A DNA stretch of 64,000 nucleotides from contig NC_008011.1 in assembly GCF_000055945.1 (NCBI RefSeq), forward strand, positions 248,001 to 312,000. The letters are read 5' to 3'. Origin of the DNA: Lawsonia intracellularis PHE/MN1-00. Its GTDB lineage: Bacteria > Desulfobacterota > Desulfovibrionia > Desulfovibrionales > Desulfovibrionaceae. Made by a program: the position numbers and the translations under genes. The notes beneath the pieces are model-generated. The model made no database searches. It saw nothing but the letters and a program-made list of their open reading frames with translations, and was not told the origin of the DNA. Below are positions 1 through 64,000 of the stretch, piece after piece. The first letter of the stretch is position 1. Each line of letters starts with the position of its first letter.

Positions 1-1
1 A

Positions 2-1495
2 GGTATTGCTTTTGGTAAAATGGGTGCGTCTATTCCACAAGATATTGGTGGTATTGGACTATTAATATTTCTTTATGCCATAGGAACAGATGCAGGACCA
101 AGTTTTTTAAGTGCATTGAAAGGAAAAGGTCTTCAATTTTCCATGGTTGCTTTATGTTTTACTATTACAGCTGTTATAACTGTTGTAATCTCTGGTTCAT
201 GGTTTGATATTGATCCTGCTGGAATGGCTGGTATTTATGCAGGAGCTATGGTTTCCTCTCCTGCCTTAGCTGGTATATTAGACTCTGTATCACCTTATCA
301 GTCTGTTATAATAACAACAGCCTATAGTTTGTTATATCCTGTTGGTATCTTAGCAAGTATTTTATATACACAATGGATTATTGCATTTGATAAGTCAGAT
401 ACCAGAAAAGCTGAAGAAGAATTACATCAAAAATCTCTTTTTGAAAATCCACCTATTCATATTGGTTGTTTTGAAGTATACCCTCGATCTGTCTCTTCAG
501 TTCGTGAAATCCATAATCTTTTTAATGTAAGAATCACACATATTATTCCTGCAGGAAGAAAAGTTGTAGCTCCAGCATCAGCATTATTAAAAATTTGTCC
601 TGGAGATAAAATACGTCTTTTAGGTTCTGAAAATGCGTTAAAAAGAGTAGAAACCTTTTTACATGCAAAAATAGCAAATGATACTGATTTTAAAGAACAT
701 ATACATCATTATCAATTAGTCGTTACAAAAAAAGAAGCTTGTGGCTCAAGAATCATGCACTTAGCAGCTAAATGCCATATGGATACTCTTATGTTTGAAC
801 ATGTTCATAGAAATGAAATTGATATTCCACTTACACCAAGAACACGTTTATATATGGGGGATATCTTACATCTTAGTGGGGATCCAAGACAAATTGAGAC
901 ATTAAGAAGATTATTAGGCGATGATCCAAGACAACTACAAATTGCTGATGTTATGCCTGTTATGCTTGTTATTAGTCTTGGATGGCTATTAGGCAATATC
1001 CCTATCCCTCTGTACGAAGGCAAAACATTTATGGTAAGCAGTTCAGCAGGAGTATTGCTTACAGCAATTTTTTTATCCAATATAAAAAAATTAGGTTCTA
1101 TAGATTTTTATTTACCAAGTTCATCTTTACTCTTATTAAGAGAAACAGGACTTGCCTTATTTTTTGCTGCTACAGGAGTACATACAGGCGCTTCTTTAAA
1201 TATGGGAATTATCCTTCAAAGTGGTAATATTCTTTTATGTGGTTTAATAACAACAATATTACCTATGATAGTAACATGGTATTTTATCAAGTTTGTTCTT
1301 CATATGAATTATCTTTATGCTATTGGCAGTTTTGCTGGAGCACGTGCAACAGCTTCTTCCTTTGCAATTGCAACAGCTATAACCAAAACACCATATGTTG
1401 CAGCTGTGTATTCTATTGTTTTTCCAGTAGTTACACTTTTACAAATTATGAGTAGTAAAGTGGTGTACACTCTTGGTTCGCTATATCTATTTTAA
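2..1495 (+). CDS. AspT/YidE-family transporter with two RCK_C domains, 5'-truncated by the window edge
   Basis: Predicted inner-membrane transporter of the aspartate:alanine antiporter (AspT/YidE/YbjL) type. The frame is open to the window edge (codons before the first ATG at 20 read GIAFGK), so the true start lies outside. The visible order is a hydrophobic half with Gly-rich helices, a cytosolic middle of about 170 residues containing two TrkA-C/RCK_C-like units (one around residues 150-220, one around 225-300, with the PGDKIRLLG and MGDILHLSG strands typical of the fold), then a second hydrophobic half with the GARATASSFAIATA motif seen in this family. The duplicated membrane unit split by RCK_C domains is the family hallmark. 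Substrate cannot be told from sequence; AspT exchanges amino acids but most homologues are uncharacterised. It ends 39 bp before a convergent gene, separated by a TAT repeat. Confidence 0.85.
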   Translation, partial: GIAFGKMGASIPQDIGGIGLLIFLYAIGTDAGPSFLSALKGKGLQFSMVALCFTITAVITVVISGSWFDIDPAGMAGIYAGAMVSSPALAGILDSVSPYQSVIITTAYSLLYPVGILASILYTQWIIAFDKSDTRKAEEELHQKSLFENPPIHIGCFEVYPRSVSSVREIHNLFNVRITHIIPAGRKVVAPASALLKICPGDKIRLLGSENALKRVETFLHAKIANDTDFKEHIHHYQLVVTKKEACGSRIMHLAAKCHMDTLMFEHVHRNEIDIPLTPRTRLYMGDILHLSGDPRQIETLRRLLGDDPRQLQIADVMPVMLVISLGWLLGNIPIPLYEGKTFMVSSSAGVLLTAIFLSNIKKLGSIDFYLPSSSLLLLRETGLALFFAATGVHTGASLNMGIILQSGNILLCGLITTILPMIVTWYFIKFVLHMNYLYAIGSFAGARATASSFAIATAITKTPYVAAVYSIVFPVVTLLQIMSSKVVYTLGSLYLF

Positions 1496-1507
1496 TTGCT
1501 ATCATTA

Positions 1508-1530
1508 TATTATTATTATTATTATTATTT
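1508..1530. repeat. (TAT)7 microsatellite between convergent genes
   Basis: Seven TAT units fill most of the 39-bp gap between the transporter stop and the stop of the DUF3298-like gene on the other strand. It is one of five similar AAT/ATT tracts in the window. Such tracts can change length by slippage and are candidates for strain typing. Confidence 0.9.
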
Positions 1531-1534
1531 ATAA

Positions 1535-2242
1535 TTATGATAAATTCCATATTTTTTTAGTTGGGTTAGCTTTACTCAGCTCTTCAAGTGTCATATCAAC
1601 TTGTTGAGGACCAGCAGACCAAGGTGCAACTTGATATGGTTGGAAAAATATACGGATACCATTAGGTATTAATGCAATTGAGTTATAGTTATCAAGATCA
1701 GGAGCTGTGCCTACAGATAATATTTCTTTATCTGACATATTACCTAGTGTTTCTGACAAAGACTTATATGAATATTCTGACATAATTTTTAAGGCACTAT
1801 TAACATCATCAAAAATGTCTATAAGATCTAATGGTTGTTCTGTAGTTAGATCATAATTAAATACAGAAATTTCTAAATTTCCATGAGCTCCACCAGTAAA
1901 GTCTGTTATAGTATATATAATAGATATGGCTTTATCAGAGGGTTTAGTAATAGAATAGTCTGCCCTAAGTTCATAGGGACCAATGGCAAGTTCTTTTTCA
2001 CTATTAGTTGTTTTAAAATTTTCAACAAGTTGTTGGGCCCAACCTTTGATATCTTGATCAATCTTACTACTATGAATTTCTGGATAATGTACAGAAACCT
2101 GCATTTCTTTTGTTGTTATAGTAATACTATGATCAAGAATAGAGGAACCATCTGTGTTATGAGCAAAACATATTGTTTGAGTTATAATAATAAAAAAAAA
2201 TAAGAAATAATAATAATAATAATAATAATTAATATAACGCAT
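1535..2242 (-). CDS. Exported DUF3298-like (RsiV/PdaC C-terminal-type) protein
   Basis: About 235 residues. I choose the ATG at 2242 rather than an in-frame ATG 48 bp upstream because an AATAGG Shine-Dalgarno-like sequence sits about 7 nt before it and the upstream ATG has none. The N-terminus is MRYIN followed by seven tyrosines and a hydrophobic stretch ending near QTICFA, probably a signal peptide or anchor. The run of Tyr is encoded by an ATT/AAT microsatellite. The mature part has the pattern of DUF4163/DUF3298 proteins: a TDFTGGAHGN motif in the middle, followed by DLTTEQPLDLIDIFDD and a C-terminal strand with PYQVAPWSAGPQ. Related domains occur in anti-sigma factor RsiV (lysozyme binding) and in PdaC. 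The exact function is unknown. It stands alone, upstream of the plsY group. Confidence 0.72.
   Translation of the reverse strand: MRYINYYYYYYYFLFFFIIITQTICFAHNTDGSSILDHSITITTKEMQVSVHYPEIHSSKIDQDIKGWAQQLVENFKTTNSEKELAIGPYELRADYSITKPSDKAISIIYTITDFTGGAHGNLEISVFNYDLTTEQPLDLIDIFDDVNSALKIMSEYSYKSLSETLGNMSDKEILSVGTAPDLDNYNSIALIPNGIRIFFQPYQVAPWSAGPQQVDMTLEELSKANPTKKIWNLS
2206..2229. repeat. (AAT)8 microsatellite inside a signal-peptide region
   Basis: Eight AAT units on the plus strand. They read as tyrosine codons on the minus strand, giving a poly-Tyr run at the N-terminus of the DUF3298-like protein. Length changes by whole units keep the frame and would lengthen or shorten the predicted export signal. 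Confidence 0.9.
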
Positions 2243-2366
2243 AACAAAACCTATTTTATAGATAAAGGTCAAAATATAAAAATAACACATCTTATTTTAA
2301 TTAAGTGTTATTTTATAATATAAATAAAGATATTTTTGTATAAACAGAACATACCCTAATTATAAT

Positions 2367-2963
2367 CTATATTGACTCACTATGTTTCCAAACTTTTTCT
2401 TCACCTTTAATGAGACGTTGAATATTTTGTTTATGACTCCAAAAAATAAGTGCCATAATAATTAGTGATAATGGAATATATGCAAATTTTCCTGTAATGA
2501 ACAAAATAATAGGTAATGAAGTTACTAAAACCAAAGAACCAAGTGAAACAAATCCAGAACGCCATATGAAAAAAGTACATAGGATAGCAGCAAATAACAG
2601 TTGCCAAAAAGCAATTGGAATAAGAACACCTATAGAGGTTGCTACAGCTTTTCCTCCCTTAAAGTGTAAAAAGCAAGAATAAAGGTGACCTATAATTGCT
2701 GCTAGACCTGTCATAGTATACATAAATGGACTTTCAGATAAATATGTTGCTATTACAACAGGAAAAAATCCTTTCAATACATCAAAAAATAAGGTAATAA
2801 ACCCAAGTTTTCTACCACAAATTCTTGTTATATTTGTTGCTCCAACATTACCGCTTCCTAATGTTCGTGGATCAATACCACAAAAAATATTGGCAAAAAG
2901 TACACCAAAAGGAATAGAGCCAATAACATAAGAAGTAATAATCCAAATAAGGTCTATTATCAT
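2367..2963 (-). CDS. plsY: Glycerol-3-phosphate acyltransferase PlsY
   Basis: Inner-membrane enzyme that moves the acyl group from acyl-phosphate to glycerol-3-phosphate, the first committed step of phospholipid synthesis; it normally works with PlsX. The 198 residues match the usual PlsY length, are strongly hydrophobic, and show the three family motifs: [10 protein letters not shown] near residue 11, GSGNVGATN near residue 36 and the GH...FKGGKAVAT loop near residues 91-108, which bind phosphate and substrates. It is the last gene of a minus-strand group with an RNB nuclease (21-bp gap) and purH. PlsX is not in the window. Confidence 0.96.
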
Positions 2964-2983
2964 AATAACCCCAGTATATTATT

Positions 2984-5056
2984 TTAGACTTGCTGAATTT
3001 CTAATATATGAATTTCATTATGTAGTGGTTGAATATTACCTATACGAATATAAATAGACTGTCCTATTTCAGGAACAGCTGTAAAAAGTTTTCGACGAGC
3101 CCGAAGAGTAAGTTGCTCTCTTGGCAAATTAACAACAATGTAATGTTCTGTTACCTCAGTAACAATAGCTGGCCACCATGTATTCTTATCTTGTTGAAGA
3201 ATATATACCAACTTCCAATATCTTTGTCGAAACCGCTGTATTTGGTTTGTATATTCAAGACGAGAAGTAATATAAGGTAGCATTATCTCTAACTCTTTTA
3301 AAGACCATTTATATTTTTCATGTTGTAATACATGAAGAATTTGTGCTTGATTAACCATATCTGGATATCGTCTTAATGGTGACGTTGATGGTGCATAATA
3401 TTTTTCTCCGATGCCAGCATGCTTTTTGGGAACTACATCAAGTACAGATGGTGCTAACACTTTTACTACTTTTGCAATATCATGAGGCTCTTTCCATATA
3501 CCTTTATATTGATCAGGAATTATAATGTCTTGTGTTCTATAAAAAAGAGAAATGTTATTTTCATAACTCCAATGAGCTATTGCTGCATTAATAAGGATCA
3601 TAATTTCAGAAACCAAAAGATGAGATTTAGGAGTAGCAAACTCTTCTGTTAATACTACTTTTGTCTCATTCTCTTCAACTATTAGAGAAAGATATGGTTC
3701 TGAACGTTCTACTATAACAGCACCATGTTTAAGACGATATTTTTGATAGGTTTGTGCTACATGAAAAGCTAACTTCAGTTGTTCAGCATATGGAGAATCT
3801 TCTGAATAGTTATCCTCTAAAATATACTCACATTCATGATAAGTAAGATTAGCAGCAAGAGAGACAGATTCAAAAGATGGTGTACAAGATTTTACTACAC
3901 CATCATAGCCAACAATACATGTAATAATAAGCACAGGTCGAGTACATTGAGCATGAAGACTGTACTTGTCTATCCCTAATACATTAGGCAACATGTTATA
4001 ACTTGCTTCTGGTAAATAAATACTGGTTGCTCTTTTTCTAACTGCTTGATCAAGGGGATCATCAAATGGCCAATTCAATGCAGGGCAGGCTAATGCAACA
4101 ACCACTTTCCATCCATTGTCTATTGGTTCAATAAAAAAAGCATCATCTTTATCTTTTGTTGTTTCTGAATCAATACTTATAAAGGGAAGGGGTAGGGTAG
4201 ACGTTGTATAAAGAGAAGATTGTTTACACAACATGTCTATAGTGTTTTGGAAAGGTTGTTGCCAATTATCTGTAGGATCATAATCTATACGCTCAAACCA
4301 AATGTTATGATGTGGTTGTAATATTCCCCATGCTTGTGCAAGATATAAAGCAAGAAATGGATCATCAGGAAGTCCTGTTACAAGTTTTTTCCATAACTGA
4401 CTATCAGCTTTTTCTGGATTTGAAATTTGTTCCATAATGATCTGACGAAGCTGTTCTTCAAATTGCGTATAAACATTAGCAGTATTAATAGAATAGACTT
4501 TTTTTTGTGTATAAAGCTCCCATAAATAACGGAAAAAGGGTATACTATCAGTAATAAATGCTTGCTGTTTTATAGTTTTTTCTTGTTCTTTAACACGAAT
4601 ATCAACAATCTCTTTTGAATATATTTCAAAATTAGGTGATTGAAATTTAAAATGAATATTATCCTTTAAAAGGACATGTGCACATGCTGCTATTGTATCA
4701 ATATCTGGAGAAGTTGTAACTAGCTCAGAAAACCACTTTGCAGGTGCTTGAATAATTTCTCCTTGAGCAATCTCCCATAATTCATAAGAATTAAAAGATG
4801 ATTCAAGCTCTTTACGTTTAAACTTATGTTGTTCAATGTGTGCTATTGCAATATCTTTACTTTCTATATTTCTATAGTTTGGACCTATCCAAGGAAGAAT
4901 CCTTGATGATTGTATATTTATTTCTTTTCTATTAGGTAATAATATTTTAAATTTATTTTGAAATTCTTCAAGAACCCAAGCAAGTTGAGGTTCTTTGTCT
5001 TGCATAAATTCAATAAGATAACCAGCTCCTACATGGCTGACAAAATGTTGAACCAT
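2984..5056 (-). CDS. RNB-domain exoribonuclease (RNase II/R type)
   Basis: Predicted 3'-5' exoribonuclease of 690 residues. The catalytic RNB motif DSETTKDKDDAF lies near residue 295 and supplies the spaced Asp residues that bind the metal ions. The C-terminal RNB signature SPLRRYPDM is near residue 560. The N-terminal 280 residues are not an obvious cold-shock domain, and the tail after the RNB core is short, with only a weak beta-rich region that might be a degenerate S1 domain. This architecture resembles the RNase II-like proteins of delta-proteobacteria more than E. coli RNase R, so I give no symbol. The start has AGGA 8 nt upstream. It lies 8 bp downstream of purH and 21 bp upstream of plsY, most likely co-transcribed with both. 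Confidence 0.88.
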   Translation of the reverse strand: MVQHFVSHVGAGYLIEFMQDKEPQLAWVLEEFQNKFKILLPNRKEINIQSSRILPWIGPNYRNIESKDIAIAHIEQHKFKRKELESSFNSYELWEIAQGEIIQAPAKWFSELVTTSPDIDTIAACAHVLLKDNIHFKFQSPNFEIYSKEIVDIRVKEQEKTIKQQAFITDSIPFFRYLWELYTQKKVYSINTANVYTQFEEQLRQIIMEQISNPEKADSQLWKKLVTGLPDDPFLALYLAQAWGILQPHHNIWFERIDYDPTDNWQQPFQNTIDMLCKQSSLYTTSTLPLPFISIDSETTKDKDDAFFIEPIDNGWKVVVALACPALNWPFDDPLDQAVRKRATSIYLPEASYNMLPNVLGIDKYSLHAQCTRPVLIITCIVGYDGVVKSCTPSFESVSLAANLTYHECEYILEDNYSEDSPYAEQLKLAFHVAQTYQKYRLKHGAVIVERSEPYLSLIVEENETKVVLTEEFATPKSHLLVSEIMILINAAIAHWSYENNISLFYRTQDIIIPDQYKGIWKEPHDIAKVVKVLAPSVLDVVPKKHAGIGEKYYAPSTSPLRRYPDMVNQAQILHVLQHEKYKWSLKELEIMLPYITSRLEYTNQIQRFRQRYWKLVYILQQDKNTWWPAIVTEVTEHYIVVNLPREQLTLRARRKLFTAVPEIGQSIYIRIGNIQPLHNEIHILEIQQV

Positions 5057-5064
5057 AATTTGTC

Positions 5065-6339
5065 CTAATGTTTAAATGAGCGTTGTCCAGTGAAAACCAT
5101 AGCAACTTGAGGAGAAGATTCATTGACTGCTTTAATAACTTCATAGTCATTTAATGATCCTCCAGGTTGTGCGATAGCTGTTACTCCTTGGTTAATACAT
5201 AAATCAACACCATCACGAAATGGGAAAAAACCATCAGAAACCATAACAGATCCTTTTAATCCTCCGCAAACATCATTTGTTTCTTTTTTTATTTTTTCAA
5301 GCTTTTCTAATGAAGTTTTATCGTTAGCAGCTTGTTCACGAAGCTCATAAAGACTTAATCCGTAATTTTGGTAGGTTAATTTGTCTGCATATTTTGCATA
5401 TGCTTTGAAAATAGCTAACTCTATACAACCAACCCTATCTTGCTCTCCTGTACCAATAGCCACTGTTGCACCATCATGTGCAAATATAACTGAGTTTGAA
5501 CTTACTCCTGCTTCAACTGACCAAGCAAAGAGAAGATCTTCAATCTGTTCATCTGTTGGTTGTTTAGCAGATATTGTAACCCCATCCTTAGAGGTAGCTG
5601 TTGCAGGTAAAAAAGATGCAGTAGATCGTACACGATTAAGAAAAGATTCTTGAAGAATCAGTCCACCATCACAAAGACTTTTGATATCAAGATAGTGAGA
5701 ATGTGTGAGTTGATCTAAAGAATTTAGACCAGGAAGTTTTAAGATACGCAAATTTTTTTTTGTTGTAAGTAATTCTAGCACACCTGGTTCATAATCAGGT
5801 GCTGCAATGACCTCAAAATAATGCTTAAAAATAAGGTTAGCCGAGTCATGATCAAGGGGACGGTTAACAACAATTGCACCACCAAAAGCTGCAATTCTAT
5901 CACACCAAAAAGCTTTTTCTAATGCATTCCCAATACTTTTTTTTGACCATGCTACTCCACAAGGATTATTATGCTTTAATATAACTGCAGCAGGACGACT
6001 TGCTAAGTATTGAAGAATGTTACATCCATTATCTATATCTGTAAGGTTTGTTTTTCCTGGATGTTTACCAGATTGTATCAATTCAGCATCAGTAAGTGAA
6101 GAAATAATACCTCCAGATGTACGCCAAATCGTATCACCTATAGTTAACTCACCAGAAGTAAATTCATAAAGTGCTGCTGGCTGATCTGGATTATCTCCAT
6201 AGCGCAATCCTTTTATTTCCCCATTGATATTCCATGTTTTTTTTGTATATGTAAGTATTTTATCTCCAAAACTAATAGTAATTGTGGGGGGAAAGTGTTC
6301 TTCTACTACTTTATGGTACATATCTTTAAGTAAACCCAT
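5065..6339 (-). CDS. purH: AICAR transformylase, PurH C-terminal domain only
   Basis: Transfers a formyl group from 10-formyltetrahydrofolate to AICAR, the penultimate step of IMP synthesis. The 424 residues cover only the transformylase half of bifunctional PurH. The catalytic KHNNPCG motif is near residue 121, with FAHDGATVAIGTGEQDRVG, SDGFFPFRDGVD and the terminal TGQRSFKH also present. The N-terminal IMP cyclohydrolase (MGS-like) domain is absent: only about 35 residues precede the transformylase fold. A separate cyclohydrolase must exist elsewhere, or the pathway ends differently. The start is supported by GAGGA 6 nt upstream. First gene of the purH-RNB-plsY group, and divergent from the small gene at 6566. 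Confidence 0.93.
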   Translation of the reverse strand: MGLLKDMYHKVVEEHFPPTITISFGDKILTYTKKTWNINGEIKGLRYGDNPDQPAALYEFTSGELTIGDTIWRTSGGIISSLTDAELIQSGKHPGKTNLTDIDNGCNILQYLASRPAAVILKHNNPCGVAWSKKSIGNALEKAFWCDRIAAFGGAIVVNRPLDHDSANLIFKHYFEVIAAPDYEPGVLELLTTKKNLRILKLPGLNSLDQLTHSHYLDIKSLCDGGLILQESFLNRVRSTASFLPATATSKDGVTISAKQPTDEQIEDLLFAWSVEAGVSSNSVIFAHDGATVAIGTGEQDRVGCIELAIFKAYAKYADKLTYQNYGLSLYELREQAANDKTSLEKLEKIKKETNDVCGGLKGSVMVSDGFFPFRDGVDLCINQGVTAIAQPGGSLNDYEVIKAVNESSPQVAMVFTGQRSFKH

Positions 6340-6565
6340 TGGTATTCCTCTATAAAAAATGAGTGTGTTAAATGGAAACTATATTAACTGACTCAGGCAA
6401 TTAGCATAGACTGCCATTAATAGTAAATAACATTTGAAGCTTTTGGCCAGTTAGTATACTCTCTAAAGGAGAGGATGTGAACTTAAATTTAAATCAATAT
6501 ATTATTCAAGATGTTATATTGTTGTTATTAGTTGAAGTAGACTAAGTTTGAATGTAGGAATAGAT

Positions 6566-6889
6566 ATGGAACAGTTATTAATAAAGTTAGCTAGACAGCT
6601 TGAATCTCTTGATGAAGCTTCTTTAATGGCACTTTGGGAAAAATATGCTAATATTGTATCTCAGTTTGAACCTACAAAACGTTGGGAAGAAGCAACCTTA
6701 ATTTTTTCTTTAATTCAAGCAAAGCATATGAAGAATCAACTGTTTAACTATAATTGGGCAGAACAAGTTCGTCCTTCTACATCATCTCATGAAGTTCCTA
6801 TTTCTGTAATGCTTGAGACAAAAAATAAACCCCATGAAGTTAAGCAAGCAAAAATAATTCCTTTTAAAAAACTTATTGAAAAGTCATAA
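6566..6889 (+). CDS. Small conserved-looking protein of unknown function
   Basis: A 107-residue protein starting at the ATG at 6566, with AGGA 6 nt upstream; an in-frame TTG at 6548 lacks such support. The N-terminal part (about residues 1-60) is acidic and predicted helical (LARQLESLDEASLMALWEKYANIVSQFEPTK region). The C-terminal part is basic and less structured. No signal peptide, membrane segment or known motif is visible. It stands between divergent purH and purA, with about 250 bp on each side, so it is probably a single-gene unit. I do not recognise the family. Confidence 0.7.
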   Translation: MEQLLIKLARQLESLDEASLMALWEKYANIVSQFEPTKRWEEATLIFSLIQAKHMKNQLFNYNWAEQVRPSTSSHEVPISVMLETKNKPHEVKQAKIIPFKKLIEKS

Positions 6890-7085
6890 CACAATCTCTA
6901 TACCTTTAATTAATCCATTGTCACTTACCTATTATCTCTATATAATCCATTGCGCCCATATTAGGAATAATAATTTAGTTATATACAATTAATTATAATC
7001 TAATAGTTTTTATAGTAGGATGTTATCTTCCTATACTTATAAAACTAGCTATTTATCTTTAAATAACTTTTGAAAGGAATTACAC

Positions 7086-8428
<1,343 letters not shown>

Positions 8429-8460
8429 TTGAAGTATTATAATAGACCTAAATAAACATG

Positions 8461-8490
8461 TTGACTGTTACTAGATGAAAATTATATCTT
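8461..8490 (+). promoter_or_regulatory. Possible sigma70-type promoter for mnmA
   Basis: TTGACT at 8461-8466 is followed, after 18 bp, by TATCTT at 8485-8490. The match is moderate and in an AT-rich gap such matches arise by chance. It lies about 100 bp upstream of the mnmA start. Confidence 0.35.
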
Positions 8491-8592
8491 AAACCTGTAG
8501 AAAGATGTATCTTCTACTAGTTATAATATATTTTAAAGGAATAACCCTAGTGGTATAACACTAATTATCACTAGTTAAAGGAATAGAATAGA

Positions 8593-9651
8593 ATGAATGT
8601 TGCTGTAGCTGTTAGTGGTGGTACAGATAGTTTATACACCTTAGCTACATTAAGAGAGGCCTTTGGAAATCATCATGTATTTGCACTACATGCACGATTT
8701 AAAGAACAAATTACTAATGATCCTGTTCCTGCACTTAAGGAACAATGCCATAACCTTAATGTACCTTTACATGTTGTTGATTTACATAAAGAATTTAATG
8801 AGCTCATTATTCGTCCATTTATTAAAGCTTATGCAGATGGGAAAACACCAAACCCTTGTGTACACTGTAATGCTAAAGTAAAATTTGGTCTTCTCCAAAA
8901 AAAAGCACAGGAACTAGGAGCAAATCAAATTGCTACAGGTCATTATGTTTCGCTTATTGACCATGATCTCTATGGTAAAGCATTAAAATGTGGTGCTGAT
9001 TCTACAAAAGATCAAAGTTACTTTTTAGCTTTAACTCCTAGAGAACAACTTCAAACAGCTATTTTCCCATTAGGAACGTTACGAAAAACAGAAGTCCGTG
9101 AACGTCTTCAAAAAATGGGACTAGAAGTACCCCTACCAAAAGAGAGCCAAGAAATTTGTTTTGTCCCTAATGATGATTATAGAAAATTCCTACAGTCATC
9201 TGATGTAGACCTCTTATCTGAAGGTAGAATGGTTATGCTTGATGGGACATTAGTAGGAAAACATAAAGGACTATGGAAGTATACTGAAGGACAAAGACGA
9301 GGGCTTGGTGTATCTTGGTCAGAACCACTATATGTTGCACACAAAAATCACTCCTGTAATGAACTTGTTCTTGGCACAGCAAAAGATATACTTGTTGATA
9401 CCTGTACAGCTCAAGATATTAACTTTTTAGTTCCACAGGATAACTGGCCAAAAGAACTTTTTGTACGTACTCGTTACAGACAACAAGCTGTACCTGCTGA
9501 TATCCAATTTGTAACTAATACGTCTTCATCAAAAAAAATAACTATACATTTTCACTCTCCACAGCTTCCTGCAGCACCTGGACAACTTGCAGCTATTTTT
9601 GACAAATCTGGTTATGTATTAGCTGGTGGACTTATTACAAATGATTTATAG
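8593..9651 (+). CDS. mnmA: tRNA-specific 2-thiouridylase MnmA
   Basis: Adds sulfur to C2 of the wobble uridine in tRNA-Lys, -Glu and -Gln. The 352 residues include the PP-loop SGGTDS at residues 8-13, which activates the uridine with ATP, the NPCVHCNAKVKFG motif with catalytic Cys92, ATGHYV, KDQSYFLA, and SQEICFVPNDDYR with the second catalytic Cys near residue 189. EGQRRGLGV marks the central domain, and a C-terminal beta barrel follows. The PP-loop reads SGGTDS where SGGVDS is more common. The upstream gap holds two copies of TTAAAGGAATA, the second near the start codon and likely carrying the ribosome-binding site. Confidence 0.94.
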   Translation: MNVAVAVSGGTDSLYTLATLREAFGNHHVFALHARFKEQITNDPVPALKEQCHNLNVPLHVVDLHKEFNELIIRPFIKAYADGKTPNPCVHCNAKVKFGLLQKKAQELGANQIATGHYVSLIDHDLYGKALKCGADSTKDQSYFLALTPREQLQTAIFPLGTLRKTEVRERLQKMGLEVPLPKESQEICFVPNDDYRKFLQSSDVDLLSEGRMVMLDGTLVGKHKGLWKYTEGQRRGLGVSWSEPLYVAHKNHSCNELVLGTAKDILVDTCTAQDINFLVPQDNWPKELFVRTRYRQQAVPADIQFVTNTSSSKKITIHFHSPQLPAAPGQLAAIFDKSGYVLAGGLITNDL

Positions 9652-9732
9652 TGTATACAATTTTTTGAAATGATTTTTCTCCTATGATTAACAGAAGTTA
9701 TAATTAATACCTTGCAGATTTAAGGAGATTTC

Positions 9733-10917
9733 ATGATTGGCATATCAAAGTTATATTGTGGTCAGGTAGAGTCGTCTGATGCATTACGATATGGACGTCA
9801 TTCTGGAAAACTTCCTTCACATTTATTGCAATTTTCAGCAGATAAAAAACCAGTAGTGGTTTGGAACACAACACGTAGGTGCAACCTTAAATGTGTACAC
9901 TGTTATGCAACTGCTTTAGATGAAGAAAAAGGGGCAGATCCTATGTCTACAGAACAAGGAAAAGCCCTTATTGATGATCTTGCAGCTTATGGTGCACCAG
10001 TATTATTACTTTCAGGCGGAGAACCTTTAGTTCGTAATGATTTAGTTGAGCTTGCAGCCTATGCGACAAGTCAAGGCATGAGAGCCGTTATTTCTACCAA
10101 TGGAACATTAATTACAAAAGAAAAAGCACGTGAATTAAAACATGTTAACCTTTCTTATGTAGGAATTTCGCTTGATGGAGCAGAAGAGGTACATAATAAA
10201 TTCCGTGGAGTACCAAATACTTTTAAAAAAACACTTGAAGGTATTGAAAACTGTAAAGCTGAAGGTCTTAAAGTAGGATTACGTTTTACCATTAACAAAA
10301 GAAACGTTGCTGATCTTCCAATAATATTTGATTTACTTCGTGATCTTGAAATTCCTCGAGTCTGTTTTTATCATCTTGTGTATTCTGGCCGTGGCTCTGA
10401 TCTCATCCAGGAAGACTTAAGTCATGAGGAGACTCGTGCTACAATAGATCTTATTATGGAAAAAACTCGTAAGCTTTTTGAAGAAGGATACCCAAAAGAA
10501 GTACTTACAGTAGATAATCATGCTGATGGACCATATGTATGGATGCGATTGCAAAAAGAAGACCCAAAACGAGCAGCTGATGTTTTTGAACTATTACAAT
10601 ATAATGAAGGTAATAGTTCTGGAAGAGGCTTTGCATGTATTTCTTGGGATGGTAAAGTACATGCAGATCAGTTTTGGAGACATCATACATTTGGAAATGT
10701 CCTTGAAAGACCATTTTCTGAAATTTGGGATGACCCAAATATTGAATTGCTTCATAAAATGAAAAACAAAAAAGAGCATGTGAAAGGTAGATGTTCTACA
10801 TGTCGCTTTCTTAATATTTGTGGAGGAAATTTTAGGGCTAGAGCTGAAGCTTATTATGGAGATGTTTGGGCTCCAGATCCAGCTTGTTACCTTACAGATG
10901 ATGAAATAAAAAAATGA
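9733..10917 (+). CDS. ahbC: Radical SAM 12,18-didecarboxysiroheme deacetylase AhbC (Fe-coproporphyrin III synthase)
   Basis: Third enzyme of the siroheme-dependent heme pathway: removes acetate side chains from didecarboxysiroheme to give Fe-coproporphyrin III. The 394 residues hold the radical-SAM cluster motif CNLKCVHC with Cys at 50, 54 and 57, the SAM-binding LSGGEP, and a C-terminal SPASM-type Cys set (C in GFACISWDG and the CSTCRFLNICGG...C region) for an auxiliary 4Fe-4S cluster. The opening MIGISKLYCG...DALRYGRHSGKLPSH is the pattern I associate with AhbC/NirJ rather than AhbD. The assignment between AhbC and AhbD rests on that recollection plus the neighbour at 12026 having an AhbD-like sequence. 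AAGGAG precedes the start. It is followed by hemB, as in Desulfovibrio. Confidence 0.85.
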   Translation: MIGISKLYCGQVESSDALRYGRHSGKLPSHLLQFSADKKPVVVWNTTRRCNLKCVHCYATALDEEKGADPMSTEQGKALIDDLAAYGAPVLLLSGGEPLVRNDLVELAAYATSQGMRAVISTNGTLITKEKARELKHVNLSYVGISLDGAEEVHNKFRGVPNTFKKTLEGIENCKAEGLKVGLRFTINKRNVADLPIIFDLLRDLEIPRVCFYHLVYSGRGSDLIQEDLSHEETRATIDLIMEKTRKLFEEGYPKEVLTVDNHADGPYVWMRLQKEDPKRAADVFELLQYNEGNSSGRGFACISWDGKVHADQFWRHHTFGNVLERPFSEIWDDPNIELLHKMKNKKEHVKGRCSTCRFLNICGGNFRARAEAYYGDVWAPDPACYLTDDEIKK

Positions 10918-10962
10918 AAGTAAAACATTATATATATATATTAATATATTAGTGTTACGTCC

Positions 10963-11010
10963 AAATAAAATGACAATTAAACTTACTGTTTTTTAATTGG
11001 CATTTTATTT
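10963..11010 (+). terminator. AT-rich hairpin between ahbC and hemB
   Basis: An inverted repeat of about 19 bp with one mismatch: the left arm at 10963-10981 contains AAAATGACAATTAAA, the right arm at 10992-11010 contains TTTAATTGGCATTTT, with a 10-nt loop. It ends in a T-rich but interrupted tract. It may be a weak terminator or an mRNA-processing structure splitting ahbC from hemB. Confidence 0.45.
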
Positions 11011-11030
11011 TATAAAAATAAAGGATACTC

Positions 11031-12029
11031 ATGAATACTATTTTCTTTCGTGGCCGTAGGCTTCGACGTTCAATACAAGTTCGTGATTTAATCCAAGAAA
11101 CTAGATTGCATAGTCAAGACTTGATTATGCCTTATTTTGTTGTTGATACAGATAATAGTAATTTTTTTCAGCCTATACCTTCTATGCCTAATCAGTATCA
11201 GCTTTCACTTTCTAATCTTGAAAAAAAAGTTGATGAAGCAATTAATCATGGTTTAAAATCTGTTATTCTTTTTGGGTTACCCAAAAAAAAAGATTCTTAT
11301 GCTACAGAAGCTTATAATGAAAATGGTATTATACAGCAGGCAATTCGAACTTTAAAAAAGAAATGGCCTTCATTACACGTCATCACAGATGTTTGTCTTT
11401 GTGAGTATACAAATCATGGACATTGTGGACTACTAAAAGTAGAAGATCAGTGTGGGCATGTAAAAAATGATCCTACCCTTGAATTATTAACTAAAGTTGC
11501 TATCAGTCATGCTGAAGCTGGTGCAGACATGATAGCTCCATCTGATATGATGGACGGTCGAATTCAAGCGTTACGTTCTGGATTAGATCATGCTGGTTTT
11601 ATAGATATACCCATTATGTCTTATTCTGCAAAATATGCGTCAGCTTATTATGGTCCATTTAGAGAAGCTGCTCAATCTGCTCCTCAAGTAGGTGATCGAA
11701 AAAGCTATCAGATGGATCCTGCAAATACAAATGAAGCACTTCGTGAAGTTCAAGCTGATATTAGTGAAGGTGCAGATATTATTATGGTTAAACCTGCAGG
11801 GCCATATCAAGATATCATCCGACGCATGTATGAGACATTTCCTGTTCCAATAGCAGCATATCAAGTAAGTGGTGAATATGCGCTTATTAAGGCTGCAGGA
11901 GAAAAAGGCTGGATCAACGAACAAGCTGTTATTATGGAATCCCTTATAGGTATTCGTCGTTCTGGTGCAAAATTAATAATAACGTACTTTACTGAGGACG
12001 TTCTAAAAAAAAGGTGGGTAGATTCATGA
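11031..12029 (+). CDS. hemB: Porphobilinogen synthase (delta-aminolevulinic acid dehydratase)
   Basis: Condenses two 5-aminolevulinate molecules to porphobilinogen, feeding siroheme, heme and corrinoid synthesis. The 332 residues match the family. Zinc ligands are visible as DVCLCEYTNHGHCG (Cys122, Cys124, Cys132). The two active-site lysines sit in MSYSAKYASAYYGPFREA near residue 200 and MVKPAGPYQD near residue 252. The start has AAAGGA upstream. The stop overlaps the ahbD start as ATGA, which implies translational coupling to the last steps of the same pathway. Its place inside the ahb cluster rather than with the other hem genes is typical for Desulfovibrio. Confidence 0.97.
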   Translation: MNTIFFRGRRLRRSIQVRDLIQETRLHSQDLIMPYFVVDTDNSNFFQPIPSMPNQYQLSLSNLEKKVDEAINHGLKSVILFGLPKKKDSYATEAYNENGIIQQAIRTLKKKWPSLHVITDVCLCEYTNHGHCGLLKVEDQCGHVKNDPTLELLTKVAISHAEAGADMIAPSDMMDGRIQALRSGLDHAGFIDIPIMSYSAKYASAYYGPFREAAQSAPQVGDRKSYQMDPANTNEALREVQADISEGADIIMVKPAGPYQDIIRRMYETFPVPIAAYQVSGEYALIKAAGEKGWINEQAVIMESLIGIRRSGAKLIITYFTEDVLKKRWVDS

Positions 12030-13327
12030 GTCTTCAAGCAGAAAAAATATCTCTAGAGGGACATCTTTCTAGAGGAAAAGATATGTATAAAGGCCATCCT
12101 CATGAACAATTAATGGGAAAAACTTCTGATGGAAGTGGACACCCTCATGTAAATGGAGCTCATCCTAAAAGTGCACATCCAGGAGGTATGCCTAGGACAT
12201 TACCAGACGGATCACCAACATGTAAACTAATTGCATGGGAAGTAACACGCTCTTGTAACTTAGCTTGTAAGCACTGTAGAGCTGAAGCTCATATGGATCC
12301 ATATCCTGGAGAATTTTCTACAGAAGAAGCTAAAGCTTTAATTGATACATTTCCTGAAGTTGGTAACCCTATTATTATTTTTACTGGTGGTGAGCCAATG
12401 ATGCGTGCTGATGTATATGAACTCATGGCTTATGCAACGTCCAAAGGCTTACGTTGTGTAATGTCACCTAATGGAACACTTATTACTCCAGAAACAGCAC
12501 ATGCTATAAAAAAATCTGGTGTTCAACGTTGTTCAATCTCTCTTGATGGGTACAATGCTGAAAGCCATGATTCTTTTCGTATGGTTCCTGGAGCTTTTGA
12601 AGCTTCTCTTCGTGGTATTCAGTATCTTAAAGATGAAGGGGTAGAATTTCAAATTAATACTACTGTAACAAAAAGTAACCTCAATGATTTTAAAAAAATA
12701 TTTAAACTCTGTGATGAACTAGGAGCTTCTGCTTGGCATATTTTCCTTCTTGTACCTATGGGTCGAGCTGCTGAAATTGCAGAACAATCCATTACAGCAG
12801 AAGAATATGAAGAAGTTTTACATTGGTTCTATGATTTTAGAAAAACAACCTCTATGCATTTAAAAGCCACCTGTGCCCCTCATTACTATAGAATTATGCG
12901 ACAACGTGCCCATGAAGAAGGTGTTCCTGTTAATGTAGATACCTTTGGTATGGATGCCATGACTCGTGGTTGTCTTGGTGGAACAGGCTTCTGTTTTATA
13001 AGCTATGAAGGTCAAGTCCAACCTTGTGGATATCTCACTATGGATTGTGGTAATGTCCGTGAAACACCTTTCCCAGAAATATGGAAAAAAGCCAAAACAT
13101 TTCAACAATTTCGTACTCAGTCTGAATATAAAGGTAAATGTGGTGTATGTGAATATCACAAATCTTGTGGTGGATGCAGGGCTCGAGCTTGGAGTATGGA
13201 TGGTGATCATATGGGTGAAGAACCGCTTTGTACATATCAACCAAAACGCTATTTAAAACAAAAGAATTCTTCTCAACCTATTGATCATCAAGGCATTACA
13301 CCTTGTGCTCGTGGCCATATGGGATAA
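12026..13327 (+). CDS. ahbD: Radical SAM heme b synthase AhbD
   Basis: Final step of the siroheme-dependent pathway: oxidative decarboxylation of two propionates of Fe-coproporphyrin III to vinyl groups, giving heme b. I take the ATG at 12026 (433 residues), which overlaps the hemB stop by four bases with AAGG upstream, over a GTG 12 bp earlier. The radical-SAM motif CNLACKHC has Cys77, Cys81 and Cys84, followed by FTGGEP for SAM binding. A SPASM-like C-terminus has further Cys (RGCLGGTGFC, PCGYL, CGVCEYHKSCGGCRA). The LIAWEVTRSC context is what I recall for AhbD. The first 55 residues are glycine- and histidine-rich (seven His, spaced as HPH and HP repeats), possibly metal or heme binding. 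Confidence 0.85.
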   Translation: MSLQAEKISLEGHLSRGKDMYKGHPHEQLMGKTSDGSGHPHVNGAHPKSAHPGGMPRTLPDGSPTCKLIAWEVTRSCNLACKHCRAEAHMDPYPGEFSTEEAKALIDTFPEVGNPIIIFTGGEPMMRADVYELMAYATSKGLRCVMSPNGTLITPETAHAIKKSGVQRCSISLDGYNAESHDSFRMVPGAFEASLRGIQYLKDEGVEFQINTTVTKSNLNDFKKIFKLCDELGASAWHIFLLVPMGRAAEIAEQSITAEEYEEVLHWFYDFRKTTSMHLKATCAPHYYRIMRQRAHEEGVPVNVDTFGMDAMTRGCLGGTGFCFISYEGQVQPCGYLTMDCGNVRETPFPEIWKKAKTFQQFRTQSEYKGKCGVCEYHKSCGGCRARAWSMDGDHMGEEPLCTYQPKRYLKQKNSSQPIDHQGITPCARGHMG

Positions 13328-13331
13328 TCCT

Positions 13332-13784
13332 ATGGATAATATTGATAAAAAACTATTAGATATTATACAAACAGGATTTCCTATTGTTCCAAGGCCTTAT
13401 GCTGAGATTGGAGAAAAACTTGGAATAACTGAAGCTGAAGCATTAAGTAGAGTACGAGCTCTTAAAGGAAAAAAAATTATCCGTAGATTAGGTGCTAACT
13501 TTCAATCTTCCAAATTAGGTTTTCGATCCACATTATGTGCAGCAAAAGTACCTGATGAAAAAATGGAATTATTTACAACTGAAGTCAATAAACTTCCAGG
13601 AGTTACTCATAACTATATACGAGATCATGTTTATAATGTTTGGTTTACATTAATAGGTCCTTCATGGGAAGAAGTATGTTCAACGCTTGATGGTGTAACA
13701 GAGCGAACAGGTATAAAAATTCTCAATTTACCTGCTACTCGTATGTATAAAATTCGTGTAGACTTTCGTATGGATGATGAATAA
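13332..13784 (+). CDS. Siroheme decarboxylase subunit (AhbA/AhbB family, AsnC-like fold)
   Basis: Removes carboxyl groups from the C12 and C18 acetates of siroheme, the first step of the alternative heme route. The 150-residue form starts at the ATG at 13332, five bases after the ahbD stop; an in-frame start 51 bp upstream would lie inside ahbD. The N-terminus is a winged-helix AsnC/Lrp-like part (DNIDKKLLDIIQTGFP, YAEIGEKLGITEAEALSRVRALKGKKIIRRLGANF), the C-terminus a ferredoxin-like domain with NYIRDHVYNVWFTLIG. This is the NirD/L/G/H pattern. The enzyme is normally a heterodimer of AhbA and AhbB; only one subunit is here and I cannot tell which. The partner must lie elsewhere. Confidence 0.86.
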   Translation: MDNIDKKLLDIIQTGFPIVPRPYAEIGEKLGITEAEALSRVRALKGKKIIRRLGANFQSSKLGFRSTLCAAKVPDEKMELFTTEVNKLPGVTHNYIRDHVYNVWFTLIGPSWEEVCSTLDGVTERTGIKILNLPATRMYKIRVDFRMDDE

Positions 13785-13817
13785 ATTAATTATCAATAAT
13801 ATCAATAAATATAAAGG

Positions 13818-13846
13818 TGCTCTCTAGTAGTAGGGAGCATTTTTTT
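13818..13846 (+). terminator. Rho-independent terminator after the heme cluster
   Basis: Stem TGCTCTCT / AGGGAGCA (8 bp with one G-T pair) around the loop AGTAGT, followed by seven T. It lies 34 bp downstream of the siroheme decarboxylase gene and ends the heme operon. Confidence 0.85.
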
Positions 13847-13946
13847 ATGATACATAAAAAACTCTTAAACTTTTGGGAGATAATAAGATAACTAACTATT
13901 AATTATCATAATTATCATTAAGAGATATTTTTAATAAGGAGTAACT

Positions 13947-14936
13947 ATGCATTATCCCTTTAAAAATATTATACATTTATTCATAACATTAGTGATTAGT
14001 GTATGTATTGGATGTACTTCATATAAAATTTCTGAGAAATATCCATATATAGATGGTGCTGTTATTGAATATTCTAATAATGTTGGGAATAATGCTAAAG
14101 CTGAAAAAATTGATAATGGTATGTTTATACCAGATGGGAAAGGTGGATCCATATGGATACCTGGCTCAAATCCTCAAGGTCCGAATGAAGCATTTATTCA
14201 AGCTCAAGAGTTACGTTTAAAAGTAAGAGAGCTTGCATCACAACTTCTTGATACACAAGACAGTAGTTCTTTGATTGGTCTAATAGCATTACCAACTTCT
14301 TTTGTTAATTTGAATAATTTTTCAGAATCAAGTCCATTGGGTCGCTATATGTCAGAAGCTATGATTTATGAGTTCAATCAACGAGGATTTCCTATTAAAG
14401 AATATAGAATAGATACTAAAATTTCTATGAGTGAATCAGTCGGAGGTGAATTCTCTCTTCAAAGAAATCTACCAGCACTATCTGTTAAGCAACAATGGGC
14501 TGCAATTCTTGTTGGAACATACCTAAGAGAAAACAATGCTGTTTTTATTAATGTAAGACTTGTAAGAGCAAAAGATGGAATGGTATTACGTACCGCTCAA
14601 ATTGTTCTTCCACAAAATGCACTACTTTCAAATATGATATCGCCACCATTATCTTCAGGTATCTTATATATTGGACCACAGGAAAATAATACATCTATAT
14701 CTAAATTTAACCCTACTAGTTCTTCTCAACAAGAACAACAACTAGTTAAGCCTTCTGTGAAAACTCAGCTTGCTCAAGATACACAAGAAATGAATAATCA
14801 GCTTGAGCAAAAAGATAATAATAATAATAATAATAATAATAAGATAACTAAACAGATACAGTCTAACTCTCTAGAAGAGAGTAGCTCAAAAGCAACAATA
14901 TCTCCTCCAGTTCCTGGGATGCCTAATAATCTATAA
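13947..14936 (+). CDS. FlgO-domain lipoprotein with low-complexity C-terminus
   Basis: Predicted outer-membrane lipoprotein of 329 residues. A hydrophobic N-terminus runs into ISVCIGC, a near-consensus lipobox with Cys at about residue 23. The middle (about residues 90-235) matches the FlgO fold: ELASQLL...DSSSLIGLIALPTSFVNLNNFSESSPLGRYMSEAMIYEFNQRGF, then VGTYL and a strand describing effects of MVLRTAQ. In Vibrio and relatives FlgO associates with the basal body at the outer membrane. The last 90 residues are Gln/Asn/Ser-rich and include eight consecutive Asn encoded by an AAT tract. AAGGAG precedes the start. It heads a three-gene set ahead of fliS/fliD, which supports a motility or envelope role. 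Confidence 0.75.
   Translation: MHYPFKNIIHLFITLVISVCIGCTSYKISEKYPYIDGAVIEYSNNVGNNAKAEKIDNGMFIPDGKGGSIWIPGSNPQGPNEAFIQAQELRLKVRELASQLLDTQDSSSLIGLIALPTSFVNLNNFSESSPLGRYMSEAMIYEFNQRGFPIKEYRIDTKISMSESVGGEFSLQRNLPALSVKQQWAAILVGTYLRENNAVFINVRLVRAKDGMVLRTAQIVLPQNALLSNMISPPLSSGILYIGPQENNTSISKFNPTSSSQQEQQLVKPSVKTQLAQDTQEMNNQLEQKDNNNNNNNNKITKQIQSNSLEESSSKATISPPVPGMPNNL
14817..14840 (+). repeat. (AAT)8 microsatellite encoding poly-Asn
   Basis: Eight AAT units in frame within the FlgO-domain lipoprotein, giving eight Asn in its disordered C-terminal region. Slippage by whole units would only change the Asn count. Confidence 0.92.
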
Positions 14937-14951
14937 TAAAGTGAGAAGATT

Positions 14952-15209
14952 ATGCATAGGTTGTTATTCTTACTGTGTATCTGTATTATTACAATAAATG
15001 TAGGGTGTACAAAAATTATGTATGTTCCAGAGTCTTCAGAAACACTCCATAATTGGCATCTTGCTAGAGAATATCAAAGACAACAACGGTATGAACTTGC
15101 TAGACAATACTATATATTGGCTTTAGCTGGAGCAAGAGAACCTCAATCTCAAAAAACTCTTCAACTTGAAATAAAAGCTGTAGACAGAATGATAGAAGCT
15201 ATGCGTTGA
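14952..15209 (+). CDS. Small lipoprotein with a helical repeat-like segment
   Basis: An 85-residue protein with a hydrophobic N-terminus ending in ITINVGC, a near-lipobox that would place the lipid on Cys19. The mature part is mostly helical (WHLAREYQRQQRYELARQYYILALAGA) and looks like one TPR-type helical pair. GAGAAG lies about 3 nt before the start. It is sandwiched between two FlgO-domain genes with gaps of 15 and 32 bp, so it is likely part of the same envelope or flagellar operon. Size and place suggest a partner lipoprotein, comparable in role to FlgP but not in sequence as far as I can see. Confidence 0.72.
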   Translation: MHRLLFLLCICIITINVGCTKIMYVPESSETLHNWHLAREYQRQQRYELARQYYILALAGAREPQSQKTLQLEIKAVDRMIEAMR

Positions 15210-15241
15210 ATATTCTTCATATGTTATCGGGAGTTATTATT

Positions 15242-15820
15242 ATGTTCCGATTACTATTTATTTTTATTTTTAGTATAACTTTCCTTTTACCCAATAAAGT
15301 ATTAGCTACTACTAGTGGAACAATCCCTACTGCTGCTGTAACAATAAGTGAACAATTAGATGCTCAACTTCTTCGTAGAATTGGAAATAATCTTTATAAT
15401 AAATCCTCTATATCTATTGTGGTAACCCCAGCTGTACTTCTTGAAGATTTATCAAAAAGTAGCCCTTTAGCAAGACAACTGGCGGAAGAGATTACAAAGT
15501 GTTTAGTTCAAAATGGATATTCTGTCACAGAAATACGCAAAGCTAGTAAAATCATTATAGATAAAACAGGTCCTAAAATTCTTACTCAAGACCCATCACA
15601 GCTTGCAACAACTCAAGTAGAAGCAGTAGCTATACTTACAGGAACCTACACTGTTACAAAAAAGAATGTTAGATTCAATATAAAACTATTACATATACCA
15701 ACAAATGATGTCTTAGCCACAGCGTCAACAACAATACCAATTACTAAAGAAATTTATCCATTATTAGTAGATAAAAATACTAAACCTGGAACACCAAGTG
15801 TAACTACAAAACTACAATAA
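15242..15820 (+). CDS. Second FlgO-domain protein, secreted or periplasmic
   Basis: A 192-residue protein. I use the ATG at 15242 because GGGAG lies 8 nt upstream and the next residues form a clean signal peptide (MFRLLFIFIFSITFLL...VLA, then TTSG); an in-frame start at 15206 would spoil it. No lipobox Cys is present, unlike the other two proteins of this set. The body repeats the FlgO pattern: QLDAQLLRRI, SIVVTPAVLLEDLSKSSPLARQLAEEITKCLVQNGYSVTEIR, a central AVAILTGTYT strand and DVLATASTTIP. It is therefore a paralogue of the protein at 13947. Confidence 0.75.
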   Translation: MFRLLFIFIFSITFLLPNKVLATTSGTIPTAAVTISEQLDAQLLRRIGNNLYNKSSISIVVTPAVLLEDLSKSSPLARQLAEEITKCLVQNGYSVTEIRKASKIIIDKTGPKILTQDPSQLATTQVEAVAILTGTYTVTKKNVRFNIKLLHIPTNDVLATASTTIPITKEIYPLLVDKNTKPGTPSVTTKLQ

Positions 15821-16302
15821 ATATTTTTTCATCAATTACCAATATAAATAATATATTAATTTTCTATTGTCATAGTATTACTTATTTCTATAAAATTAAA
15901 ATATAAATAACACTATATTTATAGTAGCTATATACAATTGATATATTATATAGCTAGACTATAAAAAGTCTAAGTAATTTTTATATATAATTATTAGGTA
16001 AAATTAATTTTTATAATTAAAGAGAAGATAATAAAATAATACTTTATAAAAAGTATATAATTATTTTACTAAATATCTAGTAACAAGCCTATATCTTTTA
16101 AAAAATGTATACATTTTTTAAAAATTTTTTCTAAAAATATAGTTATATTATATAGTTGCAAGGTAACGCTATATGTTATCTTTCAAAGCTTACTTCACCT
16201 ATAAATCACATGTTAATTATTTTGTGATATCTTACCATATGTTGATGTCACACGTCGTGAAGCTAGTCCTGTAGTAGATGGGGAAGGTATTGTAAGTTCC
16301 TT
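15821..16302. other. AT-rich intergenic region between convergent flgO-like and fliS genes
   Basis: 482 bp. Bases 15821-16140 are extremely AT-rich with no readable ORF or clear terminator. Bases 16217-16302 have a visibly higher GC content and continue the fliS frame for about 29 sense codons after its stop (see findings). No RNA gene is recognisable. Confidence 0.6.
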
Positions 16303-16875
16303 TTATTTATTTAATTCTTCTTGAGCTTTGTGTTGAGCAGCTACTTGAGCTTGTGTACCTGTAATTTGTTGTGTTTTATAAGCAGACTGGGCCAATGATT
16401 TACTTGCTCCTGTAGGATGTTGTGTCCTTGTAATTGGTACAGGAGAACCACTACTTTGTTGGGATACTGATAACTTAGATGCAATTTCAGCAGCTGCAGC
16501 TTTTGCTTCAGGTGTATTAAGAATTTCAGCATATGCTGAACGTAAGCCTGCAAGAACATCTATGACACTATCTATTAACTTGATATCTAACTTAAGATTT
16601 GCTTGAAGGAGTCGAGTAGTACAAAGGACATAGAGATTATGCAAATTTTCTGCAATTTCTCCTCCAAGATTCATATTTAATGATGATTCTAACTCACTAA
16701 TAACATCAAGTGCTTTAGAAATAAGTATCCCTTTTGCACCAAAGTCTTTCTCTAAAATTTTCTCTTTAGCTTGATTAAGAAACTTTATTGCACCATCATA
16801 TAAAAGAAGAAGAACTTCTCCTTGACCAGTCGTATTAAACTGAGCTTCTACATACGCCTGAGTTCCCTTAATCAT
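16303..16875 (-). CDS. fliS: Flagellar export chaperone FliS, with long C-terminal tail
   Basis: Cytosolic chaperone that binds flagellin and delays its polymerisation before export. The first 120 residues carry the FliS pattern: AYVEAQFNTTGQGEVLLLLYDGAIKFLNQAKEKI, the central ALDVISELESSLNMNLGGEIAENLHNLYVLCTTRLLQANLK, then helix four. The usual length is 125-140 residues; here there are 190, with an Ala/Gln/Ser/Thr-rich tail. The stop at 16303 is followed in frame by a further coding-like stretch. It sits 31 bp downstream of fliD and shares its promoters. Confidence 0.92.
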   Translation of the reverse strand: MIKGTQAYVEAQFNTTGQGEVLLLLYDGAIKFLNQAKEKILEKDFGAKGILISKALDVISELESSLNMNLGGEIAENLHNLYVLCTTRLLQANLKLDIKLIDSVIDVLAGLRSAYAEILNTPEAKAAAAEIASKLSVSQQSSGSPVPITRTQHPTGASKSLAQSAYKTQQITGTQAQVAAQHKAQEELNK

Positions 16876-16906
16876 AACAAGTTTCTCCTAGATGCTAAAA
16901 AAAGTA

Positions 16907-18991
16907 TTATGCACCAAGTTGCCCTAAACTAGAAGCATTTGCTGACATCATCTGATTATATTTTGCTAATACAGCATCAAGTCTAGAAAATTTTAAACGC
17001 ATCATACGTTCCCAACTAGTAACTCTTTGTGTTTCTTTTTCTATTCTTGTCTCAAGATTTTTCATAACATCCTTATAGTTATCTTGCATGATAATTAAAG
17101 GACCTGTGTTTTCTTTTAAAGGATCTTGCTGTACTTCAGCTTTAAGTGCTTCTTGTATTTGGCTAAGTTTACCTTGTTTGACTCTTACAGTACTTTCTAC
17201 ATTGATACCTGGAGTACGATTATTAACTGCTATACTAAGACCTGTAGCAGGACCAGATGTGACCGTATATATATTTTTTGCAGGATCAGATAGAGAAGCT
17301 TTTACACCTCCAATGTAAACGTCTCCTATAGTACCACTTGCATCTACAGAATACTTTACATCATATGTACCAGCTTGTGTTTTTCCAACAATATGATCTT
17401 GATAAGAAAAATCTGTTGAATCAGATATTCCAGAACTACCAGCTAATATATCTGCTACTGCTTGTGGATCTTTTTTTAATGCCTCATCAAGAGTTGTATA
17501 AGGTGCATCAGGACCAATTGTTTCTCTATCTAAAATTTTAAGTTGTCCAAAAGTTTCACTACCCTCATCAGCATCTACGACAATACCAATTGAAGCAAGT
17601 GATGAAAATAGATCCCCTGGACCATCTTGTGTTTGTTTAGGAGAAAAACCTAGACCATTAGAAGAAAAGATAGACTTAAGTCTAGTACTAAGCATTTGTA
17701 TGCCAGTATCACCTGTAAATAGTCCAGCCTTCACTTTTGTAGGACTTTGTAAATATGATGGAATTTTACTTGAAGAACTAGAAGTGTCTTTACTATCATC
17801 TTTGTCTTCAGCTGTTGCTTTAGTTAACTCTTGAATTTTGGAAAGAACATTATTTATAGACTCTACTGCTTTCTCAACTTGTTTTTTTACTTCGTCAGTA
17901 GAAGTCTGAATTGTAATTTGTGTTTTCCCTTCGGAAAGTAGTGTAATTTGAAGTCCTGGGATAACTTCTGTAAGTTCATTTGTAGAAGATGTAAGTTCTT
18001 GGTCCCAACCATTAATATTAAAAATAGCATCTTGAGAATCACGTTTATTCCAGCCTGCTTGACCCGAAGATGTGAAACTTCCAAGATCAGTAGGGCTAGC
18101 GGTTACTTTAACTTGTTGATTAGGAACTGTTCCTTCTAATTGCAATACTATATCTGAGCCATGTTTTTCAAAAGTTGCACGTACTCCTGTATTTTTTGTA
18201 TTTTCATTTATAGCTGTTTGGAGTTCTTTTGCTGTTGTTCCTGAAGGAATATCGAAAGTAAATGTTCTTCCATTGTATTCAAAAGAAAATTGTTGAGTTG
18301 TTCCTGAAGTATTAATAATTGTATCTTCACCATTAGCTAATGCACTGCTGGTAGCAACAGATGCTTTAAAGTCTGGAAGCGTTGTCTTATTTGAAATAGA
18401 TAAAGTCGCATTTGCACCAGTTTCAGTTCCTTCAAGACTAAACATATAGCCATCGCCAGTCTTGATAAGGTTTGCTTTAACACCAGGATTATTAGAATCT
18501 TTGTTTATTAATGTTGCAAGATATTCAAGATCACTACCTGGAGGAACTTCAACTTCATGTAGTTCCCCTTTATACTCATAAGCAAAGATACCAGGTGAAC
18601 CTGTATTATTAATACTTTCAGTTTTAGAATCAAAAATATGATTATTAGAAAGAATCGTGTTTGTTGCAAGCTGTTTCACATCAATTGTATGTGTTCCATC
18701 AGATGCATCAGAACTTGCCTTAACGCTTGCAACAGAAGTATTTGAAACAGAACCTTCTTTTTTTAAAATAGCACCAACAGAACTTAGCTTACTTAAAGAC
18801 GCTTCAGTATCTTTAACTGTTTTTATAAGCTCTTCAAATGCTTTATATTTTTTTGTCCATTGTTCATGGGAAACTACAAGTCTATTTTTAGGAATAAGCT
18901 CAATTTTCTTAAGTTGATCAATCATAGCTTGGAAATCGGTTCCACTACCAATTCCTCCAAAAGAAATTCCTCCTGAAAGATAATCCGCCAT
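16907..18991 (-). CDS. fliD: Flagellar hook-associated protein 2 (filament cap)
   Basis: Forms the filament cap that places flagellin subunits at the growing tip. The 694 residues begin with the FliD_N pattern (GGIGSGTDFQAMIDQLKKIE...YKAFEELIKTVKDTEASLSKLSS, HTIDVKQLATNTILSN), followed by variable middle domains of Ser/Thr/Asn-rich repeats, and end with the FliD_C coiled coil (IEKETQRVTSWERMMRLKFSRLDAVLAKYNQM). It is long compared with enterobacterial FliD (about 470); the excess lies in the exposed middle. The start has AAGGA 8 nt upstream. sigma28-type and sigma54-type promoters lie 44-100 bp upstream. FliD and FliS form an operon, consistent with late flagellar expression. Confidence 0.94.
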   Translation of the reverse strand: MADYLSGGISFGGIGSGTDFQAMIDQLKKIELIPKNRLVVSHEQWTKKYKAFEELIKTVKDTEASLSKLSSVGAILKKEGSVSNTSVASVKASSDASDGTHTIDVKQLATNTILSNNHIFDSKTESINNTGSPGIFAYEYKGELHEVEVPPGSDLEYLATLINKDSNNPGVKANLIKTGDGYMFSLEGTETGANATLSISNKTTLPDFKASVATSSALANGEDTIINTSGTTQQFSFEYNGRTFTFDIPSGTTAKELQTAINENTKNTGVRATFEKHGSDIVLQLEGTVPNQQVKVTASPTDLGSFTSSGQAGWNKRDSQDAIFNINGWDQELTSSTNELTEVIPGLQITLLSEGKTQITIQTSTDEVKKQVEKAVESINNVLSKIQELTKATAEDKDDSKDTSSSSSKIPSYLQSPTKVKAGLFTGDTGIQMLSTRLKSIFSSNGLGFSPKQTQDGPGDLFSSLASIGIVVDADEGSETFGQLKILDRETIGPDAPYTTLDEALKKDPQAVADILAGSSGISDSTDFSYQDHIVGKTQAGTYDVKYSVDASGTIGDVYIGGVKASLSDPAKNIYTVTSGPATGLSIAVNNRTPGINVESTVRVKQGKLSQIQEALKAEVQQDPLKENTGPLIIMQDNYKDVMKNLETRIEKETQRVTSWERMMRLKFSRLDAVLAKYNQMMSANASSLGQLGA

Positions 18992-19034
18992 AGTTTTGTC
19001 CTTACAAAAAAATTTTACCTATATGATCCTATTC

Positions 19035-19051
19035 AGCAAATAAAGTGCCAA
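19035..19051 (-). promoter_or_regulatory. sigma54-type promoter upstream of fliD
   Basis: On the minus strand TTGGCAC at 19051-19045 is followed by five bases and TTGCT at 19039-19035, matching the -24/-12 consensus TGGCAC-N5-TTGCW. It lies 43 bp before the fliD start codon. Use of RpoN for flagellar genes is common. Confidence 0.75.
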
Positions 19052-19063
19052 ATGTTATTTTCT

Positions 19064-19090
19064 TTATCGGAAAAACTTTTTTTATGTTTA
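19064..19090 (-). promoter_or_regulatory. sigma28-type (FliA) promoter upstream of fliD
   Basis: On the minus strand TAAA at 19090-19087, 15 bases, then TCCGATAA at 19071-19064. The consensus is TAAA-N15-GCCGATAA, so only one position of the -10 element differs. It lies just upstream of the sigma54-type site, so the operon may have two starts. Confidence 0.68.
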
Positions 19091-19130
19091 GACATGAAAA
19101 AGAAAAAAATGCATTTTAAAAGAAAAATAC

Positions 19131-19388
19131 TTAATGGAGGAGTGTATCTTCTTCTCGAGTAAACATTCTCCAACGTGTACCTGTTGGTGTATTTTCAGGA
19201 ATTACTCTCAATATAGGGAAATCTTTCCAGCTATATACCATTGAATGATCAGGATAAACCTCACAATGCATATATTCAGATATAGTATGTGGTGATAGAT
19301 TCTTTGGATCTTCTCCAAGTTCTTCAAGCTGCTCATATAAAAGTTCTTCAATACGAGCTGCTACTTTTTTAGATATGTTATCTGACAT
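19131..19388 (-). CDS. Small acidic protein of unknown function
   Basis: An 85-residue protein, start supported by AAGGA 6 nt upstream. The sequence starts with an acidic helix (SKKVAARIEELLYEQLEELGEDPKN), followed by a beta-rich stretch with Cys44 and three Trp/Tyr-rich strands. No signal peptide or metal-binding Cys pair is visible. It is upstream of fliD on the same strand, but 139 bp containing the fliD promoters separate them, so it is not clearly part of the flagellar unit. I do not recognise the family. Confidence 0.68.
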   Translation of the reverse strand: MSDNISKKVAARIEELLYEQLEELGEDPKNLSPHTISEYMHCEVYPDHSMVYSWKDFPILRVIPENTPTGTRWRMFTREEDTLLH

Positions 19389-19479
19389 AATTATTCCTTT
19401 ACCTATAATGAATGACTACCCTAACAGTATGTATTATAATGTTTTTTGGCAAGTAGCATCAAAATATTATAGAGATATC

Positions 19480-19508
19480 TTGACAGTATTATTGGATAGC
19501 GATAGAAA
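19480..19508 (+). promoter_or_regulatory. sigma70-type promoter for tRNA-Val
   Basis: TTGACA at 19480-19485, a 17-bp spacer and TAGAAA at 19503-19508. The -35 box is a perfect match. The -10 ends 17 bp before the mature tRNA, leaving room for a short leader. It may also serve thrS, which follows 56 bp after the tRNA. Confidence 0.65.
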
Positions 19509-19525
19509 TATTTCTTCAATAACAT

Positions 19526-19601
19526 AGGCGCGTAGCTCAGGCGGTAGAGCACTTCCGTGACATGGAAGGGGTCAGCAGTTCAAGTCTGCTCGTGCCTACC
19601 A
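19526..19601 (+). tRNA. tRNA-Val(GAC), CCA encoded
   Basis: Folds into a full cloverleaf. The acceptor AGGCGCG pairs with CGTGCCT (one G-T pair), the D stem is GCTC/GAGC, the anticodon stem CTTCC/GGAAG holds the loop GTGACAT with anticodon GAC at 19559-19561, and the T stem AGCAG/CTGCT holds TTCAAGT. The 3' CCA is present in the DNA at 19599-19601, so the nucleotidyltransferase at 48154 is needed here only for repair. Confidence 0.96.
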
Positions 19602-19657
19602 TATACTTCCATTATTAAAGTAAAAAGATAAGTTAACCTTCAATTAAGGTAATAGTT

Positions 19658-21586
19658 ATGCAGAGTGATATAAATAAAAATCATCTTACTATGACTGAAG
19701 GATTAACATATATTAATGAATCAGGTTTAAAAGAAGAAGAATCAAAAAATATTGTTGGTTACAACATTAATGGCTCAATAATAGATCTTTTTACACCTCT
19801 TCCTACCATAACAAAAGAAGTTATACCTATCACTATTGATTCAGAAGATGGTCTTGAAATGTTACGTCACTCAGCAGCACATATCCTTGCTGCTGCTGTA
19901 AAAAATCTTTTTCCTACAGTAAAAATATCTATTGGTCCTTCTATTGAGAATGGTTTTTATTACGACTTTGATGCAGAACGTCCTTTTACCCCAGAAGACT
20001 TTCCTGCTATTGAAGCTGAGATGCAACGTATTATTAATGAATCTATTCCTTTTGAGCGTATTGAAATTAGTAAAGCTGAAGCTCTAGAATTTTTTTCTTC
20101 TCTTCATGAAAATTATAAAGTCGAAATAATAAACTCCTTAGAAGATGGTAATATTACACTTTATCGAATAGGAAACTTTACAGATCTTTGTAAAGGTCCT
20201 CATGTTCCAAACACAAATTTTATAAAAGCTTTTAAACTACTTTCAGTAGCAGGTGCCTATTGGAGAGGTAATGAAAATAATCAGATGCTCTCTCGTATTT
20301 ATGCTACAGCATTTCCTAATAAAAAATTATTAAAAACATATCTAACACAACTAGAAGAAGCTAAACGTCGTGATCATCGGAAGTTAGGTAAAGAGCTTAA
20401 TTTATTTGAATTTCATGAGGACATTGCTCCAGGAATGGTTTTTTGGCAACCTAATGGGATGTTATTACGTACTATTTTAGAAGACTTCTTACGTAAAGAA
20501 CACTTAAAAAGAGGATATCAACTCGTACAAGGTCCTCAATTACTTAGACGAGAACTTTGGGAAAAATCAGGTCACTATACAAATTATAAAGAAAATATGT
20601 ATTTTACGGAAATTGAAGAAGATGTTTATGGGATAAAACCTATGAACTGTGTTTCTCACATGCTTCTTTATAAAACACATCTTCATAGTTATCGTGAACT
20701 TCCTCAAAGATATTTTGAACTAGGTGTAGTTCATCGCCATGAAAAATCTGGTGTATTACATGGACTCTTAAGAGTTCGCCAGTTTACACAAGATGATGCA
20801 CACATTATTTGTATGCCCGAACAACTTGAAGAAGAAATTATTCAAGTTATTACTTTTGTCCGTGACCTTATGTCACTATTTGACTTTAATTACCATATTG
20901 TTATATCAACTAGGCCTGAAAAAAGCATAGGTTCTGACTATGCATGGGAACTTGCTACTTCTGCTTTAATTCAAGCAGTTGAAAAAATAAATCTTCCATA
21001 CTCTATTAACCATGGAGATGGAGCATTTTATGGGCCTAAAATTGATATAAAAGTTACTGATGCTATTGGTCGTGAATGGCAACTTTCAACAATACAATGT
21101 GACTTTACATTGCCAGAGCGTTTTGAGTTAGAATATGTAGGTCAAGATGGAAAACGTCATCAGCCTGTAATGATTCATAGAGCTATTTTTGGCTCAATAG
21201 AACGCTTTATTGGTATATTAACAGAACATTATGCAGGTGCTTTCCCCACATGGTTAACACCTATACAAGTAAAAATATTAACTGTTACTGATGCACAAAC
21301 ACCTTTTGCAAAACATGTCTATAGTCAACTACAGGATGTAGGTATTCGTGTAGGACTAGACATTCGTAATGAAAAATTAGGTTTTAAAATTCGCGAAGCA
21401 CAACTTGCTAAAATTCCTTATATTCTTGTTATCGGACAGAAAGAATTAGAATTAGAAAGTGTAAATGTACGATTGCGAACAGGAGAAAATATTGGTATGC
21501 AGTCAGTTACAGAGTTTATTAAACTTGTTGAAAATGACTGTATACAACCGTTCAAACGTGGAGGGATGAATTATCGCTTCTCTTAA
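19658..21586 (+). CDS. thrS: Threonyl-tRNA synthetase
   Basis: Charges tRNA-Thr. The 642 residues show the TGS-like N-terminus (INGSIIDLFTPLP), the editing domain (RHSAAHILAAAVKNLFP, CKGPHVPNT), the class II core with motif 2 (HRHEKSGVLHGLLRVRQFTQDDAHI), the zinc-ligand KPMNCVSHM, motif 3 (HRAIFGSIERFIGIL) and the anticodon-binding domain. The first strand or two of the usual TGS domain are not recognisable, so the TGS part looks short or divergent. TAAGG precedes the start. Its last codons overlap the start of infC, the order known in many bacteria (thrS-infC-rpmI-rplT-pheS-pheT). Confidence 0.96.
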   Translation: MQSDINKNHLTMTEGLTYINESGLKEEESKNIVGYNINGSIIDLFTPLPTITKEVIPITIDSEDGLEMLRHSAAHILAAAVKNLFPTVKISIGPSIENGFYYDFDAERPFTPEDFPAIEAEMQRIINESIPFERIEISKAEALEFFSSLHENYKVEIINSLEDGNITLYRIGNFTDLCKGPHVPNTNFIKAFKLLSVAGAYWRGNENNQMLSRIYATAFPNKKLLKTYLTQLEEAKRRDHRKLGKELNLFEFHEDIAPGMVFWQPNGMLLRTILEDFLRKEHLKRGYQLVQGPQLLRRELWEKSGHYTNYKENMYFTEIEEDVYGIKPMNCVSHMLLYKTHLHSYRELPQRYFELGVVHRHEKSGVLHGLLRVRQFTQDDAHIICMPEQLEEEIIQVITFVRDLMSLFDFNYHIVISTRPEKSIGSDYAWELATSALIQAVEKINLPYSINHGDGAFYGPKIDIKVTDAIGREWQLSTIQCDFTLPERFELEYVGQDGKRHQPVMIHRAIFGSIERFIGILTEHYAGAFPTWLTPIQVKILTVTDAQTPFAKHVYSQLQDVGIRVGLDIRNEKLGFKIREAQLAKIPYILVIGQKELELESVNVRLRTGENIGMQSVTEFIKLVENDCIQPFKRGGMNYRFS

Positions 21587-22130
21587 TATTAAACCTCGTA
21601 GAGAGGTTTCCCAAGATGGAGTATGCCGTAATGAGCAAATTTTTGCTCGAGAAGTGCGGGTTATTGGACCAGATGGTGAGCAGCTTGGTATTTTAGACCG
21701 TAATCAAGCTATTGCTATTGCTAAAGAACATGGCCTTGATCTTGTTGAAGTAGCAGCAACAGCAGATCCACCTGTATGTCGTATTATGGACTATGGAAAG
21801 TTTAAATATGAGGCACAAAAAAAGAAACAAGAAGCTAAAAAACGCCAAACAATAGTCCAAATTAAAGAAATTAAAATTCGTCCAAAAACTGATGAACATG
21901 ACTTTGAAACTAAAGTTCGACATATTAAACGTTTTTTAGAAGAAGGTGATCGTGTTAAAGTTACAGTCTTTTTCCGTGGACGAGAAATTGTACATAAGGA
22001 TAGAGGAATTGTAATTTTAGAACGAATTATACTTGAGACAAAAGAAGTAGGGAAGGTAGAGCAGGAGCCAAAAGCCGAAGGACGTACACTTCAAATGTTA
22101 CTTGCCCCCTTGCCTAAAAAAGCTGTATAA
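21570..22130 (+). CDS. infC: Translation initiation factor IF-3, AUU start codon
   Basis: Binds the 30S subunit, prevents premature 50S joining and checks initiator-codon fidelity. The conserved start region (VRVIGPDGEQLGI) lies about 30 codons into the frame, and no ATG, GTG or TTG precedes it at the proper distance. Reading back to the TGA at 21567 leaves ATT at 21570 as the natural start, 4 nt after GGAGGG, with ATC at 21573 (7 nt) as the alternative. This gives 186 residues (E. coli 180) with N-terminus IIASLNIKPRREVSQDGVCRNEQIFAREVRV-like in pattern. E. coli infC also begins with AUU and uses it for self-repression. The GTG at 21654 would remove the first part of the N domain. The start overlaps thrS by 17 bp. 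Confidence 0.9.
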   Translation: MIASLNIKPRREVSQDGVCRNEQIFAREVRVIGPDGEQLGILDRNQAIAIAKEHGLDLVEVAATADPPVCRIMDYGKFKYEAQKKKQEAKKRQTIVQIKEIKIRPKTDEHDFETKVRHIKRFLEEGDRVKVTVFFRGREIVHKDRGIVILERIILETKEVGKVEQEPKAEGRTLQMLLAPLPKKAV

Positions 22131-22209
22131 ATATGACTATAACTCATAAACCATATAGTTACTATAATACAACTAAACATATTTTGATTTCATTAGGAGA
22201 AAAGATATT

Positions 22210-22410
22210 ATGCCCAAACTAAAAACAAGACGTTCTGCAGCAAAACGTTTTTCTTCTACAGGAAGTGGTAAGTTTAAACGCCGTAGACAAAACCTTAGAC
22301 ATATCCTTACAAAAAAATCACCTAAACGAAAAATGCAGCTAGGGCAAGTTACTATTCTAGCTCCAAGTAACGTTAAAGCAGTTCGTCGTATGATGCCATA
22401 TGATTGTTAG
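22210..22410 (+). CDS. rpmI: 50S ribosomal protein L35
   Basis: A 66-residue, very basic ribosomal protein with the L35 pattern MPKLKTRRSAAKRF...GKFKRRRQNLRHILTKKSPKRKMQL and a C-terminal VRRMMPY. The start is preceded by AGGAGAAAAG. It lies between infC (79 bp) and rplT (89 bp) in the standard order; in other bacteria L20 represses this operon, but I see no clear structured leader here. Confidence 0.98.
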   Translation: MPKLKTRRSAAKRFSSTGSGKFKRRRQNLRHILTKKSPKRKMQLGQVTILAPSNVKAVRRMMPYDC

Positions 22411-22499
22411 TTCTGTTTTAATGGTTTATGATACATTTATATCACAAGTAGATCACTTTTTAGTTTACTTTTAGATAGTAAAGAAATAAAGGAATTATC

Positions 22500-22853
22500 A
22501 TGCGTGTAAAAAGAGGGTTTTCTGCCCATCGTCGACATAAAAAATATTTAGAAATGGCAAAAGGGTTTCGTGGGGGACGTAGTCGGCTGTATCGTACTGC
22601 ACGTGAAGCTGTAGAACGCTCATTAGTTTATGCATATATTGGAAGAAAGCAAAGAAAACGTGAATTCCGTAAGCTTTGGATATTACGTATTAATGCTGGT
22701 GCTCGTGAACATGGTCTTTCTTATTCTAAAATGATGGCAGGATTATCTCAAGCTGGAATTATGTTGAATCGTAAGATACTTGCAGAGCTTGCTGTTAAAC
22801 AAAAAGAAGACTTTGCTAAACTAGTAGAAATTGCTAAAAATCAAGTTCATTAA
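22500..22853 (+). CDS. rplT: 50S ribosomal protein L20
   Basis: A 117-residue rRNA-binding protein, needed early in 50S assembly. It shows the L20 signature [63 protein letters not shown] and [16 protein letters not shown]. The length is typical. AAAGGA lies 7-8 nt before the start. L20 often controls rpmI-rplT translation by binding the leader. Confidence 0.98.
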
Positions 22854-22936
22854 TTATAATAACAATATTACTTATTAACAAAAGTAGTTAAAGAATAAAG
22901 TAATAGTTATCAAATTAGATATAAAAAGTTAATTGA

Positions 22937-23974
22937 ATGGACCTAATTAAGGAATTTGAACGCCTGATACCAGAAATTAAAAAAAATCTGGAACAGGCGT
23001 CTTCATTAGAACATATTGAACAAATAAGAGTAGCTTTTTTAGGACGAAAAGGGCAACTTGCTGCACTTATGTCAAAAATACCTTCAGTAGATACTTCACT
23101 ACGGCCAGTAGTTGGAGAAACTGCAAATAGTGTAAAGAATCAACTTACTCAACTTATTCACGAATACAAAACTCAGCTTGACTTTCTAACAACTACTAAT
23201 CGTATACAAAACTTTGATGCAGGCCTTCCTGGGAAACGACCTTGGTATGGAACACTACACCCAATTACAATTGTTTTAGAAGAAATTTGTTCAGTATTTA
23301 CTAGCTTAGGATATACTATAGCAACAGGTCCCGAAGTAGAAACAGAATATCATAACTTTGAAGCACTTGGTATACCATCGGAACATCCTGCAAGAGATAT
23401 GCAAGATACATTTTATATTTCTGATTCTATCCTATTACGTACACATACATCTTCTATTCAAATACGTACCATGTTAAAAAAACAACCTCCAATTGCAATT
23501 ATTGCTCCTGGACGAGTATATCGTAGAGACTCTGATGTTACTCATACACCTATGTTTCATCAAATAGAAGGGCTTGTTGTTGATAAAAATATATCTATGT
23601 CACATCTACGTGGTACATTAACAGCATTTCTAAAAACAATTTTTGGCGCTGAAATAAAAATTCGATTCCGTCCAAGTTTTTTCCCCTTTACAGAGCCAAG
23701 TGCTGAAATGGATATTTCATGTCACCCTTGCAATAATACTGGCTATGTAAAAAATGAAATTTGTCGTATTTGTAAAGGAAGTGGATGGATTGAAATCCTT
23801 GGCTGTGGGATGGTACATCCAAAAGTTTTTGAGTCTGTAGGATATGATCATAATATATACTCTGGATTTGCTTTTGGACTTGGTGTTGAAAGAATAGCAA
23901 TGTTAAAATATCACATTGAAGATCTAAGAATATTTTTTGAAAACGATCTACGCTTTCTACGTCAATTTATGTAA
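22937..23974 (+). CDS. pheS: Phenylalanyl-tRNA synthetase alpha subunit
   Basis: Catalytic subunit of the alpha2-beta2 enzyme. The 345 residues have an N-terminal coiled coil for tRNA binding (about residues 1-90), then the class II core: motif 2 [21 protein letters not shown] and motif 3 [23 protein letters not shown] CxxC...CxxC set ([17 protein letters not shown]) replaces the usual loop before motif 3, as in many bacterial PheS with a zinc-like knuckle. The start has only a weak Shine-Dalgarno. Confidence 0.97.
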
Positions 23975-24013
23975 ATATAAGCTAGATAGTATAAGTGATA
24001 TGAAAGGCACAAA

Positions 24014-26425
24014 ATGTTATTAAGTTTAAACTGGTTACGTGAATTTGTTCCATATGAAGGAACTGCTCAAGAGCTTGGTAATAGACTAACAATGCTTGGA
24101 TTTGAGCTTGAAGATATCATAACACCATATAATAACATTCAATCCATTATAGTTGGAAAAGTTGTTCATTGTGAAAAACACCCAGAAGCTGACAAACTTT
24201 CTATTTGTACTATAGATATTGGTCAAGAAACATTACTACATGTTCTATGCGGTGCTCCAAACGTAGCTACAGGTCAAAAAGTTCCTGTAGCTACTATTGG
24301 TACTACTATGCCTGATGGTACCATTATAAAAAAAATTAAATTACGGGGCATAGAATCTTTTGGAATGATATGTTCTGAAAAAGAATTAGAATTTACAGAT
24401 GATCATTCAGGAATTTTAGTTCTTCCAGAAGAACTAACTGTTGGGACATCACTAGTGAATGCTTTAAATCTTGATACAGAAATTCTAAAAATTAGTATTA
24501 CACCAAACCGAGGAGATTGTTTATCTATTTTAGGACTTGCAAGAGAAATTTCTACTGCATTTGGGCTACCGTTATTTCCTCAGCAACCTATCCATTTCCT
24601 AGAAGTAGAGCCTGATTTTTCAAAAAATTGGTCTGTCCATGTTTCTTCTAAAAAAGTATGCTCATCATATCTATTACGTTTAGTTGAAAATATATCCGTA
24701 CAAAAATCACCCTTACATATTCGCCATAGACTTCACTCAATGGGTATTCGTCCTATTTCTAATGTTGTAGATATCACAAATTATATCTTACTAGAATTAG
24801 GCCAACCACTTCATGCCTTTGATAAAGATCTTATTGAAGGTAATACAACATATATCTCTTTAGCAAAAGAAGAAGAAATACTTTGTACTCTTGACGGAAA
24901 AAATCATACATTAACTCCATCTGATTTAATTATCTATGATGATACTAAACCTATTGCACTAGCTGGTATTATGGGTTGTCAAAACTCAAAAGTAACAGAA
25001 GCAACAAAAAATATTCTTATTGAAAGTGCAGTATTTAATCCCAGTATAATTAGAAAAACAGCTCGACGGCTTGGTATTTCTACTGAATCTTCCTATCGTT
25101 TTGAAAGAGGTGTTGATTCATCTGGAGCGATGTATGCTCTTAATAAAGCCATTAAAATGATTATTGATACAAGTGGTGGAGAAGTCAAGATAGGTAATGC
25201 TCACTATGAACCTACACCTTATAAACAACCTATTATCCAACTTGATACATCAAACATACAAAAAGTAACAGGTACTTCTATTCCTTCTAACTTCTGTATC
25301 AATACACTGACACAACTTGGTTTTGAAATAGACACTTCTAACTGTAATATATGGGATATTACTATACCAAGTTGGAGAAAAGATATTCAACATTCTGTAG
25401 ATCTTATTGAAGAACTACTTCGATTTTATGGACTAAATACTATACCTGAAGAACTTCCATGTATTTATAAATCACTAAATGACATAGGATTACCAGAATC
25501 TCAGTATCAGTTTATTACAAAAGTTAAACATTGGGCTTGTGGAATAGGACTTAATGAAACTGAAAATTATAGTTTTATAGGAAATAACGAGTTAGATTTG
25601 CTTAAATTTTCTAATAATACTAGACTTATTATATACAATCCCCTTACAGAAGAGCAAAATGTACTTAGAACCTCACTTATACCTAGTCTTTTAAACAATG
25701 TGAAATATAATGTAGCTCATGGAAATACTGGATTAAGATTATTTGAAGTTGCTAATACATATACATTTGAAGCAATATCAGAAACAACAGCAAAAGAAGT
25801 CCTAAAACTAGGCATAGTTATGCATGGTGATTTATTTGATACAGGTTGGCCTCAACCTTCTACTAGCGCCTCTTATTTAGATCTTTTAGGTATTGTTGAA
25901 CACTTTATAACTTTTTTACATTTACCACCCCTGACTACTTCACAAACTGATACTTATGCATTTCTTAACCCTGGAGTTGATCTTTTTATCCATGGGAAAA
26001 AAATTGGATATATTGGCTGTATATCTCAACATATTGCAAAAAATTGCCATACCCATAAAGAAATATGGATTACTGAGCTTGATTTAGAAACATTAGCTCA
26101 TTTATATAAAAATATAAAAATAACATTTAAACCATTACCAATTTATCCATCTTCTTATAGAGATATGACTCTTATTATTACTTCTAATACTTCTATCTCA
26201 AACATAAAAAGTTATATGGACTTAATAGATATTCCTATATTAGAAAACATTTTCTTATTAGATATATTTAGACCTAATAATATAGAACAACATTGTACGT
26301 TTCGTTTCGTTTTTAGAAGTGCTAAAAAAACACTCAAGGATAGCGAAATTGATTTGGCTTATAAAAAAATCACTGAAATACTATCCAATCAATGTAATAT
26401 AAGATTTAATGTATTACTTGAATAA
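24014..26425 (+). CDS. pheT: Phenylalanyl-tRNA synthetase beta subunit
   Basis: Partner of PheS, with tRNA recognition and editing. The 803 residues include the EMAP/tRNA-binding domain (VGKVVHCEKHPEADKLSICTIDIG, GAPNVATGQKVPVATIG), the B3/B4 editing domain (RGDCLSILGLAREISTAFGLP, SYLLRLVENI, RPISNVVDITNYILLELGQPLHAFD), B5 (YEPTPYKQPIIQLD), the pseudo-catalytic core and the C-terminal FDX-ACB anticodon domain (FKPLPIYPSSYRDMTLIIT). AAGG precedes the start. It follows pheS by 39 bp. Confidence 0.97.
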   Translation: MLLSLNWLREFVPYEGTAQELGNRLTMLGFELEDIITPYNNIQSIIVGKVVHCEKHPEADKLSICTIDIGQETLLHVLCGAPNVATGQKVPVATIGTTMPDGTIIKKIKLRGIESFGMICSEKELEFTDDHSGILVLPEELTVGTSLVNALNLDTEILKISITPNRGDCLSILGLAREISTAFGLPLFPQQPIHFLEVEPDFSKNWSVHVSSKKVCSSYLLRLVENISVQKSPLHIRHRLHSMGIRPISNVVDITNYILLELGQPLHAFDKDLIEGNTTYISLAKEEEILCTLDGKNHTLTPSDLIIYDDTKPIALAGIMGCQNSKVTEATKNILIESAVFNPSIIRKTARRLGISTESSYRFERGVDSSGAMYALNKAIKMIIDTSGGEVKIGNAHYEPTPYKQPIIQLDTSNIQKVTGTSIPSNFCINTLTQLGFEIDTSNCNIWDITIPSWRKDIQHSVDLIEELLRFYGLNTIPEELPCIYKSLNDIGLPESQYQFITKVKHWACGIGLNETENYSFIGNNELDLLKFSNNTRLIIYNPLTEEQNVLRTSLIPSLLNNVKYNVAHGNTGLRLFEVANTYTFEAISETTAKEVLKLGIVMHGDLFDTGWPQPSTSASYLDLLGIVEHFITFLHLPPLTTSQTDTYAFLNPGVDLFIHGKKIGYIGCISQHIAKNCHTHKEIWITELDLETLAHLYKNIKITFKPLPIYPSSYRDMTLIITSNTSISNIKSYMDLIDIPILENIFLLDIFRPNNIEQHCTFRFVFRSAKKTLKDSEIDLAYKKITEILSNQCNIRFNVLLE

Positions 26426-26465
26426 TATTTAATGACAATGTAAGATATCTAGAGGTAGGTACGTA

Positions 26466-26882
26466 ATGAATGAACGATTATATAAAATCGGTGAAGCAGC
26501 ACGTATACTTGAACTTGAAAGTTATATCTTACGTTATTGGGAAACAGAATTTTCTCAACTTTCTCCAAAACGTACGCCAAAAGGGCAGCGTTTATATTCA
26601 GAAACAGATATAAAACTTCTTTTCAGGTTAAAATACTTACTGCATGAACAAGGACTAACAATAGAAGGAGCACGTCGAGTACTTTCTGGTGACTCAGCTT
26701 TACTGATAACACCACAAACAAAAAACAAAAATGAAACTAAGTCGATTAAAAACGAAACAACAATATTTAAAGAAAAAGAAGAAATGGAAAAATTATTAGA
26801 TACAATTAAAACAGTTGAAAAAGAACTCTTATATATAAAACAACTACTTAACAAATCTTCAACTTTTTCATTATCCTGCTAA
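26466..26882 (+). CDS. MerR-family transcription regulator
   Basis: A 138-residue DNA-binding protein. The N-terminus is the MerR winged helix (YKIGEAARILELESYILRYWETEFSQLSPKRTPKGQRLYSETDIKLLFRLKYLLHEQGLTIEGARRVL). The C-terminal half is short, basic and coiled-coil-like (EEMEKLLDTIKTVEKELLYIKQLL), with no effector domain. MerR genes of this small type sit right after pheT in Desulfovibrio relatives, which suggests a conserved link. Target and ligand are unknown. The gene lies 40 bp after pheT and 19 bp before rpe, so all may share a transcript. Confidence 0.85.
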   Translation: MNERLYKIGEAARILELESYILRYWETEFSQLSPKRTPKGQRLYSETDIKLLFRLKYLLHEQGLTIEGARRVLSGDSALLITPQTKNKNETKSIKNETTIFKEKEEMEKLLDTIKTVEKELLYIKQLLNKSSTFSLSC

Positions 26883-26901
26883 AGCCCTAGAGTTTTATAC
26901 T

Positions 26902-27564
26902 ATGATTCTTTCGCCTTCCCTCTTATCTGCTAAAATAGGGAGCCTTGAAACTGAACTCCATGAATTAGAAGCTGCAGGACTTCAATGGGTGCATTGGGAT
27001 GTCATGGATGGACACTTTGTTCCTAATATAACATTTGGACAACACGTTATTCAGCAACTTCGTCCTTGTTCATCTCTATTTTTTGATGTTCATCTTATGA
27101 TCTCATCTCCTGAACGTTATATTTCAAATTTTCATACTGCTGGAGCTAATTTACTTGTTGTTCATGTTGAAGCAACTATACACTTACAACGAGTTGTTTC
27201 TGAAATTCATCGACTTGGAATGAAAGCTGGTGTTGCTCTAAATCCTTCTACCTCCTTATCAGTACTAGAATATATTTTAGATGATATTGATTTAGTTCTC
27301 CTTATGAGTGTCAATCCAGGTTTTGGAGGACAACATTTCCTTTCTTCTACTTATGAAAAAATATACAACTTACGCAGGATGATTGATGAAAGAGAAAAAA
27401 CAATCCTTATTCAAGTGGATGGTGGAGTAACTTTATCTAATACAAAAGCATTACTAGATGCAGGAACTGATGTTTTTGTTTGTGGTTCTTCATTTTTTGT
27501 AGGAGAATCTTACTCAGAGAAACGATATCAATTTGAATCTGTTGCCAATAGTCTAACCATTTAA
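26902..27564 (+). CDS. rpe: Ribulose-phosphate 3-epimerase
   Basis: Interconverts ribulose 5-phosphate and xylulose 5-phosphate. The 220 residues form a TIM barrel with the metal ligands HWDVMDGHFVPNITFG, DVHLMI, the MSVNPGFGGQHF phosphate loop and QVDGGV. The length is standard. The enzyme supplies xylulose 5-phosphate to the transketolase encoded 20 bp downstream, making a small non-oxidative pentose phosphate unit. Confidence 0.97.
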   Translation: MILSPSLLSAKIGSLETELHELEAAGLQWVHWDVMDGHFVPNITFGQHVIQQLRPCSSLFFDVHLMISSPERYISNFHTAGANLLVVHVEATIHLQRVVSEIHRLGMKAGVALNPSTSLSVLEYILDDIDLVLLMSVNPGFGGQHFLSSTYEKIYNLRRMIDEREKTILIQVDGGVTLSNTKALLDAGTDVFVCGSSFFVGESYSEKRYQFESVANSLTI

Positions 27565-27584
27565 TCTTCTTACAACATCTCTTC

Positions 27585-29594
27585 ATGGAAAAAAATATAC
27601 CATCTCGTAAAGAATTAGCTAATGTCTTGCGTATCCTAACAATAGACGCTGTAGAAAAAGCCAACTCTGGACATCCTGGCGCACCTATGGGAATGGCTGA
27701 TATTGCTGAATCACTATGGCGGTGCTTTCTTAAACATAATCCTTCTAATCCTCAATGGATTAATAGGGATCGTTTTATACTTTCTAATGGTCATGCTTCA
27801 ATGCTGCTTTATGGAGTATTACACCTTTCTGGTTATGATTTATCAATAGATGATATTCAAAACTTTCGTCAGCTTCACTCTAAAACACCAGGCCATCCTG
27901 AATATAAATGTACACCAGGTGTAGAAGTAACAACTGGCCCATTAGGTCAAGGCTTAGCAGTAGCTGTTGGTATGGCAATGGCTGAACGTTTATTAGCTAC
28001 AACATTTAATCGTGAACACTTTCCTATTATTGATCATTATACATATGTTTTTGTGGGCGATGGTTGTCTAATGGAAGGTATTTCTCAAGAAGCTTGTTCA
28101 TTTGCTGGAACTCATCACCTTGGAAAGCTTATTGTTTTTTATGATAATAATGGTATTTCTATAGATGGAAAGGTTAATAAATGGTTTACTGATGATACAC
28201 CTGCTCGATTTAATGCTTGTGGTTGGCATGTCATTCCTAATATCGATGGCCATAATGCAGAAGCTATTGATTCTGCCATAATACTTGCTAAAAGTATAAC
28301 AGATAAACCTACACTTATTTGTTGTAATACAATCATAGGATATGGCTCTCCAAATAAATCAAATAGTCAAAGTTCACATGGTGCACCACTTGGAAAGAGT
28401 GAGTGTGATGCTGTTAGAACAGAATTACACTGGAAGTCAGAACCATTCCAAATCCCAGAACAAATATATAAAGCATGGGATTGCCGTAAAAAAGGAACTA
28501 TGCTTGAAAATGAATGGAATGAACTCTATTCAAAATATTGTTCAACATACCCAGAACTTTCTTCTGAACTTGAAAGAAGAATACAACACATACTTCCTGA
28601 GTGCTGGAATTCGCTAACAACATCTTACTTACAAGAAATAGAACAAAATAAAATAGCTATAGCTACTCGAGTAGCTTCAAAAAACACTTTAGATATTATT
28701 GCTCCTTGCTTACCAGAGCTTATTGGAGGTTCTGCTGATTTATCTGGCTCAGTTGGAACAATCCATAGCCACACTAAGTATATCTGCAATTTATCATATG
28801 ATGGAAACTATCTCTCATATGGAGTTCGTGAATTTCTTATGGGTTCAATCATGAATGGCATAGCGCTTCATGGAGGATTTATTCCTTATGGTGGAACGTT
28901 TTTAGTTTTTTCAGACTATGCAAAAGCTGCTATCCGCCTTTCAGCTATGATGAATCAGCATGTTATTTGGCTTCTTAGCCATGACTCAATTGGTGTTGGA
29001 GAAGATGGACCAACACATCAACCAATTGAACATATCAGTTCTCTTCGTCTTATTCCAAATCTTAATGTATGGAGACCTTGTGATGCTGTAGAAACAACTA
29101 TAGCATGGGAAAAGTCTATTGAATCTCAAAAAACATCATGTATCACTTTAAGTAGACAACCACTTACTTATCAAAGTCGTACAAAAGAACAAATATCAAA
29201 TATACAATATGGTGGATATATCTTATATGAACCCACAAAATCACCAGAGTTAATTCTTATTGCAACTGGCTCAGAAGTTGAACTAGCTATAACTTCAGCA
29301 ATTCAATTAGAAAAAGAAGGGTATGCTATTCGAGTTGTTTCTATGCCATGTACATCCATTTTTGATTCACAACCAAAAGAATACAAAGAATTAGTGCTTC
29401 CAAGTACTATTCGAAAAAGAATTGCAATTGAAGCAGCTATAACTGACTATTGGTGGAAATATGTTGGATTTGATGGTGATGTTGTTGGTATAGACACATT
29501 TGGAGAGTCAGCTCCAGCCCAAATATTATTTTCTCATTTTGGCTTTACAAAAGAACATATTATTTCTAAAGCTAAAAACTTATTACAAAAATAG
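27585..29594 (+). CDS. tkt: Transketolase
   Basis: Thiamine-diphosphate enzyme that moves two-carbon units between pentose phosphates and glycolytic intermediates. The 669 residues include the N-terminal ThDP site (GHPGAPMG, GPLGQGLAVAVGMA, VGDGCLMEGISQEA...DNNGISIDG), the central Pyr domain (GVREFLMGSIMNGIALHGG, THDSIGVGEDGPTHQPIEH in the family form) and the C-terminal fold with GSEVELA. The length is as expected. It follows rpe closely, suggesting co-transcription. Confidence 0.97.
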   Translation: MEKNIPSRKELANVLRILTIDAVEKANSGHPGAPMGMADIAESLWRCFLKHNPSNPQWINRDRFILSNGHASMLLYGVLHLSGYDLSIDDIQNFRQLHSKTPGHPEYKCTPGVEVTTGPLGQGLAVAVGMAMAERLLATTFNREHFPIIDHYTYVFVGDGCLMEGISQEACSFAGTHHLGKLIVFYDNNGISIDGKVNKWFTDDTPARFNACGWHVIPNIDGHNAEAIDSAIILAKSITDKPTLICCNTIIGYGSPNKSNSQSSHGAPLGKSECDAVRTELHWKSEPFQIPEQIYKAWDCRKKGTMLENEWNELYSKYCSTYPELSSELERRIQHILPECWNSLTTSYLQEIEQNKIAIATRVASKNTLDIIAPCLPELIGGSADLSGSVGTIHSHTKYICNLSYDGNYLSYGVREFLMGSIMNGIALHGGFIPYGGTFLVFSDYAKAAIRLSAMMNQHVIWLLSHDSIGVGEDGPTHQPIEHISSLRLIPNLNVWRPCDAVETTIAWEKSIESQKTSCITLSRQPLTYQSRTKEQISNIQYGGYILYEPTKSPELILIATGSEVELAITSAIQLEKEGYAIRVVSMPCTSIFDSQPKEYKELVLPSTIRKRIAIEAAITDYWWKYVGFDGDVVGIDTFGESAPAQILFSHFGFTKEHIISKAKNLLQK

Positions 29595-29643
29595 TAATGA
29601 GTACCATATGAATAATTAATAATTGCTATCTATTTTTTCATAT

Positions 29644-30945
29644 ATGCATATTAATATTGTCACGCTATTTCCAGACTGGTTCACTTCTCCTTTAAATACA
29701 GCGTTATTAGGAAAAGCAAAAACATCTCGTCTTATCCAAACACATCTTATCAATCCACGTGACTGGACGCTTGATCGACACAAAAAAGTAGATGATCGTC
29801 CTTATGGGGGTGGCCCAGGAATGATAATGATGTTAGATCCTATTGTTCGTTCATTAAACTATATTTCAGAACAATCTCAAGGACATGGACGAATTATTAT
29901 GTTATCTGCATCAGGAAAACCATTTACACAAAAATTTGCTCATGAACTTGCAAAAGAAAAAACCTTAACTATTATATGTGGACGTTATGAAGGTATTGAT
30001 TATCGTTTATCAGAGCTTTTTCCTATAGAATCTATTAGGGTTGGAGAAGCTGTTATTAATGGTGGGGAAGCTGCGGCTATGATGCTTATAGAAGCAACAT
30101 CTAGGCTACTTCCTGGATTTATAGGAAAAGAAACATCTTATACAGAAGAAAGTTTTTCAAATAATCTATTAGAGTATCCTCAATATACCCGTCCAGAATT
30201 ATATGAAAGTATATCTGTTCCTAAAGTTTTACTTGAAGGAAATCATCAAAAAATAAAACAGTGGCAACGAAAACAATCTCTCAAAGTAACATTTAATACC
30301 TGTCCTGAGATGTTAAATAAAGCTAATCTCTCTACTTCAGATATGGAGTTTTTTTGTAATAATATAAAAGAACTGGCTAGATTAAATTTAGGACGAAACC
30401 TTCATTGTGTATTGTTGCACTATCCTGTTATGTTAGGAGATCAAACAATTGGTGCGACATCTTTGACAAACCTAGATGTTCATGATATAGCTCGTTGTGC
30501 TAAAACCTATGGATTAGGTAGTGTTACTATAGTGACGCCGCTTCAAGATCAACAAAATATTTTAGAAAAAATTATTACACATTGGACAGTAGGAGCAGGA
30601 GGAAAATCAAATCCTGATAGAGCAGAAGCTTTTAAGCTTGTGAATATAGCATCAGACTTACAATCATCCCTAGATACTATTGAAAATTATACAGGACAAT
30701 CCCCATTACTTATTGGAACAACTGCCTGTAAATATGGTGTGTTACTACCTTGTGATGTAAAAGAAATGCTATTACAACAACCAATTGCTCTTCTTTTTGG
30801 TACTGGTCACGGTCTTACACCAGATACTTTAAATAGTTGTTTTGGAGTATTACGTCCATTACGATGGATAGATAACTATAATCATCTTCCTGTACGTAGT
30901 GCTGTTGCCATAACTCTGGACAGAATTTTAGGTGATTTTTACTAA
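29644..30945 (+). CDS. trmD: tRNA (guanine37-N1)-methyltransferase fused to a second RNA methyltransferase domain
   Basis: A 433-residue protein starting at the ATG at 29644; the TTG at 29623 is an upstream in-frame alternative. Residues 1 to about 230 form TrmD: INIVTLFPDWF, GGGPGMIMMLDPIV, the SAM-binding ICGRYEGIDYRL and RVGEAVINGGEAAAMMLIEA, which methylate G37 in tRNA. Residues from about 250 onward match the Methyltrn_RNA_4 (PF09936) SPOUT-like family: HCVLLHYPVMLGDQTIGATSLTNLDVHDIARCAKTYGLGSVTIVTP...GHGLTPDTLNSCFGVLRPL. This fusion is known from Desulfovibrio relatives; the tail's RNA target is unknown. rplS follows after 35 bp. Confidence 0.93.
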   Translation: MHINIVTLFPDWFTSPLNTALLGKAKTSRLIQTHLINPRDWTLDRHKKVDDRPYGGGPGMIMMLDPIVRSLNYISEQSQGHGRIIMLSASGKPFTQKFAHELAKEKTLTIICGRYEGIDYRLSELFPIESIRVGEAVINGGEAAAMMLIEATSRLLPGFIGKETSYTEESFSNNLLEYPQYTRPELYESISVPKVLLEGNHQKIKQWQRKQSLKVTFNTCPEMLNKANLSTSDMEFFCNNIKELARLNLGRNLHCVLLHYPVMLGDQTIGATSLTNLDVHDIARCAKTYGLGSVTIVTPLQDQQNILEKIITHWTVGAGGKSNPDRAEAFKLVNIASDLQSSLDTIENYTGQSPLLIGTTACKYGVLLPCDVKEMLLQQPIALLFGTGHGLTPDTLNSCFGVLRPLRWIDNYNHLPVRSAVAITLDRILGDFY

Positions 30946-30980
30946 ATATATAGTAGGTATTCTTTTCAAAGGAGAAATAG

Positions 30981-31328
30981 ATGGACATTTTCAAAAAAAT
31001 TGAACGTGAACAAATGCGACTAGATATTCCTAGTTTTAAATCAGGGGACACTATAAAAGTTTATTTTCGTATTGTAGAAGGGGAGAAAGAACGAATCCAA
31101 GTTTTTCAAGGAAATGTTATTCGTATTCATAGAGGTACAACCAATGCTACTATTACAGTCCGTAAAATATCTGACGGGGTAGGTGTTGAACGTATTGTTC
31201 CTCTTCATTCTCCTTTGGTTGATCATATAGAAGTCGTTAGTGAGGGACGTGTCCGTCGTAGTCGACTTTACTATCTTCGTAATCTTAGAGGGAATGCTGC
31301 ACGCATTAAACCCAAAAAAATTTATTAA
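30981..31328 (+). CDS. rplS: 50S ribosomal protein L19
   Basis: A 115-residue protein at the 30S-50S interface. The signature FKSGDTIKVYFRIVEGEKERIQVFQGNVIRIHRG and VGVERIVPLHSPLVDHIEVVSEGRVRRSRLYYLRNLRGNAARIK is complete. AAAGGAG lies about 7 nt before the start. The trmD-rplS pairing is widespread. A terminator follows. Confidence 0.98.
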   Translation: MDIFKKIEREQMRLDIPSFKSGDTIKVYFRIVEGEKERIQVFQGNVIRIHRGTTNATITVRKISDGVGVERIVPLHSPLVDHIEVVSEGRVRRSRLYYLRNLRGNAARIKPKKIY

Positions 31329-31356
31329 CGTCTCCTATTTTTTTAAATAAACATAG

Positions 31357-31384
31357 AGGGACATTAAAGTCCCTTTTCTTTTTT
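31357..31384 (+). terminator. Rho-independent terminator after rplS
   Basis: Stem AGGGAC / GTCCCT (6 bp) around ATTAAA, followed by TTTTCTTTTTT. The T tract runs directly into the GGAG ribosome-binding site of rnhB at 31385, so rnhB expression probably depends on partial readthrough. Confidence 0.85.
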
Positions 31385-31394
31385 GGAGAAGCCT

Positions 31395-32069
31395 GTGTTT
31401 CAAAAAAAATTAAAACAACAACAGATAGTTGTTAAACAAAGCTTACCAATAACTCCCCATGAGCTAGTATATGATAACTTATCTTTACTCACTGCAGGTC
31501 TTGATGAAGTTGGACGTGGATGCCTTGCTGGACCAGTTGTTGCTGGAGCAGTCATCTTACCAGACACTATATCAATAGATGGACTTGCTGATTCAAAAAC
31601 AATCTCTTCTAACCGTCGATATATCCTTGCAAAAAAAATATATGAAACTGCTATTAGCTGGGGTATTGGAGTTGTTTGGCCAAAAGAAATAGACGAAATA
31701 AATATCTTACAAGCAAGTCTTAAAGCTATGGCTCATGCTGCAACTGTATTAAAAACTTTTCCAGAACTTCTTCTTATTGATGGCAACAAAGCTATACCTC
31801 AAAAATTTTTTATCCAATTTGGTTGGAACTTTTTACCAATACAACATTCTATCATTAAAGGGGATGCTAGTATTCCAGCCATATCAGCTGCTTCTATTAT
31901 TGCAAAAACTTTTCGCGATACTTTAATGTCTAAACTTGATAAACGTTATCCTCAATATAATTTTTCTAAAAATAAAGGGTATGGCTCAAAAACACATCGA
32001 GAAATATTACAAAAAATTGGCCCTTCTCCTATTCACAGAATGACATTCAAAGGCGTCACTTCTCACTAG
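31395..32069 (+). CDS. rnhB: Ribonuclease HII
   Basis: Cleaves RNA in RNA-DNA hybrids and at single ribonucleotides in DNA. The start is taken as the GTG at 31395, placed 6 nt after GGAG; a TTG 12 bp upstream overlaps the terminator T tract. This gives 224 residues. The active-site motif [21 protein letters not shown] carries Asp and Glu, followed by [12 protein letters not shown] and LLIDGNK; the later [17 protein letters not shown] motif is also intact. The first 25 residues are a basic extension before the catalytic fold. Confidence 0.95.
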
Positions 32070-32088
32070 TCGTATCCAGTTATATTAT

Positions 32089-32487
32089 ATGAAATCTTGT
32101 GAAATTGGACAACAAGGAGAATCTGCAGCTGCATTATTCCTATATAATAAAGGGATGAGTATTTTAGAACGTAATTGGAGAAAAGGTAGATTTGAAATTG
32201 ATTTAGTTTGTCAAGATATCAAAACATTGGTATTTGTTGAAGTCAGAACTAGAAAAGCAAAAGGAATGCTACTACCTGAACAAACATTAACTATATCTAA
32301 ACGTTGTAATATTATTCATAGCGCTCAGTTATATCTTATGGATAAAAAAGATTGGAGTATGCCTTGTCGATTTGATGTAATTTGTATTATATCAAAAAAA
32401 ACAACCCTAGAATTGGAACACTATAAAAATGTCTTTGAATTCTACGAAATTATGGATAGTAGCAACACCTCTTGGCAACCCTGGTGA
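32089..32487 (+). CDS. yraN: YraN/UPF0102 nuclease-fold protein
   Basis: A 132-residue protein of the UPF0102 family, a restriction-endonuclease-like fold (GQQGESAAALFLYNKGMSILERNWRKGRFEIDLVCQDIKTLVFVEVRTR). The Glu, Asp and EVRTR residues correspond to the nuclease-like core. Biological role is not established. Its 3' end overlaps rsmI by 59 bp, and it follows rnhB by 19 bp: the rnhB-yraN-rsmI order is common. Confidence 0.93.
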   Translation: MKSCEIGQQGESAAALFLYNKGMSILERNWRKGRFEIDLVCQDIKTLVFVEVRTRKAKGMLLPEQTLTISKRCNIIHSAQLYLMDKKDWSMPCRFDVICIISKKTTLELEHYKNVFEFYEIMDSSNTSWQPW

Positions 32488-33259
32488 TTTGTCTATTCGT
32501 GCAAAATCTGTATTAGAATCTGTTGATATTGTCCTTGCTGAAGATACAAGACGTGCTGGATTGCTTTGTCAGCATTGTAATATAGTAGTTAAAAAATTTC
32601 TTAGTTTTCATGATCATAACGAAGAAAAAAAACTTAAACCTCTTCTTACAATGTTATCTAGTGGGAAAACGTTAGCCTTAATTTCTGATGCAGGTATGCC
32701 AATTATAAGTGATCCTGGATATTGTTTAGTAAATGCCTGTAGAAAAGCTTCAATACCAGTTTCAGTAGTTCCAGGTCCTTCAGCACCAATAACTGCTCTT
32801 GTAGGTTCTGGAATTATACCACATCCTTTTACATTTTTAGGATTTTTGCCTAGAGATTTCATAGAACAAGAAAAAATTTTTTCTTCATTTATTATGCTGT
32901 CACACACACTCGTTTTTTTTGAACGTAAAAATCGATTAATTAATACATTAAAAAATGCTTATACAGTCCTTGGTAATAGAGAAGTATGTATTGCTCGAGA
33001 GCTTACCAAACTACATGAAGAATTTCTTTTTTTTAACCTTGGAGAAGAAGTTACATTTAAAAACTTACTAGGTGAACTTACTGTTATTATTAGTCCTCCA
33101 AAAGAAAAACATATAACAGAACACAGCATATTATATAAAATAATAACAGAAGAAAAAAAATATGGTGGGACAGCTCGTGAAGTTGCTAAAAGAGTACAAA
33201 CACGTACAATGGGCTGGACGACAAAGCAGATTTACAGCATCATTACATCAAGGAGCTAA
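32429..33259 (+). CDS. rsmI: 16S rRNA (cytidine1402-2'-O)-methyltransferase
   Basis: Uses SAM to methylate C1402 in 16S rRNA. The 276 residues show the tetrapyrrole-methylase-like fold with LWIVATPLGNPGDLSIRAKSVL, LAEDTRRAG, ALISDAGMPIISDPGYCLVNAC and VPGPSAPITALVGSG. The length is typical. The start is inside yraN (59 bp overlap), which points to translational coupling. Confidence 0.96.
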   Translation: MSLNSTKLWIVATPLGNPGDLSIRAKSVLESVDIVLAEDTRRAGLLCQHCNIVVKKFLSFHDHNEEKKLKPLLTMLSSGKTLALISDAGMPIISDPGYCLVNACRKASIPVSVVPGPSAPITALVGSGIIPHPFTFLGFLPRDFIEQEKIFSSFIMLSHTLVFFERKNRLINTLKNAYTVLGNREVCIARELTKLHEEFLFFNLGEEVTFKNLLGELTVIISPPKEKHITEHSILYKIITEEKKYGGTAREVAKRVQTRTMGWTTKQIYSIITSRS

Positions 33260-33261
33260 TA

Positions 33262-33729
33262 ATGTCTGCTAAAAAAAATAGTCATCTTGTATTTGAAAAT
33301 AGAAAAGCTAGACATCTTTATGATCTTCTTGATTTTCTTGAAGCAGGAATTGTTCTTACAGGCCCTGAAGTAAAAAGTTTACGATCAGGCCATGCAAGTT
33401 TTCAAGATAGTTATGTCGACTTTAAACAAGGTGAAGGATATATTGTAGGACTTCATATCCCTCCATATAATAATGCAGGTTATGTTATACAAAATCCTGA
33501 TAGACCTCGAAAGTTACTTTTACATCGGCAAGAGTTGAAGATGTTAGCTTCAAAAGTAGAGCAAAAAGGACTTACAATAGTACCATTAAAGCTATACTTT
33601 AAAAATAGAAAAGTAAAAACAGAAATTGCATTGGCTAAAGGACGAAAGTTATATGATCATCGTAACGAACTAAAAAAACGTGCAGAAGCTATGGATATTA
33701 AACGTGAGTTAGCTGCTCGTCATTTATAA
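33262..33729 (+). CDS. smpB: SsrA-binding protein SmpB
   Basis: Delivers tmRNA to stalled ribosomes in trans-translation. The 155 residues have the signature NRKARHLYDLLDFLEAGIVLTGPEVKSLRSGHASFQDSYV, PPYNNAGY and the C-terminal KALAKGRKLYDHR-like tail (ALAKGRKLYDHRNELKKRAEAMDIKRE). AAGGAG lies just before the start. The tmRNA gene is not in this window. Confidence 0.97.
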   Translation: MSAKKNSHLVFENRKARHLYDLLDFLEAGIVLTGPEVKSLRSGHASFQDSYVDFKQGEGYIVGLHIPPYNNAGYVIQNPDRPRKLLLHRQELKMLASKVEQKGLTIVPLKLYFKNRKVKTEIALAKGRKLYDHRNELKKRAEAMDIKRELAARHL

Positions 33730-33749
33730 ATTGGAAGTAAGGAGTTTTC

Positions 33750-35432
33750 ATGAGTAGTGAAGCAGAAAAAATTATTTATTCTATGATTCATGTTTCCAAA
33801 CGTCATGGGCAACGTGAAGTATTAAAAGATATATCTCTTTCATATTTTTATGGAGCTAAAATTGGTGTACTTGGACTCAATGGTTCTGGTAAATCATCCT
33901 TACTAAAAATTCTTGCTGGAGTAGATCAGTCATTTGAAGGAGAAACAGTTTTATCTCCAGGTTATACTATTGGATACCTTGAACAAGAGCCACTTATAGA
34001 TGAAACACGTACAGTTCGTGAAGTAGTAGAAGAAGGAGTTCAAGAACTTGTTAATCTAATTAAAGAATTTGAATCTATTAATGCAAAGTTTGCTGAGCCA
34101 ATGGAACCAGAGGAAATGGATGCCCTTATTGAAAAACAAGGTAAAGTCCAAGAACTTATGGATGCAAAAGGAGCATGGGATCTTGACTCAAAACTAGAAA
34201 TGGCTATGGATGCATTACGTTGTCCTCCAGGAGATACACCTGTTTCTGTTCTTTCAGGGGGAGAACGTCGTAGAGTAGCACTATGTAGACTATTATTACA
34301 ACTTCCAGATATCCTCTTACTTGATGAACCTACAAACCATTTAGATGCTGAATCAGTTGCCTGGCTTGAACATTTTTTACAAACTTTTCCAGGTACAGTT
34401 ATTGCTGTTACACATGATCGCTATTTTCTTGATAATGTTGCAGGATGGATACTTGAACTTGATAGAGGTAAAGGAATCCCATGGAAAGGAAATTATTCTT
34501 CCTGGTTAGAACAAAAAGAAAAACGACTAGCAAAAGAAGCAAAAGCAGAAAAAGAACGAATAAAAACATTAGCACGTGAGTTAGAATGGATACGCATGTC
34601 TCCAAAAGGTCGTCAATCTAAGAGTAAGGCTAGAATTCATGCATATGAAGCTATGCTTAACCATGAAAGCGAAAAAAGAGCTCCTGATTTAGAAATTTAT
34701 ATCCCACCAGGACCACGTTTAGGAAAAACTGTTATTGAAGCAAGAGGTACAACAAAAAGTTTTGGAGATCGTCTCCTTATTGAAGATGCACATTTTATTA
34801 TCCCTTCTGGCGCAATAGTTGGTATTATTGGTCCCAATGGAGCTGGTAAAACAACTCTTTTCAAAATGATTGCAGGGTTAGAAAAACCAGATACTGGTGA
34901 GTTTCTTATAGGGGATACAGTAGTATTAAGTTATGTAGATCAAAATCGTGAATCATTACTACCAGGTAAAACAGTATATGATATTATTAGTGGTGGCCAA
35001 GAAGTTATTAGACTTGGAAATCGTGACATAAATGCTCGTGCCTATTGTTCACGTTTTAATTTTATAGGTTCAGATCAACAAAAAAGCGTTGATGTTTTAT
35101 CAGGAGGAGAACGTAATAGGGTTCACTTAGCTAATATGTTGAAGTCAGGTGCTAATGTCATTCTTCTTGATGAACCAACAAATGATCTTGATGTAAACAC
35201 AATGCGTGCACTTGAAGATGGGTTAGAAAACTTTGCAGGTTGTGTATTAGTGATTAGCCATGATCGTTGGTTTCTTGATCGACTTGCTACACATATTTTA
35301 GCTTTTGAAGGTGATTCTAAGGTGTCTTTCTTTGAAGGGAATTATTCTGATTATGAAGAAGATAAAAAGAAACGTCTTGGAAAAGCTATGGAGCAACCTC
35401 ATAGAATAAAATTTAGAAAATTAACACGTTAA
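33750..35432 (+). CDS. ettA: ABC-F translation factor EttA
   Basis: Soluble ABC protein that binds the ribosomal E site and throttles translation in response to energy state. The 560 residues hold two nucleotide-binding domains: the first with GLNGSGKSSLLK, LSGGERRRVALCRLLL and LLDEPTNHLD, the second with GPNGAGKTTLFKM, LSGGERNRVHLA and LLDEPTNDLD. The linker between them is short with an Arg/Lys-rich arm, and there is a long arm region in domain 1 (EFESINAKFAEPMEPEEMDAL), which is the EttA pattern. No membrane segments. AAGGAG precedes the start. Confidence 0.94.
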   Translation: MSSEAEKIIYSMIHVSKRHGQREVLKDISLSYFYGAKIGVLGLNGSGKSSLLKILAGVDQSFEGETVLSPGYTIGYLEQEPLIDETRTVREVVEEGVQELVNLIKEFESINAKFAEPMEPEEMDALIEKQGKVQELMDAKGAWDLDSKLEMAMDALRCPPGDTPVSVLSGGERRRVALCRLLLQLPDILLLDEPTNHLDAESVAWLEHFLQTFPGTVIAVTHDRYFLDNVAGWILELDRGKGIPWKGNYSSWLEQKEKRLAKEAKAEKERIKTLARELEWIRMSPKGRQSKSKARIHAYEAMLNHESEKRAPDLEIYIPPGPRLGKTVIEARGTTKSFGDRLLIEDAHFIIPSGAIVGIIGPNGAGKTTLFKMIAGLEKPDTGEFLIGDTVVLSYVDQNRESLLPGKTVYDIISGGQEVIRLGNRDINARAYCSRFNFIGSDQQKSVDVLSGGERNRVHLANMLKSGANVILLDEPTNDLDVNTMRALEDGLENFAGCVLVISHDRWFLDRLATHILAFEGDSKVSFFEGNYSDYEEDKKKRLGKAMEQPHRIKFRKLTR

Positions 35433-35443
35433 AATAACTATAG

Positions 35444-35558
35444 ACTCTAATTAGAGTAATAACATAACAATAAAATAAAGTTTTTTATTATAACTCTTAG
35501 AAAAAAGAAAATATTAAATTATATCTAAACTTTTTTGATTATTAGTTGTTACTCTAAT
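35444..35558. terminator. Inverted repeats between convergent ettA and fabD
   Basis: A short palindrome ACTCTAATTAGAGT at 35444-35457 and a longer pairing between ATTAGAGTAATAAC at 35450-35463 and GTTGTTACTCTAAT at 35545-35558 (one mismatch). The region is AT-rich with T runs in both directions. It could end transcription from both sides, but it is not a textbook terminator. Confidence 0.45.
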
Positions 35559-35561
35559 AGT

Positions 35562-36536
35562 CTAAGTTAATGTTAAAGAATTATTTGAAGTAAAACAAGT
35601 AAGAGTTTTTAAAGAATCTATAGAGTGAACACTAATATTATTATCTATTGTAGATATATGTTCTTCCAAAATAGGAGTAACCATACGTGATAAAACACCT
35701 TTAGGGCCGACTTCTATCCATTGGCGGGTACCATCTTTCCACTGATTTGTAATAACATTAATCCAATGGACAGGTGATATCATTTGATTTAGAATAGAAT
35801 CATAAATACTTTTTGTATCTACAAAGGGAGTACCTGTACTGTTAGTATAGATAGGGTATAGTGGTGTAGACCAATTCATTTTAGATAATTTTTCTGAAAA
35901 TTTCTGTGAAGCTTTTTCCATAAGTGGACTATGAAAAGCTCCACTAACAGGAAGTAATACAGCACGGCCTCTTTTTTCTTTTACAAAAGAAATAGTTGCT
36001 TCTATAGCTTCTCTTGTTCCACTTACAACAAATTGGACAGGAGTATTATAGTTTGCGATTGTTATAGATTGTTGTATGTTATGAGATACATCTTTCACAA
36101 TACATTCAACTTCAGTTTGGCTAAGACGAAGAATAGCAATCATTGCTCCCTGTTCACTAGGTTCTAAATTTGACATTAATTCCCCACGTAAACACACAAG
36201 TTCAAGCACTGATTCAAAGGATAAAACTTTTGCTGCTGCTAATGCACTAAACTCTCCCAAGCTATGTCCAGCCACACAACCTGGCACAAGGTGTTTAGAT
36301 AATTGTTGCCAAATTGACATATTCACTACAGTTAAAGCTGGTTGCAAATATTGTGTATCTGACATCAAAGTTGTATCATTGCTTTCCCAGTACACAGCTC
36401 GGAGAGGTAGTTTACTAATAGATTCTGCTTTTTCCCAAAGGCTCATCATTTCTTTTGAAGATTCTGCTATATCACGTCCCATATTATTTTCTTGTGAGCC
36501 TTGTCCTGGAAAAAGAATTGCAATAGGATTTTTCAT
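35562..36536 (-). CDS. fabD: Malonyl-CoA:ACP transacylase
   Basis: Loads malonyl groups on acyl carrier protein for fatty acid synthesis. The 324 residues include the N-terminal LFPGQGSQENNMG, the nucleophile motif GHSLGEFSAL with Ser near residue 94, the catalytic His in SGAFHSPLM and the conserved Arg in CLRGELM. The length is normal, with a short extra C-terminal tail. It is followed on this strand by no gene; glpX lies upstream, separated by a short AT-rich gap. Confidence 0.95.
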   Translation of the reverse strand: MKNPIAILFPGQGSQENNMGRDIAESSKEMMSLWEKAESISKLPLRAVYWESNDTTLMSDTQYLQPALTVVNMSIWQQLSKHLVPGCVAGHSLGEFSALAAAKVLSFESVLELVCLRGELMSNLEPSEQGAMIAILRLSQTEVECIVKDVSHNIQQSITIANYNTPVQFVVSGTREAIEATISFVKEKRGRAVLLPVSGAFHSPLMEKASQKFSEKLSKMNWSTPLYPIYTNSTGTPFVDTKSIYDSILNQMISPVHWINVITNQWKDGTRQWIEVGPKGVLSRMVTPILEEHISTIDNNISVHSIDSLKTLTCFTSNNSLTLT

Positions 36537-36606
36537 TATAATTACCTATAAGTGGGGTTAACTTAAAAATACTAAAAAAGAAAAAAGAAAGAATATTAAA
36601 AAAATA

Positions 36607-37599
36607 TTAATTATAACCAATTGAACTGATTTTCATAAGTTTTTCCCAATTATGTGAAGATTGTATGTGACGAACAGTACCTGTTTTACTTCTAATAGCA
36701 ATAGAGTGTGTGGTTGCACCCTGCCCATGAAACTGAACACCATGGAGAAATGAGCCTCCTGAAATACCTGTAGCAGCAAAGAAAACATCATCTGCTTTTA
36801 CTAAATCATCAACTTCAAGTAGTTTTGATAAATCTATTCCAGCATTGTATAGAGACTGTTTTTCAGTTTCAGTCTGAGGATCTAGTCTTGCGATCATCCC
36901 TCCACCAATACCTTTAATTGCACAAGCCGAAAGAACACCTTCAGGAGTTCCTCCTGTTCCTATCATAAGATCTATCTCAGATCTGGGATCTACAGCTAAT
37001 AGTGCACCTGCGACGTCACCATCTGTATGAAGTTGTATTCGAGCGCCTGCTGTACGAATATCTGTAATAAGTTGTTTATGCCTTGGTTTATCTAATACAA
37101 ATACCGTGAGATCTTTTATATCTTTCCCAAGAGCCTTAGCAATATTTTTCAAATTTGTTTCTACAGGTGCATCTAGATCAATAACATTTTTTGCTGACTG
37201 ACTCACAACTAACTTTTGCATATAAAAACTTGGACCAGGATCATACATACTTCCTGCAGGAGCAGCTCCAACTACTGCAATAGCATTTGGTCTACCAAAT
37301 GCAAGGAGATTTGTTCCCTCTACAGGATCTACAGCAATATCTAAAGGGTATCCATAACCTAATCCAACTTGTTCACTATTATACAACATAGGTGCTTCAT
37401 CTTTTTCACCTTCACCAATAATAATAGTCCCTATCATAGGAAGATTATTAAAAGAAAGACGCATAGCATCAACTGCTGCTTTATCACCGGCATTTTTATC
37501 TCCTCTTCCTAGCCAACGAGCAGCAGAAATAGCCGCAGCCTCTGTCACTCTGACAAGATCAAAGGCTAAATTACGCTCTAGTGTTTCTATAGATGACAT
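36607..37599 (-). CDS. glpX: Class II fructose-1,6-bisphosphatase GlpX
   Basis: Hydrolyses fructose 1,6-bisphosphate in gluconeogenesis. I take the second of two adjacent ATGs, at 37599, 7 nt after GGAG, giving 330 residues; the first at 37602 is nearly as good. An upstream extension to 37677 is not supported. Motifs are AARWLGRGDKNAGDKAAVDAM, the metal site GEGEKDEAPM, DPVEGTNLLAFGR and GTGGTPEGVLSACAIKGIGGGMIAR. It may be co-transcribed with the convergent-facing fabD on the same strand. Confidence 0.96.
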   Translation of the reverse strand: MSSIETLERNLAFDLVRVTEAAAISAARWLGRGDKNAGDKAAVDAMRLSFNNLPMIGTIIIGEGEKDEAPMLYNSEQVGLGYGYPLDIAVDPVEGTNLLAFGRPNAIAVVGAAPAGSMYDPGPSFYMQKLVVSQSAKNVIDLDAPVETNLKNIAKALGKDIKDLTVFVLDKPRHKQLITDIRTAGARIQLHTDGDVAGALLAVDPRSEIDLMIGTGGTPEGVLSACAIKGIGGGMIARLDPQTETEKQSLYNAGIDLSKLLEVDDLVKADDVFFAATGISGGSFLHGVQFHGQGATTHSIAIRSKTGTVRHIQSSHNWEKLMKISSIGYN

Positions 37600-37820
37600 C
37601 ATTTTTCTCCACGATAAGATAACTGTTGCAAAACAAATATACATAAAAAGATTACATGAGAGATATATGATATTCAAGAAAAAGATCTTTTAAAAAATAA
37701 TATACAAAAACACATTATTATTCACTGCTTAAAGATAATTATTATATAGTAATTGCTTTACATTTATATTGAATACGATAAATATATTTCTCACTATTTT
37801 TTGATATACATAGAGGATAT

Positions 37821-39473
37821 ATGAGAGCTGAGCAATATTTGAAGACATGTTTAGAATGTACTATAAAAAAACTAGGTTATACCTGGCCTAAAAAAGCAGT
37901 TATAGAAATCCCCCAAAATACATTGCATGGCGATCTTGCTACAAATATTGCTTTAGTCCTTGCAAACAATATAGGAATAAATCCAAAAAATATTGCTGAA
38001 AAAATTGCTGAAAAGTTGCAGCAAGAAAGTACCTCATTTTCTTCTGTATCTGTTGCAGGACCAGGTTTTCTAAATATTACATTTTCTCCAACTTTTTGGC
38101 AAAAAACTATTAATCATATCCTCTCTAAAGGAAGTAGTTATGGCTCTTGCCAATTAGGAAATAAACAGAAAGTACTTATTGAATATGTTTCTGCAAATCC
38201 TACAGGCCCTTTACATATAGGGCATGGAAGAGGTGCTGCAATAGGAGATACCCTTGCACGTCTTCTACGCTTCACTGGATATAATGTTACTACAGAATAT
38301 TATATCAATGATGCAGGAAGGCAAATGCAATTACTAGGGTTATCTATTTGGCTAAGAATTAAAGAGCTTAGTGGGATACAAGTTACATGGCCAGAAGAAT
38401 ATTATAAAGGAACGTATATTATTGAAATTGCAAAAGCATTATTAGAAGAGCAGCCTGATATCATCTCATATACAGATATAGATGGTGAGCAGGCTAGTTT
38501 TCACTTTGGTATGAATGTAATACTTAACGGTATTAAACAAGATCTTAAAACATTTAAAGTAGAACATGAAGAATGGTTTTCAGAACGTACATTAATAAAA
38601 ACAAATGCTATTGAACAAACTCTTAAAGCTTTAGAGTGTACAGGACTTACATTCGAAAAAGAAGGTGCTCTTTGGTTCCAATCTACTGTTTTTGGTGATG
38701 ATAAAGATAGAGTCCTTCGTAAATCAGACAAATCGCTAACTTATTTTGCATTAGATATTGCTTATCATTACACAAAGTATAATAGAGGATTTGATAGAAT
38801 CATAGATATATTAGGTGCAGATCACCATGGATATATTGCTCGTATTAAAGCTGCAATGCAAGCTTTTGGACATGATCCAATGACATTTGATATTATACTT
38901 ATTCAACTTGTAAGTTTATTAGAAAATGGTATTCAAGTAGCAATGTCTACAAGGGCTGGGCAATTTGAAAAACTTATTGATGTAATAAATGAAGTTGGCG
39001 TAGATGCAGCAAGATTTATGTTTCTTCTACGTAAAAGTGATGCTCATCTTGATTTTGATCTTGAATTAGTAAAACAACGTACAATGAACAATCCTGTTTA
39101 TTATGTACAATATGCTTATGCTCGTATCTGTTCTATTATAAGAAAAGCTCATGACCTTGGCTTTACTATTACTGATGTAAATGAAGTTCCCTTATCAAAT
39201 ATTACTACAAAAGATGAACTCAACTTATTACGCCTATTAGATAAGTTTGAAGATGTCATTTATAATGCTGCACAACACCTTGCCCCTCACTATATTACAC
39301 ATTATCTTATGGAACTTGCAGGAGAACTTCATAGTTATTATGCAAAATATCCTGTATTACAATCTAATGAAAAGACTATAGTTCTTTCTCGTCTTGCATT
39401 ACTACAAGCTGTTGGACAAGTTATTTATAATGCGCTTAATATTCTTGGTGTAACAGCTCCTAAAAATATGTAA
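37821..39473 (+). CDS. argS: Arginyl-tRNA synthetase
   Basis: Charges tRNA-Arg. The 550 residues include the N-terminal additional domain (PQNTLHGDLATNIALVLA), the HIGH-type motif NPTGPLHIGHGRGAAIGD, the MSTRAGQF loop that takes the place of KMSKS in bacterial ArgRS, LLRKSDAHLDFDLEL, and the C-terminal DALR anticodon domain (YYVQYAYARICSIIRKA ... LMELAGELHSYYAKYPVL). The length is typical. It is followed by the SPOR protein after 6 bp and then the mla operon. Confidence 0.97.
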   Translation: MRAEQYLKTCLECTIKKLGYTWPKKAVIEIPQNTLHGDLATNIALVLANNIGINPKNIAEKIAEKLQQESTSFSSVSVAGPGFLNITFSPTFWQKTINHILSKGSSYGSCQLGNKQKVLIEYVSANPTGPLHIGHGRGAAIGDTLARLLRFTGYNVTTEYYINDAGRQMQLLGLSIWLRIKELSGIQVTWPEEYYKGTYIIEIAKALLEEQPDIISYTDIDGEQASFHFGMNVILNGIKQDLKTFKVEHEEWFSERTLIKTNAIEQTLKALECTGLTFEKEGALWFQSTVFGDDKDRVLRKSDKSLTYFALDIAYHYTKYNRGFDRIIDILGADHHGYIARIKAAMQAFGHDPMTFDIILIQLVSLLENGIQVAMSTRAGQFEKLIDVINEVGVDAARFMFLLRKSDAHLDFDLELVKQRTMNNPVYYVQYAYARICSIIRKAHDLGFTITDVNEVPLSNITTKDELNLLRLLDKFEDVIYNAAQHLAPHYITHYLMELAGELHSYYAKYPVLQSNEKTIVLSRLALLQAVGQVIYNALNILGVTAPKNM

Positions 39474-39479
39474 CTACCT

Positions 39480-40256
39480 ATGTCATATAAACCAATATCC
39501 AAAAAAATAGTAAGACCAAAAAAGTATAGTTCTCACACGACACCTACTTGTTTCTCTTTTTCGATTAGTATTCCAGGATTATGTGTAATACTTTTTATAA
39601 GTATTATGGCATTAAGCTGGAGCTTTGTTTTTGGAATACTCATAGGAAGAGGGTACAGCCCTAACCATAATCTTTCTGAAATTAATCAACTCATCAATGA
39701 TACATCATCTGAGAACCAAATTGAAAAACAGCCTATTTTAAAGCCAGAAAATCTACGTTTCATGCATGAACTCAAACAAGATAATAATCCTACTCTATAT
39801 AATAAAGAAGAAAAAAAAATACATAATTTATCTCAAGAAATAGATACAAATCTTCAACATAGTCAAATACCTTCTTCACACCCACACCAAGACCTTAAAC
39901 AAAAAAAAGATATATCTTCTGAAACAAAAAATATACAAAAAAATATTAATACAAAAGAGCAAGTTCAACAAATAACATCTCAAAATGATTTAATGATATA
40001 TAGTTTTGTTTTTCAAGTAGCTTCATTTAAGAAAAAAATTCAAGCAGAAAATTTACGAGAAAAACTCGAAGAAGAGGGTTTTCGCACACAACTAGTAACA
40101 ACAAACGATGAAAAAGGTAATATACGTTGGTATCATGTCAGGGTACTCTTGAGAGGAGTGATCAGTGATGCTATAATAGCCAAAGATACCTTTACTCAAT
40201 TAAAACTTAAAGATACAAAAATTATTTCTCAGGAGCCAACCGGAAGACATCGCTAA
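39480..40256 (+). CDS. SPOR-domain inner-membrane protein
   Basis: A 258-residue protein: basic cytosolic N-terminus, a single membrane segment around residues 28-55 (GLCVILFISIMALSWSFVFG), a long Lys/Gln/Asn-rich periplasmic linker, and a C-terminal SPOR domain (FQVASFKKKIQAENLREKLEEEGFRTQLVTT...WYHVRVL). SPOR domains bind denuded peptidoglycan at the division site; FtsN is the best-known member, but this protein cannot be called FtsN by sequence alone. It is tucked 6 bp after argS, as in many Proteobacteria. The mla genes follow 16 bp later. Confidence 0.88.
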   Translation: MSYKPISKKIVRPKKYSSHTTPTCFSFSISIPGLCVILFISIMALSWSFVFGILIGRGYSPNHNLSEINQLINDTSSENQIEKQPILKPENLRFMHELKQDNNPTLYNKEEKKIHNLSQEIDTNLQHSQIPSSHPHQDLKQKKDISSETKNIQKNINTKEQVQQITSQNDLMIYSFVFQVASFKKKIQAENLREKLEEEGFRTQLVTTNDEKGNIRWYHVRVLLRGVISDAIIAKDTFTQLKLKDTKIISQEPTGRHR

Positions 40257-40272
40257 GTCACCTGGAGCACAT

Positions 40273-41073
40273 ATGTTAATGGTATTTAATCAATTAGTTA
40301 TATTGCTTGGTCAATGGACTATCAGTATTTGTATAACACTTGGAGAAATATTTTTATTTCTACTTGAAGGGTTCCGTCAAATATTTATTACACCAAAATT
40401 ATGCTCAAAAGCCATTAGACAAATTTATGTTATTGGAACTAAATCACTTTTTGTCATTTCTCTTATAGGATTATTTACAGGCATGGTTCTTGGACTTCAA
40501 GGATATTATGTTCTTATAAAATTTGGATCTGTCGGTTTTTTGGGTTCAGCTGTATCTTTAACACTTATTCGAGAATTAGGTCCTGTTTTAACAGCCATTA
40601 TGATAATAGCTCGAGCAGGCTCTTCAATGACAGCAGAGATAGGTGTTATGCGTATTACAGATCAAATTGATGCACTTGAAGTGATGGATATACCAGGGAT
40701 AGGATATTTAGTTTCGCCTCGCATTGTTGCCTCACTCATATCATTTCCTCTTCTTACAGCTGTATTTGATGTTATAGGTATAATTGGAGGATATCTTACA
40801 GGAGTATGCTTACTAGGTGTAAATGAAGGTGCATATTTTTCAAGTATTGAATCAAGTACAACTTTATCTGATATTAATGAAGGTTCTATTAAAGCATTAA
40901 CTTTTGCTATACTTGTTATTCTTATTTGTTGTTATAAAGGTTATAATGCTCATCGACGTCGAGATGGTAGAGGTCCAGAAGCTGTTGCTAATGCTACTAC
41001 CTCTGCTGTAGTTGTATCATGTGTACTAGTTTTAATTGCTGATTATGTTGTTACCTCAGCAATGTTACGTTAA
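40273..41073 (+). CDS. mlaE: Lipid-asymmetry ABC transporter permease MlaE
   Basis: Inner-membrane permease of the Mla phospholipid transporter. The 266 residues have five or so hydrophobic segments and the MlaE signature TGMVLGLQGYYVLIKFG, RELGPVLTAIMIIARAGSSMTAEIGVMRITDQIDALEVMDI and the C-terminal GYNAHRRRDGRGPEAVANATTSAVV. GGAG lies 6 nt before the start. First of five mla genes in order E-F-D-C-A. Confidence 0.95.
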   Translation: MLMVFNQLVILLGQWTISICITLGEIFLFLLEGFRQIFITPKLCSKAIRQIYVIGTKSLFVISLIGLFTGMVLGLQGYYVLIKFGSVGFLGSAVSLTLIRELGPVLTAIMIIARAGSSMTAEIGVMRITDQIDALEVMDIPGIGYLVSPRIVASLISFPLLTAVFDVIGIIGGYLTGVCLLGVNEGAYFSSIESSTTLSDINEGSIKALTFAILVILICCYKGYNAHRRRDGRGPEAVANATTSAVVVSCVLVLIADYVVTSAMLR

Positions 41074-41085
41074 GGATAAAAATCA

Positions 41086-41916
41086 ATGCCACATATACGT
41101 ACAGCTTGGGATATCCGTTTAGAACACCTCTACTTAGGTTATGAAAACAAAGCAATACTTCATAATATTAATACAGTGATTCCTGGTGGTAAAATAACAT
41201 TTGTATTAGGTGAATCTGGCTGTGGGAAATCAACCTTACTCCGACATATTATTGGATTAGCTAAACCTATTTCAGGTAAAATTCTTTATGGAGGCCAAGA
41301 CTTATTTTCTCTTCCTACAAAACAGTTTAGAAGTATCAGACGACGTTTTGGTGTACTATTTCAAGATGGAGCACTCTTAGGAGCCTTAACACTTGCTGAA
41401 AATGTTGGCCTTCCATTGTCTGAAAATACAAACCTCCCTCCAACTATTATTAGAGAAACTGTTATTCGAACACTGAGTTTAGTAGGATTAGAAAAGTTTG
41501 CAGATTTCTTCCCTAATGAATTATCAGGAGGAATGAAAAAACGTGGTGGACTAGCCAGGGCAATTGTCACAGAACCTCCAATTCTTTTTTGTGATGAACC
41601 AACTTCAGGATTAGATCCTATAAATTCAGCACAAATGGATCAGCTTTTAATTGGTATGAAAACCCAATATCCTGAAATGACATTATTGGTTGTTAGTCAT
41701 GATCTTGCTAGTGTTTCTAGAATTGCTGAGCATATTTTATTTATTAAAGATGGAGCAATAATTTTTTCTGGTTCATACCCAGAACTAAAAAGTTCAAAAG
41801 ATCCATACTTACAAAGATTTATAGATCGTAAACCTGAAAAGGAAAGTATTCGTGTAGAAGCTTCCCCTATTAACCCTGCTGTGCGTGTGGCCCTTAACGC
41901 TTGGCTTGAAGAGTAG
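41086..41916 (+). CDS. mlaF: Lipid-asymmetry ABC transporter ATPase MlaF
   Basis: Cytosolic ATPase of the Mla transporter. The 276 residues have Walker A GESGCGKSTLL, a signature ELSGGMKKRGGLARAI, Walker B ILFCDEPTSGLD and a switch His in VSHDL. The C-terminal extension after the ABC core resembles the MlaF tail that contacts MlaB; no mlaB gene is seen here. It follows mlaE by 12 bp. Confidence 0.95.
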   Translation: MPHIRTAWDIRLEHLYLGYENKAILHNINTVIPGGKITFVLGESGCGKSTLLRHIIGLAKPISGKILYGGQDLFSLPTKQFRSIRRRFGVLFQDGALLGALTLAENVGLPLSENTNLPPTIIRETVIRTLSLVGLEKFADFFPNELSGGMKKRGGLARAIVTEPPILFCDEPTSGLDPINSAQMDQLLIGMKTQYPEMTLLVVSHDLASVSRIAEHILFIKDGAIIFSGSYPELKSSKDPYLQRFIDRKPEKESIRVEASPINPAVRVALNAWLEE

Positions 41917-41931
41917 ATAAAAGGATTACAT

Positions 41932-42375
41932 ATGGTAATTTCAAAAGAAGCTGCAGTTGGTTTTTTTGTTTTAATAGGTTTAATTTGTTTAGGATATTTG
42001 ACTATTAAGCTTGGCAAAATGGAACTTTTTAACTCTGATGGTTATTCAGTTTTTGCAACGTTTACATCTGTTTCTGGGCTAAAACCAGGAGCTGAAGTAG
42101 ATATTGCAGGTGTAAAAGTTGGACGAGTAAAATCTATACGACTTGATAATAAATTGCCAAGAGCTATAGTTGAACTTAATGTCAATAACAATATCCATCT
42201 TACAGATGATGCTATTGCCTCTGTGAAAACAAGTGGATTAATTGGCGATAAATATATCAGCATTTCACCTGGAGGTACAGGAGAACCACTTAAAAATGGT
42301 GATGAAATAATGGATACAGAGTCATCAGTCGATCTTGAATCATTAATAAGTAAATATATTTTTGGGAAGGTATAA
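41932..42375 (+). CDS. mlaD: MCE-domain periplasmic lipid-binding protein MlaD
   Basis: Inner-membrane-anchored protein whose hexamer channels phospholipids. The 147 residues comprise one N-terminal helix (residues 5-25: KEAAVGFFVLIGLICLGYLT) and a single MCE domain (YSVFATFTSVSGLKPGAEVDIAGVKVGRVKSI, VKTSGLIGDKYISISPG). The length is near that of E. coli MlaD (183), somewhat shorter at the end. A 4-bp gap precedes mlaC. Confidence 0.95.
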   Translation: MVISKEAAVGFFVLIGLICLGYLTIKLGKMELFNSDGYSVFATFTSVSGLKPGAEVDIAGVKVGRVKSIRLDNKLPRAIVELNVNNNIHLTDDAIASVKTSGLIGDKYISISPGGTGEPLKNGDEIMDTESSVDLESLISKYIFGKV

Positions 42376-42379
42376 CTAT

Positions 42380-43030
42380 ATGTCAATACAAAAAACTTTC
42401 TTTAACTTTATATTTTTCTTTTTAATACTACTTATTTTTTCAAATCAAGCAGTTGCAACAGGTCCGACAAAAACTATTGAAACTTCCGTAAATGACGTGA
42501 TTAATTATCTTAAGGATCCATCATACTCTAATCCTCAAACACATCTCCAAGTAAGGAATAAAATTGAAAATGAAGTAAGAAAAGTATTTGATTTTAGTGA
42601 ATTTTCACTACGTACTGTGGGTTTAAATTGGAACTCATTCACAACTTCACAACAAGAACGGTTCAATAATGCGTTCTCTGATCTTTTACTTGCCACATAT
42701 CTTGATAAGATTGATGGATATAATGGAGAAAAAGTAACATATACAAATGAACTTATTTCTTCTAAAGGAGACCGAGCAGAAGTCCAAACAGTCATTAATT
42801 TATCTGATGGTAGAACAATACCTGTTGTATATAGAATGATGTCAAAAAAGAATACTTGGGTTGTTTATGATGTAATTATTGAAAATATTAGTTTAATAAA
42901 AAATTATAGAGCACAATTCCAAGATATTCTTATGAAAAATAAACCTGAAGAACTCATTCAAAAAGTTGAGGCACGAGCAAAAGAACTTCACAATGCAGCA
43001 TCAGTAGGAAATAGTAAGTTAGGACAATAA
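42380..43030 (+). CDS. mlaC: Periplasmic phospholipid-binding protein MlaC
   Basis: Shuttles phospholipids between MlaA in the outer membrane and MlaD. I take the ATG at 42380 (216 residues), preceded by GGGAAGG; the upstream TTG at 42362 is inside mlaD. The signal peptide (FFNFIFFFLILLIFSNQAVA) ends near residue 26. The mature part has VRKVFDFSEFSLRTVGLNWNSFTTSQQERFNNAFSDLLLATYLDKI and GDRAEVQTVINLSDG...YRMMSKKNTWVVYDVIIENISLIKNYRAQF, matching the Ttg2D/MlaC fold. Confidence 0.94.
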   Translation: MSIQKTFFNFIFFFLILLIFSNQAVATGPTKTIETSVNDVINYLKDPSYSNPQTHLQVRNKIENEVRKVFDFSEFSLRTVGLNWNSFTTSQQERFNNAFSDLLLATYLDKIDGYNGEKVTYTNELISSKGDRAEVQTVINLSDGRTIPVVYRMMSKKNTWVVYDVIIENISLIKNYRAQFQDILMKNKPEELIQKVEARAKELHNAASVGNSKLGQ

Positions 43031-43927
43031 ATGTTCTCACAACAACTACGAACCTATGATTTTATCATTTTTATTATAATCATAATGATTATAATACATT
43101 TTTTTTGCTTACCAGCACATGCAAAACATCTCCCTCCAATAGAGAATAAAAGTTCACAATCTCAAGAACTACAATCAAAACCAGGATGCAAACCTTCAAC
43201 ATCTTCAAAAATAAAACTGAGTGATAGTGACTTTGAAGATTATGGTATATTTGAAGACTATGATGAACTTTGCGATAAACCAATAAAAGACCCTTTAGAA
43301 CCTTGGAATCGTTTTTGGTTCTATTTTAATGATTTCTTCTACTTACGAATTACCAAGCCACTATATAAAGGGTATGAAGTTATTACTCCTGAATCGTTCC
43401 GTCAAGGTTTTAAAAATGTTTTATATAATCTCCAAACTCCTATCAGATTGTTTAATAGCCTATTACAAGGAAAAATTGGACAAGCTTGGATTGAACTAGG
43501 AAAATTTATGGTTAATTCGACTATAGGTTTTGGTGGATTTATTAATATAACACAAAAAGATAAACCACTTATTCCTATAGATCCTGATACTGCTGACTTT
43601 GGTCATACTCTTGCTATATGGGGATTTGGAGAAGGAATCTACCTTATTTGGCCTATACTTGGACCAAGTACAATTCGTGATACTTTTGGTACTATAGGAG
43701 ATGCAGCTGTAGGTCCTTTTGCATGGTTTGTAAAACCAATAGGTATTGTTCCTCTAGAATATGGACTCACAACTGAACTCTTTTTAACTTTTAACAAAGT
43801 TAACACAGTTATTGATTCTTATGAAAGCATTACAAAAAGTGCTATTGAACCATATGTTGCTCTTAGAGATGCATATGTAAAATATAGAAGGCTAAATAAT
43901 GGATGTATATGCCGTGTTCAACCTTAA
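43031..43927 (+). CDS. mlaA: Outer-membrane lipid-asymmetry protein MlaA (VacJ)
   Basis: Removes misplaced phospholipids from the outer leaflet and passes them to MlaC. The 298 residues carry the family core: DPLEPWNRFWFYFNDFFYL, FMVNSTIGFGGFIN and the DFGHTLAIWGFGEGIYLIWPILGPSTIRDTFG block. The N-terminus is hydrophobic and ends near CLPAHAK; no good lipobox is visible, although MlaA is usually a lipoprotein. An 80-residue acidic, Gln/Ser-rich spacer precedes the core and is unusual. AGGA lies 8 nt before the start; the mlaC stop is immediately upstream. Confidence 0.92.
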   Translation: MFSQQLRTYDFIIFIIIIMIIIHFFCLPAHAKHLPPIENKSSQSQELQSKPGCKPSTSSKIKLSDSDFEDYGIFEDYDELCDKPIKDPLEPWNRFWFYFNDFFYLRITKPLYKGYEVITPESFRQGFKNVLYNLQTPIRLFNSLLQGKIGQAWIELGKFMVNSTIGFGGFINITQKDKPLIPIDPDTADFGHTLAIWGFGEGIYLIWPILGPSTIRDTFGTIGDAAVGPFAWFVKPIGIVPLEYGLTTELFLTFNKVNTVIDSYESITKSAIEPYVALRDAYVKYRRLNNGCICRVQP

Positions 43928-43943
43928 TAATTCATAATAATAT

Positions 43944-44408
43944 TTAATTAGTGTTACTCACTGTGGTAACTACATAGGGAAAGTTTGTAAAAATATTTTT
44001 AATAACCAATCGCCAACGATATTGGAGTGCTTTTCTTTTGGGACAATATGTAAAAGAATAGACAGTCTCATTAGTTGACTTATTTTCTGATATTTTTTCT
44101 GGAGTGATTGTAGCAACCTCTAGAGGAATAAATGGACAGTCGTCACAGTAGCCAAAATCTTCAAGTTCAGGGGGAATAGAAGGTATGCTACTGGGTTGAA
44201 GTTCTAAAGAAAAAGAACGTATATTTTTTACAGCCCCTTTCATAGCAACAACAATTCTTAAACAGCTATCTGTTGCAAAAGTTACTTCAGCATGACTCCA
44301 TGTAAATAGATTCTGCTGATCTTGAGGGACTGGCTTACTTTCTTTACCACAAGAAAAACAAAATAAACTAAGAAAAAGTAAAACTAGAGACAATTGCTTA
44401 TGTTGCAT
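43944..44408 (-). CDS. Small lipoprotein of unknown function
   Basis: About 154 residues from the ATG at 44408, 7 nt after GGA; an ATG at 44420 is also possible. The start overlaps the 3' end of mutS. The N-terminus is MQHKQLSLVLLFLSLFCFSC, a lipoprotein signal with Cys as the first mature residue. The mature part is beta-rich, with a Cys pair (YCDDCPFIPLEVATITPEK) and FTYCPKRKALQYRWRLVIKN. It is convergent with mlaA. No family is recognised; an LptE-like or envelope role is only a guess. Confidence 0.7.
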   Translation of the reverse strand: MQHKQLSLVLLFLSLFCFSCGKESKPVPQDQQNLFTWSHAEVTFATDSCLRIVVAMKGAVKNIRSFSLELQPSSIPSIPPELEDFGYCDDCPFIPLEVATITPEKISENKSTNETVYSFTYCPKRKALQYRWRLVIKNIFTNFPYVVTTVSNTN

Positions 44409-47079
44409 GTGTCGTTCCATATAATAATTTCCATTCAACTAAAGATTTAAGTGCATCTAATGGTGTAAGTGTCTCTGGATTCATTTCTTTTAATAAGGTG
44501 ACAACAGGATGTTCAACTACCTTAACATCCTGTTTGCTTAGTTCTTCATTAGCATTTTGTACTACACCAGGTAACAAATTCAGTAAGGAGCGGGGTTGTT
44601 GGTGTGTTTGTTCTAATTGAGTTAAAATAATTTTTGCCCTTTGGATAACTGACTGAGGTACTCCTGCAAGTCTAGCAACCTCGATACCATAACTTCTATC
44701 TGCAGGGCCAGGGATCAATCTATATAAAAAAACAAGTTCATCATTCCAATGACGAATAGCTATAGTCATTGTATGAACACCTGTTAATTTTTCTTCAAGT
44801 GCAGTTAACTCGTGATAATGTGTTGCAAATAATGTACGGACACCATCATGATCTTTACAAACTAAGTCTTCTGCAACAGCCCATGCAAGTGCAAGCCCAT
44901 CAAAAGTACTAGTTCCTCTACCAATTTCATCAAGAATAACTAAGCTTCTTGACGTTGCTTGTCTAAGAATTCTTGCTGTCTCCATCATTTCAACCATAAA
45001 TGTACTTTGTCCTCTAGCAAGATTATCTGAAGCACCAACACGAGAAAAAATTCTATCACATATACCAATCTGTGCCTCTGTAGCAGGAACAAAGGATCCC
45101 ATATGAGCTAATAAACAAATAATTGCTGTTTGACGCAGCACAGTAGATTTACCAGCCATATTAGGACCAGTAATCAAAAGCATTCTTCTTGTTTCATCCA
45201 TAACAAGATCATTAGGAACAAAAACGGATTTACCAATAATAGATTCAATAACAGGATGTCTACCTTCACGAATAAAAATATTATTATTAGTTAATAAGGT
45301 AGGCTTATTCCAATTATGTCGTATAGCTACATCTGCCAAAGATTGCCATAAATCAAGTTGAGCTATAAGACTTGCCATAAAAAGTATTCTTGGACGGATA
45401 GAAACAAGTTCCTCACGTAATTTTTGAAATAGTTTATACTCAAGTGTATTACGTTTTTCTGTTGCTGAAAGAAGTCGCTCCTCCAAATCTTTCAGTTCTT
45501 CTGTAGTATAACGCTCTGCATTAGCTAACGTTTGACGTCTGACAAAGTGAGAGGGTGGGGTGCCTGCAGACTTTGTGAGTTCAAAATAATACCCAAAAAC
45601 ACGATTAAATCCTATTTTAAGTCTTGGTAAATTATTTACCTTCTGCTCTTTTTCAAGTAAAGCTTGAAGTTTTGATTCTCCATGTTCTAATAAATCCATA
45701 AGTTCATCAAGTTCAGCATTAAAACCTAACTTAAATAACCCACCTTCAACAATAGAATTAGGTGGATTTTCATCAAGAGCTTTATCAAGTTTTTCAGCAT
45801 AGTCAGATATATTATCCCACTTTGTTAATAATTGTCTTAAAATTGTTGGCATTGTGGATAAGATAGATTCATCTATCGTAATATATCTATTATCTTTAAC
45901 ATTTATTTCTACTATTAATGCATCCTTAACTCTTGGTAAGATAAGAAGTGTATTTTTTAATGCAAGGAGATCTTTTGGAGATGTACGATTTAATACAATA
46001 CGAGTAGATAATCTTTCTAGATCATAGATAGCTTTCAATGCGTCTTGAAGTTTCTTCATATTTTCTTTATATAATATTAGCCATTCCAATACACTTTGAT
46101 TTTCTAAAATAGTTGTAATATCTCTCCAGGGGTGATGAAGTCGTTCCTCAAGAAGTCTCCCCCCCATAGGGGTCAAAGTATGATCTAAAACATGAATAAG
46201 TGTACCAACTCCCTTTTTTCCATTAACTCTTTTGAAAAGTTCAAGATTTTTTTCTGTTATTTCATCAAGAATAACATATTTCCCAATATCTAAAGGTTTA
46301 AAAGGCATTAAATGATTTACATCTTGTAACTGTGTTTGTTCAAGATAAGCAACTAATGCTCCACAAGCTTGAACAAGTATTGTATGCTTTTCAAGACCAA
46401 GTGCTTCTAAGTCAGCAACACCCTGAGCTTGTAAAAGTCTTTTTACTGCTTGTGGATATTCAAAATGAGTTTTATACGGTAGTGGAACAAATTGTATTTC
46501 TATAAGCTTTGCTGTAGCAGGAAGTTCATATTTTTCAGGAAATAAAAGCTCCTTAGGAAGTATTTTTTGTATCCACTGCCAAAGCTCAGATTTTTTCTTT
46601 ACTTGTATACCAGTCCATAATCCTGTAGAAACATCTGCCCAACAAAATGCACCAATATTAACCTCCTCATCCCAATACATTGCTCCTAAATATGTATGTG
46701 TTTTAGGATCTAAACTTGTTTCTTCTGTAGTTGTAGCAGAAGTGAAAACTCTTGTAACTTTCCGTTGAACAAGTCCTTTTGATTCACGAAAATCTTCTGT
46801 TTGCTCACAAAGAGCAACTTTATATCCTTTCTGAATAAGTTGATGAATATAACTATCTGCTGCATGCCATGGAACACCACACATAGGAACAGGATTTTCA
46901 GCACGAGGATTTCTTGCTGTAAGAGCTATTTGTAACTCCCTTGCTGCAGTTTCAGCATCTTCAAAGAAAAGTTCGTAAAAATCTCCCATTCTATAAAAAA
47001 GTAATGTGTCTGGATAATTACTTTTTATACTAAGATATTGCTCTAACATTGGTGTTATACGGTGAGATGATTCATTCAT
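44398..47079 (-). CDS. mutS: DNA mismatch repair protein MutS
   Basis: Recognises mismatches and signals repair. The 893 residues hold the N-terminal mismatch-binding FYRMGDFYELFFEDA with the F-x-E motif, the connector and lever domains, and the ABC-type ATPase: Walker A GPNMAGKSTVLRQ, signature-region SDNLARGQSTFMVEMMETARIL, Walker B SLVILDEIGRGTSTFDGLALAWA and FATHYHELT. The length is typical (E. coli 853). Upstream lie lapA and hit genes on the same strand. Confidence 0.97.
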   Translation of the reverse strand: MNESSHRITPMLEQYLSIKSNYPDTLLFYRMGDFYELFFEDAETAARELQIALTARNPRAENPVPMCGVPWHAADSYIHQLIQKGYKVALCEQTEDFRESKGLVQRKVTRVFTSATTTEETSLDPKTHTYLGAMYWDEEVNIGAFCWADVSTGLWTGIQVKKKSELWQWIQKILPKELLFPEKYELPATAKLIEIQFVPLPYKTHFEYPQAVKRLLQAQGVADLEALGLEKHTILVQACGALVAYLEQTQLQDVNHLMPFKPLDIGKYVILDEITEKNLELFKRVNGKKGVGTLIHVLDHTLTPMGGRLLEERLHHPWRDITTILENQSVLEWLILYKENMKKLQDALKAIYDLERLSTRIVLNRTSPKDLLALKNTLLILPRVKDALIVEINVKDNRYITIDESILSTMPTILRQLLTKWDNISDYAEKLDKALDENPPNSIVEGGLFKLGFNAELDELMDLLEHGESKLQALLEKEQKVNNLPRLKIGFNRVFGYYFELTKSAGTPPSHFVRRQTLANAERYTTEELKDLEERLLSATEKRNTLEYKLFQKLREELVSIRPRILFMASLIAQLDLWQSLADVAIRHNWNKPTLLTNNNIFIREGRHPVIESIIGKSVFVPNDLVMDETRRMLLITGPNMAGKSTVLRQTAIICLLAHMGSFVPATEAQIGICDRIFSRVGASDNLARGQSTFMVEMMETARILRQATSRSLVILDEIGRGTSTFDGLALAWAVAEDLVCKDHDGVRTLFATHYHELTALEEKLTGVHTMTIAIRHWNDELVFLYRLIPGPADRSYGIEVARLAGVPQSVIQRAKIILTQLEQTHQQPRSLLNLLPGVVQNANEELSKQDVKVVEHPVVTLLKEMNPETLTPLDALKSLVEWKLLYGTTHAT

Positions 47080-47156
47080 AGTCTTAAGTCAGATTGGATA
47101 AATAAAGATTAAATACTAATAAAAAATAAGCCTAGTTACAATATGGAGGATAATAA

Positions 47157-47513
47157 TCAATTTTCTAAAAATGATTGCTCTAATTCTTTATTTTGTGTTT
47201 CATAGTTATTTTTTTCTTTAGTTATATGTTCAATATCTTTTTCTAGGGTCCGAATACGTATGTTTGCAAGTGCAAGATGAGCAGAAAGTCTTAAACGATC
47301 CCAAACAAGAAGTGCAAGAGTAACAAGAGAACCAATTAAAAAACAGATAAGGAGTAATGCATAAATGCTTATTGGTTTAGAGAGCATAGGTTCAATAAAA
47401 AAAAGGTCTAGAGTAAGAGGTATAACTTGAGAAAGAGCAGACTGATTTTGGACAAAAAACATCATAACCAAAAAAAAGATTATAATTGCCAGAAAAACTT
47501 TCACGTACTTCAT
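47157..47513 (-). CDS. LapA-domain inner-membrane protein
   Basis: A 118-residue protein of the LapA (DUF1049) family. It has two hydrophobic segments (residues 4-24 and 50-72) and the FFVQNQSALSQVIPLTLDLFF motif between them, then a coiled-coil C-terminus (RTLEKDIEHITKEKNNYETQNKELEQ). E. coli LapA works with LapB in LPS-assembly control; no LapB is visible here. It follows the HIT gene by 20 bp. Confidence 0.85.
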   Translation of the reverse strand: MKYVKVFLAIIIFFLVMMFFVQNQSALSQVIPLTLDLFFIEPMLSKPISIYALLLICFLIGSLVTLALLVWDRLRLSAHLALANIRIRTLEKDIEHITKEKNNYETQNKELEQSFLEN

Positions 47514-47533
47514 GTAGTAGCTCCTTGAAAACG

Positions 47534-48025
47534 TTAAAGTGATATCGTAGAAAAGAGTGGTTTAAGTTTATTATAAGTAGAAGTAATGTGTTCAGAAATA
47601 ATCTTTGTTTCACTAAGTACAGCCATAAATGAAGAATCTCCAACCCATCGAGGAAGAACATGAAAGTGTAGATGATCACAAATACCAGCGCCTGCTGCCT
47701 CACCAAGATTTAAGCCAATATTAACTCCTTGAGGACAAAATTTTTCTCTAAGAATTCTTGTACATTGTTTTAACAAAAACATAAGTTCATATGACTCCTC
47801 ATCTGTGAGTAACTCAAATTCACTTATATGGCGTAAAGGTGCTATAAGAACATGTCCATTAATATAAGGAAATTTATTCATCATAACAAAAGTATTAATT
47901 CCCCTATACAGTATTAAATATTTTTCATCGTCAGATACACTTATATCTGATATACAAAAAACACACTTATCTTCTTTCTTACGCGAAATATATTCAGATC
48001 GCCAAGGAGCCCATAGAGGTTGCAT
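47534..48025 (-). CDS. HIT-family nucleotide hydrolase or phosphorylase
   Basis: A 163-residue protein from the ATG at 48025, chosen because AAGGA lies 8 nt upstream; an ATG 9 bp before would leave no spacing. The HIT motif DHLHFHVLPRW contains the nucleophile His. The N-terminal MQPLWAPWRSEYI and the CVFC cysteine pair fit the AP4A phosphorylase-like HIT group. Substrate is unknown (diadenosine polyphosphates are likely for the group). Confidence 0.9.
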   Translation of the reverse strand: MQPLWAPWRSEYISRKKEDKCVFCISDISVSDDEKYLILYRGINTFVMMNKFPYINGHVLIAPLRHISEFELLTDEESYELMFLLKQCTRILREKFCPQGVNIGLNLGEAAGAGICDHLHFHVLPRWVGDSSFMAVLSETKIISEHITSTYNKLKPLFSTISL

Positions 48026-48055
48026 TATATGCATCCTTATTTTTTATTTTATTTA

Positions 48056-48070
48056 AATAATAATAATAAT
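48056..48070. repeat. (AAT)5 microsatellite upstream of the HIT gene
   Basis: Five AAT units in the intergenic region between the HIT and CCA-enzyme genes. Shorter than the others in the window. Confidence 0.8.
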
Positions 48071-48153
48071 ATACATGAATGCGTTTCACAGCAAGTTTTG
48101 TCTATATAACACCTTAAAATTAAATAATAAATATCATTAATCTTCGTCAATAA

Positions 48154-49938
48154 CTAAGATAAATTATACCTCAAACAAAGATAGTCTAATTCATCTTCTT
48201 TTGTATGTACATTGCCATCAAGTTTTTGTTTAAGAACGTCTTCTAAAATAACTTTATATTGGGGGCCTGGTACAAGTCCAAGTTTTTTTAAATCATTTCC
48301 AGTAATATATGGCTTAATAAATCTCCATAATGAGATATATTGAGAAATAAAGTAGGTTACAGAGGAGGAATAAGAAAAAGCTTGAAGAAAAAGTAATACT
48401 TCTAAAGTTAGCTTAGAAAGTAAAGTAAATATAGTAGAAACTGGTCCTTCTTTTTCAATTTTCTTTTCATGTAAAAGGCAACAAAGAGTACTATCCATGT
48501 CTTGAGCCATAGAAAGAGTTAAAGCTATTTTTTTTTGATATGCTGATTCTACTCCTATCTTTTGGAGCAGAGCTATAATTTGTTCTTGTGAAAGAGAAGA
48601 ACACATAGCTGTGAGATAAATAATCATTATATCTGGCTGATTTTCAGTCAAATTCAAGGAATGATACCATTGTAATATGTTGGAAATGTTATAAAAAAGT
48701 GTCTTTTGTTTTGACGTAAGAGAAAAACGTTTATCTATTGCTGTTAATACACCAAGTTCATCCATTCGAATAATACAAGCATCAGGTTTATTTTCTTTAA
48801 AAATCATTTCAAACTCATGTAGCAACCTTTGACCAAAGATTTTTTCTATTACATTACACTTTAAGGCATAATGCATATATTTTTCTGTTTGCTGGCTTAT
48901 CCTAAATTGATAGCGCTGTTCAAAACGAATAGCTCTAATAATCCGTGTAGGATCTTCTATAAAACTTAAAGAATGAATGACATCAATAGATTTATTCTGA
49001 ATAGCTTTTTGTCCATGGAAATGATCAATAAGCCTTCCAAAATATTTTTGGTTAAGTTGAAGAGCCATTGCATTTATAGTAATGTCTCTTCTGAAAAGAT
49101 CTTGCTCAATGGATGTAGGCTCAACTAAAGGAAGAGCTCCAGGCATAGCATAATATTCAAGGCGTGCTGTAGCTATATCAATAGAGCACTCCTTCTCAGA
49201 TGTAAAAGGATACCTCACATTAGCAGTCATAAGGTTATTATGGGTATAACCTACAACCCCTTTAAGCTTTTTAGCTAATGCCTCAGCAAAAGAAAGAGAT
49301 TCACCTTCAACGACAATATCTATATCTGTTTTTTCTACTATAGATAAATTATTAAGTAAGATATCTCGAACAACCCCTCCAACTACGTATACATTCACAT
49401 GCAAAAAATCACCCAATTTTCCTACCTCACTTAATAACTTGAATAAGGTAGTAGAAAGATTTGATTGAAGTAACGTTAACATGTCTAGATAACATAGGTG
49501 TTCATCTATAGAAGTTTCTTCAAATAAATTACTTTTATCTATCTGAGACAACCTTAAAAGCCTTACTTTATCTATAGTAGTAGCCACTATATTATTTTCA
49601 ATAATAGGGATAATCGGCTGTTGAGTCTCAGTAAAAATAGTAAAAAGTTCTTCAATTGATGTTGTTGGCGTGGCTGTGATGATATTACTATTCATAAATT
49701 CCTTCACAGGTTGATCGCCTAATCCATAAGAAATAGCTTTTGAGACTGTAATATTATCAATATACCCTATACATTGTTTTGTTTGATTATGAAAGATGAG
49801 TATAGTATCAAGTGAATAGTCAAACATGACTTGTTTAACTTTTGAAAGAGATACACACTCTTCAAGACCTATAGGTGAATAAGGTATAGTTACTTCCATA
49901 GGATTATCCAACATAGCTAAGAGAGTTGAAGATAGCAT
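48154..49938 (-). CDS. CBS-domain CCA/poly(A) nucleotidyltransferase
   Basis: Predicted tRNA nucleotidyltransferase of 594 residues. Residues 1-130 form a CBS pair (VKQVMFDYSLDTILIF, PVKEFMNSNIITATPTTSIEELFTIF). From about residue 180 the class II nucleotidyltransferase head follows: VYVVGGVVRDILL, the DIDIVVEG catalytic Asp pair, RRDITINAMAL and EDPTRIIRAIRFEQRYQFRI. The C-terminus is the helical RNA-binding part. In related delta-proteobacteria such enzymes carry an extra N-terminal DHH/DHHA1 domain of about 300 residues, as I recall; it is absent here. Whether it adds CC, A or CCA cannot be told. The tRNA-Val here has encoded CCA. The start has no strong Shine-Dalgarno. Confidence 0.85.
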   Translation of the reverse strand: MLSSTLLAMLDNPMEVTIPYSPIGLEECVSLSKVKQVMFDYSLDTILIFHNQTKQCIGYIDNITVSKAISYGLGDQPVKEFMNSNIITATPTTSIEELFTIFTETQQPIIPIIENNIVATTIDKVRLLRLSQIDKSNLFEETSIDEHLCYLDMLTLLQSNLSTTLFKLLSEVGKLGDFLHVNVYVVGGVVRDILLNNLSIVEKTDIDIVVEGESLSFAEALAKKLKGVVGYTHNNLMTANVRYPFTSEKECSIDIATARLEYYAMPGALPLVEPTSIEQDLFRRDITINAMALQLNQKYFGRLIDHFHGQKAIQNKSIDVIHSLSFIEDPTRIIRAIRFEQRYQFRISQQTEKYMHYALKCNVIEKIFGQRLLHEFEMIFKENKPDACIIRMDELGVLTAIDKRFSLTSKQKTLFYNISNILQWYHSLNLTENQPDIMIIYLTAMCSSLSQEQIIALLQKIGVESAYQKKIALTLSMAQDMDSTLCCLLHEKKIEKEGPVSTIFTLLSKLTLEVLLFLQAFSYSSSVTYFISQYISLWRFIKPYITGNDLKKLGLVPGPQYKVILEDVLKQKLDGNVHTKEDELDYLCLRYNLS

Positions 49939-49993
49939 TGGCTCAAATTATATACATAACCTATATTAACTATAGATGTATTAGAAATATTGA

Positions 49994-50914
49994 TCATGTA
50001 GTTATCTCACTAGAGACATAATTTGAACGGGGGTGAAACATACTATGGATATATTTTAAACGATCTGACTGTACATGTGTATATAGCTCAGTTGCACTCA
50101 TATCTACATGGCCAAGAAGTAGTTGGACAGATCTCAAGTCAGCACCTCCTTCAAGAAGATGGGTTGCAAATGTATGTCTAAATGTATGAGGAGATATTGA
50201 CTTATTGATACTAGCTAATAATGCATAACGTTTGATAATTTTCCAAATAGCTTGTCTTGTAAGTCCTTTCCCAGATCTATTTAGAAAAAGAAACTTTTCT
50301 ATAGGAGTAAACATAGGACGAATTTTTTGGACATAATGAATAAGAAGTTTCATAGCAGAAGAGTGTAGTGGAATGTATCGTTCTTTACCTCCTTTACCAA
50401 AAACTTTGATAATGCCTTTGTCTTGATCAAAATCTAATACATGAACTCCTATTAACTCAGATACTCGTATTCCCGAAGCATAAAGAAGTTCAAGAATAAC
50501 TTTATCTCTAAATCCCAATTTATTTGTTATATCAGGTGTAGTAAGAAGCCTTAACATTTCATCTTGAGACAATATGTTAGGTAAAAGAGATGGTAGCTTT
50601 GGTCCATCAATAAGCAGAGCAGGGTTTGACAAAAGAATATCTTCTTCAACACACCAATGAAAAAAATTTCTTATAGAAGAAAGTCTTCTTGCTAGTGTTC
50701 TAGAGGAGTCTCCACGTTTTCGTAACCATATAATAAATAACATAATATATTCGTCATCAATAGAGTTAAAGTTACATCCAGCATCTTGAAAAAATAAATA
50801 AAAAACATCAATATCTTGTTTATAAGCTTGGATTGTATTATGAGAAAGGCCTCTTTCACTGATAAGCTTATCAAGCCATTTCCAAGCAAGCTGACTAGAA
50901 AATATTGTATCCAT
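49994..50914 (-). CDS. xerD: Tyrosine recombinase XerC/XerD, chromosome-dimer resolution
   Basis: The 306 residues have the SAM-like N-terminal domain (LDKLISERGLSHNTIQAYKQDIDVFYLFF) and the catalytic domain. The active residues are all visible: Arg in YASGIRVSEL, Lys in FGKGGKERYIPL, HxxR in SPHTFRHTFATHLL, His in LLGHVDMSATELYTHV and the nucleophile Tyr in that same motif. The length and HLLEGGADLRSVQLLLGH pattern fit XerC/XerD. XerD is my preference over XerC by overall resemblance. It lies 55 bp upstream of the CCA enzyme and may share a promoter. Confidence 0.88.
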   Translation of the reverse strand: MDTIFSSQLAWKWLDKLISERGLSHNTIQAYKQDIDVFYLFFQDAGCNFNSIDDEYIMLFIIWLRKRGDSSRTLARRLSSIRNFFHWCVEEDILLSNPALLIDGPKLPSLLPNILSQDEMLRLLTTPDITNKLGFRDKVILELLYASGIRVSELIGVHVLDFDQDKGIIKVFGKGGKERYIPLHSSAMKLLIHYVQKIRPMFTPIEKFLFLNRSGKGLTRQAIWKIIKRYALLASINKSISPHTFRHTFATHLLEGGADLRSVQLLLGHVDMSATELYTHVQSDRLKYIHSMFHPRSNYVSSEITT

Positions 50915-51137
50915 AACTTTTACTTAGGGTATAGAAGTAACTTCAAAAATATTAAGACCTATTTGATAAAAGGGTATTATAATTAGCGTAGTTAAATAAA
51001 TACATAAAGAAGTCTAAAAATATATAACCTATAAAAATAAAAACATCTAACTATATCTAGAAATGTATAACTTATTTTTGTAATATTATTTTAATTTGTT
51101 AAAATGTATGAAGAAAATACTAAAAATAAATTCTAAC

Positions 51138-51647
51138 ATGACTAACTATAAAACATCATATATAAGTCTAGGAACAAATCTAGGTAACCTTGACGACAAT
51201 CTAAAAGAAGCAAGAATTAGACTAAATACTAATAACAAAATTATACTTAATAGGATATCCCCTGTCTATAACACAGAAGCCCAAGATAATTGTAATCAAC
51301 CATGGTTCAAAAACCAAATCATCCAATTAGCCACAATAGATCTGACACCTCATGAACTGTTAGATATACTTCTAAATATAGAAACCAGTATGGGACGGAT
51401 ACGAAGCAATGATCCAGAACAACGTTATGGTCCAAGATGTATTGATTTAGATTTATTATTATACGAACAAGAAACTTATAATGATAAAAAACTTTGCTTA
51501 CCTCATCCAAGAATGCTGCAACGTGCCTTTGTACTTGTTCCTCTCTATGACATTAATCCAGCACTTGCATTTCCGAATGGACAAACGCTAAAAGAGGCAT
51601 TGAAAAATATTTCATATAGAGTAGAGGATAATTTTATCTACCAATAA
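51138..51647 (+). CDS. folK: 2-amino-4-hydroxy-6-hydroxymethyldihydropteridine pyrophosphokinase
   Basis: Pyrophosphorylates the pterin precursor in folate synthesis. The start is uncertain: the ATG at 51138 (169 residues) gives the normal family length, while the ATG at 51108 and a TTG at 51096 would add 10-14 basic residues; none has a clear Shine-Dalgarno. Motifs are YISLGTNLGNLDDNL, PVYNTEAQ, WFKNQIIQLAT and MGRIRSNDPEQRYGPRCIDLDLLLYE with the metal-binding Asp pair. PHPRMLQRAFVLVPLYDI follows. Confidence 0.93.
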   Translation: MTNYKTSYISLGTNLGNLDDNLKEARIRLNTNNKIILNRISPVYNTEAQDNCNQPWFKNQIIQLATIDLTPHELLDILLNIETSMGRIRSNDPEQRYGPRCIDLDLLLYEQETYNDKKLCLPHPRMLQRAFVLVPLYDINPALAFPNGQTLKEALKNISYRVEDNFIYQ

Positions 51648-51670
51648 CATAACAAAAAAGGAAAAAATAG

Positions 51671-51949
51671 ATGTTATGGAGAATTTTGCTAGTTGGATTA
51701 ATAGGTTATGCACTGTATAGAATGTTTATACATGATCGTCAAAAAAAATCTAATGATTCACAAAAAAAAAAGGAACAAATGGTAGCTACTGGAGAAATGA
51801 CAAAAGATCCTACTTGTGGTGCCTATGTTGATACAGAAAATACCATATCCGTACGAAATGGTGAAACTGTCTATCATTTTTGTAGTTATGACTGTAGAGA
51901 TACATTTCTAAAAAAAATAGATAAGCTTCTTGAAGGTAAGGAATCCTAA
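51671..51949 (+). CDS. Small membrane protein with YHS-like Cys motif
   Basis: A 92-residue protein with an N-terminal membrane helix (MLWRILLVGLIGYALYRMF), a basic linker and a C-terminal DPTCGAYV...TVYHFCSYDCRDTFLKK block with Cys-X-X-X-Cys spacing similar to YHS/TRASH metal-binding domains. The Cys residues may bind a metal. AAAAGGAAAAA lies before the start. No partner gene is visible; folK is 23 bp upstream. Confidence 0.75.
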   Translation: MLWRILLVGLIGYALYRMFIHDRQKKSNDSQKKKEQMVATGEMTKDPTCGAYVDTENTISVRNGETVYHFCSYDCRDTFLKKIDKLLEGKES

Positions 51950-52170
51950 TAGATTAAAAATAACAATAATTATTAATAAAAAATAATAAGCTATCTATTT
52001 ATTTATATTTTCTTTTTAAAGGGTGTGACTTTGTTTATTCCTAGCCAACTTATGTCATAATTGTAGCCTAGCTAGATTTAATACAGGATAATTCAATTAT
52101 ATTGCTGTAATTATATATAGTAATTCATACTAATATATTTTTTATTTTACCAGAAGGGATACATTGTGTT

Positions 52171-54201
52171 ATGTCTAACTTACTTTTTACAATAAAAACA
52201 CAATATAAACCTCAAGGAGATCAACCAGAAGCTATAAAACAAATTGTTTCTAACATCCAATCTGGAGTGAAAGATCAAGTTCTTCTTGGAGTTACAGGAT
52301 CAGGAAAAACATTCACTATGGCTAATGTTATTGCTCAATGTAACCGTCCAGCACTTATTCTTGCACCTAATAAAACACTAGCAGCACAACTTTATAATGA
52401 ATTTAAAGAACTTTTCCCATACAATGCCGTTGAGTACTTTGTAAGCTACTACGATTACTATCAACCAGAAGCATATGTACCATCATCAGACGTATATATT
52501 GAAAAAGATTCATCTATTAATGATGATATTGATAAACTTCGTCATGCAGCTACACATGCCTTACTTACTCGACGAGATGTTATTATCATTGCATCAGTTT
52601 CCTGTATTTATGGACTTGGTTCACCAGAATATTATGCACGACTTATTATTCCTGTGGAAAAAGGCCAGCAGATTAACATGGATGAAATTATTACCCGCTT
52701 AGTAGATATTCAATATCAACGAAATGATATGGACTTTCATCGTGCAACATTTCGTGTTCGAGGTGACGTTCTAGAAATTATTCCTGCATATGAACATGAA
52801 CGTGCATTACGTTTAGAATTTTTTGGTAATGAAATAGAAGAAATACGAGAAATAGATCCTCTAACAGGAGAAGTTCTTGGTAATGTTGGAAAAACAGTTA
52901 TTTATCCTGCAAGTCACTATGTATCTGATCGAGATAACCTTATTCGAGCAATGACAGATATCCAAAAAGAACTTTGTGAGCGCTTATATGATTTTCAAGC
53001 TACCAATAAACTAGTAGAAGCTCAACGTCTTGAACAGAAAACTCAACTTGATTTAGAAATGATCCAAGAATTTGGATATTGTAATGGAATTGAAAATTAT
53101 TCCCGTCACTTGGATGGTCGTAAACCAGGAGATCCCCCATCTACTTTACTAGACTACTTCCCAAAAGATTTTCTTTTCTTTATTGATGAATCTCATATTG
53201 CTATCCCACAAGTAGGTGGAATGTTTAAAGGTGATCGTTCTCGTAAACAAACGCTTGTAGATTTTGGATTTCGTTTACCCTCAGCTCTTGATAACAGACC
53301 TCTTGAGTTTCACGAATTTTTAACTCGACTTAATCAAGTCATTTATGTTTCTGCCACACCTGGACCATGGGAACTAGATCGCTCTCAAGGCATTATTACA
53401 GAACAAATCATTAGACCTACAGGACTATTAGATCCTGAAATTGAAGTACGTCCTATTAAAGGACAAATTGAAAGTTTACTTGAAGAATGCTACCAACGAG
53501 TTAATTCACATGAAAGAGTATTAATAACAACACTTACAAAACGTATGGCAGAAGATTTAACGGACTACCTTAACAATATGAGTATTAATACCCGCTATCT
53601 TCATTCAGATATTGATACTTTAGAACGGATGGCCATTATAAAATCATTGCGCACAGGAGAATTTGATGTCCTAGTGGGTATTAACTTATTACGTGAAGGT
53701 CTTGATATCCCAGAAGTATCTTTAGTAGCTATCTTAGATGCAGACAAAGAAGGTTTTTTACGCTCTACAGGTTCTCTTATTCAAACGTTTGGAAGAGCTG
53801 CACGAAATGTTTCTGGAAAAGTTATACTTTTTGCTGATACTATGACAAAATCTATGAAAGCAGCTATCGACGAAACACGACGACGCAGAGCTCTCCAGCA
53901 AGAATGGAATACAAAACATAATATTACTCCTAAGACCATCCAAAAATCTGTAGTTACTCCTTTTGATATGATATCTGCAAATACTTCTTCAAAGAAAGGT
54001 TGTAGAAAAAATAAACATTCTATGGATACAAAAGAACTTTTTGTTATTACAGATAAAACATCTCCAGAAGATATTACCAAATATATTAAACAACTGGAAT
54101 ACGAAATGAAAGAAGCAGCTAAAGAACTTGAATTTGAAAAAGCAGCTGTATTACGTGATCGAATTAAAGTTACACGTGAACAATTTTTACTCATGAGTTA
54201 A
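52171..54201 (+). CDS. uvrB: Excinuclease ABC subunit B
   Basis: DNA-damage verification helicase-like subunit. The 676 residues include Walker [17 protein letters not shown], the beta-hairpin [26 protein letters not shown], the DEAD-like [62 protein letters not shown] and a C-terminal UVR domain ([28 protein letters not shown]) that contacts UvrC. The length is standard. It overlaps nothing; ligA follows after 19 bp. Confidence 0.97.
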
Positions 54202-54220
54202 TATAGATGAGGAAAATGTT

Positions 54221-56269
54221 GTGTCTATAAATTCACCTCAATATTCTTTACCTTCTAAAAAAGAAAAACAACGTGTAAGAGAACTTCGCAAATTTATTAA
54301 TCATCATAATTATCTTTATTATACACTTGATGATCCTGAAATATCAGATAGCGAATATGATAAAGCATTTCAAGAACTTCTAACACTAGAAAATACATTT
54401 CCATCTTTAAAAACAAATAATTCACCTACACAAAAAGTAGGAAATAATATTCTAAAAAAACTTGAAGAACAACCACATAGGCAACGTATGTATAGCCTTG
54501 ATAATGTATTTTCTAATGATGAATGGGAAGGATTCTTAAAAAGACTTGCAAATGCACTTCCAGAAGTACCATTCTCATTTTGGTGTGATCCAAAAATGGA
54601 TGGTCTTGCCTTAGAGCTAATTTATGAAAAAGGTCAATTAACAAGTGCGCTTACTCGTGGAGATGGAGATATTGGAGAAGTTGTTACAGAAGCTGTCAGA
54701 ACAATTTCTAATATTCCCAAAAGATTAAAACACTCTATAAATGCTCCAGAACTTCTTGAAATTCGTGGAGAAGTTGTTATTTCACGAGCAGATTTTAAAA
54801 AACTTAATAAAGAACAAGAAAAAAAGAAAAAAAAACTTTTTGCTAATCCTCGTAATGCTGCTTCTGGCTCTGTAAGACAGCTAGATCCAACAATTACAGC
54901 TTCACGTCCTCTCAGATTCTTAGCATATGGTATAGGAGAAATACAACCATCATCTTTAAAATGGAATACATACCATGAATTAATGTCATACCTAAAAGAA
55001 TATGGTTTTGAAACACCACCAAAAGGTAAACTTTGTATCTCATCTACAGAAGTTCAATCCTATTATACAAGACTACAGGCACAAAGATATTCTTTACGTT
55101 ATGAAATCGATGGAATTGTCATGAAATTAGATGACATACAGTCACAAGAAAAGCTTGGGTATACTTCAAGGGCACCTCGATTTGCTATTGCATGGAAATT
55201 CCCAGCAACACAAGTACAAACACGACTTCTACAGATTCATATCCAAGTTGGACGTACAGGTGTATTAACACCTGTAGCAGAACTTGAACCTATTAATGTA
55301 GGTGGAGCTACTATAAGCAGAGCAACATTACATAATGAAGATGAAATAAAAAATAAAGATATAAGACCTGGAGATATGGTTATTGTTCAAAGAGCAGGGG
55401 ATGTCATTCCAGAAATTGTTTCTCCTATTCTTTCAGACAGATCAGCTAAAAGTAAACCTTTCGTCTTTCCTAAAATATGCCCAGTTTGTCATGAAAAAGT
55501 ATATCGTATTAATAATGAAGTAGCTTGGAGATGCATTAACCTTTCATGTCCTGCGATTCGTCTACAATCTATCATCTATTTTGTATCTAAATCAGGATTA
55601 AACATTCAAGGAATTGGACAGCGCTTAATAGAGTTACTTGTTACTTCTGGATGTATAAAAACACCTGCAGACTTGTTTACTCTCACTACTGCAGATTTAC
55701 TAACATACAAAAGAATGGGAGCAAAGCTTGCTGCAAAGACTATTCAAGCTCTTTCTTTAGCAAAACAAACAATGTCTCTTCATCGTCTTATTTGTGCTCT
55801 AGGAATCAGACATGTTGGAGAACAAACAGCAAGGATATTAGCTTCTTCATTCATAGATTTAGATGCACTATCTTCTGCATCTTTGGAAGATCTTCAACAA
55901 TTATCAGAGATTGGTCCTGAAGTAGCAAGTTCTATCCAAGCCTTTTTTAAAAATAAAGCAAATATTCAAATGATAAACCAATTTCGAGAGATGAATATTT
56001 GGCCTATACAACAAGTAAATGATACAACCACAAAAGGTTTTTTTACAGGTAAAAAACTTTTATTTACAGGAACTCTTGAAAGACCAAGAGCTGAAATGAA
56101 ACGCTTAGCTGAAGAAGCAGGAGCCATTGTAATGACAGGGATATCACATAAGTTAGACTATGTTATAGCCGGGAAAAACCCAGGGTCAAAACTTAACAAA
56201 GCACAAGAATTACATATTTCTATTCTTGATGAACCTACATTTTTACAAAAACTTTTAATAGTTCTTTAA
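54221..56269 (+). CDS. ligA: NAD-dependent DNA ligase LigA
   Basis: Seals nicks in replication and repair with NAD. The 682 residues begin at a GTG 7 nt after GAGGA. They cover the Ia domain, the adenylation motif CDPKMDGLALELIYEKG with the nucleophile Lys, EIRGEVVI, NPRNAASGSVRQLDP, the OB fold, a four-Cys zinc finger (CPVCHEKVYR...WRCINLSCPA), four helix-hairpin-helix units and a C-terminal BRCT domain (GFFTGKKLLFTGTLERPRAEMKRLAEEAGA). Confidence 0.97.
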   Translation: MSINSPQYSLPSKKEKQRVRELRKFINHHNYLYYTLDDPEISDSEYDKAFQELLTLENTFPSLKTNNSPTQKVGNNILKKLEEQPHRQRMYSLDNVFSNDEWEGFLKRLANALPEVPFSFWCDPKMDGLALELIYEKGQLTSALTRGDGDIGEVVTEAVRTISNIPKRLKHSINAPELLEIRGEVVISRADFKKLNKEQEKKKKKLFANPRNAASGSVRQLDPTITASRPLRFLAYGIGEIQPSSLKWNTYHELMSYLKEYGFETPPKGKLCISSTEVQSYYTRLQAQRYSLRYEIDGIVMKLDDIQSQEKLGYTSRAPRFAIAWKFPATQVQTRLLQIHIQVGRTGVLTPVAELEPINVGGATISRATLHNEDEIKNKDIRPGDMVIVQRAGDVIPEIVSPILSDRSAKSKPFVFPKICPVCHEKVYRINNEVAWRCINLSCPAIRLQSIIYFVSKSGLNIQGIGQRLIELLVTSGCIKTPADLFTLTTADLLTYKRMGAKLAAKTIQALSLAKQTMSLHRLICALGIRHVGEQTARILASSFIDLDALSSASLEDLQQLSEIGPEVASSIQAFFKNKANIQMINQFREMNIWPIQQVNDTTTKGFFTGKKLLFTGTLERPRAEMKRLAEEAGAIVMTGISHKLDYVIAGKNPGSKLNKAQELHISILDEPTFLQKLLIVL

Positions 56270-56285
56270 AAAATAGGAGAACACA

Positions 56286-57062
56286 ATGGATCTTTCTATC
56301 ATTGTTATTGGCGCTTCTGGTCGTATGGGAAAAACAATTATTCAAGTTGCACAGGAGCAAGGTATTATTATTGATGCTGTAATAGATCGTCCTACTCGTC
56401 TAACATCTTTAGCATCATATAATATAGCTAGTGATAGTGAACCTGATAAAATTTTTTCAAGGTATCCTCAAGCAGTTGTCATTGATTTTACCACACCAGA
56501 AACATCTATATCTATGGCTCAAGTTGCTCAAAAATATGGTAATCCTATTATAATAGGGACCACAGGATTTACACTAGAACAATTTGATACACTTGAAACA
56601 TTAGCAAAAACATCCCGAATCTTTTGGTCTCCTAATATGAGCATTGGCATTAATGTACTACTTAAAACTTTACCTCAAATGGCACAAATCTTAGGAAATG
56701 AATATAATATAGAGATAGTAGAAGTACACCATAATAAGAAAAAAGATGCACCAAGTGGTACTGCAATGAGAATAGCAGAAACATTAAGTACTTCTCGCCA
56801 TTGGGACCTTGAAAAAGTAGCTTGCTATAATAGAGAAGGTATTGTAGGTGAACGACCTCAAGAGCAAATTGGTATACAAACAATCCGAGGAGGAGATGTT
56901 GTAGGAGTTCATACAATATACTTTATTGGACCAGGTGAACGTATTGAAATAACACATCAAGCAGATTCTCGAAAAAACTTTGCACAGGGCGCATTAAAAG
57001 CTGCAGAGTGGATCATAAAACAAAAAGCAGGAAGGCTTTATACCATGATGGATATCATATAA
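56286..57062 (+). CDS. dapB: 4-hydroxy-tetrahydrodipicolinate reductase
   Basis: NAD(P)H-dependent step in diaminopimelate and lysine synthesis, essential for peptidoglycan. The 258 residues have the nucleotide-binding GASGRMGKTI, the IDFTTPETS region, TTGF, SPNMSIGINVLLK and the catalytic EVHHNKKKDAPSGTAMR. AGGAG precedes the start. nadE begins directly after the stop. Confidence 0.97.
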   Translation: MDLSIIVIGASGRMGKTIIQVAQEQGIIIDAVIDRPTRLTSLASYNIASDSEPDKIFSRYPQAVVIDFTTPETSISMAQVAQKYGNPIIIGTTGFTLEQFDTLETLAKTSRIFWSPNMSIGINVLLKTLPQMAQILGNEYNIEIVEVHHNKKKDAPSGTAMRIAETLSTSRHWDLEKVACYNREGIVGERPQEQIGIQTIRGGDVVGVHTIYFIGPGERIEITHQADSRKNFAQGALKAAEWIIKQKAGRLYTMMDII

Positions 57063-58640
57063 ATGAATACAAATATAGCTCTATTACAATTACATACTAT
57101 AACAGGAGATATTATAGCAAATACACAAAATATTCTGCAACAAGTAAGTAAAGCAAAAAAAGATGGAGCTACAGTATGTATCACTCCTGAACTCAGTCTC
57201 TGTGGCCATCCAGACCTGCATGAAATACCAACAATAATTTCTACCTGTATCAATTCTCTTCAGCAGATAGCAAAAGAGTGTAATGGTGGACCATCGATTA
57301 TTGTAGGAAGTATTGAAACAACACCTACTAATATATATAATACCACTTTTCTTATACAGAATGGACAAATCCATACACTATGCAAAAAGCCTTTTACTCA
57401 ATTTTATCCTTCTATAAAAAAAGAAGAGTATATTCTAATTAATAATAATAATAATAATGGATTCTGTTTTACTAGTATAAATAAACAGTTATTCCTTATA
57501 GTTACAGGATATAAAACACTAATCAATTATGTATGTAATAAAATAATCTATCAAAACGAACAATTAAAGAAAGTAGAAGCTATACTTTGTCCTTCTTCAG
57601 AACCATTTATTGCTTCGCAAATCCCTCATTTTTTTTATGAGCTAACGTCAATATCTGACCAACTAAATAAACCTCTATATTTTTGTAACCAAGCAGGTGA
57701 AGACAAAAACTATATTTTTTTAGGAGGTAGTCAATGTATTAATTCTCAAGAAACAAAAAACAATCAATCTCTACTTTTTCAAGAAAATTACATAGTTGTA
57801 AAAAATCATTCATCTGTTTCTTTAAAAGATATGTCCTTTAACTCTAATAAGTTATTATGGGAAGCTCTTATCCATGGAATCCAACAGTATGTGAAAAAAA
57901 ATGGATTTTCAGATGTTGTTTTGGGACTTTCTGGTGGTATAGATTCTTCAATTGTAGCAGCCCTAGCGGTAGAAGCATTGGGAGAACATCGTGTACATGG
58001 TATATTAATGCCATCTCCTTGGTCAAGCGAAGGAAGTATAACTGATGCAGAGCTGTTAGCTAATAATTTAGATGTAAAAACATATTTGCTTCCCATTCAT
58101 ACATTAATAGATAGTTTTACTCATAGTCTTTCAGAACTTTTTATAGGATATCCCCCAGATGTTACAGAAGAAAACATTCAATCTAGAATTCGAGGGGTAC
58201 TTCTTATGGCTATTTCTAATAAATTTGGATGGATGGTTCTATCAACAGGAAATAAATCTGAACGAGCTGTTGGCTACTGTACATTATATGGAGATACATG
58301 TGGTGGTCTTGCTCCTATAGGAGATCTATATAAAACTGAAGTTTACCACTTAGCCCAATGGTATAATCAATCAAAACAAAAAGACATTATTCCTACTAGT
58401 GTATTAACAAAGCCACCATCTGCAGAACTCCGTCCAGGCCAACTTGATCAAGATAGTCTTCCACCATATAAAGAACTTGACTTTATTCTTCAAATGTTAC
58501 TCTCAAAAAATCCAACTAATATAGACCAAGAACTTCTTAACAATCCTAAACTAAATGATATAAAAAGGCTTATACAAAAAAATGCTTTTAAACGTATGCA
58601 AGGACCACCAAGTCTTGTTATTAGTAATTTCCCATTATAG
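57063..58640 (+). CDS. nadE: NAD+ synthetase with a degenerate glutaminase domain
   Basis: Converts nicotinic acid adenine dinucleotide to NAD. The 525 residues resemble the glutamine-dependent form: an N-terminal carbon-nitrogen hydrolase domain (to about residue 250) and a C-terminal synthetase. The synthetase is intact: VVLGLSGGIDSSIVAALAVEALG, STGNKSERAVGYCTLYGDTCGGLAPIGDLYKTEVY. In the amidase the Glu of TPELSLCG and a Lys (CKKPF) are present, but the usual ICED-type motif with the nucleophile Cys reads LFLIVTGYKTL, so the Cys appears lost. Six Asn from an AAT tract lie just before it. The protein probably uses free ammonia. It starts at the base after the dapB stop. Confidence 0.92.
   Translation: MNTNIALLQLHTITGDIIANTQNILQQVSKAKKDGATVCITPELSLCGHPDLHEIPTIISTCINSLQQIAKECNGGPSIIVGSIETTPTNIYNTTFLIQNGQIHTLCKKPFTQFYPSIKKEEYILINNNNNNGFCFTSINKQLFLIVTGYKTLINYVCNKIIYQNEQLKKVEAILCPSSEPFIASQIPHFFYELTSISDQLNKPLYFCNQAGEDKNYIFLGGSQCINSQETKNNQSLLFQENYIVVKNHSSVSLKDMSFNSNKLLWEALIHGIQQYVKKNGFSDVVLGLSGGIDSSIVAALAVEALGEHRVHGILMPSPWSSEGSITDAELLANNLDVKTYLLPIHTLIDSFTHSLSELFIGYPPDVTEENIQSRIRGVLLMAISNKFGWMVLSTGNKSERAVGYCTLYGDTCGGLAPIGDLYKTEVYHLAQWYNQSKQKDIIPTSVLTKPPSAELRPGQLDQDSLPPYKELDFILQMLLSKNPTNIDQELLNNPKLNDIKRLIQKNAFKRMQGPPSLVISNFPL
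57441..57458 (+). repeat. (AAT)6 microsatellite in nadE
   Basis: Six AAT units in frame, encoding six Asn in the amidase part of nadE, about 14 residues before the place where the glutaminase Cys is expected. Confidence 0.9.
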
Positions 58641-58662
58641 TTCTCTAGTATGATGATGTATC

Positions 58663-58714
58663 TTAAAAATAACAACAGCATTTTTATTAATAAAAATGCT
58701 GTTGTTATTTTTAA
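58663..58714. terminator. Perfect 52-bp palindrome, bidirectional terminator
   Basis: Every base from 58663 to 58714 pairs with its mirror: each 26-nt arm contains AACAACAGCATTTTTATT or its complement. A runs on one side and T runs on the other supply U tracts in both directions. It sits between nadE and hypB, which are convergent. Confidence 0.88.
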
Positions 58715-58734
58715 TAATAAACTTCATTACTATT

Positions 58735-59415
58735 CTAAGATTCTGTTTTATTGGAAATAATACTTCTTTTTTTTCTTAAGCTGTCTCTTAACCAATCATA
58801 CCATACTTGTAACCCTTCTCCTGTACGGCAGGAAAGACTAATGATCTCTAAAGGCTCATTTAACTTACGTGCATGTTGTGTAGCTTTCTCTATACTAAAA
58901 TTAACATAAGGCAATAGATCTATCTTATTAAGAATTAATACTCCTGCACGATGGAATAAAAGAGGGTATTTCTCTGGCTTATCATCTCCTTCAGTTACAC
59001 CAAGAACGGCAACAATAGCATCCTCTCCACAATCAAACTCCGCAGGACAAACAAGATTTCCTACATTTTCAATAAATAAGATATCAATTTCATTAAGGTT
59101 AAGAGATGTAAGGGCTTCCATAATCATATTACTATCTAAATGACACCCTCCATCTGTATTAATTTGGACAGCTTTTACACCAGTAGCAGCAACTCTTTTT
59201 GCATCATTATCTGTCTGTAAATCACCTTCAATAACAGCCATTCTAAACTCAGATGAAAGATCACTTAAAGTTCTTTCAAGTAAAGACGTCTTTCCAGCGC
59301 CAGGAGAACTTATAATATTAAGAGTTAAGATATTATGCTCTGCAAATTGCTTTTTTAACATAGCTGCAAGTTTACTATTCACTTCAAGAACATTACGTAC
59401 CACAGGTATTTCCAT
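58735..59415 (-). CDS. hypB: Hydrogenase maturation GTPase HypB
   Basis: GTP-dependent nickel delivery to [NiFe]-hydrogenase, together with HypA. The 226 residues have the P-loop SSPGAGKTSLLE, the nickel-site pattern INTDGGCHLDSNM, IENVGNLVCPAEFDCGED and the NKIDLLPY specificity motif. The N-terminal CxxCGC metal site and His-rich stretch found in some HypB are absent. hypA is 10 bp upstream. The hydrogenase structural genes are outside the window. Confidence 0.96.
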   Translation of the reverse strand: MEIPVVRNVLEVNSKLAAMLKKQFAEHNILTLNIISSPGAGKTSLLERTLSDLSSEFRMAVIEGDLQTDNDAKRVAATGVKAVQINTDGGCHLDSNMIMEALTSLNLNEIDILFIENVGNLVCPAEFDCGEDAIVAVLGVTEGDDKPEKYPLLFHRAGVLILNKIDLLPYVNFSIEKATQHARKLNEPLEIISLSCRTGEGLQVWYDWLRDSLRKKRSIISNKTES

Positions 59416-59425
59416 TAACTTACTC

Positions 59426-59782
59426 CTATTCTACTTCAAGATGTTGAATATAAAATTCTCGACCTGTCTCAACATTATATGCCACCTCTTTTTTGCAAGA
59501 AGGACATGTAATAAAAAAAATCTTTTGTTTATCTTCTGGGGTAAATAGAGACAAACAGTTTGAACATCGAAGCATAAGAGGAATTTTTTCTATTTCTAGT
59601 ATTGCTCCTTCAAGACTTGTTCCTTCAGTAAAAATTTTAAAAGCAAATTGTAATGAGTCAGGAACAATATTTGTAAGCTCACCATAACAAACCTTTACAC
59701 GTTGAAGCTTATTGACTCCATTCTTTGACATTTCTTCCTGAATAATAGAAAGTATACCTGTAACTAATGACATTTCATGCAT
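59426..59782 (-). CDS. hypA: Hydrogenase maturation factor HypA
   Basis: Nickel metallochaperone. The 118 residues begin with MHEMS, whose His2 binds nickel, and hold a zinc site CSNC...CPSCKK near residues 73-97. The C-terminus ends in FYIQHLEVE. The length is standard. It is divergent from the TPR gene, with 244 bp between them. Confidence 0.96.
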   Translation of the reverse strand: MHEMSLVTGILSIIQEEMSKNGVNKLQRVKVCYGELTNIVPDSLQFAFKIFTEGTSLEGAILEIEKIPLMLRCSNCLSLFTPEDKQKIFFITCPSCKKEVAYNVETGREFYIQHLEVE

Positions 59783-60026
59783 ACAATTATGTTATATAAA
59801 AAAATAAATGGCGTCTACTTTTAATACAAATACATTGCTTTTTCTTATATCCTTCTATAAATACTACTTATTATATAAAACAAATTTTTTGATCTATTAA
59901 TAAGTTAGTAAAAAATAACTGTTATGATAACAACTCTAATATAAAAATTTCTTGGCTTTTCTCTATAAGTAACTATAGTTATTTATTAGCTATACTAAAT
60001 ATAACAAATTTAATACTAGGTGTAAT

Positions 60027-60794
60027 GTGACAAAGGGTACTTTTTTAGGAGTCTATGCTAGTTATAGTAATAAGACAGCTACCAATACAAAAAAGGCTTT
60101 AAAACATTATTGGTTTGTATGGGAAGATAGCAATGGATATCTAGTTCAATTATTAGATAATACTTATCAACCCATTGCTGAACCACAAACTCTTCCTCTT
60201 GAAATTTTTAAAAAAAATTTTATAAATCAACCTCACATCCTAGCAGCACCTATAACTTCACTACACCCATCAAGTAAAAATAACACAGAAAAAACTATAA
60301 CAAAATATCACAAACAATATAAAACTACGCTTAATACCTCTCAGGTAACCAAAAACAACTTTAACGTTAAAAAAGATATGATAATAGAGCAGAGTGAACA
60401 AGTAAAACATATTGATACTCAACTTCGCTCTGAATTTACTACGGCTTTAGAACGTTGGAATTCTGGTGATAAGCTAGCACCATTAAAAACCTTTGAAGGA
60501 CTTTCAAATGTTCAAGAAGGTATTGTACCAGAACATAAGCATATGTTTACAGACTTTGGTGTCAATTTAAGAAAAAATAGTTTACCTAAATTAGCTATAC
60601 TTCATTTTAAACGTGCAGTAGAGTTAAGTCCTGAAGATGCTCATGCACACTTTAATTTAGCCCGTATTTGTTATGAATTAGGCAACCTTAATGAAGCAGA
60701 ACAACACTTAGAAAGAGCACTTTCTATTTCTCCTAATTTGAATGTTGCAATAAAGTTTCTTGGATTTATTCATGACCAAAAAAAATACTCTTGA
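60027..60794 (+). CDS. TPR-containing protein with a GTG start
   Basis: A 255-residue protein. The start is a GTG at 60027, about 8 nt after AGG. The first 80 residues have a compact beta-like part (KHYWFVWEDSNGYLVQLLDNTYQPIAEP), then a Lys/Thr/Asn-rich linker, then three to four TPR helix pairs in the C-terminal 110 residues (TALERWNSGDKLAPLKTFEGL, KLAILHFKRAVELSPEDAHAHFNLARICYELGNLNEAEQHLERALSISPNLN). No signal peptide. TPR proteins mediate protein contacts; the partner is unknown. An AMIN protein follows after 35 bp. Confidence 0.8.
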   Translation: MTKGTFLGVYASYSNKTATNTKKALKHYWFVWEDSNGYLVQLLDNTYQPIAEPQTLPLEIFKKNFINQPHILAAPITSLHPSSKNNTEKTITKYHKQYKTTLNTSQVTKNNFNVKKDMIIEQSEQVKHIDTQLRSEFTTALERWNSGDKLAPLKTFEGLSNVQEGIVPEHKHMFTDFGVNLRKNSLPKLAILHFKRAVELSPEDAHAHFNLARICYELGNLNEAEQHLERALSISPNLNVAIKFLGFIHDQKKYS

Positions 60795-60829
60795 TATAAA
60801 GAGTTACCCTAGCGTTAGGAGCTAACAAC

Positions 60830-61519
60830 ATGTTTCGTATGATTGTTTTTTTTACTGTAGGTATCATTATGCTTATTCTTGCTTGCTTAGCTGCACTTGA
60901 GTTCATACAAGATTTTCCCAATAGCTATCAAGAAGATGGACAAATGGTTACAGGAATTATTTCAAAAATAATAGGCTCTAACTGTGATAATTCTTCAACA
61001 TCTGATATAAATAATAAGAAATCCATAGATAGAGATAAAGATACATTACTCTCAAGTAGTAATAGAAATACAATACAAGCCGGTACTCCACATCAAGAAA
61101 ATAACATAAAAGAAGATCTTCAACTGACTAACAAAAATGAACAAACAACTCCAGAAGAAGAAGAAGAAAGTAAATTTATTTGGTTAACAGAAGCTCCATC
61201 AGAGCTTAAAAAAGGAGAAAAAGCTATAACACAAACAAGATTGTCTATTGGTAAGGATATATCTTTTAGAATTACTGCTGATGATGCCATCAAAGCTCAA
61301 TCAATGATGTTAAAAAATCCAGATAGGTTTGTTTTAGATCTTCAAGGAAAGTGGGGTATTTCCCTTCCACCTATTCCACCTACAAATCCTTGGTTAAAAA
61401 AAATACGCTTAGGTACTAATAATGGAAATACACGACTTGTCTTTGATCTTCAAAAAAAACCATCTAAAACTGAAATTAAACAATTAGATACAAATAAAAT
61501 TGAAATCCAAATTCATTAA
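60830..61519 (+). CDS. Membrane-anchored AMIN-domain protein
   Basis: A 229-residue protein with one N-terminal membrane segment (residues 4-26), a long hydrophilic linker that contains a five-Glu run (TPEEEEESK), and a C-terminal AMIN-like domain (KDISFRITADDAIKAQSMMLKNPDRFVLDLQGKWG, PWLKKIRLGTNNGNTRLVFDLQKK). AMIN domains bind peptidoglycan or secretin-type partners at the cell wall. It shares a transcript with the TPR gene upstream and is convergent with recN. Confidence 0.82.
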   Translation: MFRMIVFFTVGIIMLILACLAALEFIQDFPNSYQEDGQMVTGIISKIIGSNCDNSSTSDINNKKSIDRDKDTLLSSSNRNTIQAGTPHQENNIKEDLQLTNKNEQTTPEEEEESKFIWLTEAPSELKKGEKAITQTRLSIGKDISFRITADDAIKAQSMMLKNPDRFVLDLQGKWGISLPPIPPTNPWLKKIRLGTNNGNTRLVFDLQKKPSKTEIKQLDTNKIEIQIH

Positions 61520-61566
61520 ATTGCATATTAGACAATAAGTTATAATAAATTTAAACCATATGCTCG

Positions 61567-63150
61567 TTAATCAAGTTTGCTTAAACTTAGTCCAGCCATA
61601 CGAGAAAGTTCGGCTTGTTTTTCAAAATCTGTAAGCTGCTTACAACGAGTAAATGTTATATTTTCATTTATATCTTTAACAATTAAAAAATGACGAGATG
61701 CCTTGACCGCAAGTTGTGGCCAGTGTGTAATAACTAATAATTGCTTTTTATCAGCAAGACTTACTAATTTATCTGCGACTTTAAAAAGAGTATGACCACC
61801 AATACCTGCATCAATTTCATCAAAAATAAGCATACCTTCATCTTCACTTGACTGTATTGAAACAACTGCAAGTAAAAATCGTGATAATTCTCCTCCTGAA
61901 GCAATTCGTTCAAGAAGCTGAGGAGGTTGACCAGGATTTGGTGCCCATAATATTTGGGCCTTATGTTCAACACATCCAGAAAATAATTCATATGGTATAA
62001 AGTCTATTATCACATTAAGATAGTCCGAAAAACCTAAGTCAATTAACTGTGCTTTTAATGCATGACAAAACTTATTAGCAGCTTTCTTTCGTAATTCATA
62101 AATTTTCTCAAGTATTACTTGAAGTTTTTTGATCAATATAGTATATTGTTTTTCAATCTGGCGTAAGTCTAGTACACAACTATCTAAAAAAGATAACTTA
62201 TCCTCAATCTCTTCTTTAAAAGAAAAAATTTCTGGTAAACTTCGATGGAGCTTTCTTTTAAGTTGTGAAAGTTCAAATAAACGTGCTTCTATTTCTTCAA
62301 TATTTTTATTTTTTTCTGATGTAACTAGTGAAAGTTTTTGTAATTTTTGTGCTAACTCGTTCAATTGTTGTCTACATTCAATTATAGTAGGGAGACTATC
62401 CATGATGCTTTGATCAATAGACAGAAAACATTCTAAGTTTTTCTCAATGAGAGAAAGATGATTAATCAAACCTCCTTCTTCCCCCTGAAGAAGTTGCAAA
62501 ATCATCAATTGTTTTTTTTGAAGAATTGCAATCGAACGAATATCTTCTTTTAGTAATTCTAATTGTTCATCTTCATTAGGAATTGGTTTTACTTTGTTGA
62601 TATCGTATAGATACGATTCAAATAAATCACGTCGTTCTTCAATCTCTTGACAACGATATATGAGCTTCTCCTTCTTTTTTAATAATGTTTTAATTTCTTC
62701 AATTAATATATCTTTTTGCTGAAAAAGTTCTGGATGTTCAACCCAAGCATCTATAATTTTTTCTTGATACAAAGGTTGAAGTAATTTTTGTTGACCATGT
62801 TGACTTGTATGTGTAAGCAATTTAGGCTGCAATTCTTTTACAGTGTTTTGAGACGTCAGTTTATCATTAAGATAAAAACGACTTCTTCCTGTAGCAGCAG
62901 AAAGTTCACGTCGAAGAATAAGCTCTCCTTTTTCTGGATGAACAAAAAGTGCTTCAATTTGAGCTCGTTCTTTTCCTTGACGAACCATATCTACTCTTAA
63001 CTTATCGCCCATAAGAAAATTAATTGCTTTTAAAATAAAACTCTTACCAGCACCTGTCTCTCCTGTGATTACATTCATACCACTGGAAAATTCCAGTTCT
63101 ATATCATCAATAAGAGCCAAATTTTGAATACGTAGATACTCAAACATCAT
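61567..63150 (-). CDS. recN: DNA repair protein RecN
   Basis: SMC-like ATPase for double-strand-break repair. The 527 residues have Walker A GETGAGKSFILKAI, a central coiled coil, the signature IASGGELSRFLLAVVSI and Walker B MLIFDEIDAGIGG followed by ITHWPQLA. Slightly shorter than E. coli RecN (553). The start is the first of two adjacent ATGs. Confidence 0.95.
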   Translation of the reverse strand: MMFEYLRIQNLALIDDIELEFSSGMNVITGETGAGKSFILKAINFLMGDKLRVDMVRQGKERAQIEALFVHPEKGELILRRELSAATGRSRFYLNDKLTSQNTVKELQPKLLTHTSQHGQQKLLQPLYQEKIIDAWVEHPELFQQKDILIEEIKTLLKKKEKLIYRCQEIEERRDLFESYLYDINKVKPIPNEDEQLELLKEDIRSIAILQKKQLMILQLLQGEEGGLINHLSLIEKNLECFLSIDQSIMDSLPTIIECRQQLNELAQKLQKLSLVTSEKNKNIEEIEARLFELSQLKRKLHRSLPEIFSFKEEIEDKLSFLDSCVLDLRQIEKQYTILIKKLQVILEKIYELRKKAANKFCHALKAQLIDLGFSDYLNVIIDFIPYELFSGCVEHKAQILWAPNPGQPPQLLERIASGGELSRFLLAVVSIQSSEDEGMLIFDEIDAGIGGHTLFKVADKLVSLADKKQLLVITHWPQLAVKASRHFLIVKDINENITFTRCKQLTDFEKQAELSRMAGLSLSKLD

Positions 63151-63204
63151 TCTTTTTACTCACTAATAAATAAAGAAAGGATATTGACTCAAAAACAATT
63201 ACAA

Positions 63205-64000
63205 CTAACGTGCTAACCGTGGATCAAATGTATCACGTAACCCCTCACCTAATAGGTTATACCCAAGGATAGTTATTAAAATAGCTAAACCAGGGTAAAA
63301 TGAAAGCCAAGGAGCTATTTCAAGTGTATCTTTACCTTCCATTAACATATTTCCCCAACTAGGATCTGGAGGTTGCACCCCAAGTCCTAAAAAACTTAAA
63401 GAAGATTCTACTAATATTGCTCCTGCAATACCTAATGTTGCTGAAATAAAAACAGGAGTAAGTGTATTTGGGAGAATATGGATAAGAAGTATACGTGTAG
63501 TACTTGCACCACAAAGCTTAGCAGCAGCAATAAAATCTCTTTCTCTTAAAGATAATGTTTCTGCTCTTACAAGCCTTGCTACTCCCATCCAGGATGTAAG
63601 GCCAATAATAATCATAATATTTGTTAAACTTGGTTCAAGAAATGCAATAACAGCAAGAATAAGAAAAAATGAGGGGAAACAAAGCATTGTATCAACTACT
63701 CTCATTATAATTTCATCTGTAATACCACCAAAGTAACCTGCAATTAATCCAAAAAATACACCAATGACAACAGCAATACCTACAGCAATGAATCCAACTC
63801 CAAGAGAGGCTCTTGCTCCATATAATAATCGAGAAAGTACATCTCTTCCTAATGCATCTGTTCCAAGAAGAAACGTATTAGATGGAGGTTCAAGCACTGC
63901 ATTAAGATGTAATTCTGTTGGATCATATGGGGCTAGCAGTGGTGCAAAAACAGCAATAACAACCATAAATAAAACAATAATGAGTCCTATTAGAAGAATT
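63205..64000 (-). CDS. Peptide/nickel ABC transporter permease (DppC/OppC family), 5' end outside the window
   Basis: Inner-membrane permease of a dipeptide, oligopeptide or nickel ABC importer. The frame stays open from the ATG at 63966 to the window edge (codons reading ILLIGLIIVLF), so the true start is outside. The DppC pattern is clear: FAPLLAPYDPTELHLNAVLEPPSNTFLLGTDALGRDVLSRLLYGARASL, several hydrophobic helices, the EAA-like loop RERDFIAAAKLCGASTTRILLIHILPN and the terminal LLGEGLRDTFDPR. The substrate cannot be told without the binding protein. Confidence 0.93.
   Translation of the reverse strand, partial: ILLIGLIIVLFMVVIAVFAPLLAPYDPTELHLNAVLEPPSNTFLLGTDALGRDVLSRLLYGARASLGVGFIAVGIAVVIGVFFGLIAGYFGGITDEIIMRVVDTMLCFPSFFLILAVIAFLEPSLTNIMIIIGLTSWMGVARLVRAETLSLRERDFIAAAKLCGASTTRILLIHILPNTLTPVFISATLGIAGAILVESSLSFLGLGVQPPDPSWGNMLMEGKDTLEIAPWLSFYPGLAILITILGYNLLGEGLRDTFDPRLAR

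Follow-up and report, generated by a model that had tools for sequence, protein, structure and literature searches.

The nadE locus of Lawsonia intracellularis encodes a fused NAD synthetase

The window analyzed here is a stretch of 64,000 nucleotides (248001-312000 of its contig) from the L. intracellularis genome, which comprises 1,719,014 bases in four contigs. The gene order within the window is uvrB (from 52171), ligA (from 54221), dapB (56286..57062, forward strand) and nadE (57063..58640, forward strand), followed on the opposite strand by hypB and hypA (58735..59782). The dapB gene serves as the anchor for this locus in congeners, and nadE begins at the next base after its stop codon. 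The nadE gene, the genome's only gene for an NAD synthetase, encodes 525 amino acids plus a stop (coding residues 57063-58637); all nadE coordinates below refer to the forward strand.

In the encoded protein, an N-terminal nitrilase-type domain, matched only in part by Pfam CN_hydrolase, is fused to an NAD synthetase domain. The model of the fused enzyme, PRK13981, gives the window NadE a score of 470 bits, compared with a cut-off of 479. The best solved match is 5kha (E = 7.6e-82), which also is the best solved match of the AlphaFold2 model (TM 0.74), in which a two-domain fold is predicted with a pTM of 0.80.

The glutaminase half lacks the nucleophile and other conserved residues

The glutaminase domain, delimited by profile score and conserved columns, spans residues 4-250 (57072..57812) and is in an open frame throughout, though the Pfam CN_hydrolase match covers only residues 5-102 (profile positions 2-102 of 256). 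A profile of family glutaminase domains whose Cys-Glu-Lys triad is intact (n = 101) scored the window domain at 102 bits and a relative with Gly in place of the Cys at 315 bits. We also compared the domain at the 34 columns that reach 95% conservation or more among 127 intact relatives, here called near-invariant. Of these, 20 (59%) are retained in the window protein, whereas each of the 127 relatives retains at least 85%.

The profile alignment and the conserved columns show that the catalytic Glu (E43, 57189..57191) and the catalytic Lys (K109, 57387..57389) are retained. A sequence-only reading of the window had proposed that the nucleophile is lost from a Cys-free IVTGYK stretch. In the 101-domain profile alignment, this stretch (residues 146-151) places T148 (ACA, 57504-57506) in the Cys column and G149-Y150 under the invariant Glu-Asp, such that T148-G149-Y150 (57504..57512) replace Cys-Glu-Asp, as the proposal had it. 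Of the triad, Glu and Lys remain, with a Thr in the Cys column by both profile and spacing. The poly-Asn insertion that the same reading had placed upstream of IVTGYK is likewise present; six AAT codons (N127-N132, 57441..57458) follow the catalytic Lys and precede the nucleophile segment, and they stretch the Lys-to-nucleophile spacing to 39 residues from a modal 36. Two further losses were found. In the YRE loop, as defined in PMC6946656, the second Glu is replaced by K120 (57420..57422), an assignment that comes from reading YDVFDE of intact relatives against YPSIKK in the profile alignment, and the Arg of the SASPF..R segment, conserved in 116 of the 127 relatives, is a Phe. Given that the losses are scattered along the domain, a local base-calling error does not explain them.

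The sequence-only reading had named an alignment with a Cys at the catalytic position as evidence against its claim, and plain MAFFT provides one. In four MAFFT alignments C158 (57534..57536, in NYVC-NK) falls in the Cys column, while the profile and the spacing give T148. On this alignment the glutaminase might be alive, with C158 as the nucleophile after compensating indels and glutamine still in use. Retention of E43 and K109 fits this possibility, and ungapped block scores are similar for the T148 and C158 registers. The AlphaFold2 model speaks for neither register, having a pLDDT below 50 over most of residues 113-164 and an input alignment already in the C158 register. Spacing, however, separates the two registers. 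K109 and T148 are 39 residues apart (35-45 in relatives) and T148 lies 33 residues from the proline of SPF (28-40 in relatives, with a single outlier of 88), whereas the corresponding distances for C158, 49 and 23, both fall outside the ranges of the relatives. The C158 register thus requires about 14 extra residues before the nucleophile and about 15 fewer after it, and Asn-Lys would follow C158 where Glu-Asp is invariant. Together with the loss of the YRE-loop Glu and of the conserved Arg, a short docking tail, and congeners that dispense with the domain (both described below), these features make a living glutaminase very improbable, and C158 was rejected as the catalytic Cys on spacing. 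We prefer the T148 register because spacing, rather than local similarity, favors it. Both registers entail the loss of the CED motif, of the YRE-loop Glu at K120 and of the Arg of SASPF..R, and the conclusion therefore does not depend on this choice: judged from its residues, the window glutaminase domain very probably is catalytically dead.

The synthetase half is conserved and ends in a short tail

The NAD synthetase domain, delimited by Pfam and conserved columns, covers residues 263-525 (57849..58637), with SGGIDS at residue 290. It is an N-type ATP pyrophosphatase domain with the SGGxDS motif. Pfam NAD_synthase matches it with 250 bits over its full length (profile positions 2-241 of 242), and 89% of the near-invariant synthetase columns are retained, bearing out the earlier description of this half as intact. 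Eight such columns are lost, half of them at the extreme C-terminus.

The C-terminal tail, counted from FKR, has 17 residues (58587..58637). In complete two-domain relatives it has at least 28, except for 21 in genome G033; in complete single-domain forms it has 13-24 in six of seven, and 31 in genome G300. An extended C-terminal loop that contacts the glutaminase domain is a signature of NAD synthetases that use glutamine (PMC3376133), and the 17-residue tail of the window NadE does not amount to such a loop.

Three congeners encode the synthetase alone at the same locus

At the same locus in three congeners (G047, G073 and G006), a synthetase-only NadE is encoded directly after dapB. The Met codon of nadE overlaps the dapB stop in G047 and G073, and in G006 nadE starts about 30 bases past dapB. 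The G047 genome, of 3.6 Mb, also has hypB and hypA downstream of nadE. Neither tblastn nor six-frame translation revealed a glutaminase remnant upstream of the congener nadE genes, on which grounds a frameshift hiding the domain was rejected, and a query with the glutaminase domain gave no match across the three genomes.

In the synthetase tree, the window protein and those of the three congeners form a clade (99/90) nested among two-domain enzymes, indicating that the single-domain state is secondary. The secondary loss in these congener proteins (L044, L045 and L046) conflicts with the complete separation of fused and unfused enzymes that has been published.

NAD synthesis and nitrogen supply in L. 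intracellularis

Both nadD and nadA were found in the genome; nicotinic acid adenine dinucleotide (NaAD) is therefore presumably made and NadE needed. We considered whether the whole nadE gene might be decaying, with NAD being imported from the host. Some translocases of the ATP/ADP translocase class carry NAD. The ATP/ADP translocase gene is highly transcribed (PMC3463550). Nevertheless, the conserved synthetase core, the intact frame, the presence of nadA and nadD and the retention of the synthetase in all three congeners leave this explanation with hardly any likelihood.

A separate, non-homologous glutaminase subunit could in principle serve the window NadE. Two-subunit NAD synthetases do exist in Thermus, though with a nitrilase-type glutaminase subunit (PMC3376133). 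A CN_hydrolase search of the genome returned lnt and nadE only, and hence no separate nitrilase-type glutaminase gene; a search for such a free-standing partner had been suggested by the sequence-only reading. With lnt as the one other CN_hydrolase gene and a docking tail this short, we regard a partner subunit as highly unlikely.

Profile searches of the genome, which is 99.75% complete, gave no match for Amt, GlnA or PF00120. A type III glutamine synthetase query also gave no match in this genome, in a search that had no positive control; PF00120 does detect the type III enzymes of congeners. The genome is thus without a detected glutamine synthetase of any type or ammonium transporter, and the organism would depend on imported glutamine. 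Two glnHPQ glutamine-uptake operons have been described in L. intracellularis (PMC3463550).

Collectively, we place the probability at roughly 85% that the window NadE is a fused two-domain NAD synthetase whose glutaminase is dead and degenerating and whose synthetase half uses free ammonia. The synthetase half would adenylate NaAD, and the adenylated intermediate would be amidated with free ammonia directly, as in single-domain NadE, with no channeling from glutamine. Even glutamine-dependent enzymes accept free ammonia (PMC6946656), and ammonia is the in vivo substrate of single-domain NadE (PMC3376133). That the enzyme is independent of glutamine and uses ammonia in vivo we infer strongly from these features. 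A possible reason for the relaxed constraint is that ammonia would be plentiful and undrained without GlnA, while glutamine needs to be imported; NadE and glutamine synthetase are known to compete for ammonia, and a glnA mutation compensates for a weak NadE (PMC3376133). In lineages where ammonia is ample and GlnA competes little or is missing, the glutaminase may have become dispensable.

Glutaminase loss recurs among the Desulfovibrionaceae

We surveyed NadE across the family, with genera denoted g1 (the genus of the window) and upward. Domains in which the Cys is replaced by Gly while Glu and Lys are retained were found in g8, g11, g34 and g17 and in extra copies in g19, and Cys-to-Ala domains in g2 and g35. 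In g39, g42, g12, g33 and part of g40 the core segment is absent from the alignment, with N- and C-terminal parts variably kept, and, as in the three congeners, the glutaminase domain is absent altogether from G084, G122, G140 and one copy in G300. The nadE of G030 (L126), an incomplete genome (64%), has the reverse lesion; the Cys is kept, and Glu and Lys are changed to Asn and Thr. In the nadE of G033 (L116, genus g33), a long repeat rich in Asn and Ala replaces the nucleophile segment, paralleling the AAT tract of the window. Low-complexity expansion is thus found at the same site in the window and in the separately decayed G033 domain.

On an RpoB tree, built from ORFs chosen by blastp, g1 forms a clade with g12, g39 and g42 (96/91), and all NadE proteins sampled from it are either decayed or single-domain. 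This clade includes genomes of 3.2-3.7 Mb, and the domains in the sister genera, with genomes of up to 3.7 Mb, are more decayed than that of the window. The sister of the clade is g40 plus g26, whose sampled members on the RpoB tree are intact; a decayed group is nested within g40. Neither g33 nor the genera with Cys-to-Gly domains belong to this grouping. Death of the glutaminase is recurrent in the family, with at least four losses provided that intact triads, once lost, do not return, an assumption on which the count rests, given that unordered parsimony needs just two changes.

The sequence-only reading had viewed the window NadE as an intermediate stage of reductive evolution. The loss of the domain by three congeners at the same locus is in line with an intermediate stage, but the loss is not a private reductive step; it is clade-wide, extends to the 3.2-3.7 Mb genomes and has occurred separately elsewhere. 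The family survey rejects the loss as a peculiarity of a reduced genome: it is older than this species, ancestral to a wider clade and does not follow genome reduction, and intracellular life alone is not its cause.

The intact NadE copies L023, L109, L101, L115, L119, L132 and L233, from g19, one g34 genome and the g40 genome G174, cluster together and apart from the vertical copies of their genera. This clustering suggests that intact nadE has spread horizontally among relatives with dead ones.

We compared the state of NadE with the glutamine synthetases of 149 genomes, classified by hand by E-value, with a strong PF00120 match read as type I and weak, partial matches (about 1e-20, frames of about 600-930 amino acids) read as type III. 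Among genomes with a type I enzyme, 89 have an intact NadE and two (G001 and G033) do not, whereas among those with type III alone, 12 have an intact NadE copy and 31 lack one. Confounded as it is by phylogeny, which may reduce the pattern to few events, the comparison places most glutaminase deaths in lineages that have no type I glutamine synthetase. In g40 and g26, which lack type I GlnA, the triad nonetheless is mostly intact, indicating that GlnA loss is permissive for glutaminase death but not sufficient.

Selection on Cys-free glutaminase domains

As mammalian CPS1 does with its own, the window NadE might keep the dead domain for a non-catalytic role (in assembly, regulation or the entry of ammonia) and not be in the process of losing it. 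We assessed constraint by the ratio of dN in the glutaminase half to dN in the synthetase half; several dS values exceed 1, and only dN ratios therefore were usable. The pairs were drawn from other genera, as no near relative keeps the decaying domain of the window. Pairs with Cys-to-Gly or Cys-to-Ala domains had ratios of 0.58-1.05, intact pairs had 0.48-2.14 and pairs with a deleted core 1.01-3.33, indicating that Cys-free domains are constrained like intact ones and that core-deleted domains mostly are under looser constraint. In several genera the Cys-to-Gly domain equals or exceeds its synthetase in conservation, though the low ratios in g19 partly reflect a fast synthetase half, L189 being without some SGGxDS residues.

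The strong conservation of these Cys-free domains in other genera supports a retained role, as do the open frame across the entire window domain and the decayed domains of g39, g40 and g42, which keep both N- and C-terminal parts despite having lost the Lys-Cys core. For the window protein itself, the 59% of near-invariant columns, the Asn run, the shortened docking tail and the complete absence of the domain from three congeners count against such a role, which we consider unlikely here, though a good deal less so than a living glutaminase. A dead and degenerating domain remains the preferred reading of the window NadE. The Cys-to-Gly domains of g8, g11, g34 and parts of g19 may instead be pseudo-glutaminases under selection for a non-catalytic function, such as glutamine sensing or ammonia guiding, a tentative possibility that we consider less likely than not.

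Extra NadE-like genes of g19, namely L189 (in G272), L190 (G300), L154 (G056) and L155 (G094), have a conserved Cys-to-Gly domain and a synthetase half that is missing conserved residues. The second NadE beside these copies is an intact two-domain enzyme in G056, G094 and G272 and synthetase-only in G300. In these extra copies, the pseudo-glutaminase seems to be what is conserved.

Discussion

The window NadE resembles the fused glutamine-dependent NAD synthetase (type F NadE; PRK13981/NF010588; solved as 5kha and 4f4h) in domain order, full-length homology and predicted fold, but differs from it in being without the nucleophile and several other glutaminase residues, in its shorter C-terminal loop and in a score below the family cut-off. 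It descends from the fused family, yet with neither the complete triad nor the C-terminal loop it should not be counted among the functional enzymes of that family. With single-domain, ammonia-dependent NadE (type N), it shares a predicted chemistry, the direct use of free ammonia, but it descends from a two-domain form and still encodes the degenerate domain. The synthetase-only NadE of the congeners are secondary derivatives, unlike the ancestral type N. Two-subunit NAD synthetases differ in having a separate nitrilase-type glutaminase gene. The closest analog in logic is mammalian CPS1, an amidotransferase with a glutaminase-like domain that has lost its Cys (Ser294 in human) and with free ammonia as its substrate (PMC4655335). 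The CPS1 domain, however, is of the class I type and stably retained, whereas that of the window NadE is nitrilase-type and decaying, and is deleted in congeners.

No account of a fused NadE whose glutaminase is dead turned up in the open-license papers searched. NAD synthetases have been sorted by the presence of a glutaminase domain or subunit, with the fused enzymes fully separate from all others in the synthetase tree (PMC3376133). Counter to this separation, the fused clade has secondarily given rise to synthetase-only enzymes. A fused enzyme that very probably is independent of glutamine and these secondary synthetase-only forms together make the presence of the gene an unsafe guide to the nitrogen donor, and annotation pipelines would label many such enzymes as glutamine-hydrolyzing. 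The graded states within the family, from intact through Cys-to-Gly and core-deleted to domain gone, offer a test bed for what a dead amidotransferase domain costs and what purpose it serves.
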